From Gemmatimonadota bacterium (GTDB taxonomy: Bacteria; Gemmatimonadota; Gemmatimonadetes; Longimicrobiales; Gaopeijiaceae): a stretch of 39,546 bases of DNA. Numbering within the stretch: position 1 is the first letter of the stretch; the number at the start of each line of letters is the position of its first letter. The position numbers and the translations under genes were made by a program. The DNA is taken from NCBI GenBank assembly GCA_022823225.1, contig JAJDXM010000093.1, positions 1-39,546 of the forward strand, read 5' to 3'. Positions 1 to 39,546 of the stretch are shown here, one piece after another. The notes under the pieces were generated by a model, which worked only from the letters and a program-made list of their open reading frames with translations, did not search any database and was not told the origin of the DNA.

Positions 1-938
1 GCAACTTCTCGGGATCCTACATCCGGACCGCCAGCCTGATGGGCATGGTGACGGTCGAGGGCGTGGGGCTTCCGGGCATCACGGTGGACGTCAGCGGCCG
101 CGACGCCGCGCAGACCACGACCGACGCCAACGGGCAGTACACCTTCACGGGGCTGCGCGCGGGCAACTACACGGTCGAGATCTCCGGCTTCGATCCCACA
201 GACGTGGCCTTCTCGGATGCTTCCGGCGCGGTCACGATCGCCGTGGGCGAGTCGAAGGTCCGTAGCTTCGACGGCGTCTTCGTGCGCGAGTCGACGATCG
301 CCGGCCGGATCAGCGTCGAGGGCAACGGCCTCTCGGGCGTGACCGTCAGCCTGCAGGGCATGGGCGCCGACGAGGAAGCCATGACCGACAACGGCGGTCA
401 GTACTCCTTCGACAACCTGCGCGCCGGCGAGTACCAGGTCGCCATCTCCGGTTACGACACCCGCGAGTACGGGTTCGAGACCACCTCGGCGACGATCCGG
501 GTCGAGCACGGCAAGACGGCCAACCAGCCCTTCGAGGGCATCATGCTCCGCACCGCGTCCATCATGGGCCAGGTCAGCGTCGAGGGCGAAGGCCTCGCGG
601 AAGTGACGGTGAGCCTGAGCGGCGAGGGCGAGAACCAGACGACGATGACCGACCAGAGCGGTCAGTACACCTTCACCGAGCTTCCGGCCGGCAACTTCCA
701 GGTCGGGATCAGTGGCTACGACACGGACGACTACTCGTTCGAGACGACCTCGCGGAACGTGTCGCTCGCGCTTGGCGCGACGGCGACGGTTCCCTTCGAG
801 GGGATTCTGCTGCGCACCTCCGGCATCGCCGGGCGGGTGAGCGTGGACGGGATGGGCCTCGCGGGCGTGACGGTCACGCTGACGGGCGGCGATCTGGACG
901 AGGCCATGACGGAGATTCCGTCCATCCTTCCCGTCTGA
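1..938 (+). CDS. Repeat-built surface protein, CarboxypepD_reg/prealbumin-like domains (5' partial, 3' broken)
   Basis: The frame is open at the window edge, so the start lies outside. The visible part holds three complete and one broken repeat of about 85 residues. Each repeat carries a V-x-GxGLxGVTV strand, a GQYTF turn, an L-x-AGxYxVxISGYD strand and a closing PFEGI-LRT. This is the pattern of carboxypeptidase-regulatory-like (transthyretin-type) beta-sandwiches found in large secreted or surface proteins. The fourth repeat follows the others only to the DEAMT segment near base 913, where the others continue with DxxGQYTF. It then runs into eight unrelated residues (EIPSILPV) and a stop. 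I infer recombination or insertion at that point, with a tyrosine integrase immediately downstream on the other strand. The role is probably structural or adhesive; no catalytic motif is visible. Confidence 0.8.
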   Translation, partial: NFSGSYIRTASLMGMVTVEGVGLPGITVDVSGRDAAQTTTDANGQYTFTGLRAGNYTVEISGFDPTDVAFSDASGAVTIAVGESKVRSFDGVFVRESTIAGRISVEGNGLSGVTVSLQGMGADEEAMTDNGGQYSFDNLRAGEYQVAISGYDTREYGFETTSATIRVEHGKTANQPFEGIMLRTASIMGQVSVEGEGLAEVTVSLSGEGENQTTMTDQSGQYTFTELPAGNFQVGISGYDTDDYSFETTSRNVSLALGATATVPFEGILLRTSGIAGRVSVDGMGLAGVTVTLTGGDLDEAMTEIPSILPV

Positions 939-987
939 ATAACTGCAATGATGACTTGGCGATACGCGCATGTCACGTTGCGGTTAT
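939..987. other. Imperfect palindrome with bulged base after the broken gene
   Basis: ATAACTGCAATG at 939-950 pairs with CGTTGCGGTTAT at 976-987 (12 bp, two G-T wobbles). TGAC at 952-955 pairs with GTCA at 972-975, leaving A951 unpaired. It lies between two convergent genes and has no T-run, so it could be a weak bidirectional terminator or a recombination site with an extrahelical base. The core does not match the canonical integron attC consensus. Confidence 0.4.
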
Positions 988-994
988 CATATCC

Positions 995-1004
995 GGTATA
1001 CACG
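995..1004. repeat. 10-bp direct repeat, copy 1 (GGTATACACG), possible att core
   Basis: An identical copy lies at 2394-2403, so the pair brackets the integrase gene. Flanking bases differ. Ten matching bases in two short flanks is suggestive but not proof of an attachment site. Confidence 0.3.
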
Positions 1005-1056
1005 GTCGCAGCCCCGGTCGAACCCGACGTGCACGACAACGTGAGTGCTCGGGGTG

Positions 1057-2253
1057 TCAATATCTAGCAATTGAGTTTCTAGTACGCAAGGCCACCCCGT
1101 TCATGACATAGGCGCCCCACCGCTCCATGACCGAGCGTCGCTGCTCGAAGAGGTCGGTGCGCCGGTACGCGGCCTCGACCGGATCCAGGACGACGTGTGC
1201 CAGGGCGGCCTCGGCAACCTCGCGGCGGACGCCGGTTTCGGCTGCCCAGTCGCGGAAGCTGGACCGGAACCCGTGCGGCACGCATCCCAGCTGGAGGCGA
1301 TTGGCGAGGGTGGCCGGGGCGTTGCGGCCCATCGGCCCGCCATTCGGGGAAGGGAACAGGAGGTTTGCGCCCGGCGGAAGCTTGCGGGCTTCGCGCAGTA
1401 CGGCGAGAGCCTCCGTGGACAGCGGCACCCGGTGCCTGCGCCCCGCCTTCATGTGTTCGGCGGGAACGGTCCACACCCGCTTTGCCCAGTCGATCTCATC
1501 CCAGGTCGCCCTGCGGATCTCGGCCGCGCGCGCGGCGGTCAGCACCTGAAACTGGAAGGCCAGCGTGATCCCCGGCCGGGTCTTCGCGGCCCGCACCTTG
1601 GCGATCGCCCCGGCCACCTCCCGGTGCGGCAGCGCCCGGAAGTGTTGTTTTCTTCCCATGTTATGGGGCAATACGGTGGTTATGGCATCTCCTGCGGGAT
1701 CCGTGGTGCGGTAGCCGCGGCCGATGCACCACTTCATCACGTAGCTGATCCGGCCCCGGAGCCGCTGGGCCGTGACCCGCTTGGCGTTCCAGATTGGCGT
1801 GAGCACGGCCAGAACGTGGGCGGTGGTGATCTCGTCCACCCGCATGTTTCCGATCACGGGATGTACGTAGGCCTCCAGACTGGACTTCCACTGTTCCTCG
1901 GACTTGCCGCCCGTTCGCCAGGAGGCGCGGCGCAGGCGGATCACGTGCCGTGCCGCCTCCGCGAACGTCGGCGTCCTCCCCTTGCGCGGATCCTTTCCGT
2001 GCCAGGTCAAGCGCCGGTTTTCGAGCGCGGCCCTGCGCGCATCGGCGAGCGTCACGACCGGATAGGGCCCGAGCCCGATGTTGACGGCCTTGCCGTCGAT
2101 GCGCAGCCGCTGTGACCAGGTCTTGGACGTTCGTCCGGACTTGGTGGGCTTGACCAGGAGCGAGAGCCCGTGCCCGCCGCGACCGTCTCCGTAGCGTCCA
2201 GGGCGCGTCACAGCCCGCACGAAGCTGGCCGTGAGTCGTTTCGGACGCTTCAC
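1057..2253 (-). CDS. Tyrosine-type site-specific integrase, P4-like
   Basis: Cuts and rejoins DNA at att sites through a tyrosine-DNA intermediate. I start it at the GTG whose product begins VKRPKRLTASFV, because GGAGGG stands just upstream; this gives 398 residues. The longer reading has 43 extra residues of no family character. An N-terminal arm-type DUF4102-like segment (SLLVKPTKSGRTSKTW, then GLGPYPVVTLADAR) is followed by a core-binding region. The catalytic domain shows Arg in LTAARAAEIRR, Lys in HMKAGRRHRVPLS, the H-x-x-R box in PHGFRSSFRDWA, and LAHVVLD followed by the Tyr in AAYRRTDLFEQRR. All expected catalytic residues appear present, so it may be active. It converges on the broken repeat gene. 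No phage or conjugation genes are nearby, so this is either a minimal element or the end of one extending outside the window. Confidence 0.9.
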   Translation of the reverse strand: MKRPKRLTASFVRAVTRPGRYGDGRGGHGLSLLVKPTKSGRTSKTWSQRLRIDGKAVNIGLGPYPVVTLADARRAALENRRLTWHGKDPRKGRTPTFAEAARHVIRLRRASWRTGGKSEEQWKSSLEAYVHPVIGNMRVDEITTAHVLAVLTPIWNAKRVTAQRLRGRISYVMKWCIGRGYRTTDPAGDAITTVLPHNMGRKQHFRALPHREVAGAIAKVRAAKTRPGITLAFQFQVLTAARAAEIRRATWDEIDWAKRVWTVPAEHMKAGRRHRVPLSTEALAVLREARKLPPGANLLFPSPNGGPMGRNAPATLANRLQLGCVPHGFRSSFRDWAAETGVRREVAEAALAHVVLDPVEAAYRRTDLFEQRRSVMERWGAYVMNGVALRTRNSIARY

Positions 2254-2784
2254 TCGAGTATCCCTCCGGTTATCAAGGAACTGCGGATTCCGACCGTTGC
2301 CCAGAGCAGCGGTGGCGGTGACACCGGATGTCGACCGATCCTGCGGGTCGCAAATATGAATAATGAACCGGTACAAACACATCGTATTAATTGGGTATAC
2401 ACGCTACGACTCGACGCCACCCCGCCCTCACCGTCCGTTTTGCGCATTGCGGCGCCCGGAACGTCGCCGCAGCGGTTGATCCGCCGCCAGCAGTGGCCGC
2501 GGAAAGCGCTGGGGGGCTACGTATAACGCGATTGAGCGCCCAATTCGCGATGAGATTATCATCCTGGCGTCCCGGCAATGTTCGAAACGCGACAGGTCTG
2601 TTCTCCAGTCGCGCTATTATGGCGACTGTCGCGAGAATATGCAACAAAGCAGAGCCGCAGGAAACCTCGGGTCCGCGCCGAGGGTATTCCGGAGGCGGCG
2701 GCAGGACCCCTGGAGCTGCTCGGAGACTCGCGGCCCGCTCGGCCAGGCCACCAATCCCTTGTGGAACTTTCGCGATCCGTTTAG
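2254..2784. other. Stretch without a recognisable gene
   Basis: Short open frames occur here on both strands, but none shows family character, a clear ribosome-binding site or composition like the neighbours. An inverted repeat CAGTCGC / GCGACTG (2606-2612 and 2622-2628, 9-nt spacer) and local AT-rich patches are visible. I read it as non-coding or degraded DNA next to the integrase. Confidence 0.5.
2394..2403. repeat. 10-bp direct repeat, copy 2 (GGTATACACG)
   Basis: Partner of 995-1004. It lies about 140 bp upstream of the integrase start, where P4-type elements often carry an att site. An att role is inference. Confidence 0.3.
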
Positions 2785-2814
2785 ACTATTACAGTAGTCA
2801 ACTAGTGCGATAGT
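2785..2814 (+). promoter_or_regulatory. Two tandem BlaI/MecI-type dyads upstream of the FxLYD gene
   Basis: ACTAT-TACA-GTAGT (2785-2798) and ACTAG-TGCG-ATAGT (2801-2814) start 16 bp apart. The 5-4-5 geometry and ACTAC/GTAGT-type half-sites match the dyad I recall for the staphylococcal mec operator (ACTAC-N4-GTAGT). A matching pair precedes blaI at 3667-3695. They lie about 60 bp upstream of the gene at 2872, where a repressor could cover the promoter. Binding by the local BlaI is inference. Confidence 0.6.
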
Positions 2815-2871
2815 CGCCGAACGGGCGCGAGTGACGGCCGCGGGGCGCTACGCAACTCCACGAGGAGTCGA

Positions 2872-3651
2872 ATGATGAAGATCGGAATGATTTCCCTGAT
2901 GGTGCTCGGGGCGGTGGGGGCAGGCGTTCCCGTCTGCCAGGACGGCGAGCTGTCTCTCGCGTCCGGCGTGCAGGAGCAGCAACCGGTGCAGCAGAGCGCG
3001 GACGCGCACAGGCTCTACGAGATGGTGAAGCAGGCCCGTGCGGACCTGCGCCGGATGCGCGCTGCGGCGGGACTCGCGACCGAGGTAGCCGGGCCGCGGA
3101 CGGGCCGCGGCGAGAGCGCCGAACGGGGCGGGCGCGAGGACGAGGGTGACTACGTGCCGAAGATGACGAGGCAGAACAAGCTTTTCGCGAACGGAGCCCG
3201 CCTGGTGCTCGCGTTCGACCCCCGGACGCAGGTCTTCGCCGGTTCGGTCACGAACACCACCGCCCGGACCCTCGCGCAGGTGCGCGTCGAGGTCCACCTG
3301 GACAACGGCACGGAGCTGGGTCCGACGAAGCGCATCGATGTCGCACCGGGCCGGACAGTGCCGGTGGAGCTGGGCGCCTTCGGGAACGAATTCAGCGCAT
3401 GGGTCAGCCACCCCGAAGCCGGCGTCGAAGAGGGCCATGGCGGTGGTGGGGAAGAGGGTGGCGAGGGCGCCGGAGAACACGGCGGGGGCGAAGGACGCGG
3501 CGAGCGTGGCGGCGAGCACGGTGGCGGCGAGGACAGTCGGCCGGGCGGCGCGGCCTACCGGCCGGTGTACAACCAGCTTCAGATCCTGCGCGGCGAGATG
3601 CATGCGTTCCAGGTCGATCTGGCCGCGAGGTCGGGGGACGAGGAGCGCTGA
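2872..3651 (+). CDS. Exported FxLYD-like domain protein with Gly/Glu/His-rich segment
   Basis: A 259-residue protein of unknown function with a short hydrophobic N-terminus (MISLMVLGAVGAGVPV) that looks like an export signal. GAGGAG precedes the ATG pair at 2872/2875; I use the first. Residues 41-65 are helical and charged. Residues 108-182 form an FxLYD-like beta domain with SVTNTTARTLAQVRVEVHL and NGTELGPTKR. The same motif (VRVEIHLSNGTELGPTPR) occurs in the lipoprotein at 5307, so the two are paralogous in this domain. Residues 184-222 are almost only Gly, Glu, His and Arg, perhaps a flexible or metal-binding linker. BlaI-type dyads lie upstream and the blaI operon follows, so I infer that it is a target of that repressor. 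Confidence 0.75.
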   Translation: MMKIGMISLMVLGAVGAGVPVCQDGELSLASGVQEQQPVQQSADAHRLYEMVKQARADLRRMRAAAGLATEVAGPRTGRGESAERGGREDEGDYVPKMTRQNKLFANGARLVLAFDPRTQVFAGSVTNTTARTLAQVRVEVHLDNGTELGPTKRIDVAPGRTVPVELGAFGNEFSAWVSHPEAGVEEGHGGGGEEGGEGAGEHGGGEGRGERGGEHGGGEDSRPGGAAYRPVYNQLQILRGEMHAFQVDLAARSGDEER

Positions 3652-3666
3652 GGGAACTCCCAGGTG

Positions 3667-3695
3667 ACTACCTGGGTAGTAACTACCCGAGTAAT
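3667..3695 (+). promoter_or_regulatory. Two tandem BlaI/MecI-type dyads upstream of blaI
   Basis: ACTAC-CTGG-GTAGT (3667-3680) is a perfect 5-4-5 dyad with the half-sites of the mec operator. ACTAC-CCGA-GTAAT (3682-3695) is a second copy with one mismatch, starting 15 bp later. They sit between the FxLYD gene and the blaI start at 3728, as expected for autorepression. The pair at 2785-2814 has the same layout. Confidence 0.7.
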
Positions 3696-3727
3696 CGCAT
3701 CGAACCCCATCCCCACGGAGAGACGTG

Positions 3728-4114
3728 ATGAAGCGGAAACGACAGCTCGGAGACCTTCAGCTCGCGATCATGCGCGTGCTTTGGGAGCGCGGCGAGGCGC
3801 CGGCGATCGAGGTGCACCAGGCGCTGTTCGAAGAGCGCGGACTCGCGGTCACGACGATCAAGACGATGCTGCGCAAGTTGGAGGAGTACGGCTGCGTGGA
3901 GCACCGGACGAACGGTCGGCAGTTCATCTACCGGCCCGCGATCGCGGAGGCGGATGTCCGCAAGGGGATGGTGGGCGCCCTCGTGCAGCGCCTGTTTGGC
4001 GGTGACAGCGCGGCGCTGATCAACCACCTGGTCCGGTCCGGCGAGATCGACCCGGACGACCTGGAGGGCCTGGAGGAGATCCTGTCAACGAAGCGGAAGG
4101 AGATGGGGAAATGA
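3728..4114 (+). CDS. blaI: BlaI/MecI/CopY-family transcriptional repressor
   Basis: A winged-helix repressor of 128 residues, the normal length for the family. BlaI proteins bind paired dyads as dimers and are released when a membrane metalloprotease partner triggers their cleavage. The N-terminal wing-helix is clear: LGDLQLAIMRVLWERG, then AVTTIKTMLRKLEEYGCVEHRTNGRQFIYRP, matching the family's TTV/IxTxLxRLxxKG-type recognition helix. The C-terminal half is helical, as in the dimerisation domain. GTG at 3725 is an alternative start directly before the ATG; GGAG lies upstream. The gene overlaps the M56 protease gene by ATGA, indicating translational coupling. Two operator-like dyads precede it. 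The symbol denotes the family only: no beta-lactamase is encoded here, so the regulated process differs from the classical one. Confidence 0.92.
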   Translation: MKRKRQLGDLQLAIMRVLWERGEAPAIEVHQALFEERGLAVTTIKTMLRKLEEYGCVEHRTNGRQFIYRPAIAEADVRKGMVGALVQRLFGGDSAALINHLVRSGEIDPDDLEGLEEILSTKRKEMGK

Positions 4115-5310
4115 CGGTGTGGCTGGTTGCGTTCCTCGTCCACGGCACGCTGTGGTGCGGCGTTGCGTGGCTCTTCCTGCGACTCTTTCCCAAGGCCCGG
4201 GCGCGCGTGAGGGAAACGATCTGGTACACGGCCATCGCCGCCAGCCTGATCACGCCGACGGTCCATTCGCTGGCCTCGCCGGACGCGGCGGTGTGGCGTG
4301 TGCCGGTGCCCGCGTTCATCGTTGGCGGGGAGCACGGGGCCGAAGGGGACCCGGGCCACAGGGACGGGGCGGCGTCGATCGCACTGCCCGGAAGCGAGGA
4401 GGCGCACGGCGAGGAGGCGCACGGCGAGGAGGCTGCGTTCGCTCCGGGCTGGCTGGCCGCGGCCGGTACCGTGTGGGTCGTGTTCGCCGTTGGATTGCTC
4501 GTCTTCTACATCCTTCGGCTGGGGTGGTTGCGGCGGCGCCTTGGCGACCGCGAGCCGGTCACGGATCCGCGGGCCTCACGAGCGCTGGCGACGCTCGGCT
4601 CCAAGGCGGCCCTGAACCCGCCGCCGCGGCTGTCGGAGAGCCACCACCTGGGCTCGCCGGTTGCGTTCGGCGTCGGGACCCGTCGCGAGATCTGCGTGCC
4701 CGTGCGGGCGCTTCATGAACTGGACGACGGAGAGCTCCGCGCGCTCCTCGGCCACGAGGTTGCGCACCATCTCCGCCGTGATACGGTCCGGTTGGCCATC
4801 CTGAACATCCTGCGGGCGGTCTTCTTCTTCCAACCGCTCTTCCACCTGGCCGCGCGCGAGGTCCGGCTGGCATCCGAGGAGCTGTGCGACGACTGGGCGG
4901 CCAGTCAGTTCGAAGACCGCTTCGCCATGGCGCGCTGCCTGGCCGAAGTGGCCCGGTGGGTTGTGCGGCGTGACCGCCACAGCCCCGTCCCGTGCATGGG
5001 CGGACGCCGCTCACAGCTGGAACTCCGTGTCCGGCGCCTGATGAACGAAAACCCTTCGCTCCAAACGCCGTCGCGCCGGTGGAGGCATGTGGGTGCAGCG
5101 GGCCTTCTGATCCTCGCCCCGCTGTTCGCCCCGGCGGTAGCGCCCGGGGGGGACCGGTCCCACGAGGGCCGCGCCATCGAAGTCACGGGACCGCCCGAAC
5201 ACGAGCGGCTGCGGGAGCATGAACTCCGCGAGCGGCGGGAGCGAGGGGCGGCGCTGACCGAACGGCGCTCGGCATTTCCAACAACGACAACTGAAGGGAA
5301 AGACCAATGA
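4111..5310 (+). CDS. M56-family membrane metalloprotease (BlaR1-like, no penicillin-binding domain)
   Basis: A 399-residue polytopic zinc protease, the usual partner of BlaI. Hydrophobic segments lie near residues 2-25, 36-55, 112-138 and 328-345. The zinc motif HEVAH is at 215-219, followed downstream by EELCDDWA at 256-263, which supplies the third ligand in this family. A loop near residues 97-108 carries a short tandem duplication of GEEAH. After the last membrane segment only about 54 charged residues remain, rich in Glu and Arg, where BlaR1 and MecR1 carry a penicillin-binding sensor of about 250 residues. It therefore cannot sense beta-lactams in the classical way. The gene overlaps blaI by 4 nt and the following lipoprotein gene by 4 nt, so the three form a tight operon. 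I infer a signal-dependent protease that inactivates BlaI, perhaps with the lipoprotein as sensor or output. Confidence 0.88.
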   Translation: MTVWLVAFLVHGTLWCGVAWLFLRLFPKARARVRETIWYTAIAASLITPTVHSLASPDAAVWRVPVPAFIVGGEHGAEGDPGHRDGAASIALPGSEEAHGEEAHGEEAAFAPGWLAAAGTVWVVFAVGLLVFYILRLGWLRRRLGDREPVTDPRASRALATLGSKAALNPPPRLSESHHLGSPVAFGVGTRREICVPVRALHELDDGELRALLGHEVAHHLRRDTVRLAILNILRAVFFFQPLFHLAAREVRLASEELCDDWAASQFEDRFAMARCLAEVARWVVRRDRHSPVPCMGGRRSQLELRVRRLMNENPSLQTPSRRWRHVGAAGLLILAPLFAPAVAPGGDRSHEGRAIEVTGPPEHERLREHELRERRERGAALTERRSAFPTTTTEGKDQ

Positions 5311-5693
5311 AACGACATGCACTTGCCACCCGCGCGGCGATCCTGGCCCTCGTGGCCGTTCTCGCCGCATGCACCGACAGCCTCACCGAACCGGGCGAGT
5401 CCGGCACGCGCTGGAATCCCGGCGAGACCGCCACCGACAGCCGCAGCGGCGTCGACCTGACGATCTCGTACAACGCCTCCAACCAGCGGTTCGACGGATC
5501 CATGACCAACACCAACGCATCGGCGGTCGCGGACGTGAGAGTGGAGATCCACCTGTCCAACGGGACGGAACTCGGCCCGACGCCCCGCGTCGGCCTTGGA
5601 CCGAACGAGACGAAGTCCGTGATGCTCGACGCCTCCGGCGAGAACTTCAACTGGTACAGCGTCCACGTCGAACTCGGCTCATCGTCGAGCTAG
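5307..5693 (+). CDS. Small FxLYD-like lipoprotein, third gene of the blaI operon
   Basis: A 128-residue predicted lipoprotein: a positively charged N-terminus, a hydrophobic stretch and the lipobox LAAC with Cys near residue 22. The mature part is one FxLYD-like beta domain (DGSMTNTNASAVADVRVEIHL, then NGTELGPTPRVGLGPNE), sharing the NGTELGPT motif and overall layout with the protein at 2872. Its ATG overlaps the stop of the M56 gene (ATGA) and a strong terminator-like hairpin follows, so it ends the transcription unit. It is likely anchored in the outer or inner membrane facing the periplasm. Function is unknown. Being the outer-face component of a BlaI/M56 operon, it could be the ligand-binding partner of the protease or a regulated effector. 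Confidence 0.82.
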   Translation: MKRHALATRAAILALVAVLAACTDSLTEPGESGTRWNPGETATDSRSGVDLTISYNASNQRFDGSMTNTNASAVADVRVEIHLSNGTELGPTPRVGLGPNETKSVMLDASGENFNWYSVHVELGSSSS

Positions 5694-5711
5694 ATCAGTC
5701 CCTCGGCACAC

Positions 5712-5749
5712 CCCCCTCCGAACCACGGCGCACCTCGGTTCGGAGGGGG
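5712..5749. terminator. Bidirectional terminator hairpin
   Basis: CCCCCTCCGAACC (5712-5724) and GGTTCGGAGGGGG (5737-5749) form a perfect 13-bp stem with a 12-nt loop. It lies between convergent genes ending at 5693 and 5757. A long T-run is missing, but stem strength and position favour a shared terminator. Confidence 0.75.
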
Positions 5750-5756
5750 TCTGCGG

Positions 5757-6632
5757 CTAGATCCCGAAGCGCAGTCCGACCGTGATCGTCCAGGCGCCCG
5801 TGTCGGCGCTGCGGACCTCGTAGAGGATGCGCTCCCCGCGGCCGACGCTCGACTCGTGGCTGCGCAACTGGTCCCACTCCTGCGGGTCGCTCCGGAACTC
5901 GCCGTAGTGGGTGCGGCGCAGCTTGACGCCGAGGCTCACGCGCTCGGCGACCCGGATGTCGGCTCCGGCCAGCAGCTGGAACCCGGGAAGGTAGTCGACG
6001 AGCACGGCGGAGCCGACAGTCGTCGTGCCGGCGACCTTCGCCCGCAGTGCGGGATCGGCGAACGTGCTGATCCGGGCCGGGTCGTCGTTCCGCTTCCACA
6101 GGCTGAAATAGTCGACCGTCATCCTCGAGACGCCGGCGCCCACGCCCACGTAGGGCGCGACGGAGCGGTTGCCGAACCGGACGACGACGTTCGCGAGCAG
6201 GCTGTGCGCGCTCACGTCGCCTACCCCGCCGACGGCCCGTTCGAGCTCCTGGTCCGCCTTGTCCAGCGTGATCTCGTCGCCGATCGCGGTGGGCGCGTAG
6301 TCGTGGTGCCCGGCGGTGCGGTATCGGTATTCGAGTTCCGTGCTCACCCACCCCATTCGGTAGCCCGCGGCGAACCCCGCGGCAAACCCTGTCGAACGAC
6401 CCGACGTGTTCGACCAATCGGTTGGCGGCGGGTTGCGGTCGCACTCGGTGCCCGTCTCGACGCCGTTGGGGTTGATGATCAGGTCGCAACGGGTGGACCA
6501 GTCGTTGTCCGTGGCCCGCACGGTGACCGTGGGCGTCAGCAGCGCGCCCAACGAGGACTCGAAGTACATGCGCTCCTGAGCGGTGGCGCCGAGGGGCAGC
6601 GCAAGGGTGAGCAGGGCGATGATGCGCGTCAT
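5757..6632 (-). CDS. Outer-membrane beta-barrel protein
   Basis: A predicted outer-membrane barrel of 291 residues. I start it at the ATG giving MTRIIALLTLALPLGATA-QE, a textbook signal peptide with an AxA-type cleavage site; an upstream TTG would put a proline-rich leader in front of it. The mature protein alternates polar and hydrophobic residues in strands with many Gly and aromatic positions, for example GFAAGFAAGYRMGWVSTELEYRYR, SVAPYVGVGAGVSRM, SLGVKLRRTHYG and a final strand WTITVGLRFGI. Substrate or binding role cannot be told. The gene lies downstream of another barrel gene on the same strand (66-nt gap). Two cysteines in the N-terminal loop could form a disulfide. Confidence 0.8.
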   Translation of the reverse strand: MTRIIALLTLALPLGATAQERMYFESSLGALLTPTVTVRATDNDWSTRCDLIINPNGVETGTECDRNPPPTDWSNTSGRSTGFAAGFAAGYRMGWVSTELEYRYRTAGHHDYAPTAIGDEITLDKADQELERAVGGVGDVSAHSLLANVVVRFGNRSVAPYVGVGAGVSRMTVDYFSLWKRNDDPARISTFADPALRAKVAGTTTVGSAVLVDYLPGFQLLAGADIRVAERVSLGVKLRRTHYGEFRSDPQEWDQLRSHESSVGRGERILYEVRSADTGAWTITVGLRFGI

Positions 6633-6698
6633 GGGTCGGACGATCGCCGGAGTCGGCGCTGGCGGCAAGGGGTCAGGACGGTCGGGCTGGAGCGGCGG

Positions 6699-7343
6699 TC
6701 ACCCAAGCGGCAGGGACAGGAACGCCCGGACCTGCGCGGCGTTGTTGCGATCCGATCCATCCGAGTCGGCGTCGATGTCCGACAGTCCGCGGGACACGCT
6801 CGCCTCGACACCGATGGACCAGTTGTCGGCGATTTCGATCCCGGCGCCGGCACCGACGGCGTACCCGAAGTCGAGGGACTCGATTTCGAGACCCGCTTCG
6901 TCGCAGTCATCGGTCTGCGTCTGGGTCTGGATGGACAGCGTCGCCTCGCAACCCGTCCGGAACGCCCCCCAGGGACCGGCGAAGGCGTACACGAACCGGG
7001 TGCCGCAGGTGACGGCGGGCGTGAACTCGACATACGGCACCCGTACGTCAATGTTTGCCGTGACGGGGCCTTCGGCGACGGTCAGGCTCACACCCTTTTC
7101 CGTGTAGCTGCCGTCCAGCCGGAGGCCGATCAGCCCCAGCAGCGGCATCCTTACGGCCGCGCCCGCATGCAGCCCGGTCCTCGTCCCGGAGTTGGCGGGC
7201 GGTTCGAGGGCCGCGATCACGGCCTCCGCCTCCGTCAGGCCGCCGTACACCATCAGCGACGTCTGGGTGGAGGCGGGGGCGGCCGCAGCAGTCAGGGCGG
7301 CGAGGCACATCACAAGCGGGCGCGACAATCCGGCGGTTTCCAT
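6699..7343 (-). CDS. Outer-membrane beta-barrel protein, porin/PorT-like
   Basis: 214 residues with an N-terminal signal sequence (LVMCLAALTAAAAPASTQ) and a small barrel pattern: GLHAGAAVRMPLLGLIGLRLDGSY, FGYAVGAGAGIEIADNWSIGVEASVSRG and a final strand VRAFLSLPLG. This is the layout of PF13568-like outer-membrane barrels. GAGGTCCC stands just upstream of the ATG. An acidic, polar loop (QTQTQTDDCDE and later DIDADSDGSDR) is probably extracellular and could bind cations. It likely shares a transcript with the barrel gene at 5757-6632. Function beyond membrane location is unknown. Confidence 0.78.
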   Translation of the reverse strand: METAGLSRPLVMCLAALTAAAAPASTQTSLMVYGGLTEAEAVIAALEPPANSGTRTGLHAGAAVRMPLLGLIGLRLDGSYTEKGVSLTVAEGPVTANIDVRVPYVEFTPAVTCGTRFVYAFAGPWGAFRTGCEATLSIQTQTQTDDCDEAGLEIESLDFGYAVGAGAGIEIADNWSIGVEASVSRGLSDIDADSDGSDRNNAAQVRAFLSLPLG

Positions 7344-7383
7344 AGCGGGACCTCATTCGGGGGTGTGGTTGGAGGGAATCGAT

Positions 7384-7476
7384 TCATCCCCGGCGGGGAG
7401 CCCGATGCCACTCGTACGTGGCCAGCACGACCACGACGATGAGCAGTACGACGGCGGGGATCCACAGTTTCGACAT
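7384..7476 (-). CDS. 30-residue single-pass membrane microprotein coupled to the XRE regulator
   Basis: The stop of the XRE gene and this start overlap as TGATG (ATG at 7474-7476), the arrangement of translational coupling. The 30-residue product is one hydrophobic helix (LWIPAVVLLIVVVVLATY) after a two-residue polar start, with a basic end (WHRAPRRG). A longer in-frame reading exists but lies inside the XRE gene and is probably its shadow. The coupling, the clean transmembrane helix and the charged end support a real gene. Its role is unknown; it might tether or tune the regulator, or be a small toxin-like peptide. Confidence 0.55.
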   Translation of the reverse strand: MSKLWIPAVVLLIVVVVLATYEWHRAPRRG

Positions 7477-7865
7477 CACTTGTTCGTTGTCCTCCCAGGT
7501 TCGACTTTTGCTCGCGCGCCGGTATCCCTCTGGTCTTCCGGATCCGGCACCTTCCTCTTCGGTCGCCACATCGTGGCGGACGCCGGCGCCAGGGTCAGCC
7601 GTTGTCGTTCGGGGCGCAGCACGTCAAGCAAGACCAGCTCCACTTCCATCGCCGCCATGATGCTCAGGTAGACGCCGATCGAAGTGCCCAGCTTGCCCCG
7701 CTCCGCATGCGCGACGGTGAATCGCGAGATCCCGAGCATGTCGCCGACTTCCGAGAGCGTCAGACCCCGGGCAAGCCGCGCCTCACGCAGGTGTTCGCCA
7801 AGCGTCCTCGCCGCTTCCGCGATATCCACCGGTGCCTCGTGCGTGACCGTGCTGTGGCGGCTCAT
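7476..7865 (-). CDS. XRE-family HTH transcriptional regulator
   Basis: 129 residues with a Cro/C1-type helix-turn-helix at about 23-75: LGEHLREARLARGLTLSEVGDMLGISRFTVAHAERGKLGTS. The following segment (SIMAAMEVELVLLDVLRP) resembles the short helix-strand that HipB-like regulators carry, but no hipA kinase gene is adjacent. The basic C-terminal tail has no recognised domain. No strong ribosome-binding site is seen before the ATG. It is followed by the overlapping microprotein gene. It probably autoregulates; no convincing operator was found in the roughly 270 bp upstream. Confidence 0.82.
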   Translation of the reverse strand: MSRHSTVTHEAPVDIAEAARTLGEHLREARLARGLTLSEVGDMLGISRFTVAHAERGKLGTSIGVYLSIMAAMEVELVLLDVLRPERQRLTLAPASATMWRPKRKVPDPEDQRDTGARAKVEPGRTTNK

Positions 7866-8134
7866 CGATCAGCGCGATTGCCGCGACGACGGACACGATC
7901 CCACCGCACCCACGCAGAACCCCTTGAAGGTGTCTGAATCCAACCTGTTTTCTCCCTGACTCAGCTGTCGCGACGATCACAGTGGGGGGCGTCGGCCGTT
8001 TCCGCAAGGGCTCCGGGGCAATTCATCACGGTATTGTTGCCAGCCGACACTTCCATATCGTGTATCGGACACACTCCCATCCAGGCGGAGACGCGGCGGT
8101 CGCCCCACAAGCCCGGGATCGGCCCCGGGAGCCT

Positions 8135-10498
8135 TCAGGCGGAATCGGAGGGCATGAAGTACCCGACCCCGCGCTCGTTGCGGATGTAGGCCGGGTTGGC
8201 CGCGTCGTCCTCCAGCTTGCGGCGGAGTCGCTTGACGACGGCCCGCACGAGCTTGGGATCCGGCGGACGCTGGTCTCCTCTGCGCCACGCCTGGCGCAGC
8301 AGCGACTCGTGCGTCAGCACGCGCCCCGCGTTGACCGACAGCACCCGCAGCAACTCGTACTCGGTGGGCGTCAGCTGCACCGGGCGGCCGGAAACGGCGA
8401 CGCGCCGCCGGTCGTAGCGGATGGTCAGTGCCCCCAGGGCAAAAGGCTCGGGCCCGGCTACACGTCGCAGGGCTGCCCGCACCCTCGCTGTCAATTCCGA
8501 TGGCGAGAACGGCTTGACGATGTAGTCGGCCGCGCCTGCGTCCAGCGCCCGGACGATTGTTTCGTCCCGGCCGTAGGCGGAGATGAAGATGACGGGAATG
8601 TCGCTCAGCTCCGGAACCTGCTCCAACAGCGCGATGCCATCCGTCCCGGGGAGAAGCAGGTCCAGCAGGACCAGCCCGGGCCTGTGCATCTTGACGAGGC
8701 TGACCACCTCGTCGGCGTCCCCGGTCGCTACGGTCGCGTAGCCCGCGTCGGTGAGCGCGTCGCGGAGATACCGGAGCATCTGAGGGTCGTCGTCGACCGC
8801 CAGGATGCGCGTCTTCTCCCGCCGTTTCCGGGCCTCGGACGTGTGCGGCAATGCGAGTCCCTCGGAGACGGTGCCCGGCTCATCGGCCACGGGCACCGTG
8901 AAGGTGAAGCGCGTGCCCTGGCCGAGGCCGTCGCTCTCGGCCCGGATGCGGCCCCCGTGCGCCTCGACCAGGCCCTTGCAGATGGTCAGGCCGAGTCCGG
9001 CTCCCGCCCCGCTTCGCTCCCGGTCGCCGCCGACCGGCGCCGCGTATTTGCGAAACAGGTGAGGAAGCCGATCGGGTGGCACGCCGCGGCCTCTGTCGGC
9101 CACGGAGATCGCCACATGCACCCCGTCCCGGCACGCCTCGATCCGGATGGGCGATGACTCGGGAGAGTACCGCGCCGCGTTGGACAGGAGGTTGCCCAGG
9201 ACCTGGACGATGCGCGTCCGGTCGGCCATCACCCGCGGCAGTTCATCGGGCAGGTCGATGTCGAGGTCGTGTCTGCCCGCGCCGCTCACGAACGTGCTCC
9301 GGGCCTGGTCCACCAGAGAGGCGACCTCGACCGGCTCCGGCGACACCGACAGTGTGCCGGTCACGATCCGCCCATGGTCGAGCAGCTCGCCGATCAGGCC
9401 GCGCATGCGGTCGGCTTGGTTGTCGATCACCCGGAAGAACTGCAGCATTTCGGCCGGATCCGGCGCTGGCGAGGCGCCCAGGACGGTTGCCGTTGAGCCC
9501 TTGATCGAGATCAGCGGCGTGCGCAACTCGTGGCTGACTATGCCAAGGAACTCGGCGCGCATGCGCTCCATCTCCTGCAGCGGCTCCAGGTCCTGCAGCG
9601 TGACCACGGCCGACAGGACGGTCCCGTCGTCAGCCTGGATCGGCGTCGAGTTGACCAGCGTGGTCACGCTTCGCCCATCCTCGACGGAGAGCGTGATCTC
9701 CTCGGCGCGCACTGCCTCGGCCGTCCCCAACAACTGTGCCATCGGAAACTCGGCCAGGGCGACCTCTCGCCCGTCCGCACGGCGACAGCTGATCGCCTCC
9801 AACAACTGCTCCGGAGCGTACCCGGGTGTGTTCAGCACGTCGACGATCCGGCGCGCTTCGCGGTTGAATGACACGAGCTCGCCGGTTGGCCCGTCGAATA
9901 CCACCACCCCTACCGGCGAAATCTCGATAAGCGTCTCCAGATCGGCTCGGGCCCTGCGCTCTTCTCGGTGCGCGCGAGCGTTGGCAATCGCGGTCGCCGC
10001 CTGGGCGGCGAACAGCGTCATGACCTCCTCGTCGGCCTTCGTGAATTCCCGGCCACCCTCCTTCCCGCCAAGAAAGAAGTTGCCGACGTTGATGTCGCGA
10101 TGTTGCAGCGGCGCTCCCTGCATCGTGTTCGAGGGCATCACATCATCGTTGAAGCCCAGCTCCCGGACATAGGCGCGCAGGTCTCCCACGCGGATCGGCG
10201 CGGCAAGACTCCTGAGGTGTTCGAGGAGCTGCGGACCGTACGGCCAGTCGACCATCTCCTCGTGCTCGGCCGGAGTGAAGCCGGACATTACGAACTGGTC
10301 GGCCTTTCCGGAGGCGTCGACGGTGACGATCACGCCAAGCTGTGCCCCGGTCAGGACGCGCGCGCTGTCCACGACCTCCTGCAGCACGGTGTCGAGGTCA
10401 AGACTGCTGCTGGCGCGCAGGACGGCGGCGCTCAGCCGGGACACGCGTTCCCGAAGCACCTCGATCTCTCTTCTCAACTCGCCGGAATCGTTCGACAC
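8135..10498 (-). CDS. Soluble hybrid histidine kinase / response regulator with OmpR-type DNA-binding domain
   Basis: A 787-residue signalling protein uniting sensor, kinase, receiver and DNA-binding output. Approximate order: coiled coil 5-30; GAF 30-175; PAS 185-310 (LIEISPVGVVVFDGPTGELVSFNREA); HisKA with the phospho-accepting His in SHELRTPLISIKG near 320; HATPase_c with an N-box (NLLSNAARYSP) and glycine boxes (DRGRGVPPDRL, GAGLGLTICKGLVEAHGG); a receiver near 565-680 with the DDD triad, phospho-Asp in VLLDLLLPGTD and Lys in IVKPFSP; an OmpR/PhoB winged helix at the end (LTPTEYELLRVLSVNAGRVLTHESLL, then VKRLRRKLE). No transmembrane helix is seen, so it should sense cytosolic cues. I chose the GTG start because GAAGGGGGA precedes it; an ATG at 10540 is an alternative. 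It is divergent from the LuxR gene. Confidence 0.9.
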   Translation of the reverse strand: MSNDSGELRREIEVLRERVSRLSAAVLRASSSLDLDTVLQEVVDSARVLTGAQLGVIVTVDASGKADQFVMSGFTPAEHEEMVDWPYGPQLLEHLRSLAAPIRVGDLRAYVRELGFNDDVMPSNTMQGAPLQHRDINVGNFFLGGKEGGREFTKADEEVMTLFAAQAATAIANARAHREERRARADLETLIEISPVGVVVFDGPTGELVSFNREARRIVDVLNTPGYAPEQLLEAISCRRADGREVALAEFPMAQLLGTAEAVRAEEITLSVEDGRSVTTLVNSTPIQADDGTVLSAVVTLQDLEPLQEMERMRAEFLGIVSHELRTPLISIKGSTATVLGASPAPDPAEMLQFFRVIDNQADRMRGLIGELLDHGRIVTGTLSVSPEPVEVASLVDQARSTFVSGAGRHDLDIDLPDELPRVMADRTRIVQVLGNLLSNAARYSPESSPIRIEACRDGVHVAISVADRGRGVPPDRLPHLFRKYAAPVGGDRERSGAGAGLGLTICKGLVEAHGGRIRAESDGLGQGTRFTFTVPVADEPGTVSEGLALPHTSEARKRREKTRILAVDDDPQMLRYLRDALTDAGYATVATGDADEVVSLVKMHRPGLVLLDLLLPGTDGIALLEQVPELSDIPVIFISAYGRDETIVRALDAGAADYIVKPFSPSELTARVRAALRRVAGPEPFALGALTIRYDRRRVAVSGRPVQLTPTEYELLRVLSVNAGRVLTHESLLRQAWRRGDQRPPDPKLVRAVVKRLRRKLEDDAANPAYIRNERGVGYFMPSDSA

Positions 10499-10583
10499 CG
10501 GTTCCCCCTTCGTAATCTGGCGAAACCGCGTGAGGAGCATTCGCCCCGCCAAACGGCTGCCCGTGTGTCACCCACTTATCACG

Positions 10584-10611
10584 ATAATATACCAGAAATA
10601 TCGCACGGCAA
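10584..10611 (-). promoter_or_regulatory. Candidate promoter for the hybrid kinase
   Basis: On the minus strand, TTGCCG (10606-10611) and TATTAT (10584-10589) are separated by 16 bp. The -10 box matches 5 of 6 consensus bases. An inverted repeat CGATA / TATCG (10582-10586 and 10599-10603) overlaps it and could be an operator in this divergent region. Confidence 0.45.
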
Positions 10612-10667
10612 CAGCAGGGCCCGGCGCTTGCGCCGCGTCTTCACGTGTCGTATGGTCCTTGCCATCC

Positions 10668-11828
10668 ATGGAAACGAAGGCACGGTTCGTGAAACGCTCC
10701 ACGCGTGCCGCGGACAGGTTCGACGCCGCCGTGGCCGAGCTGTACAGGGCGGCGCTGGCGGACGTCTCGTGGGCCTCGGCGGCTGCACTGATCAACGATC
10801 TGGTTCGGACGCGCGGCCACAGTCTGACCTACCTGGGGCTGGATGCCGGGGGCGGGCTGCCCACGATCCACCTGTCTCGATTCTTCGTCGGCGGCGAACG
10901 TCGGCCGGACCTGGAGCAGTTGTATTTTCGCGAGTTTTTTCGGCGTGACGAGGCCGTTCCCCGGCTGTACGGAATTCGCGACCGGGAACTGGTTTACAAG
11001 GCGGACCTCTACACCCGCGAGGAAAAGAGGACCTCGGCCGCGTACAATCGGTTTCGTCGTGTCCACAACACCGAGAAGGGTCTCTTCATGGGGATCGACG
11101 GGTTGGAGGGTTGCGGAATGCTCATGTCCTTCGGCAACTCCGCGGCGCGCGAGGGCTGGGGACAGGATCAGATCCGGACCATCGGACGCCTCGTGCCCCA
11201 CGTGCGGCAATTCGCGCGGGTGAAACGAGCGCTGGCCGACGCCAGGGCGTCGAACGCGTCGCTTGGCGACCTGCTCGACAACAGGCGTTTGGGACTGATC
11301 CAGGTGGACCGCTGCGGGCGCGTCATGGAGGCGAACGACCGCGCCCGGGACATCCTGCTCGAACCCGGCGGGCTCCACGACCGCGGGGGAGCGCTGGCGG
11401 CCGCACACAAGGGGGAGCACTCGGAACTGCGGCGCCTGCTGGCACGTGCGTCGCCTCCCGGCGGCACTCAGGGCGCCGCCGGCTCGATGAAGATCACGCG
11501 CGGGGAGCATCGGGCACCACTGGTTCTCGAGATCCAACCTGGAGCGCAGACGGACGCGACGGGGCGGCTGGGCGCGCTGGTGCTCATCGTCGATCCGGCC
11601 AGCCGGCCGCGGCCGGCCCCGGATCTGCTGACCCGTTTCCTGGGTTTGACGCCCCGCGAGAGTCTCGTCGCGGCGGCGGTTGCGTCTGGCCAGACGGTGG
11701 CTGGCGCCGCATGCGAGCTGGGGTGCTCGGAAAGCACGGCGCGGACGCACCTGAAGCAGGTCTACCGCAAGCTGGGGATTCGCAAGCAGACCGAACTGGT
11801 GCGCATGGTGCTGTCGCTGAACCGATGA
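10668..11828 (+). CDS. LuxR-family transcriptional regulator with PAS-like middle domain
   Basis: 386 residues from the ATG giving METKARFVKRSTRAADRF; the longer open frame upstream is antisense to the kinase gene and looks non-coding. The N-terminal half has no family I can name. A PAS-like segment follows (LLDNRRLGLIQVDRCGRVMEANDRARDIL), and the last 65 residues are a GerE/LuxR helix-turn-helix (LTPRESLVAAAVASGQTVAGAACELGCSESTARTHLKQVYRKLGIRKQTELVRMVL). The ligand or signal is unknown; the sensor part differs from acyl-homoserine-lactone receptors. The stop overlaps the ABC-F start by 4 nt (ATGA), so regulator and ATPase are co-expressed. A TTG-type -35 and TATGGT lie just upstream and would give an almost leaderless message, but this is weak. 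Confidence 0.85.
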   Translation: METKARFVKRSTRAADRFDAAVAELYRAALADVSWASAAALINDLVRTRGHSLTYLGLDAGGGLPTIHLSRFFVGGERRPDLEQLYFREFFRRDEAVPRLYGIRDRELVYKADLYTREEKRTSAAYNRFRRVHNTEKGLFMGIDGLEGCGMLMSFGNSAAREGWGQDQIRTIGRLVPHVRQFARVKRALADARASNASLGDLLDNRRLGLIQVDRCGRVMEANDRARDILLEPGGLHDRGGALAAAHKGEHSELRRLLARASPPGGTQGAAGSMKITRGEHRAPLVLEIQPGAQTDATGRLGALVLIVDPASRPRPAPDLLTRFLGLTPRESLVAAAVASGQTVAGAACELGCSESTARTHLKQVYRKLGIRKQTELVRMVLSLNR

Positions 11829-13780
11829 TCTCCGTGACCTCGCTGGAGAAGTCGTTCGGTGACCGGACGCTGTTCCGGGGCGTGTCCTTTCGGCTGAACC
11901 CGGGCGAGCGCTACGGGCTGGTGGGCGGAAACGGGTCGGGGAAGACGACGCTGCTGAACATTCTTGCGGGCGACGTGCGGGCGAGCGCGGGGTCGGTCTC
12001 CATGCCTGGGGGGGTCCGGCTCGGGGTGCTCCGGCAGGACCAGTTCACGCACTCGGACGAACGGATCCTCGATGCCGCCCTCATGGGCAACGAGGAGCTC
12101 TGGAACGCCATGGCGGAGCGCGAGGAGATCGTGGCCAGGTCGGACGAGCACTTCGACGCGGCCCGCTTCTCGGCTCTCGAGGACATCTTCGAGCGGCACG
12201 ACGGGTACATGGCCGAGGCGCGCGCGGCGGCCATACTTGAAGGATTGGGGCTTCCCGCACGTATTCATAAAAGGGCCCTGTCCACACTTTCCGGGGGTTT
12301 TCGGCTCCGCGTCCTCCTCGCCCGGGTCCTCGCCGGCGCGCCCGACGCGCTCCTCCTCGACGAGCCCACCAACCACCTCGACATCCTTTCGATCCGGTGG
12401 CTCGAGAAGTTCCTGCGCGGCTTTCGCGGGCCGTCGCTGGTGATCAGCCACGATCACCGCTTCCTCGACAACGTCGCTACGCACATCCTGGACATCGACT
12501 ATGAGACGGTCACCGGCTATCCGGGCAACTACACCCGCTTTCTGGGCGCCAAGGCCGCCGAACGGGAGCGCCGCGAAAAGGAGATCGCCCAGCGCGAGCG
12601 TGAGATCGTGCATCACCGCCGCTTTGTCGACCGCTTCCGCGCCAAGGCGTCGAAGGCGCGCCAGGCCCAGAGCAAGCTGCGCCTGATCGAGAAGAAGGCC
12701 CAGGCGCTGGAACCGCTGCCCGTGACGTCGCGCAGGTACCCGGTCTTTCGCTTCGGCCAGGAGCGGCCCAGCGGGCGGGAGGTTCTCAGGGTGCGGGGAG
12801 TGGGGAAGGCGTTCGGCGAGAACCGGGTGCTCGACGGCGTCGACCTCGATGTCGCGCGCGGGGACCGGCTCGCGATCGTGGGCCCGAACGGGATCGGCAA
12901 GTCGACGCTGCTCAAGGTCATGGTGGGCGAGCTGGACGCGGACGAAGGGGCGGTCGCGTGGGGATACGAGACGCACCCGGGGTACTTCGCGCAGGATCCG
13001 AAGGACCACCTCGACGTGCCCCGCAGCACCGCCGAGGGATGGCTGGCGCAGTACTGCAACGGCAAGGGCGTGGGCTTCGCGCGCGGGAAGCTGGGGATGG
13101 TGCTCTTCAGCGGCGACGACGCCGAGAAGCGCCTGGAGAACCTGTCGGGGGGCGAGTCGTCGCGGCTCGTGCTCTGCAGCCTGATGGTCCGGAGACCCAA
13201 CGTACTCGTCCTCGACGAGCCGACCAACCACCTGGACCTGGAGGCAATCGAGGCGCTCGTCGAGGGGCTCGCCGCGTATCCCGGGACCCTCGTCTTCGTG
13301 TCGCACGACCGCTGGTTCGTCGCGCGCCTGGCCAACCGCATCGTGGAGATCACCGAAGAGGGGATCACCGACTACCGCGGCACCTACGAGGAGTACGTGC
13401 ATTCGCGCGGCGACGACCATCTGGACGCGGACCAGGTGGTGCTGCGGGCGCGCGAGGAGAAACGGCGGAAGCCGGAGGACGGGGGTGGTGCGGAGGCGGC
13501 CGGGGGGCGGAAGCGTGGCCGCGGGGGTGGCCGGCGTGCGCCCCGCAGGTCGGCGTGGCAGCGGCGGCGGCTGGAGGAAGGCGCCGAGGAGCTCGCCGGG
13601 AGGATCGAGGCGGCGGAGGCCAGGGTGGCGGAGATCGACGCCGTGTTCGCCGACCCGGCGTTCTACGCGGGGGCCGCGCCGGACGAGGTGCGGTCGCTGG
13701 AACGGGAGCGCGCCGAGTGCGTGGAGATGGTCGCCGCGCTGACGGGGGAGTGGGAGGAGGTGGTGGGGGGGCTGGATTAG
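11825..13780 (+). CDS. ABC-F family ATPase (Uup-like)
   Basis: A cytosolic twin-cassette ATPase of 651 residues without membrane segments. ABC-F proteins bind the ribosomal E site and act in translation or antibiotic protection. Cassette 1 has GGNGSGKTT, LSGGFRLRVLLARVL and LLLDEPTNHLD. The inter-domain arm (about 240-300) is charged and helical (EREKEIAQREREIVHHRRF region). Cassette 2 has GPNGIGKST, LSGGESSRLVLCSL and VLVLDEPTNHLD. After a basic Gly/Arg-rich linker near residue 560 comes a coiled-coil tail (RRLEEGAEELAGRIEAAEARVAEI), as in Uup. The ATG overlaps the LuxR stop. The track can be read upstream only as a shadow of the LuxR gene. Whether it is a housekeeping Uup or a regulated resistance factor is open; coupling to a LuxR regulator favours conditional expression. 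Confidence 0.92.
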   Translation: MISVTSLEKSFGDRTLFRGVSFRLNPGERYGLVGGNGSGKTTLLNILAGDVRASAGSVSMPGGVRLGVLRQDQFTHSDERILDAALMGNEELWNAMAEREEIVARSDEHFDAARFSALEDIFERHDGYMAEARAAAILEGLGLPARIHKRALSTLSGGFRLRVLLARVLAGAPDALLLDEPTNHLDILSIRWLEKFLRGFRGPSLVISHDHRFLDNVATHILDIDYETVTGYPGNYTRFLGAKAAERERREKEIAQREREIVHHRRFVDRFRAKASKARQAQSKLRLIEKKAQALEPLPVTSRRYPVFRFGQERPSGREVLRVRGVGKAFGENRVLDGVDLDVARGDRLAIVGPNGIGKSTLLKVMVGELDADEGAVAWGYETHPGYFAQDPKDHLDVPRSTAEGWLAQYCNGKGVGFARGKLGMVLFSGDDAEKRLENLSGGESSRLVLCSLMVRRPNVLVLDEPTNHLDLEAIEALVEGLAAYPGTLVFVSHDRWFVARLANRIVEITEEGITDYRGTYEEYVHSRGDDHLDADQVVLRAREEKRRKPEDGGGAEAAGGRKRGRGGGRRAPRRSAWQRRRLEEGAEELAGRIEAAEARVAEIDAVFADPAFYAGAAPDEVRSLERERAECVEMVAALTGEWEEVVGGLD

Positions 13781-13841
13781 CAGCCGCCCGGCGGGGCTCG
13801 GACAGGGCGCGGGGTGTTCCCCCGGCGGTCCCTGACCCCCG

Positions 13842-15839
13842 CTACTCCACCGGGCTCCCCCACCATTCGCCCAGGACCTCAGCCAGCTCTTCGGTGTCCC
13901 GCGCACGGAAGAAGTAGCTTCGGCCCCTCCTGGGCTTGATCCAGATCCCGGGCTTCAGCAGGCCGAAGACCTGCGGCGGGCTGCGCAGGATGCGCGGGTG
14001 CAGCCAGACGCGGGGGAAGCGGCGGATCGAGATCTCGTCGATGTCTTCCGCGTGCAGGATCCGGGACCGCCAGGCGCGTGACTTGATGCGGATGTGGTCG
14101 CTGAAGAGGAGCAGCTTGCGCGGAGCCGCGGAATAGATCAGCAGGGCCAGCGCGAGCACGACGAACACGATCGCGCCCGTGGCTGCGGTCTGCGCCAGGT
14201 AGCTGTCGATCGAGTCGATCCGGGGTCCCGCCCGGCTCATGACCACATCCGACGCGATCATCAGGACGGCCAGAGACGCAATCAGCCCGAGCGTGTATGC
14301 CACCAGCAGAACGGAGGACAGACGGAGGCGCGCGACATAACGGATCTCCCTCATCTCGACCGGCTTCGTCAGCCAGCGGCCCATCAGCAGGATCGTGCCC
14401 CAGATCAGCGCCACGACGGCGACGACCGTGACCGTGGGGTCGAAGGGATCCGGCCGGGTAACCGAGAGGATCCGGCGCGATTCGTCGAAGACCTGCGCCG
14501 CGAACGATGCGACCTGCTCCTGTGTCAGGTTCCGATAGAACGAAACGACATCGGGGAAGTCCTCGAAGACATCCGGGTCGTAGAAGTAGCTCTGGGTCCA
14601 GCCGTTGAGCGCACCCGACGTCTGGTTCGAGGAGCGCAGACGTTCGATCACGGCCGCCCGGTCCGCCTCGAACTCCGCCGTGTCGTGCGAGCCCGTCCTG
14701 AGCCACTCGATCTCCTCGTCGATGACCCCCCTGGCAAAGTCGTAGTCCTCCTCGTCGATCCGGGTGATCAGGCGCAGGTACGCCGCCGGCCCGCGCTGCG
14801 TCAGGCCGAAGCTGGCCCCGTAGACCGCCTTGCGCTCGCCGTAGCGCAGACGCTGTCCCAGGCGCCGGTTGAGGAGGTCGCGGACGAAGAGCGCGGTCAG
14901 CAGTTCGTCGGCCGTGGGCTCGAAGAGCTTGTGGGTGGACAGGTACTGAATGGTGGGAACGAAGCCCCAGTGGTACTCGTCCGTGCCGCGCCCGGGGTCC
15001 TCGGTGGTGAGTTCCAGGCGGTTCACTTCGCGCTCCGGGAAGGTGCCGAAGGTGCGTTCCGCGACGATCAGCGCCTCGTCGCGGTCGAGGTCGCCGATGA
15101 TCGCGACCGTCATGCCGCCCGGCGCGTAGTAGCGGTCGTAGAAGCCGCGCAGATCGTCCGGTGTGATCGAGTGCAGGCTTCTCCACACATACGGGTTGGG
15201 GCCGCGCCGCGGGTCGATCCCGAACTCTCGCTCCCAGAAGCCGGGCGGGTCCAGCCACGGAAACTCCAGCAGCGCGATGAGGTGGTCGAAGACGTCGCGC
15301 TCCCGCGCGCCGATCTCGTTCTCGACCGGCTGTCGCCCCCGGTCCACCACCTCCGGGACCATCTCGTGCGGCGACATGATCCCGGCCAGCCACTCGATCG
15401 CGAAGAGCCCGTGCTCCTTGCCGATCGTGACGTAGTACCAGGTGTGGTCCGGGTACGTGACGCCGTTGCGACGCCCCCCGATCCCCTCCACCGCGTCCTT
15501 GATCTCCTGCTCGGTCCGGCCTTCGTGGTCCGAGAAGAGCATGTGTTCGGTGAAGTGCGCGAGCTGTTCCTTGCCTGGGGGATCCGCGTCCGAACCCACC
15601 GCGATCCCGGCGCTCACCGAGACGTTGGGAGTCCCCGGCAGCCGCTTGAACCAGACCTTGACGCCGTTCGAGAGCCGGACGGTTTCGAAGCCGGCGAAGG
15701 GGTTGGCGAGGGAGGCGGCCGGCGCTTCCGCTGCTGTGTCCGCGGGGGACGGTTCCTGCTGGGCCGTGGCGCGGGCGGGGATCGCGCAGAGCAGACAGAG
15801 CAGGCCTGCTGCGAGGAGTCTTGCGGGCAGGTGATACAT
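13842..15839 (-). CDS. M16-family zinc protease with membrane anchor and PH-like C-terminal domain
   Basis: 665 residues from the ATG giving MYHLPARLLAAGLLCLL, a signal peptide ending near ARATAQ; AAAGGCG precedes it. Residues 50-440 are one M16 unit: the inverted zinc motif HFTEH at 95-99 and the downstream acidic ligand region VENEI at 172-176, then the middle M16_C part (YYAPGGMTVAIIGDLDRDEA). Three hydrophobic helices follow (VTVVAVVALIWGTILLMG; LLVAYTLGLIASLAVLMIA; AIVFVVLALALLIYS). The last 95 residues resemble a bacterial PH-like domain (LLFSDHIRIKSRAWRSRIL, then DIDEISIRRFPRVWLHP). Positive-inside charges suggest that the protease is periplasmic and the tail cytosolic. Ordinary M16 peptidases lack such an anchor and tail. 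The substrate is unknown. Confidence 0.85.
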   Translation of the reverse strand: MYHLPARLLAAGLLCLLCAIPARATAQQEPSPADTAAEAPAASLANPFAGFETVRLSNGVKVWFKRLPGTPNVSVSAGIAVGSDADPPGKEQLAHFTEHMLFSDHEGRTEQEIKDAVEGIGGRRNGVTYPDHTWYYVTIGKEHGLFAIEWLAGIMSPHEMVPEVVDRGRQPVENEIGARERDVFDHLIALLEFPWLDPPGFWEREFGIDPRRGPNPYVWRSLHSITPDDLRGFYDRYYAPGGMTVAIIGDLDRDEALIVAERTFGTFPEREVNRLELTTEDPGRGTDEYHWGFVPTIQYLSTHKLFEPTADELLTALFVRDLLNRRLGQRLRYGERKAVYGASFGLTQRGPAAYLRLITRIDEEDYDFARGVIDEEIEWLRTGSHDTAEFEADRAAVIERLRSSNQTSGALNGWTQSYFYDPDVFEDFPDVVSFYRNLTQEQVASFAAQVFDESRRILSVTRPDPFDPTVTVVAVVALIWGTILLMGRWLTKPVEMREIRYVARLRLSSVLLVAYTLGLIASLAVLMIASDVVMSRAGPRIDSIDSYLAQTAATGAIVFVVLALALLIYSAAPRKLLLFSDHIRIKSRAWRSRILHAEDIDEISIRRFPRVWLHPRILRSPPQVFGLLKPGIWIKPRRGRSYFFRARDTEELAEVLGEWWGSPVE

Positions 15840-15897
15840 AAGCGGACGCCTTTCAGTCGGCTCGTTCGACACCGGAGGCCGGTCATGTCAGATTCAG

Positions 15898-15925
15898 AGT
15901 AAAGATCCGTCCCGGAGTCTGTCAA
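15898..15925 (-). promoter_or_regulatory. Candidate sigma-70-type promoter for the M16 protease
   Basis: On the minus strand, a perfect TTGACA (15920-15925) is followed after 16 bp by TTTACT (15898-15903, 4 of 6 matches). The start would lie about 50 nt before the ATG at 15839. Confidence 0.5.
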
Positions 15926-15960
15926 AGCATGCGGGCGGAGAGAGAGAGAGGGGCAGACAG

Positions 15961-16734
15961 ATGAGCAAGCGGACGAGAGAATCCGTTTCGCCGTCCGATT
16001 CCGGCGCCCGGCCGCCTGGAGACCTTCCTTGGGAGGGTTTCCTGGCGCGCCTCCCCGGCCGCGGCAGCGTCTCGCGTCGGAGCTTCATCAAGGGGGTGAT
16101 CGCAACCGGCGCTTCGGTGTCGGCGATCTCGCTGCTCGCGGCGCCTGCGTCCCCGCGCGTGGCGGCGGTACCCCAGGCCCGCGGCGCGGTGGGCCGGCTG
16201 ATCTCGCTGCAGGTGAACGGTCGCACCCGCCGGGTGGACGTCCTGCCGCAGGAAACGCTCGCGATGACGCTGCGCTACAGGCTCGGGCTCACGGGCACCA
16301 AGCTGGGCTGCGACCGGGCCGAGTGCGGCGCCTGCACGGTCATGATCGACGGAGTGGCGCACTACTCCTGCTCGACGTTGACGCACCGGGTGCGCGGGCG
16401 CGAGGTCACCACCGTCGAGGGGCTGGAGGCGCCGGACGGCACCCTGCACCCGGTCCAGCAGGCGTTCGTCGACGAGCTCGGCCCGCAGTGCGGCTTCTGC
16501 ACTCCCGGGCAGGTCATGGCGGCGGCGGCGCTGCTCGGCGCCAACCCGAACCCGACCCGGGAGGAGGCGCGCCGCGCGATGTCCGGCAACCTTTGCCGCT
16601 GCGGCGCCTACGACCACTATCTGAACGGCGTGATGCGGGCCGCCGGAGAGACGGCTACGGCCAGCCGCGGATCTGCGGGGCCGGCGCGAACCGCCAGCCG
16701 CGCGCCCACGGCCGGGGAGCTGTCCCATGGCTGA
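15961..16734 (+). CDS. Tat-exported 2Fe-2S subunit of a PaoABC-like molybdenum hydroxylase
   Basis: 257 residues. SRRSFIK at 38-44 with the following hydrophobic stretch (GVIATGASVSAISLLAAPAS) is a twin-arginine signal, here after an unusually long basic leader. The ferredoxin-like cluster is held by C117, C122, C125 and C137 (CDRAECGAC, then SCS), and the helical-domain cluster by C177, C180, C212 and C214 (CGFC, then LCRC). All eight ligands are present, as in xanthine-oxidase-family small subunits. E. coli PaoA (YagT) is likewise the subunit that carries the Tat signal. The next gene overlaps by 8 nt. A purine-rich GA repeat just upstream of the start (15937-15953) may act as the ribosome-binding region. 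It passes electrons from the molybdenum site to FAD. Confidence 0.92.
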   Translation: MSKRTRESVSPSDSGARPPGDLPWEGFLARLPGRGSVSRRSFIKGVIATGASVSAISLLAAPASPRVAAVPQARGAVGRLISLQVNGRTRRVDVLPQETLAMTLRYRLGLTGTKLGCDRAECGACTVMIDGVAHYSCSTLTHRVRGREVTTVEGLEAPDGTLHPVQQAFVDELGPQCGFCTPGQVMAAAALLGANPNPTREEARRAMSGNLCRCGAYDHYLNGVMRAAGETATASRGSAGPARTASRAPTAGELSHG

Positions 16735-19126
16735 CCTGATCGGGAAGGACTTCACCCCGCCGGACGTGGTCGCGAAGGTGACCGGGCGGGCGCGCTACGC
16801 CGAGGACTTCCGCGCCGACGGGATGCTCTTCTGCCGCCTCATCACGAGCCCGATGCCGCACGCGCGGGTGCTCGGCATCGACGCATCCGAGGCGCTGGCG
16901 ATGGAGGGCGTCGTCGCGATCCTCACGGCCGACGAGGTGCCGGAGATCGCGGCGCCGGGCAATCCCATCCTCACCAACACGCCGCACTACGTCGGAGAGC
17001 CGATCGCGGCGCTGGCGGCGGTCGACGAGACCACCGCGCAGGACGCGATCCAAAAGGTGAAGCTGGACCTGGAGCCGCTGCCCTTCGTCGTCGATCCCCT
17101 GGAGAGCCTGCGCCCCGGCGGGCCGAACGCCCGCGAGGACGGCAACACCTTCCAGCGGCGCGCCGGCGTCTCCGAGGTAAAGTGGACCGAGGAGTACTTC
17201 GCGGCCACGGGCGAGGGCGAGCTCCCGATGGGCGAGGTCAACAACGAGTGGTCCTACGGGGACATCGAAGCCGGTTTTCGGGACGCGGCGCTGGTGCTCG
17301 ACGAGAGCTTCGTCACGGCGGGCACCTCTCACCATTCGATGGAGCCGCGCTCGGCGATGGCCTACTGGCAGAACGGGAAGTGCCACGTCTTCGGCTCCAG
17401 CCAGAGCCAGAGCGCGGCGCTCGGCAGCCTGGCCCGGTACATCGGCATCCCGCCCGGCGACCTGGTCTTCGTGGCGGAGTTCTGCGGAGGCGGGTTCGGC
17501 TCGAAGGGGAGCGCGTACCCGGTCATGTCGATTCCGGCCCACATGGCGCGCAAGACGGGCCGCCCCGTGATGATGCGGATCAGCCGGGCGGAGGAATACG
17601 CGATCGGGTCGGCGCGGGCGGGGTTCCAGGGCCGGATCCGCATGGGCTTCCGCGAGGACGGGCGGATCACGGCGGTGGACCTGTTCATCGTGCAGGAAAA
17701 CGGTCCCAACAGCGGGTTCGGGGATCTGGGGAGCGCGGCGGGGGCGGTTTCGATCGTCTACACGCCGCTTGCGATGCGCTTCCGTGGGATCCCGGTGCTC
17801 ACCAACACGCCGGCGCGGGGCGCGCAGCGCGGTCCCGGCCAGAACCAGATCGCCTGCGCTGTGGAGCCGCTGCTCGACAAGGCGGCGGGTGAGCTCGACC
17901 TCGACCTGGTCGCGATCCGGCGGATCAACGCCCCGGACAGCGATTCGCGCTACGGGAGCAACCAGGGCCCGGTCACCAGCGCGCACCTGCGCGAGGCGCT
18001 CGACCTGGGCGCCGAGCAGTTCGGCTGGGACGAGCGGCGCGCACGGAGCGGGGTGCGGCGGGGCTCGAAGGTCACGGGCGTCGCCGTCGGGCAGGCGTAC
18101 CACTCGGCGGGGCAGAGCGGCCAGGATGGCCTGGTCCGGATCACCCCCGACGGGAAGCTGCACATTCACTGCGGGGTCGGGAACCTCGGCACATACTCCT
18201 ATGCCGGCGTCTCGCGCGCTGCCGCGGAAGTGCTCGGCTACGATTGGGAGAACTGTGTGATCGTGCGCGGGGACTCGTCGCGGAACCTCGCGTCGAGCAG
18301 CGCGCAGGTCGGCAGCAACACGACCTTTACAATGACGCGCGCGGCGTACGTGGCCGCGGCCGACGCGGTCGAGAAGCTCAAGGCGATCGCGGCGATGCAG
18401 CTGGGCGGCTCGGCCGAGGCGTACGATATCGGGGGCGAAGCCGTGTTCGCGCGGGACAATCCGTCGCGCCGTATCAGCTACGCGCGGGCGGCCGAGCGGG
18501 CGATCGCGCTGGGCGGTCGCTACAGCGGCCACGAGGTGCCGGGCGACCTGAACGGGATCACCGCGGCCTCGGTCGCCAACCTCGCCGGAACGGGGCTGAT
18601 CGGCGTCGCGCGCGACAACCTGCCCCGCAACGGGACCGTCCCCGCGCTCGCGGCCGGCTTCATCGAGATCGAACTGGACCTCGAGACCGGCACCTTCGAG
18701 ATCGTCGACTACCTCGGGGTGGCCGACTGCGGCACGGTCGTGCATCCGCAGGGGCTCGCCGCGCAGGTGAAGGGCGGGGCGGTGATGGGCTTCGGGATGG
18801 CCGCGCTCGAGCGCCACGTCTACGACCGCCGCTACGGGGTCGCCGGCAACATCGGTTTCCACCAGGCCAAGCCGCCGTCCTATCTGGACGTGCCCGCGCA
18901 CCTGGACTGGGCTGCGACCGACATCGCCGACCCGCAGAATCCGGTCGGCGCCAAGGGGGTCGGCGAGCCGTTGATGGGGTGCTCGGCGGCGGCGCTTCTG
19001 TGCGCGATCTCGGACGCGCTGGGCGGCCACTATTTCAACCGCATACCCGTGGTGCCGGACATGATCGTGAACGCCGTGGCGCAGCAGGAGCAGTCGCACC
19101 GGCCGCTGCAGGTGAACACGCAATGA
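16727..19126 (+). CDS. Molybdopterin-binding catalytic subunit, xanthine oxidase/aldehyde oxidoreductase family
   Basis: 799 residues, the usual length of a separate large subunit. It begins with PDVVAKVTGRARYAEDF (family start motif). Cofactor loops include FCGGGFGSKG, RGAQRGPGQNQ (with the active-site Arg position) and the C-terminal VGAKGVGEPLMG with the base Glu. The CO-dehydrogenase loop AYRCSFR is absent, so it is not a form-I CO dehydrogenase. It likely oxidises an aldehyde or N-heterocycle in the periplasm, co-exported with the Tat-bearing 2Fe-2S subunit since it lacks its own signal. The exact substrate cannot be read. It is the middle gene of the unit, whereas E. coli has the order PaoA-PaoB-PaoC. 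No dedicated maturation chaperone (PaoD/XdhC type) lies in the window. Confidence 0.92.
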   Translation: MADLIGKDFTPPDVVAKVTGRARYAEDFRADGMLFCRLITSPMPHARVLGIDASEALAMEGVVAILTADEVPEIAAPGNPILTNTPHYVGEPIAALAAVDETTAQDAIQKVKLDLEPLPFVVDPLESLRPGGPNAREDGNTFQRRAGVSEVKWTEEYFAATGEGELPMGEVNNEWSYGDIEAGFRDAALVLDESFVTAGTSHHSMEPRSAMAYWQNGKCHVFGSSQSQSAALGSLARYIGIPPGDLVFVAEFCGGGFGSKGSAYPVMSIPAHMARKTGRPVMMRISRAEEYAIGSARAGFQGRIRMGFREDGRITAVDLFIVQENGPNSGFGDLGSAAGAVSIVYTPLAMRFRGIPVLTNTPARGAQRGPGQNQIACAVEPLLDKAAGELDLDLVAIRRINAPDSDSRYGSNQGPVTSAHLREALDLGAEQFGWDERRARSGVRRGSKVTGVAVGQAYHSAGQSGQDGLVRITPDGKLHIHCGVGNLGTYSYAGVSRAAAEVLGYDWENCVIVRGDSSRNLASSSAQVGSNTTFTMTRAAYVAAADAVEKLKAIAAMQLGGSAEAYDIGGEAVFARDNPSRRISYARAAERAIALGGRYSGHEVPGDLNGITAASVANLAGTGLIGVARDNLPRNGTVPALAAGFIEIELDLETGTFEIVDYLGVADCGTVVHPQGLAAQVKGGAVMGFGMAALERHVYDRRYGVAGNIGFHQAKPPSYLDVPAHLDWAATDIADPQNPVGAKGVGEPLMGCSAAALLCAISDALGGHYFNRIPVVPDMIVNAVAQQEQSHRPLQVNTQ

Positions 19127-19136
19127 GGAGGCGGCC

Positions 19137-20147
19137 GTGCTCAAGGACATGATGACGCACTTCGAGCTCGTCCAGCCCGCGGACCTGGATGGCGCCCTCG
19201 AGCTGCTCGCACGCCACGGCGCCGACGCGTGGCCGCTCGCCGGCGGTTACGACAGCTTCGACTGGTTCAAGAACCGGGGGAAGGGGCCGTCCGTCGTGGT
19301 CGACCTGGAGGGGCTCGAAGAGCTGAGGGGGGTGCGGGAGTGGGGTAGGGGGGACGGCAGAGCCGGCGGGATCGAGATCGGCGCCATGACCACCCTCACC
19401 GACCTGGAGCGCGACCCCCTGGTGCGAGAGCGGTTCGCCCTGCTGGCCGACGCGGCCGGACACGTGGCGAGTCCCCAGATCCGCAACGCGGGCACCATCG
19501 GCGGCAACATCTGCCAGGACACGCGCTGCTGGTACTACCGCTACGGCATGACCTGCTACCGCGCGGGCGGCAACACCTGCTACGCGGGCGCCACGGGCGC
19601 GATGAATCGCGAACACGCCATCTTCGGCGCGGATCGGTGCGTGGCGGTCACGCCCTCGGACGTGGCCCCGGCGCTGGTGGCGCTCGACGCCGAGATGGTG
19701 GTTCGGAGCGCGCGCCGCGAGCGGGTCGTCCCCGCGGCCGGCTTCTTCATGCCGCCCGGCGTCGACATCACCCGCATGACCGTCCTCGGGTCAGGCGACC
19801 TCCTCACCGCCATCCGCATCCCCGGCCGCTGGGCGGGCGCCGACTTCCACTTCGAGAAGGTGTCGGACCGCAGGACCTGGGACTTCGCGCTCGTGAGCGT
19901 GGCGGCGGCGGTGCGGACGAACGGCGGCGGCCGCATCGAGGACGCGCGCATCGTCGCGGGCGCGGTCGAGTGCGTCCCGCGCCGCTTGAAAGCGGCCGAG
20001 GAGCTCGTGCGGGGACGTCCCCGCGACGAGGAGACGGCGGAGATGGCGGGCGAGGTGGCGATTCGCGGCGCCGACCCCCTCGACTACAACCACTTCAAGA
20101 TCCCGCTGCTGAAGAACCTGGTGAAGCGGGCGGTGCGGGGGGCCTGA
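19137..20147 (+). CDS. FAD-binding subunit of the molybdenum hydroxylase, with an extra cysteine-rich loop
   Basis: 336 residues. The start is GTG with GAGGAGG upstream, 10 nt after the catalytic-subunit stop. The FAD loops are AGGYDSF near 36-41 and NAGTIGGNICQ at 117-127. A cysteine-rich insert follows: C126, C131, C140, C148, and C168 (TRCWYYRYGMTCYRAGGNTC). Comparable inserts in 4-hydroxybenzoyl-CoA reductase beta and PaoB hold a [4Fe-4S] cluster near the FAD, so I expect one here. The spacing is not identical to either, so it needs checking. The C-terminal CO_deh_flav_C part is complete and ends near NHFKIPLLKNLVKRAV. It receives electrons from the 2Fe-2S clusters and hands them to an unknown acceptor. 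Confidence 0.9.
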   Translation: MLKDMMTHFELVQPADLDGALELLARHGADAWPLAGGYDSFDWFKNRGKGPSVVVDLEGLEELRGVREWGRGDGRAGGIEIGAMTTLTDLERDPLVRERFALLADAAGHVASPQIRNAGTIGGNICQDTRCWYYRYGMTCYRAGGNTCYAGATGAMNREHAIFGADRCVAVTPSDVAPALVALDAEMVVRSARRERVVPAAGFFMPPGVDITRMTVLGSGDLLTAIRIPGRWAGADFHFEKVSDRRTWDFALVSVAAAVRTNGGGRIEDARIVAGAVECVPRRLKAAEELVRGRPRDEETAEMAGEVAIRGADPLDYNHFKIPLLKNLVKRAVRGA

Positions 20148-20148
20148 C

Positions 20149-20189
20149 GGGCCGAGACGGCGGAGCCGGCGCCGGCTTGCGGGCGGCCC
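20149..20189. terminator. GC-rich hairpin between convergent genes
   Basis: GGGCCG (20149-20154) pairs with CGGCCC (20184-20189), enclosing the palindrome GCCGGCGCCGGC (20165-20176). No T-run follows, so termination is only suggested by position. Confidence 0.35.
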
Positions 20190-20199
20190 TGCCTGCCTT

Positions 20200-21249
20200 C
20201 TACCGCCTGAACCGCACCCACTTCGTGATGCGCCGCTGGGACACCTCGGCGCCGTACACGTTCCCGTCGCGGTCGACCGCCACGCCTTCCGGTCCGCTGA
20301 ACCCCATCACGTTGGGAATGTCGTCCGGCAGGAAGTGGTGCACCCACCCCATGCGCGCGTCCCCGATCCGGATTCCCTTCTCCCAGCCGGCGTTGCGCTG
20401 TCCGGTGAACTGGTTGCGCGCCGGGCTCGACTCGGAATCGGCCACGTAGATGTTGTCGTCGGCGTCGATGAAGAGGCCGCTCGGCCGGCCGAACTGCGTC
20501 CAGACCGCGAGGAACTCGCCCTCCTGGTCGAAGATCTGGATGCGGTTGTTGTAGCGGTCGCCCACGAAGATGCGGCCCTGCGAATCCATCGCCAGCGCGT
20601 GCGGGTCGCGGAACTGCCCAGGCGCGAAGCCGAGCTCGCCCCAGGTCTCCATGTAGGTTCCGTCGGCTGCGTAGCGGATGATCCGGCCCCGGGTGCGGTC
20701 GTGCGAGTCGGCGACGTAGATCTGTCCGTTGGGAGCGACCAGCACGTCCGACGGCTGGGTGAGGTGGGTGGGTGGGTCGCCGGCTTCCCCGGGTGTCCCG
20801 ATCGTCATCAGCAGCTCGCCCTCGGGAGAGAACTTGAGCACCGTGTTGCCGGTGGTGGTTGCCATCGACCGCCACGCGTCGGTCACCCAGACGTTGCCCT
20901 CGTGGTCCACGTCGATCCCGTGCGGCCACGCGATCAGCCCCGCGCCGAAGCTGCGCAGCAGGTTGCCGTCGGTGTCGAAGAGGAGAATCGGGTCGAGGTC
21001 GGAGCCGACACAGGTGTTGGCGCCGCAGCGCTCCGCGACCCAGATGTTTCCGTCCGGCGCGATCTCGACCGCGCTGGTCGAGCCCCACTCGCGGCCCTCG
21101 GGGAGCTCGCCCCAGCCGTAGACCGGCCGGAAGGGGTTGGTGGTGTTGTGCTGGGCGGCGAGGGGGGGTGCGATCGCCAGCGTGGCGGTGCAGAGGAGGG
21201 TGGCGGTGCGCGCCGTGGCGCGGATGGCAGTGATGGTCCGGCGACTCAT
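20200..21249 (-). CDS. Secreted NHL-repeat (six-bladed beta-propeller) protein
   Basis: 349 residues with GGAGGA before the ATG and a signal peptide ending near APPLAAQ. The body is a string of NHL-type blades, each with a GNxxVxD or GxxxVAD motif: HEGNVWVTDAWR, NGQIYVADSHDR, QGRIFVGDRYNNRIQIFD, DDNIYVADSES, DGNVYGAEVSQRRITKW. The first repeat carries AERCGANTC, a possible disulfide. Related propellers bind ligands or, as in peptidyl-hydroxyglycine lyase-like proteins, perform metal-dependent chemistry. No catalytic set is clear here. It converges with the molybdenum hydroxylase operon and is divergent from the GPP34 gene (178 bp apart). Confidence 0.85.
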   Translation of the reverse strand: MSRRTITAIRATARTATLLCTATLAIAPPLAAQHNTTNPFRPVYGWGELPEGREWGSTSAVEIAPDGNIWVAERCGANTCVGSDLDPILLFDTDGNLLRSFGAGLIAWPHGIDVDHEGNVWVTDAWRSMATTTGNTVLKFSPEGELLMTIGTPGEAGDPPTHLTQPSDVLVAPNGQIYVADSHDRTRGRIIRYAADGTYMETWGELGFAPGQFRDPHALAMDSQGRIFVGDRYNNRIQIFDQEGEFLAVWTQFGRPSGLFIDADDNIYVADSESSPARNQFTGQRNAGWEKGIRIGDARMGWVHHFLPDDIPNVMGFSGPEGVAVDRDGNVYGAEVSQRRITKWVRFRR

Positions 21250-21427
21250 CGGTGTCCTCCCGGAAAGGAGTTGTCAGCGGTGCGGAAAGAGACGGTAGGC
21301 CCCGGAGGGCCGGGCGACAAGTCAGCCTCCCCGAATCCGCAAGATTGAACGAACGGCCGTGCCGGGTTGTATTGTTGGATTGGGACCGATCAGGGTTTCG
21401 GCACCGAACGACAGGAGGCTTCCGGCC

Positions 21428-22198
21428 ATGACAGCGCGCGCCACCGATCTTCATCTGCACGAACAGCTCCTGTTGCTCGCCCTGCGGGACCGGAAGGGCA
21501 CCCCGGAGTCCGGATCCGACTACCGCGCCTACGCACTCGGCGGCGCAATCCTCGCCGAGCTGGCGCTCACCGGGTGCATTCGGATCGACGAGGGGCGCAG
21601 GGCGCTGGTCGAGGAAGTGCCCGGTGCCGATCGCCCCCGCAATGCGATCCTTGCCGAGGCCTTCGACATGGTGCGCAGCCGCAGGCGCCGCCGGCGCGCC
21701 TCGGGGTGGGTCCCGACCTTCGCCGGCATCAGGGACCTCTGGCACGGGACAGCGCTGGGCCTCTGCCGGCGCGGCATCCTGCGCAAGTCGGAGTCGCAGG
21801 TGCTGCTGGTCTTCAGTCGCAAGACCTACCCCACGCTGGACCCTGGCCCGGAGCGGGACCTGCTGCGGCGCATGCGGGAAGCCATCAGTGGAGACGGAGA
21901 GATCGAGGCCGGGCTTGGGGTGGTGATCGGCACTGCGCATTCGACCGGCATTCTGAAGACCCACTTCGACAAGAAGCTGCTGTCGCGCCGCAAGCATCGC
22001 CTGGAGCGGATCGCCGAGGGGCGGCACCTACGCGTGATGGGGCATGTGGGCGGGGAAGCCGACGGACCGGCAGGCGCTTCCGAAGCGTCCGTTCGGGCGG
22101 TCACGGCGTCGGTGAAAGCGGCCACGGCGGCCGCACAGGCGGCGGTGGTCGCGACGATCGCGGCGGGTGCTGCGGCGGGTGCGGCGGCCGGCAGCTAG
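21428..22198 (+). CDS. GPP34 (GOLPH3/Vps74-like) family protein
   Basis: 256 residues from an ATG with AGGAGG about 9 nt upstream. The N-terminal part matches the GPP34 family: LHLHEQLLLLALRDRKGT, then YALGGAILAELALTGCIRID. A basic stretch RSRRRRRRASG follows at about 80. In eukaryotes the family binds phosphatidylinositol-4-phosphate at the Golgi; the role of bacterial members is unclear. The last 45 residues are an Ala-rich tail (VKAATAAAQAAVVATIAAGAAAGAAAG), perhaps membrane-associated. The stop codon overlaps that of the convergent M23 gene through a shared CTAG. Confidence 0.8.
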   Translation: MTARATDLHLHEQLLLLALRDRKGTPESGSDYRAYALGGAILAELALTGCIRIDEGRRALVEEVPGADRPRNAILAEAFDMVRSRRRRRRASGWVPTFAGIRDLWHGTALGLCRRGILRKSESQVLLVFSRKTYPTLDPGPERDLLRRMREAISGDGEIEAGLGVVIGTAHSTGILKTHFDKKLLSRRKHRLERIAEGRHLRVMGHVGGEADGPAGASEASVRAVTASVKAATAAAQAAVVATIAAGAAAGAAAGS

Positions 22199-23163
22199 CG
22201 GTATTGGCCAGCGCCCTGCCGGCCAGCCGCCCGCACCCCGGCGAGCGTCAGCAGACTCCTGGGGGCGACGGTCGTGCTGCCGTAGCGCACCACCCAGTGC
22301 AGGTGCGGCCCGGTCACGCGCCCCGTCGCGCCCACCCGGCCGATCGGCGTCCCGGCGCCCACCGTGTCCCCCTCCTCGACGAGCTGCTCGCTCAGGTGGA
22401 AGTAGCCGCTGATCAGACCGCCGCCGTGGTTCAGGTACACGATGTTGCCCGCAAGCAGGAAGCTGTCCACCAGCGCGACCACGCCGTCCGCCGCCGCGAG
22501 GACCGTGTCGCCCACCGCGCCCGCCAGGTCCAGGCCCATGTGGCGGCTCGAGATCCGCCCGTTGAACTCGCGGCCGGTGCCGAACTGGCTGGTGACGCGG
22601 GAGTCGCGGGGCATGACGACGTGTGGCGACCAGAGGCGCGGGGTCGCATGCGCGTCGCGCGATACCTGGGCCGCCTTCTCGCGGTCGCGCTGCATCCGGG
22701 CCTGGTCCTCCGCGTTCGGGGGCGAGCCGAAGCGCGGCGAGACGGTGAGGCGCTCATGCTCGTACGCGCCCGCCAGGACCGGAATGCGCAGCGAATCGGT
22801 CTCGGTGCGGCCGTCGGCGTAGGCGGCCTCCACCCACGCGTCGATCGTGTCGGTGGCGCCGATCGGGACGGGCGCCAGGCTCTCGAAGCTGGACCCGGCA
22901 GCGTGGAAGTGCAGGGTCTCGCCGCCCGCCTCCCCGGCAGCCGACAGGATGCCCGACGCCGGGGGAATGTGGACCCGGACAAGGAAAAGGTGCCCCTGGA
23001 CAGGCTGGGTGGGCACCCACTCGACTTCAAGTGGCGGGAGCGGGGCGGGCGGCGGCCGGCGGACCAGGTTGAACGCGGCAGCCGCCAGGACGGCCACCGT
23101 GACGGTGAGGGGCGCGACCCAGGCGCGGCGGCGGGATGCTTCCCGCGGGGAGAACGTCTTCAT
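22195..23163 (-). CDS. M23-family peptidase (peptidoglycan endopeptidase-like), membrane anchored
   Basis: 322 residues. One hydrophobic segment near 15-35 (AWVAPLTVTVAVLAAAAFNLV) anchors it, with the rest periplasmic. The C-terminal 130 residues are an M23 lysostaphin-like domain: zinc ligands in SSRHMGLDLAG (His and Asp) and HLHW, with a further conserved His in YFHLSEQLVEEGDTV. The final turn is GRVGATGRVTGPHLHWVVR. All expected ligands are present, so it may be catalytic rather than an inactive LytM-type activator. The region before it has beta-strand-rich sequence of no clear family. It begins 6 nt after the stop of the DUF4143 ATPase and is probably co-transcribed. Confidence 0.88.
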   Translation of the reverse strand: MKTFSPREASRRRAWVAPLTVTVAVLAAAAFNLVRRPPPAPLPPLEVEWVPTQPVQGHLFLVRVHIPPASGILSAAGEAGGETLHFHAAGSSFESLAPVPIGATDTIDAWVEAAYADGRTETDSLRIPVLAGAYEHERLTVSPRFGSPPNAEDQARMQRDREKAAQVSRDAHATPRLWSPHVVMPRDSRVTSQFGTGREFNGRISSRHMGLDLAGAVGDTVLAAADGVVALVDSFLLAGNIVYLNHGGGLISGYFHLSEQLVEEGDTVGAGTPIGRVGATGRVTGPHLHWVVRYGSTTVAPRSLLTLAGVRAAGRQGAGQYR

Positions 23164-23169
23164 CCCGTC

Positions 23170-24339
23170 TCAACCTCCCCTCCGGCGCGCAACCGCGTGA
23201 ATCCGCTTCAGCGGCAGCGCCGTGATCGCGTCGCCGAGCCGATACTCCAGGTCGCCCGGGTAGACCACCCACAGGTGCTCCAGCCCGAGGTCCTTCATCA
23301 CGATGTGCATGGACCTTGTCGTACGGGGGGCGTCGCTGCACTTGAACTCGAATCCCCAGCGGCGACCGCCGCGCAGGAGCATCAGGTCCAGTTCGGCCCC
23401 ACGCTGGGTGCGATAGAAGTACGCCTCGCGGGCGCCGTGGACAATCAGTGTCTGCTCCATTGCGAATCCCTCCCAACTGGCGCCGTAGGCCGGGTGCATC
23501 GCCAGCCGGGCCAGGTCGTCGACGCCGAGGAGCGAGTGCAGAATGCCGCTGTCGCGAAGGTAGACCCTTGGCGACTTGACCAGGCGCTTGCCGAGGTTCT
23601 CGAACCATGGAGGCAGCACGCGGATCATGAAGGCGCCGGCCAGCAGGTCGCGGTAGCGGTTCACTGCGGCGACCCCGACATCCATCGAACGGGCCAGCTC
23701 CGCGGCGTTCCACTTCTGTCCGTGGCGGTGGGCGAGCATGCGCCAGAAGCGGCCGAGCGCGTCCGGGGCAACCCGCGATCCCAGTCCTGGAATGTCCCGC
23801 TCCAGGAAGGTGCGGGTGAAGGCCAGCATCCACCGCTTCCAGGCACCGGTATCGAGAGCCAGGTAGGCCCGGGGGAATCCGCCCCTCGACCAAAGGCGAT
23901 CCTGGTGACGCGGACCGACTTCGCCCAGCGACAGTCCGCTCACGTCGACAAACAGAATCCTCCCCGCCAGCGTCTCGGAGACCCCGCGGATCAGGTCCCA
24001 CGAAGCGCTTCCCAGGAGGAGGAAGACGGACCTCCGGCCGGAGTCGTCGCAGATCGGGCGGAGGGTTTCGAACAGCTGTGGCATCCGCTGAATCTCGTCG
24101 ATGACCACCAGGCCCTCGCTCCGGCCGAGCAGCCTCTCCGGCGTCGCCGTCAGCGCCTCGCGCGCGGCCGCGACCTCCAGGTCATAGATCGCGCTCGGGC
24201 CGTCCCAGGCCGAGACGACCTGCCCGGCGAGTGTGGTCTTGCCGACCTGGCGGGCACCCAGGAGTGCCACCGCGGGTGCCTCGGAAAGGCCCTGTGTGGT
24301 GTCGAAGAGGAGGCGGGCGCGGGGGATGTATTGTCGCAT
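23170..24339 (-). CDS. AAA_14 ATPase with DUF4143 nuclease-like C-terminal domain
   Basis: 389 residues. An N-terminal P-loop (LLGARQVGKTTLA), Walker B (GLVVIDEIQRMP), then a sensor region (FLLLGSASWDLIRGV). The second half is DUF4143: RVYLRDSGILHSLLG, then AYFYRTQRGAELDLMLL and FEFKCSD, which contains the E-x-K of a PD-(D/E)xK nuclease-like fold. Such proteins are widespread and of unclear function; some accompany toxin or repair systems. The start is ATG at 24339, with a good promoter candidate at 24367-24395. The M23 gene follows by 6 nt. The region just upstream is more AT-rich than its surroundings, compatible with acquisition. Confidence 0.88.
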   Translation of the reverse strand: MRQYIPRARLLFDTTQGLSEAPAVALLGARQVGKTTLAGQVVSAWDGPSAIYDLEVAAAREALTATPERLLGRSEGLVVIDEIQRMPQLFETLRPICDDSGRRSVFLLLGSASWDLIRGVSETLAGRILFVDVSGLSLGEVGPRHQDRLWSRGGFPRAYLALDTGAWKRWMLAFTRTFLERDIPGLGSRVAPDALGRFWRMLAHRHGQKWNAAELARSMDVGVAAVNRYRDLLAGAFMIRVLPPWFENLGKRLVKSPRVYLRDSGILHSLLGVDDLARLAMHPAYGASWEGFAMEQTLIVHGAREAYFYRTQRGAELDLMLLRGGRRWGFEFKCSDAPRTTRSMHIVMKDLGLEHLWVVYPGDLEYRLGDAITALPLKRIHAVARRRGG

Positions 24340-24366
24340 ATCGTTCTAATGACTAGGTGATATTCA

Positions 24367-24395
24367 ACAATAAACGCTTACCAGACGATTGGCAA
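24367..24395 (-). promoter_or_regulatory. Candidate promoter for the DUF4143 ATPase gene
   Basis: On the minus strand, TTGCCA (24390-24395, 5 of 6) and TATTGT (24367-24372, 4 of 6) are spaced by 17 bp in a locally AT-rich patch. The start site would be close to 24360, about 20 nt before the ATG. Confidence 0.55.
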
Positions 24396-24426
24396 GTTCC
24401 CAGAACGGGATTCCTTGTGAACCCGG

Positions 24427-25989
24427 TCACCCCCCCAGCTCCCCAAACCCCTCCGGCGGCCTCCTGTGCCGCGTCCCCCGCTCGTAGGCGTACGCCAGGC
24501 GGAAGAGCAGCCCCTCGTCGTACGGCCGGGCCAGGATCTGGAGCCCCGCGGGGTGCATGCCGTCGGTGTAGCCCATCGGCACGGTGATCGCCGGCATGCC
24601 CGTCGCGGGCGCCACGCGCTGGGAGTTGTCGCCGCCGTACTCCTCGTTGGCGCGGTCGATGTGGGCGGGCGGGCCGAGCCAGGTCGGGTAGACCAGCGCG
24701 TCGACGCCGGCTTCGTCCATGGCGGCGGCCAGGTCGGCGAGGAAGCCCTGGCGCTCTTCGTTGTCGGCATAGTCGGGACACGGCGGATCCCACTCGGCGG
24801 GGTGCACGTCGAGGGGCGCGTTCTCGGCACTCCGCAGCGAGCGCTCCGCGTCGGCGCCGAACTCGCCGGTCTCCAGCACGGCGACCACATCGGTGATCGG
24901 CGCCCGGTCGCCCAGCGACCTCAGGTACATGTGCATGTCGTAGCGGAAACGGCGGCAGTACATGTTCGGGCGCCGGGACTGCGCGCGCAGGTCGAAGGCG
25001 AAGGGGTCGACGACTTCGGCGCCCAGGGCGGCCATCTCCTCCAGCGCGCGCTCGAAGACGGCGACCACCGCCGAATCGGCGCCCTCGGTGTCGACCAGCG
25101 CGCGGAACACCCCGATGCGCGCGCCTTCCAGCCCCCCGGCGTCCAGGAAGCTCGTGTAGTCGTCCTCGCGGCGACCCCGTCCGGCCTCGGTGTAGGGATC
25201 GGCCGGATCGTGGCCGGCGACCACGTTGAAGACCTTCGCCACGTCCTCGACGGTGCGCCCCATCGGCCCCGCGATGTCGCGGTCGAAGGAAAGCGGGATC
25301 ACGCCGTCGCGGCTGGTCAGCCCGATCGTCGAGCGGATCCCCACCAGCGCCAGGCGCGACGACGGCCCCCGGATCGAGTTGCCGGTGTCGCTGCCGAGTC
25401 CGATCAGGCCGAAGCCGGCCGCCACCCCCGACGCGGTGCCCCCGCTGGAGCCGGCCGGCACGCGGTCGAGCGCGTAGGCGTTGCGCGTCGTGTCGAAGGA
25501 CGAGCTGACCGATTGGCGCGGGCTGAAGGCCCATTCCGCCATGTTCGTCTTGGCCACCACAACCGCGCCCGCCTCGCGGATGCGCCGCACCATGAAGGCG
25601 TCGTCGGGCGGGACGCTTGCCGCGAGCGCGATCGAGCCGCCGGTCGTGACCATGTCGTGGGTGTCGAAGTTGTCCTTCACCAGCATGGGGACGCAGAAGA
25701 GGGGACCGGGCTCCTCGCCGGCCGCCAGGGCGGCGTCGAGCGCGTCGGCGCGGTCGAGGGCGACCGGGTTCACCACCGTGATCGCGTTGAGGCGCTCCTC
25801 GTAGGCCTCGATGCGGTCGAGGTGTGCCTGCACGACGAGGCGGCAGGTGGTCCGCCCCGAGAGGATGGCCTCGTGCACGTCCGCGATCGTGGCCTCGACG
25901 ACGGGGATGGGGCGGGGGGCGGTGGGAGCGCAGGCGGCGGTGGAGAGGAGGAAGGCTGCGGCCGTGAAACGGTGGGTCATGTAGAGCAT
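24427..25989 (-). CDS. Amidase-signature family hydrolase, exported
   Basis: 520 residues. The start is an ATG giving MLYMTHRFTAAAFLLSTAAC, a secretion or weak lipoprotein signal (Cys20 after TAA). A later in-frame ATG at 25980 is an alternative, and the long upstream reading belongs to the PIN-gene region. The catalytic Ser-cisSer-Lys triad of the family is visible: K105 in PMLVKDNFD, S181 in PAGSSGGTASG and S205 in DTGNSIRG. Length and layout match exported glutamyl-tRNA-amidotransferase-A-like amidases. The substrate is unknown: a peptide amide or other carboxamide in the periplasm is plausible. It follows the PIN toxin gene by about 14 nt on the same strand. Confidence 0.9.
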   Translation of the reverse strand: MLYMTHRFTAAAFLLSTAACAPTAPRPIPVVEATIADVHEAILSGRTTCRLVVQAHLDRIEAYEERLNAITVVNPVALDRADALDAALAAGEEPGPLFCVPMLVKDNFDTHDMVTTGGSIALAASVPPDDAFMVRRIREAGAVVVAKTNMAEWAFSPRQSVSSSFDTTRNAYALDRVPAGSSGGTASGVAAGFGLIGLGSDTGNSIRGPSSRLALVGIRSTIGLTSRDGVIPLSFDRDIAGPMGRTVEDVAKVFNVVAGHDPADPYTEAGRGRREDDYTSFLDAGGLEGARIGVFRALVDTEGADSAVVAVFERALEEMAALGAEVVDPFAFDLRAQSRRPNMYCRRFRYDMHMYLRSLGDRAPITDVVAVLETGEFGADAERSLRSAENAPLDVHPAEWDPPCPDYADNEERQGFLADLAAAMDEAGVDALVYPTWLGPPAHIDRANEEYGGDNSQRVAPATGMPAITVPMGYTDGMHPAGLQILARPYDEGLLFRLAYAYERGTRHRRPPEGFGELGG

Positions 25990-26003
25990 CGTCGGGTCCC
26001 CGG

Positions 26004-26420
26004 TCAGCCGTCCGCCGGCAGAGCGACGAAACCGGCGATCGTGAAGTGTCGGTCGAGCGTCAGCGCTTCGCGGATGCCCAGTTCGGTCATGAGCGCGAAG
26101 CTGGCAGCGTCGGCCAGCGAAAAGGGCTGGCCCCGGAAGCGCTCGATCCAGCGGCCGATTGCGTCGGTCTCGCGCTCCGGCGTGATGTATTCGATCCGGT
26201 TCGGAGCCTGCCGGACCGACTTCAGGAACGCGAGAGCCGCCCGTTGGCCCGCCCGGCGGAGCAGCAGCGCGTGGCTTTCGGCGACGACCAGGTTGGTGGT
26301 TACGATGCGCACGCCCTGGCCGATCCGTTCGCGCAGCGCCCGGGCCAGCGCGGCATGATCCGGGTGCGAGCGGTCGGCGAGCGGATACCACGCGCTGGTG
26401 TCAACGAACAGGTCGTTCAC
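26004..26420 (-). CDS. vapC: PIN-domain ribonuclease toxin (VapC-like)
   Basis: 138 residues from the GTG that overlaps the antitoxin stop (GTGA). VapC toxins cut specific RNAs with a Mg-dependent acidic centre. The four acidic residues are in place: D7 (FVDTSAW), E48 (VVAESHAL), D104 (FSLADAAS) and D123 (LTLDRHF). Length fits VapC. The overlap with the ribbon-helix-helix gene and the shared strand make this a type II toxin-antitoxin pair. It is followed closely by the amidase gene, which may read through from the same promoter. RNA target unknown. The symbol denotes the family. Confidence 0.9.
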   Translation of the reverse strand: MNDLFVDTSAWYPLADRSHPDHAALARALRERIGQGVRIVTTNLVVAESHALLLRRAGQRAALAFLKSVRQAPNRIEYITPERETDAIGRWIERFRGQPFSLADAASFALMTELGIREALTLDRHFTIAGFVALPADG

Positions 26421-26788
26421 TTCGACTCCGGAGTGCGCCCGCCGGAGCTGCCGGGCCGCGCGGAGCGAACGTCCCCGGCGGCCCCGCGCGGAGCGTCGCG
26501 CCACGAATCGATTTCGCTCGCGGCCAGATACTCGTCATGCGCCCGCGCCACATCGACCCCGGGACCGTCGGCGGACGACGCGATGCCGATGATATCCAGT
26601 GCCGGGTGACTTCCCGGGTCAAACAGCTGGTTCTCCAACGCCTCCAGGCCGCGCCGCAGGACATCGGACTTGGTCGTGTCCAGCTTCGCCGTCAGTCGCC
26701 TGAGACGATCTCTTTCGGGCGGCCGCAGATAGACCTGAACCGGCTCCGCGACGCGACGGCCGGCCGATTTGTCATGATCGTACTTCAT
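26417..26788 (-). CDS. vapB: Ribbon-helix-helix antitoxin (VapB-like)
   Basis: 123 residues. The N-terminal half holds a ribbon-helix-helix DNA-binding fold: VAEPVQVYLRPPERDRLRRLTAKLDTTKSDVLRRGLEAL. The C-terminal half is Gly/Pro/Asp-rich and of low complexity, typical of toxin-neutralising tails that fold on the toxin. Antitoxins of this type also repress their own promoter; three TCATGA palindromes cover its start (26772-26797). It overlaps the PIN gene by 4 nt. Confidence 0.82.
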   Translation of the reverse strand: MKYDHDKSAGRRVAEPVQVYLRPPERDRLRRLTAKLDTTKSDVLRRGLEALENQLFDPGSHPALDIIGIASSADGPGVDVARAHDEYLAASEIDSWRDAPRGAAGDVRSARPGSSGGRTPESK

Positions 26789-26799
26789 GAATCATGATA
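26772..26799 (-). promoter_or_regulatory. Triple TCATGA palindromes over the antitoxin start, with a -10-like box
   Basis: TCATGA occurs at 26772-26777, 26785-26790 and 26792-26797. On the minus strand a -10-like TATCAT (26794-26799, 5 of 6) overlaps the third copy. Repeated short palindromes over the start are typical of ribbon-helix-helix autoregulation, but no good -35 was seen, and the first two copies lie at or after the start codon. Confidence 0.45.
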
Positions 26800-26829
26800 G
26801 CCGTTGTTGTCTCACGGCGCCAGAGCCGC

Positions 26830-27978
26830 TCAGCGCCGCGCCGCCGTCATCTGGATCTCGACCCCCAGCCGCCCCACCAGCGGCAGCCCGGCCAGGGTCA
26901 CCGGCGGCACGCCCCCGGGCATCGCTTCCGCCAGCACCTCCAGCACGGCGGCCTCGTCCCGCACGTCGGTGAGGTACACCCACACGTCCTCCACGTCGCC
27001 GAAGCCCAGCCCCGCGGCCTCCAGGGTGGCGCCCAGGCTGGCCAGCGTCGCCTCCGCCTCGCCCCGCGCCCCGTCCCCGCGCGCGAGCATCCCCGACAGC
27101 CACACCCGCTCGCCGGTCGCGATCGCCGGCGAGAGCGGCGACCGCCCCAGGCGCTGGCCCTCGCGCAGCACGACCTGCCGTTCGTCCGACTGCTCGGCCA
27201 CGCACTGGATCTCGACCAGGAAGTCCGGGTTCATCAGCCCGCCGCGCACCGCTGCCCGCGCCGGAGGCGAATCGGCCTCCACGAACTCGCGGTACGCCGT
27301 GTTCATGTCGCCCCACAGCCGCACGTCGTCGAGGAAGACCTTGCAGGCGACCAGGTCGCCGTAGTCCATCCCGGCTTCCTCGAGCACCATGCCGATGTTG
27401 CCGAAGACGCGCCGCGTCTGGGCCTGGACATCGCCGCCGACGGGCTCGTACGTGTCGGGGTCGCGGCTGGTCGCGCCCGCGATGAAGAGCACGTCGCCCG
27501 CGCGGATCCCCCAGGAGTAGGGCAGCGCGGGGGACTGCAGCCCCGGCGGCGCGATCACCTCGGTCTCGTCCGGGGTGGCGACCGCCGAGATCTGCACCAG
27601 TGCGTCCCGGTCGGGGAGGTCGGCCTCGACGGTGGCGCGCGTGGGGGGGTCGTTCGCGAAGTAGCCGCGGTAGACGCCGTTCATCGCCTGGAAGTGCCGC
27701 GTGTCGCGCAGGAAGACGTTCATCGCGACGATGTCCCCGTAGCCGAGCCCATGCTCCTGCAACTGCTCGCCGAGGGCGTCCAGCGCCGCCGCGGTCTGCT
27801 CCTCTATGGTCGTGAGAGGAGCGTCGCCGCGTGAGGTGGCGGAGATGTTCGACAGGAAGACCAGCTCGGGGGTCTGGGCGGCAACGGGCGCCGGGAGGGC
27901 GGTGGCTGCTGCGGCGAGGGTCGCCGCGAGGATCGTGACGGAGGCGAGGAATGGGGTCGGGGCGGGGGTGCGTTTCAT
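26830..27978 (-). CDS. Exported protein of three fused RidA (YjgF) domains
   Basis: 382 residues. An N-terminal signal peptide (residues 1-34, ending PVAAQ) is followed by three RidA-like domains at about 36-137, 152-263 and 283-380. RidA enzymes hydrolyse reactive imines in the cytosol and work as homotrimers with active sites between subunits. The active-site pair known from E. coli RidA (Arg105, Glu120) is Arg114/Gln129 in domain 1, Arg241/Glu256 in domain 2, and Val360/Glu374 in domain 3. Only the middle domain keeps both. The arrangement suggests a single-chain pseudo-trimer outside the cytoplasm. No strong ribosome-binding site is seen. Substrate unknown. Confidence 0.85.
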   Translation of the reverse strand: MKRTPAPTPFLASVTILAATLAAAATALPAPVAAQTPELVFLSNISATSRGDAPLTTIEEQTAAALDALGEQLQEHGLGYGDIVAMNVFLRDTRHFQAMNGVYRGYFANDPPTRATVEADLPDRDALVQISAVATPDETEVIAPPGLQSPALPYSWGIRAGDVLFIAGATSRDPDTYEPVGGDVQAQTRRVFGNIGMVLEEAGMDYGDLVACKVFLDDVRLWGDMNTAYREFVEADSPPARAAVRGGLMNPDFLVEIQCVAEQSDERQVVLREGQRLGRSPLSPAIATGERVWLSGMLARGDGARGEAEATLASLGATLEAAGLGFGDVEDVWVYLTDVRDEAAVLEVLAEAMPGGVPPVTLAGLPLVGRLGVEIQMTAARR

Positions 27979-28135
27979 GGCAGGAACCGTGTGCGGGGGC
28001 GGGTGACGTGAGATCCCCTCATGTTAGCCTGGGGCAGGGGCACGTTGGCAAGTCGCCTGGGCCCTCCTCGATGGATGAGGGATCCTTCGGCTCACGACCC
28101 GATGCCGCCGGATCGAGCTAACCCAGTGGGGTCAG

Positions 28136-28164
28136 TTGACAACGGACAGAGCATTGGCTAGGCT
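28136..28164 (+). promoter_or_regulatory. Promoter upstream of the NYN gene
   Basis: A perfect TTGACA (28136-28141), 17-bp spacer and TAGGCT (28159-28164, 3 of 6). The start would be near 28172, shortly before an ATG at 28178 and 45 bp before a strong hairpin. Confidence 0.55.
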
Positions 28165-28171
28165 AGAAGAC

Positions 28172-28250
28172 ATCAAAATGGACCCCATCGTTCCTTCGGG
28201 CATGGTGGGCAAAATGAAAGGGTCGGGCTTGCGTCCGACCCTTTCTTATT
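28172..28250 (+). ncRNA. Putative short leader RNA or leader peptide transcript upstream of NYN
   Basis: Between the promoter and the NYN gene lies about 80 nt that would be transcribed and could end at the hairpin at 28217-28250. It also holds an almost leaderless 31-codon open frame (ATG at 28178, TGA ending at 28273) that spans the hairpin and overlaps the NYN start. It could therefore be an attenuator leader peptide, a small RNA, or simply a 5' leader. No tandem repeats of the type III antitoxin type are seen. Confidence 0.35.
28217..28250 (+). terminator. Intrinsic terminator/attenuator hairpin before the NYN gene
   Basis: AAAGGGTCGG (28217-28226) pairs with CCGACCCTTT (28235-28244); a G-T and a C-G pair extend the stem to 12 bp around a TTGC loop. 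The tail CTTATT follows. This is a textbook intrinsic-terminator shape between a promoter and the gene it should serve, so read-through must be partial or regulated. Confidence 0.7.
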
Positions 28251-28263
28251 CCGGGGGACTACG

Positions 28264-28713
28264 ATGGGCGTGACGGCAGTGTTCATTGACGGAGCTTATC
28301 TCGAGAAGATCCTCCTCCACGACCACGACAAAGCGAGAATCGACTTCGGACGTCTCGTTGACACGATGGTGGCCGGCGATGAGCTACTCCGTGCCTACTA
28401 CTATCACTGCCTTCCGTACCAGAGCAATCCACCGACCAAGCCGGTGTTCCAGCAGAAGCGTGTCGATCTCATGTTGGGCGTGGACATGGCGCTGCTGGCT
28501 GGCAAGAACCGGATCGCAAAGATGGCACTGCTATCTGGAGACAGCGACTTCGCGCCGGCGGTCGAAGCTGTGAAGCGCGAGGGTGTTCTCACGACGCTGT
28601 GGCATGGGGGCCATACGGGAAGCACCCGGCCCAGTCGCGAACTGCTGCAGATAGCCGATGAACGGCACGAACTGACGCCTGAGATCATCCAGTCGGTTTC
28701 TCTGGATTCGTGA
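28264..28713 (+). CDS. NYN-domain (LabA-like) putative ribonuclease
   Basis: 149 residues from an ATG preceded by GGGGGA. The NYN fold is a PIN-like nuclease. The first strand VFIDGAYLEKI carries the first acidic residue, the central helix KRVDLMLGVDMALLA has Asp residues, and LLSGDSDFAPAVEAVKREG carries the conserved GDSDF motif. The family can cut RNA; some members regulate mRNA, others are toxin-like. It lies alone between opposite-strand genes with its own promoter and hairpin. Composition is visibly less GC-rich than its neighbours, suggesting horizontal acquisition. Confidence 0.85.
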   Translation: MGVTAVFIDGAYLEKILLHDHDKARIDFGRLVDTMVAGDELLRAYYYHCLPYQSNPPTKPVFQQKRVDLMLGVDMALLAGKNRIAKMALLSGDSDFAPAVEAVKREGVLTTLWHGGHTGSTRPSRELLQIADERHELTPEIIQSVSLDS

Positions 28714-28804
28714 GGGTCCGGTCTGTGCCCAAGCTCACCGTAAGAGCCGGATAGGAACCGACAGCGGGCTCCGACCGGAGTGGACTTTGCCCGCCCCCGC
28801 CCCC

Positions 28805-31510
28805 TCACATCTCGTACTTCACCCGCACCAGCGCCAGCCGTCCCAGCTCCGGTGCCCCCACGAACTCCCGGTGCAGGTTGTTCAGCGCGTTGTACACCGT
28901 AAGCTCCAGCCGCGTCTTCGGTTGGAAGGGCAGCTGGTAGCCGGCGGTCAGGTCGAGCACGTGGTAGGCGTCCACGGGGCCGGCGAAGACGCCGGAGCGC
29001 ATTTCGAAGCCGTCGGAGAAGCGCCAGCGGCCGTCGAGCTGGAGCCCGCGCGCGGCATCGGTGAAGGCGACCGCCAGCGACCCCTTGTGGCTCGGCGCGT
29101 TCAGCGAGAGGTCGTCCGGGTCGGGGCAGTCGCCGTCTTCGTCGAAATCGAAGCATTCCCGGCTCTGAAAGGAGTAGCCGGCGGTGAGGCTCACGCGGTC
29201 GGAGGCCAGGACCTGCGCCGACAGGTCGACCCCCCAGTAGCTGGCCGACCCGAAGTTGCGCGAGGCGAGGATCAGGTCGGGCGCATCGATCTGGTCGGGC
29301 GTGACCACGCCGACCGGCACGGCGGCCAGTCCCGCGGCCAGCTCGGCGACCTGCTCCGGGGTGACGGCTCCGAGCTGGATCAACGTGGCGAGCCGGGTTC
29401 CGAGGAAGGCGCCGGTCGACGCCGGGTCCAGGAAGACATTGGTCGATTCCACCTTGAGGGGGCCGATGAAGTTCTCGACATTGGCGAAGTACAGGTCCGC
29501 GGCCAGGCGGACGCGGTCCCGGACCAGGCCCTTGTAGCCGGCCTCGATGGAGCGGAACACCGTGGGTCCGAGTTCGGGCAGATCCGTGAGCCCCGCGTCG
29601 AGCGGGAAGGCGTCGCCGCCATCGGGACCCAGCGCGGCCGTGTTGAGGCGGCGGAAAACGGTCCCCAGCGCGGGATCGCCGGGCCCTTCTCCGGGATTGA
29701 GCAGCAGAGGCCGCAGCTGCTCCGGCGCGAACTGCGTCACCAGCGCGTCCCAGAACAGCGCCGCGTTGGCCGGCAGCTGGCCCCCCTGGAACGGAGAGCG
29801 CATGCAGTGCTCCATGAGGCCGCCGGGGCAGCGGTCGGCGAAGGTCAGACCGCCCGCGGGCACGCCGAGGGCCCGAAGCGTATAGCCGACGCCGGGCGCG
29901 ATCGGGAGCATGCCCGTCGAGATGTCGAGGAAGAGGCTCGAGGTCGAGGGCGTTGCGTAGGCCTGGTTGTACGTAAGGCGCAGGTTCTGACCCTCGGCGG
30001 GACGGAAGACCAGCGCCGCCCGCGGCGAGAAGTTGACGTCGGCAAGCCGGTTGTGATCGTCGATGCGGAACGCGGTCACAAGGTCGAAGCGGTCCCCGAG
30101 GCGCGTCTCGGAGTGCAGGTACGCACCGGCTTCGACCAGCAGGTCGTCATCCTCGTTGCGCCCGTAGATCGTGCCTTCGGAGCGGGGCTCGATGCGCTGC
30201 CAGTCGATGCCGTAGGTGAAGCTCTGCCGCGCGCCCAGGTCGATCCCGTGCTGGATCTGGGCCGCCATGGTGCGCGAGCGGTCGAGGATCAGGTCCCCGC
30301 TGCGAAGCAGGTAGCTGTTGTCGCCGGAGTGGGTCTGGTTGAGGAAGTATTGGGCGAAGAGTCTCCCCTTGAGGATCCGGGCCTGCGCGTAGCGGTACTG
30401 CCAGTCGTGGGTCTGCGATGAGCCGACGCTCGTCAGATTGATGCTGCTGAGAGAATTGTTGAGCCCGCCGGAGACGATGAACTCGCCGTCGTCCGCAAAG
30501 CGGAAGTCGGTTCGGATGTCGGTGAAGTAGCGCTCGTTCAATGGATTGCGCACGCCGATCCGCGGATGGCCGGGGTCTGCCTGGCGGGCCGCGGCCTCCC
30601 ACGGGTCCGAATACTCCCAGTCGTTACCCCGGAGGTACTGGCCCGAGACCTTCAGCCCGAACCGCTCCGACACCGCGTGCGCGCTCCGGAAGAGCATCTG
30701 GAAGACCGATCGCTCGCCTCCGGCGACCGAGACGGTGGTGCCCGGCTTGTCGATTGGCGACCAGGTGATGATGTGCATGACCCCTTCGGCCGCGTTCGGA
30801 CCGTAGAGCGCCGCGCCCGGGCCGCGCGCGAGCTCGATCCGCTCGATGTCCATGTCGGTTGCCGGGATCATGTTGATGGCGTTGATCCGCAGCGCCGGGA
30901 TGCGCGCGTAGCGGTTGTCCACGATGCTGAGCAGGCGCCCCGAGGCCACGTTGTTGAAGCCCCGCACGACGGCGTAGCTCTGCGTGATCCCGGTGGTCGC
31001 CAGGTCTACGCCGGGGAGCGTGCGGATGTGGTCGGCGGGGGTGCGCGCGATCATCCGCGAGATCTGCGCGCCCGAAAGCGTCGAGACGGAGGCCGGGGCG
31101 TCGAGCTCCTTCTCCTCCCGGCGCGACACGGTCACGACGAGTTGGTTGAGCGCGAGCGCGCGGGAACGCAGTGCCACCGTTACGGGGGCCGCGCCATCGG
31201 TTCGGGCGGCAACGCCGTCCAGGCGCGTCGTCTCGTAGCCGATCCTGGTCACGACGATGGAGTAGGTGCCGGACGGGACCGGGATGCGGAAGGCGCCGTC
31301 CGGGTTGGTGATCGCGGCCGCGACTTCCAGGCCCAGGACCTCGACCGCGGCGTCCGTGACGGGTCCGCCCGTTTCGAGGTCGGTGACCCGGCCGGCGATC
31401 GTGGCCTCCTGGGCGGCCAGCGGGGACGCGAGCAGCGGGGCGCCGGGGATTGCGAGTGGAGCGCCGGGGATCGCGAGCAGGATCGCGAGGGTGGCGTGGG
31501 AGATCCTCAT
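28805..31510 (-). CDS. TonB-dependent receptor with CarboxypepD_reg-like N-terminal domain
   Basis: 901 residues. The signal peptide region has a short tandem duplication (AIPGAPL twice). A carboxypeptidase-regulatory-like domain (ATIAGRVTDLETGGPVTDAAVEV, residues about 35-110) precedes the plug (ELDAPASVSTLSGAQISRM; RTLPGVDLATTGI; IERIELARGPGAALYGPNAAEGVMHI) and a long beta-barrel that ends in a TonB-receptor-type strand (ELTVYNALNNLHREFVGAPELGRLALVRVKYEM). It imports a substrate across the outer membrane using TonB energy; the plug motifs are of the general CirA/SusC-like kind and the substrate cannot be read. An acidic stretch in an outer loop (DFDEDGDCPDPDD) could bind cations. No TonB box was pinned down. 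No SusD partner is adjacent. Confidence 0.9.
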   Translation of the reverse strand: MRISHATLAILLAIPGAPLAIPGAPLLASPLAAQEATIAGRVTDLETGGPVTDAAVEVLGLEVAAAITNPDGAFRIPVPSGTYSIVVTRIGYETTRLDGVAARTDGAAPVTVALRSRALALNQLVVTVSRREEKELDAPASVSTLSGAQISRMIARTPADHIRTLPGVDLATTGITQSYAVVRGFNNVASGRLLSIVDNRYARIPALRINAINMIPATDMDIERIELARGPGAALYGPNAAEGVMHIITWSPIDKPGTTVSVAGGERSVFQMLFRSAHAVSERFGLKVSGQYLRGNDWEYSDPWEAAARQADPGHPRIGVRNPLNERYFTDIRTDFRFADDGEFIVSGGLNNSLSSINLTSVGSSQTHDWQYRYAQARILKGRLFAQYFLNQTHSGDNSYLLRSGDLILDRSRTMAAQIQHGIDLGARQSFTYGIDWQRIEPRSEGTIYGRNEDDDLLVEAGAYLHSETRLGDRFDLVTAFRIDDHNRLADVNFSPRAALVFRPAEGQNLRLTYNQAYATPSTSSLFLDISTGMLPIAPGVGYTLRALGVPAGGLTFADRCPGGLMEHCMRSPFQGGQLPANAALFWDALVTQFAPEQLRPLLLNPGEGPGDPALGTVFRRLNTAALGPDGGDAFPLDAGLTDLPELGPTVFRSIEAGYKGLVRDRVRLAADLYFANVENFIGPLKVESTNVFLDPASTGAFLGTRLATLIQLGAVTPEQVAELAAGLAAVPVGVVTPDQIDAPDLILASRNFGSASYWGVDLSAQVLASDRVSLTAGYSFQSRECFDFDEDGDCPDPDDLSLNAPSHKGSLAVAFTDAARGLQLDGRWRFSDGFEMRSGVFAGPVDAYHVLDLTAGYQLPFQPKTRLELTVYNALNNLHREFVGAPELGRLALVRVKYEM

Positions 31511-31647
31511 CGGTTTGGCCTTCGATGGTTGCGGATGGGAGGGCGAAATGGGGCGCCAACAGGAGGATCATGTTGCTTATATCTTGCCCCTGCGACAAGG
31601 GGCTCCGTGGTCCGGTGCATCCGGGTCACGGACCGCTGCCGGAGCGA

Positions 31648-32049
31648 TCAACAGCCGCAGGTGATCTCCGTCCCGGCCTGCGAGCGGTCCCCCTCGGTCG
31701 CGTAGCCGTCGCGCTTCCACCAGTCGAGACCCCCCAGGAGTTCGCGCACCCGAAAGCCGTTGGCCAGCAGCTTCATCGCGGTTTTCGTGGACGCGTTGCA
31801 CCCGATCCCGTCGCAATAGCACACGTACAGCTTCGAGCGGTCGAGCGACGTCGTGGAGTGCTCATCGATCTCCCGGTGCGGAAGATTGATCGCGCCCGGG
31901 ATCCGCTCCCGGCCGTAGGCCTCGACCGAGCGGCCATCGACCACGACCACCGGCTTGCCGTCGTTCAGCGCCTCGTACAGGTCCCACGAGTCGGTCTCGA
32001 AGGCGAGCTTGCTCCTGTAGTGGTTCATCTGGTCGGTGTTGGTTGTCAT
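31648..32049 (-). CDS. Rhodanese-domain sulfurtransferase with C-terminal CGC
   Basis: 133 residues, one rhodanese domain. Family landmarks: VVVVDGRSVEAYGRERIPGAINLP, then the catalytic Cys79 loop CDGIGCN, and a closing VRELLGGLDWWKRDG. The catalytic loop with its second Cys84 differs from the usual CxxGxR, and the protein ends in Cys-Gly-Cys, so a redox or metal-linked sulfur role is possible. It has no export signal and is likely cytosolic. It begins 28 nt after the flavoprotein gene on the same strand, with TTTACA/TGTAAA half-sites between them. Confidence 0.85.
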   Translation of the reverse strand: MTTNTDQMNHYRSKLAFETDSWDLYEALNDGKPVVVVDGRSVEAYGRERIPGAINLPHREIDEHSTTSLDRSKLYVCYCDGIGCNASTKTAMKLLANGFRVRELLGGLDWWKRDGYATEGDRSQAGTEITCGC

Positions 32050-32055
32050 GTGCGG

Positions 32056-32082
32056 TTTACATTTTGTAAAGTGTGGTTTACA
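32056..32082 (-). promoter_or_regulatory. Three TTTACA/TGTAAA half-sites upstream of the rhodanese gene
   Basis: TTTACA-TTT-TGTAAA (32056-32070) is a perfect 15-bp dyad, and a further TTTACA lies at 32077-32082, overlapping the stop of the flavoprotein gene. Sequence and spacing resemble a repressor operator, but I cannot assign it to a regulator. It is very AT-rich inside a GC-rich region. Confidence 0.45.
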
Positions 32083-33172
32083 GTTGTCCGTTCAGGCGAT
32101 CGAAGAACACCCGCTCGGCCAGTCGACGAAATAGGTCCCGGGTCAAGATACCGGTTTCCAGCGCCCGGGCCACGGGAAGCCTGTCGTAGCTCCAGCGGGC
32201 GAGGTGCTTGAGGGCCAGCCTCGGATAGGCCCGGCGGACGACGGTGCCGGGGTGGGGGCCGCCGCGCTCCAGATGGTCCGCGATCGCGTCGCCGGCCAGC
32301 TTGCCGAAACGGTACGCCTTGTGGATGCCCCCGGCGGTCAGCGGCGACACCATTCCGGCGGCATCGCCGACCAGCAGGACGCGGTCCCGGAAGAAGTTGC
32401 GCAGAACACCGCCGACGGGGATCAGCCCGCCACGCTTTTCCAGGACCCGTCTTCCGGAAAGGCCGAAAATGGATTCGATGCTGGCGACGAACCCGCCGAT
32501 GTCGGCCCGGGCGTCGCGATGGGCGGCGAGTCCGACCTGGGTCGCGCGCACGCCCGGCACGACCCATCCGATATACCCGGGCGCATGTTTCGGGTCGAGG
32601 AAGCAGTGCAGGGAGTCGCCGTCCACCTCCGAGGGCTCGAACTCCCACTCCATCCCCTTGAGCAGCCGGAGGTTGCGGTCCAGCCCGAAGCTCGCCGCCA
32701 CTTCGGACTGGGCGCCGTCCGCCCCGACCAGGAAGCGGCACCGGACGCCGGAACCGTTGAGCGAAAGCGTATCCGAGTTGCGCGATGCTCCCCGGTACCG
32801 CTCCCCGAACCGGATTTCGGCCCCGGCCCGCCGGGTCTCGGCGGCCAGGTGGCGCATGAGCCGCGCCGTGTCGGTGGCCATGAAGAAGTAATCCTCATGC
32901 CGCAGGTCCACCGACTGGTGGCTCGGCGAATAGACCCTCACCCTGTCGATCCGGCGGACCAGTTCGGCCGGAACGGCCCACTCCTCCCAGGCCTCCTTGA
33001 CGAGGATCCCCGTCGTGTGGATGCGCTCGCCCGGCTCGGACTTGCGGTCCAGCACCAGGACGGAAAGGCCCCGCTCGGCCGCGCGGCGGGCGCAGGCAAG
33101 TCCCGCGAAACCGGCGCCGACGACGACGAGATCGCAGGTTGTGGAGTTTGTGCCAGCCTCGGTCGGGGTCAT
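32078..33172 (-). CDS. FAD-dependent oxidoreductase, geranylgeranyl-reductase family
   Basis: 364 residues. The N-terminal dinucleotide fold VVVGAGFAGLACARRAAERG binds FAD (GxGxxG with an acidic end at LVLDRKS). A middle part of group-I flavoprotein character is followed by the second FAD motif VLLVGDAAGMVSPLTAGGIHKAYRFGKLAGD, typical of geranylgeranyl-reductase-like and FixC-like enzymes. They reduce isoprenoid double bonds or hydroxylate lipids. No membrane segment is seen. The substrate is not readable; menaquinone or lipid side chains are possible. The rhodanese gene follows, and a 19-bp palindrome precedes it in the gap to the divergent DUF1684 gene. Confidence 0.85.
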   Translation of the reverse strand: MTPTEAGTNSTTCDLVVVGAGFAGLACARRAAERGLSVLVLDRKSEPGERIHTTGILVKEAWEEWAVPAELVRRIDRVRVYSPSHQSVDLRHEDYFFMATDTARLMRHLAAETRRAGAEIRFGERYRGASRNSDTLSLNGSGVRCRFLVGADGAQSEVAASFGLDRNLRLLKGMEWEFEPSEVDGDSLHCFLDPKHAPGYIGWVVPGVRATQVGLAAHRDARADIGGFVASIESIFGLSGRRVLEKRGGLIPVGGVLRNFFRDRVLLVGDAAGMVSPLTAGGIHKAYRFGKLAGDAIADHLERGGPHPGTVVRRAYPRLALKHLARWSYDRLPVARALETGILTRDLFRRLAERVFFDRLNGQL

Positions 33173-33203
33173 TACGAATCATAGTGTCGTGGGCTCGCGG
33201 GCA

Positions 33204-33222
33204 CAGCCTGCCGGGCAGGCTG
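33204..33222. other. 19-bp perfect palindrome between divergent genes
   Basis: CAGCCTGCC-G-GGCAGGCTG has arms of 9 bp around a single G and sits in the 94-bp gap between the flavoprotein and DUF1684 starts. It could be an operator or a stable RNA hairpin. Confidence 0.4.
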
Positions 33223-33266
33223 GGGTCGGACGGGCGGAATGGCTGCAAGGTCGGTATCTTGACTGG

Positions 33267-34259
33267 ATGAGAATGTCCTGCACTCCGAGCGCCCGGGAAC
33301 CTGCGCACGCGGCCTCCCTGGGAGTCCTGGCCATGGCGGCGGCCGCCCTCGCCTGCTCCGAAGAGCCGGTACGGCAACCTCCCGCCGTTGACCCCGAAGT
33401 CCTTGCCGCAGAGCACGAGGAGTGGCGGGAACGGCGGCAGCGCTCCCTCGCCAACCCGAACGGAGGCGTCGTCAGCTGGGCCGGCCTCTGGGAGCTGCGG
33501 GAGGGCTCGAATCCGTTCGGCTCCGACCCCGCGCTGAGGATCGTGCTTCCGCCCGAGGATTCGCCCCCGCTGGCGGGCACGCTGCACCTGGCAGCGGGCG
33601 CGGAGGGGGCCGGTGCGGCCGGACTTCGCCTGGTGCCGGAACCCGCCAGCGGCCTTGCCCTGCGCGATGGCGGCCCGGTCGCCGGGCCCATCGCCGTGGC
33701 CCACGACCGTTCCGGCAACACCACCTTCCTCACACTTGGATCGCTCGGTCTGCGCGTCCACGCCGAGCGCGGCACCGACCGGCTCTGGCTACGCGCGTGG
33801 GACACGGATTCGCCGCGCGCGGCCGCCTTCGAGCTGCCCCCCTACTACCCGGTAAGCGACGAATGGCGGCTGGCCGCCCGATTCGATCCCTATCCCGAAC
33901 CCCGCGAAGTGCCGATGGCCGACGTCACCGGCGGGACGGTGGCGAATATCTCGCCCGGCGAGCTGGTTTTCCACGCGGGGGGCCGCGAGCACCGCCTGAT
34001 CGCCTTCGGGACGGAGACCAGCGCAAGCTACCTGGTCATGCTGCGCGACTCGACGGCTTTCGTCGACACCTACCAGCTGGGCCGCTACATGCGCGTCCCC
34101 GTCCCGGAAGACGACGGCTGGACGGTGATCGACTTCAACCGCGCCTACAATCCGCCGTGCGCCTTCACTCCCCACTCGGTGTGCAGTTTTCCGCCCCGGG
34201 AGAATCGCTTGGGACTGGCGATCAGGGCGGGGGAAAAGCGGCCGGGGAGGAGCGGCTAG
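33267..34259 (+). CDS. DUF1684 domain lipoprotein-like secreted protein
   Basis: 330 residues from the ATG giving MRMSCTPSAREPAHA; the upstream part of the open frame is antisense to the flavoprotein gene. A hydrophobic stretch ends at Cys near residue 30 (AAAALACSEEP), a weak lipobox. The DUF1684 signature is clear: EWRERRQRSLANPNGGVVSWAGLWELREGSNPFGSDP in the first part and DFNRAYNPPCAFTPHSVCSFPPRENRLGLAIRAGEK at the end. The family function is unknown. It is likely periplasmic. Confidence 0.85.
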   Translation: MRMSCTPSAREPAHAASLGVLAMAAAALACSEEPVRQPPAVDPEVLAAEHEEWRERRQRSLANPNGGVVSWAGLWELREGSNPFGSDPALRIVLPPEDSPPLAGTLHLAAGAEGAGAAGLRLVPEPASGLALRDGGPVAGPIAVAHDRSGNTTFLTLGSLGLRVHAERGTDRLWLRAWDTDSPRAAAFELPPYYPVSDEWRLAARFDPYPEPREVPMADVTGGTVANISPGELVFHAGGREHRLIAFGTETSASYLVMLRDSTAFVDTYQLGRYMRVPVPEDDGWTVIDFNRAYNPPCAFTPHSVCSFPPRENRLGLAIRAGEKRPGRSG

Positions 34260-34413
34260 CCGGCCGGGGGGGCGCGGGCCCTGCCCACGCAGGGATTGTC
34301 CGCCGGAGCGGGTTCCGCTTGCGGCGCGGAACCTTCGCCCCGATCTTGCCGGGTTCGCCACAGCGTCCACGAGCACCCGTCTCAGCCTTGCTCCTTCCCT
34401 GACCTCCACCGGA

Positions 34414-36168
34414 ATGGCTCCCCCCGCCGCAAACGCACCCTCCACCGTCCGCTACCAGCCCGACGAGAAGCCGCCATGGCCGCTCGCGACCGGGCTCGCG
34501 CTCCAGTACACCATCCTCGCGCTGGGAGGCGTGGTCCTGACCGTCGCGATCGTGCTCCGGAGCGCGGAGAGCAGCGCGGAATACCTGGCATGGGGAGCCT
34601 TCGGCGCGCTCCTGGTGTGCGGCATCGCGACGATCGTGCAGGTGCGGCGCTTCGGGCGCCTCGGATCCGGATACGTTCTGATCATGGGCACGTCGGGGGC
34701 CTTCATCGCGGTGTCGGTAGCCGCGCTGCAGCAGGGCGGCCCGGCGCTGCTGGCGTCGCTCGTGATCGCGTCGTCGCTGTTCCAGTTCCTCCTGGCCGGC
34801 CGGCTCTCCCTTCTGCGGCGCGTCCTCACGCCGACGGTGGCGGGCACCGTGATCATGCTGATCGCGGTCAACGTCATGCCGTTCCTCTTCGATTTCATGG
34901 ACAACGTCCCGGAGGGGGCCGCGCCCGCCGCCGGTCCCGTTACCGTGCTCGCGACCCTCGGCGTCACCCTTGCGGTGATGCTCCGGTTCACGGGGCCGGT
35001 GCGGCTCTGGGGACCGCTGATCGGGATCGTGGCCGGGTGCGTCGCGGCTTCGTTCTTCGGCCTCATCGACACGGGGCCCGTGGGTGCGGCGGCGTGGGTC
35101 GGGGTGCCCGCGGCGGGGGCGCCGGGGTTCGGCTTCGATTTCGGCCCCGCCTTCTGGGCGATCCTCCCGGCGTACACCTTCGTGACGCTGGTGGGCGCGA
35201 TCGAGACGATCGGCGACGCCGTGGCGATCCAGCGCGTCTCGTGGCGAGCCCCGCGGGCCACCGACTACCGCGCGGTACAGGGGTCCGTGGCCGCCGACGG
35301 CCTGGGCAACCTGCTCTCGGGGCTCTTCGCCACGGTGCCGAACACCACCTACTCGAGCAGCGTCTCGATCGTGGAGATCACGGGGATCGCGGCGCGGCGC
35401 GTCGGGCTGTGCATCGGAGCGATCTTCTGCGTTCTGGCGTTCCTGCCCAAGGTCACGCAGCTGCTCCTCATCATCCCCGATCCCGTGATCGGCGCCTACG
35501 CGCTGGTGATCATCGCCGTGCTCTTCGTGCTCGGGACCCGGATCGTGCTGCAGGACGGGATGGACTACCGCAAAGCGACGATCGTCGGCGTCTCCTTCTG
35601 GGTCGGGGCCGGTTTCCAGAGCGGCGAGATCTCGACCGCGGGCCTCGACCCCTTCCTGCAGCAGCTGCTCGCGAACGGGATGACCTCCGGTGGCCTCACC
35701 GCGCTGATCCTCACCGGCTTCATGGAGCTGACCGGCCCCCGGCGCGTGCGGATGCAGACGGCGCTGGAGGTCGAGTCGCTGCCGGACATCCAGCAGTTCC
35801 TGGAGAAGTTCGCGGCTCGCAGGGGGCTTGGCAGCGAGGTGGCCGGCCGGCTGGCCCACGCGGCGGAGGAGACGCTGGTGCTGCTGATTGAGGAGGCGGA
35901 GGGCGGCCAGGTCCCGGAGAAGAAGCGGTTGCGACTGACCGCACGTGCCGACGCGGGCGCCGCGGAAGTCGAGTTTCTGGCCGCGGGCGGAGAAGGCAAT
36001 ATCGAGGACCACCTGGCCGTGATCGGGGGCCATGTGGCCGAAGAGCCGGGGGAACACGAGTTCTCGCTGCGGCTCCTGCGGCACCTGGCCACTTCGGTTC
36101 AACACCACAAGTATGCGGACACCGACGTCGTGACCGTGCGGGTCGATCCCTCCGGACCGGGGACGTAG
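34414..36168 (+). CDS. NCS2-family nucleobase permease with C-terminal degenerate RsbW-like domain (copy 1)
   Basis: 584 residues. Residues 25-445 are the NCS2 (SLC23) transporter with many hydrophobic helices. ETIGD at 264-268 is the conserved substrate-site Glu region, and TVPNTTYSSSVSIVEITG at 308-324 occupies the NCS2 signature helix, though the usual Asn and Gly are replaced by Ser. Residues 450-577 are not part of an ordinary permease. They look like an anti-sigma/RsbW-type GHKL ATPase fold: LAHAAEETLVLL in the N-box helix (Asn missing), then AGGEGN where D-x-G-x-G is expected, and FSLRLLRHLATSVQHHKYADTDVVTVRV at the end. ATP binding may be lost. The paralogue follows after 44 nt. Likely inner membrane, transporting purine or pyrimidine. 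Confidence 0.88.
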   Translation: MAPPAANAPSTVRYQPDEKPPWPLATGLALQYTILALGGVVLTVAIVLRSAESSAEYLAWGAFGALLVCGIATIVQVRRFGRLGSGYVLIMGTSGAFIAVSVAALQQGGPALLASLVIASSLFQFLLAGRLSLLRRVLTPTVAGTVIMLIAVNVMPFLFDFMDNVPEGAAPAAGPVTVLATLGVTLAVMLRFTGPVRLWGPLIGIVAGCVAASFFGLIDTGPVGAAAWVGVPAAGAPGFGFDFGPAFWAILPAYTFVTLVGAIETIGDAVAIQRVSWRAPRATDYRAVQGSVAADGLGNLLSGLFATVPNTTYSSSVSIVEITGIAARRVGLCIGAIFCVLAFLPKVTQLLLIIPDPVIGAYALVIIAVLFVLGTRIVLQDGMDYRKATIVGVSFWVGAGFQSGEISTAGLDPFLQQLLANGMTSGGLTALILTGFMELTGPRRVRMQTALEVESLPDIQQFLEKFAARRGLGSEVAGRLAHAAEETLVLLIEEAEGGQVPEKKRLRLTARADAGAAEVEFLAAGGEGNIEDHLAVIGGHVAEEPGEHEFSLRLLRHLATSVQHHKYADTDVVTVRVDPSGPGT

Positions 36169-36212
36169 CGCCGCGCCCGACTACTCACGCAAAACCGGGA
36201 GCCCAGCCAGCC

Positions 36213-37958
36213 ATGCCCAACCCCTCCGGCACCACCCAGGACCTCCGCTTCCAGGCCGACGAGGCGCCGAGCTACCCGGTCTCGTTCGGGCTCGCCTTCC
36301 AGTACATCCTGCTCAATATCGCGGGCATCGTCATCACGGTTGCGATCGTGGTGCGGGCCGGCGGAGGCAGCGAACTCTACCTGACATGGGCCGCCTTCGC
36401 CGCGCTGATCGTCTGCGGGATCACGACGCTGATTCAGGCGAAGCCGATCGGCGGCCGCATCGGCGCGGGGTACATCCTGCTGATGGGCACGTCGGGGGTC
36501 TTCATCGCGGTGTCGGTGGCGGCGCTGCAGCGGGGCGGCCCCGCGCTGCTGGCGACCCTGATCGTGGCCTCGTCGCTCTTCCAGTTCCTGATCTCGTCGC
36601 GTCTGTCGCTGCTCCGCCGCTTCATCACGCCGACGGTGGCGGGCACGGTGATCATGCTGATCGCGGTCACGGTGATGCCGATCGGCTTCGATCTGTCGTT
36701 TCTGGCGCCGGAGGGGGCCCCGCGCGGCGCCGCGCCGCTGACCGCGCTCGCGACGATGGCGGTCACGGTGGTGATCGTGCTGCGCGCCAGGGGGGCGCTG
36801 CGGCTGTGGGGGGCGGTGATCGGGGCGGTGGTGGGGTGCCTGACCGCTGCCGGGTTCGGCATCTACAACATGGAGATTGTGGGCGAGGCACTCTGGTTCG
36901 GGGTGCCGGCGGCGGGGTGGCCGGGCTTCGACTTCGGCCTCGGCCCCGAGTTCTGGGCGATGCTGCCGGCCTTCATCTTCGTCACGCTGGTGGGCGCCAT
37001 CGAGACGATCGGCGACGGCATGGCCATCCAGCGCGTGTCGTGGCGGAAGCGCCGCGCCACCGACTTTCGCGCGGTACAGGGGGCGGTGGCGGCGGACGGC
37101 GTCGGCAACCTCCTGTCGGGCATCTTCGCGACGGTCCCCAACACGACCTACTCGAACAGCGTCTCGATCGTCGACATCACCGGGATCGCGGCGCGGCGCG
37201 TGGGCGTGTGCATCGGCCTGATCTTCATCGCGCTCGCCTTCTTCCCCAAGGCCGCGGCGGTGCTGCTCGCGATCCCCGACCCGGTCGTCGGCGCCTACAT
37301 CGTCGTGCTGATCGCGATCCTCTTCGTGCTGGGCCTGGAAATGGTCGCCCAGGACGGGATCGACTACCGCAAGGCCACGATCATCGGGGTCTCCTTCTGG
37401 ATCGGCGCCGGGTTCCAGAGCGGCCAGATCCCGGCGGAATACTTCGGCTGGGCCGGCCCGCTGCTGGAGAACGGCATGACGTCGGGCGGGCTGACCGCGA
37501 TCCTGCTCTCGACCTTCATGGAGCTGTCGGGTCCCCGGCGGCGGCGGATCGAGACCGAACTCGACGTCGAGGCGCAGCCGAAGATCCAGGCGTTCATCGA
37601 CGCGTTCGCCGGCCGGGCGAAGCTGTCCGAGGAGACGGCCCACCGGGTGAGCCTCGCGGCCGAGGAGACCCTGCTGGTGCTGCTGGAACAGATCGCTGAG
37701 GACGACGCCCTCGGCCAGCGCCGGCTGCGCGTGACCGCGCGTGCGGAAGCCGGTGGCGCCGAACTCGAATTCCTGGCCGCGGCCGGTGAGGGCAACATCG
37801 AGGACCGCATGGCCTTCGTCGGCACGCACGCGGCCGAGGTGCCCGTGGAGCAGGACTTCTCCCTGCGGCTGCTGCGGCACGTCGCCACGAGCGTGAGGCA
37901 CCAGAAGTACCACGACACGGACATCGTGTCGGTCAAGGTGGAGGGGGAGGCGGGGTAG
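36213..37958 (+). CDS. NCS2-family nucleobase permease with C-terminal degenerate RsbW-like domain (copy 2)
   Basis: 581 residues, closely related to the gene before it over the whole length, pointing to tandem duplication. The transporter part has ETIGD and TVPNTTYSNSVSIVDITG at the substrate site and signature helix. The C-terminal domain (about 450-578) again has the N-box-like helix SLAAEETLLVLLEQ without Asn, AGEGNIED, and a final FSLRLLRHVATSVRHQKYHDTDIVSVKV. These last motifs are among the best conserved parts between the copies, so the extra domain is under selection. It probably shares a transcript with copy 1. Confidence 0.88.
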   Translation: MPNPSGTTQDLRFQADEAPSYPVSFGLAFQYILLNIAGIVITVAIVVRAGGGSELYLTWAAFAALIVCGITTLIQAKPIGGRIGAGYILLMGTSGVFIAVSVAALQRGGPALLATLIVASSLFQFLISSRLSLLRRFITPTVAGTVIMLIAVTVMPIGFDLSFLAPEGAPRGAAPLTALATMAVTVVIVLRARGALRLWGAVIGAVVGCLTAAGFGIYNMEIVGEALWFGVPAAGWPGFDFGLGPEFWAMLPAFIFVTLVGAIETIGDGMAIQRVSWRKRRATDFRAVQGAVAADGVGNLLSGIFATVPNTTYSNSVSIVDITGIAARRVGVCIGLIFIALAFFPKAAAVLLAIPDPVVGAYIVVLIAILFVLGLEMVAQDGIDYRKATIIGVSFWIGAGFQSGQIPAEYFGWAGPLLENGMTSGGLTAILLSTFMELSGPRRRRIETELDVEAQPKIQAFIDAFAGRAKLSEETAHRVSLAAEETLLVLLEQIAEDDALGQRRLRVTARAEAGGAELEFLAAAGEGNIEDRMAFVGTHAAEVPVEQDFSLRLLRHVATSVRHQKYHDTDIVSVKVEGEAG

Positions 37959-38051
37959 GGGGGGCGGGGCGCGCCAAGTCGACCTGTATGACTTCCGGCC
38001 CGCGTAGCGGGAGGATCAGGTCGCGCCATCGGCCGCCTTTGGTCGCGACCA

Positions 38052-38215
38052 TCAATGCCTGAGAACCCCGCCTGTCGCGAAGTCTCGCCGGAGACGTACG
38101 GCGTTCGGGTCATCCGTGATATGTGAGGTCACGACCGCCAATACGAGGTCCTCTCCGGCGGCGTTGAAACAGTGTCGGGACAGGGCAGGGCGGGGCGTCT
38201 CCTGAATGAACCAGA
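38052..38215 (-). pseudogene. Remnant of a MazF/PemK-type toxin gene
   Basis: The segment FNAAGEDLVLAVVTSHITDDPNAVRLRRDFATGG strongly recalls the middle of MazF/PemK RNases (RPAL..FNxAGEDLVLAxITS, then DFATGGL). The N-terminal strand with the GDVVLVxFPF motif is missing. After TGGVLRH a stop occurs, but the same frame continues WSRPK, the decayed equivalent of the usual VRPTK. So it is a broken toxin, with no antitoxin recognised nearby. The rest of 37959-38467 shows no intact gene. Confidence 0.55.
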
Positions 38216-38365
38216 ACTGGGGCGCCTTCGCAAGCGGAATCCGCCAAAGCCCGCGGAGGATCGTGGCCCTGTTGTTGCTTGCCGCCCCTCGCAAGCCTCG
38301 GTTCTCCATTGTCAAGCTCGGTAGTGATCGCCATCTTGGACCCTACAGCACGCCTAATGATCACC

Positions 38366-38399
38366 TATATATCGCATTATCATACTATTCGCGATTATA
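38366..38399. other. AT-rich imperfect palindrome upstream of the LRR gene
   Basis: TATATCGC (38368-38375) pairs with GCGATTATA (38391-38399), leaving one bulged base. The enclosed TTATCATA (38377-38384) is also found at 984-991 next to the broken repeat gene. It may hold promoter elements or mark a recombination border. Confidence 0.35.
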
Positions 38400-38467
38400 C
38401 GATCACATAGTCTGAGATCAATGACCTGAGGAACGAGTACAGTCCCGGAGCCCGAGAGGAACGAGAA

Positions 38468-39409
38468 TTGTTTGGACGCAAAGAGGGACCGCGACGGCCA
38501 TTGTTGATGGCCACCACCGTGCTGTCGGCGACGGTATGGGCGTTCGCCTGTGGCGACGGAACGGTAGAACCGAGTCCCGACGATCCACCCCCGCCAGCCG
38601 CAGTCACGGTGGTCCCGGCGACCGCAACGCTGGCCGCGCGCGGGGCCACGCTGCAGCTCACGGTCCAGATGCGGGACCGCAACGGGAAGGTGATCGAGGG
38701 CCCGGCAGTCTCCTGGGCAACCAGTGATGCGTCGGTCGCGACGGTGACTCGGTCGGGATTGGTGACGGCGGTGGCAGACGACGCGGCGACGGTCGGCATC
38801 ACGGCCACCGCAGGCGACGTCTCAGCGACGGCGCAGCTCTCCGTGGCGGATCCGCAATACGCGGTGCTCATCCAGTTCTTCTGGGCAACCGGCGGAGGTG
38901 ATTGGACAAACTCCGAGGGGTGGGGCAGCCCCGACCTGTCCACGTGGCATGGGGTGACGGTGGACCACCAGGGTCGGATCACGAGGCTGGATCTCTTCAA
39001 CAACAACCTCGTGGGGCCGATCCTGCCGGATCTCGGGGATCTTGCCCACCTGCAGTCCCTGAACCTCGGAAGGAACCGGCTCAGCGGTGGCATACCGCCC
39101 GAGCTCGGCAACCTCGCGGCACTGGCGAACCTCTACCTCGGCACCAACGAGCTGAGCGGGAGGATTCCACCCGAGCTCGGCAACCTGGGGTCACTGCAGT
39201 TCCTGAACCTCAGCGGCAACGACCTGAGCGGTGGAATCCCGCCCCAGCTCGGAGACCTCGGGGCGCTGAGGGAATTGAGCCTCGCCGGCAACGACCTGAG
39301 CGGCCCGATCCCACCGGAACTCGGCAACCTCGAGAGCCTTGAGCACCTGTCCTTCCTCGGCATCGGCGTGACCGGCCGGATTCCGCCGGAACTACGGACG
39401 ATTTCGTAA
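38468..39409 (+). CDS. BIG2-domain plus leucine-rich-repeat lipoprotein
   Basis: 313 residues. The start is TTG with GAGAGG upstream; an in-frame ATG at 38507 would remove the basic N-terminus, so I prefer the TTG. The signal region ends in AFAC with a likely lipid-carrying Cys near 28. Residues 45-127 are one BIG2-like Ig domain (VTVVPATATLAARGATLQLTV, then VSWATSDASVATVTRSGLVTAVADDAATVGITAT). Residues 132-313 follow the plant-type LRR layout: an FFWATGGGDWTNSEGWG cap and WHGVT, then about six repeats of IPPELGNLxxLxxLxLxxNxLSG. The final repeat stops abruptly at IPPELRTIS, without a C-terminal cap, so it is short for this type. Probably a surface adhesin or ligand-binding protein. An imperfect palindrome begins 3 bases after the stop. 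Confidence 0.85.
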   Translation: MFGRKEGPRRPLLMATTVLSATVWAFACGDGTVEPSPDDPPPPAAVTVVPATATLAARGATLQLTVQMRDRNGKVIEGPAVSWATSDASVATVTRSGLVTAVADDAATVGITATAGDVSATAQLSVADPQYAVLIQFFWATGGGDWTNSEGWGSPDLSTWHGVTVDHQGRITRLDLFNNNLVGPILPDLGDLAHLQSLNLGRNRLSGGIPPELGNLAALANLYLGTNELSGRIPPELGNLGSLQFLNLSGNDLSGGIPPQLGDLGALRELSLAGNDLSGPIPPELGNLESLEHLSFLGIGVTGRIPPELRTIS

Positions 39410-39412
39410 ACT

Positions 39413-39437
39413 GCGATGTATCAACATGTTACATCGC
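39413..39437. other. Inverted repeat directly after the LRR gene
   Basis: GCGATGTA (39413-39420) and TACATCGC (39430-39437) enclose 9 nt. A bulged T and further pairs (TAAAC / GTATA) extend it imperfectly. It may be a terminator, or a recombination site related to the palindrome at 939-987: both follow a stop and start with AACTGC[AG]ATG. Confidence 0.4.
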
Positions 39438-39546
39438 GTATAGCTATGCCCGTACCACTTACGGTATGCAGAAATGAGCGGGATTGCATGCGACGGCATC
39501 GGAAGTCAGCGGACGGTTTTTCGGGCCATGCCCGCTGCTTCGGCCG

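Follow-up and report, generated by a model that had tools for sequence, protein, structure and literature searches.

NCS2-fold membrane proteins with a C-terminal RsbW-like domain that lacks the ATP-site motifs, in Gemmatimonadota and other bacteria

Two adjacent genes in a 39,546 bp contig of a Gemmatimonadota bacterium (GenBank accession number JAJDXM010000093.1; the whole stretch is referred to here as the window) encode proteins in which a transporter-like membrane part is followed by a C-terminal tail of about 130 residues. The question they raise is what such a tail does on such a protein. The first gene, copy 1 (positions 34414–36168, + strand; 584 aa), was defined from its open reading frame, matches to Pfam and NCBIfam profiles and a full-length structural model, and the second, copy 2 (36213–37958, +; 581 aa), from its open reading frame, profile matches and evidence of purifying selection. 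The two reading frames are separated by 44 bp and the proteins share 63 % identity. In both, the match to the NCS2 family covers residues 20 to 440 approximately and the tail residues 447 to 577 approximately; the RsbW-like tail of copy 1 was delimited as residues 445–584 (35746–36165, +), and that of copy 2 (37548–37955, +) was placed using an alignment of 61 tails and residue counts. A full-text literature search found no description of an NCS2–RsbW-like fusion.

The membrane part and the fold of the tail

Both copies match the NCS2 profile PF00860 (E values 9e-47 and 2e-45; 160 and 155 bits, where the cut-off is 27), and TIGR03173 also matches both, at scores well under its own cut-off. The full-length model of copy 1 (pLDDT 83.8) has UapA (5i6c; E 1e-16) and UraA (8omz) as its best Foldseek matches, and the fold search groups the membrane part with UapA, UraA and SVCT1, with SLC26 next. 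The Gln/Asn of TM10, the His of TM1 and the Glu of TM8, which we take to be the substrate-binding residues in UapA/XanQ, were located via sequence alignments and scored in 37 full-length fusion proteins. The TM10 Gln/Asn was kept in none of the 37 and the TM1 His in one, while the TM8 Glu was kept in 18, both window copies among them. Though the NCS2 profile and UraA-type fold agree with an earlier labelling of these proteins as NCS2 nucleobase permeases, the nucleobase part of that label is unsupported, and 'nucleobase permease' appears doubtful for the fusions because these residues are largely lost. The ligand of the membrane part is probably something other than a classical nucleobase and transport of another compound is possible, as losing the classical substrate residues is not proof of lost transport. 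Marine Gemmatimonadota are reported to be richer in xanP (xanthine permease) genes (PMC11596202), and the genes counted in that study may include those for NCS2-tail proteins.

In a profile search with the full protein, HATPase_c_2 (PF13581) matched residues 451–574 of copy 1 with an E value of 1.1e-4; the tail alone scored 27.3 bits, the Pfam cut-off being 27.4. The match to the tail of copy 2 was weaker (E 0.24). Matches at E ≤0.1 were obtained for 30 of the 61 tails (best 6e-7), and one copy from a relative exceeds the cut-off at 36.4 bits. The structure of the tail was predicted by AlphaFold from the 61-sequence alignment (pLDDT 79.5, pTM 0.74; the region matching the ATP lid is poorly modelled), and the top Foldseek matches of this model were UsfX, RsbW and SpoIIAB (E 5.8e-7 to 7e-4). 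Using VIA-align, the model aligned with RsbW (6m37_C) with a Z score of 16.1 and an rmsd of 2.2 Å over 111 residues, with other anti-sigma kinases at Z 13.5–15.1, with SiaB and LvrC at 11.6 and 11.2, and with histidine-kinase domains at no more than 8.7. Searching PDB sequences with the profile of the tail produced no match, and in a profile–profile comparison with a neighbouring canonical RsbW the N-terminal part alone was aligned (81 % probability). As the Z scores for the anti-sigma kinases exceed those for the next classes, we consider assignment of the modelled tail to the RsbW/SpoIIAB/UsfX-type fold to be sound. Hence, profile searches, structure prediction and fold search all bear out the RsbW-like GHKL fold proposed in the preliminary description, and neither of the findings it had named as speaking against this, another known fold or the absence of the tail from homologues, was encountered.

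Lost ATP-site motifs and new invariant residues

Residue losses were read from the 61 tails aligned to four canonical RsbW proteins. The N-box Asn and the Asp of the DxGxG motif, both of which had been thought lost in the window copies, are each absent in 61/61 tails, with Ala replacing the Asp in 51, and in place of the G2-box glycines of RsbW the tails have SLRLL. Because the ATP-site motifs are lost, the tail, judged by its sequence, can hardly act as an RsbW-type kinase, yet it is constrained. Residues E485, E486, F521, N529, L552, L554, L555, H564 and D571 are invariant in all 61 tails. Column counts place the strongest motif at residues 551–578 of copy 1 (36064–36147, +), SLRLLRHLATSVQHHKYADTDVVTVRVD, which includes the invariant L552, L554, L555, H564 and D571. 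Among the 37 full-length proteins, which come from many phyla, mean pairwise identity is 80 % for residues 551–577 versus 57 % for the membrane part, making this the best-kept part and confirming the strong conservation earlier ascribed to the C-terminal motif; for the whole tail it is 52 %, not above the value for the membrane part. Rough pairwise estimates by the Nei–Gojobori method gave dN/dS of 0.08–0.28 for the tail in fusions and 0.09–0.20 for a free version of the tail (see below), in which the dN of the tail was lower than that of the membrane anchor in 3/3 pairs. The tail evolves under purifying selection.

A divergent branch of fusions found in the Vicinamibacteria (L183, L184 and L185) lacks the SLRLL motif and retains H-E-Q-F-[YH]-D, and may be an older form of the tail.

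The loss of the ATP motifs, together with the broken copies that occur in some genomes, might suggest that the tail is a decaying remnant without function, but this is already contradicted by the residues that are invariant across approximately ten phyla and by the low dN/dS, and we give it almost no credence. A further explanation is that a different ligand or metal site may have taken the place of the lost ATP site, in which H557, H564, H568, D571 and N529 would bind a regulator of the transporter. H564, D571 and N529 are present in 61/61 tails, H557 in 59/61 and His at position 568 in 56/61, and even the divergent L183–L185 retain the motif as H-E-Q-F-[YH]-D. However, copy 1 in the window has Ala at position 568, no ligand was seen and the model is poor where the ATP lid would be, and we regard a rebuilt site as distinctly improbable.

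Copies, distribution and habitat

The genome that includes the window has six fusions, two in the window and one each on contigs C46, C70, C52 and C23. It also encodes a 170 aa protein made up of one TM helix, as read from the sequence, and the tail (contig C87), and one NCS2 protein without the tail (contig C71) that is AzgA-like by its sequence. All 23 genomes of this genus carry 4–12 matches, and the free TM-anchored tail is kept in most of them. In two genus genomes (L050, 6001–7098, +; L051, 7182–8312, −), the free tail is immediately followed by a second tail reading frame, which in L050 departs near its C-terminal motif. That free tails are widespread was ruled out, as the short frames inspected outside this genus were broken or frameshifted NCS2-tail genes. 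In L052 and L053, from another genus of the family (genome G030), most of the membrane part is gone and the tail frame is open; these two genes may either be decaying or be on the way to becoming free tails.

Scanning 84,980 species genomes gave at least 591 pattern matches, of which at least 584 were confirmed. Among the matches listed, 79 loci span approximately ten phyla and those inspected encode NCS2-tail proteins, but these 79 are also the most similar ones and hence a biased sample. The fusion is present in 42 of the 298 Gemmatimonadota genomes sampled (8/119 genera), in 12/49 genomes of the Nitrospira family and in 26/193 of the class Vicinamibacteria, a distribution that is widespread but patchy. 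Phyla are intermixed in the tree, with a Rhodothermales copy from a chromosome-level assembly lying among those from Gemmatimonadota and an Actinomycetes copy among those from Alphaproteobacteria. This points to horizontal transfer of the fusion between phyla, though bins can hold stray contigs. No copies were found in plasmids or in viral contigs, leaving a phage or plasmid origin unsupported. A gammaproteobacterial chromosome carries four consecutive NCS2-tail genes (L085 and genome G333, contig C1, approximately 1097900–1104600).

In the Palauibacteraceae, the fusion was found in 14/17 genomes of one genus, several species names of which point to sponges or corals, and in 0/18 genomes of six other genera. 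The genus with the fusion was judged to be Palauibacter because the match sits at the same position in the genome of Ca. P. rhopaloidicola. The hosts of accessions MPMI, MPNJ and MPMZ, which carry the fusion, were checked directly, and these are symbiont bins from the sponge Aplysina aerophoba (PMC5649159). Wherever hosts were checkable, the carriers come from sponges or corals; a sponge origin of other isolates is suggested by their name codes and a list of sponge species (PMC8163846). In the order to which Palauibacter belongs, metagenome-assembled genomes fall into separate branches according to whether they come from sponges, marine sediments or saline soils (PMC10469786). One divergent fused copy is in a genome, G415, for which habitat is not given. 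Thus, the carriers are likely, though not certain, to be sponge symbionts for the most part. Being present in so many copies in bacteria from many phyla that seem to be host-associated, the fusion is a candidate trait of sponge life. The window also encodes, at 38468–39409 (+), a protein that, judged by eye, has an Ig-like (BIG2-type) stretch ahead of leucine-rich repeats of the plant type (LxGxIPxELGNL). Such eukaryote-like repeat proteins are often reported in symbionts.

Gene neighbourhood and a candidate role for the tail

After the fusion, four Nitrospira loci carry genes for an intact RsbW on the opposite strand, for a STAS protein and for a receiver–SpoIIE phosphatase, and Nitrospinota-type loci carry receiver, receiver–SpoIIE and RsbW genes, an RsbU/RsbW/RsbV module in complete or partial form. 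An RsbU/RsbW/RsbV-type set was found in no other locus examined, though in L058 a STAS gene alone lies near the fusion, and a search for conserved operons revealed no purine-catabolism gene or other neighbour common across phyla. The fusions in the genome studied here do not adjoin partner-switch genes; a similar module is on contig C3, unlinked to them. Hence, the adjacency in Nitrospira may be coincidence, and it suggests, but does not prove, a functional link between the fusion and the adjacent module. This genome also has intact genes for RsbW, STAS (contigs C3 and C58) and phosphatase proteins, which could be partners of the tail. A long open frame in the window (8138–10567, −), with receiver-like residues 584–704 and a HATPase-type match at 8942–9220, is probably a hybrid histidine kinase.

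We tentatively favour a reading in which the fusion is a transport-coupled membrane pseudokinase of the partner-switch type, independent of ATP and with a STAS protein, a sigma factor or another tail as its putative partner. The NCS2-fold membrane part would be combined with a cytosolic RsbW-like pseudokinase as regulatory domain, the cytosolic side being suggested by the topology of UraA and by arginines that come after the TM helix in the free tail. With ATP binding and phosphorylation apparently lost, the tail would work through protein binding alone. It may pair with another tail, either as a homodimer of the RsbW type or with the free version. Alternatively or in addition, it may capture, at the membrane and without need of ATP, a partner that is a STAS protein (RsbV-type) or a sigma factor. 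A switch of the membrane part between substrate-bound and substrate-free states would change the contact made by the tail, and the protein would thus serve as a sensor coupled to transport or as a transporter controlled by its partner.

The reading that we place second, possible but less probable, is that the tail, like the STAS domain of SLC26, is a dimerisation and stability domain only. It would hold the NCS2 dimer in place and modulate transport, and would have no partner in signalling. The membrane parts of NCS2 and SLC26 have the same fold and the full-length model matches both, nearly all copies of the tail are fused to NCS2, and most loci are without a conserved gene neighbour. However, most genomes of the genus retain the free single-TM tail, which is under purifying selection. 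Unless the free tail forms heterodimers, this implies that the tail does more than serve a single transporter chain. A broader version of the partner-switch reading, which we consider unlikely, is that the fusions represent a new class of membrane signalling protein, a transporter-fold receptor with a partner-switch pseudokinase half, that has spread horizontally among sponge symbionts of multiple phyla and reads a ligand in sponge tissue.

SLC26 transporters bear STAS domains and, to our knowledge, it is not settled why they should be linked to anti-sigma switches in this way. The fusions resemble NCS2/NAT proteins (UraA, UapA, XanQ and PbuX; PF00860) in membrane fold and family profile, but differ in having lost the TM10 Gln/Asn (37/37), the TM1 His (36/37) and the TM8 Glu (19/37), and in the addition of the RsbW-like tail and an N-terminal R-Y-x-P-D-E-x-P-P motif. 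The tail shares its fold and strand–helix order with RsbW, SpoIIAB and UsfX (PF13581) and keeps the acidic pair of the N-box as E-E, but is without the N-box Asn, the DxGxG Asp and the G2-box glycines, is tethered to the membrane and has an invariant motif of its own. SLC26/SulP proteins with a C-terminal STAS domain likewise combine a related membrane fold with a C-terminal cytosolic domain of partner-switch type (PMC6497670), but the fusions carry the RsbW side of the partner-switch pair, not the STAS side. The earlier idea that they hold the other half of the SulP–STAS pair fits the fold and, in two phyla, the gene neighbourhood and, if true, a related transporter family with an ATP-free RsbW side would be a second, independent meeting of transport and partner switching.
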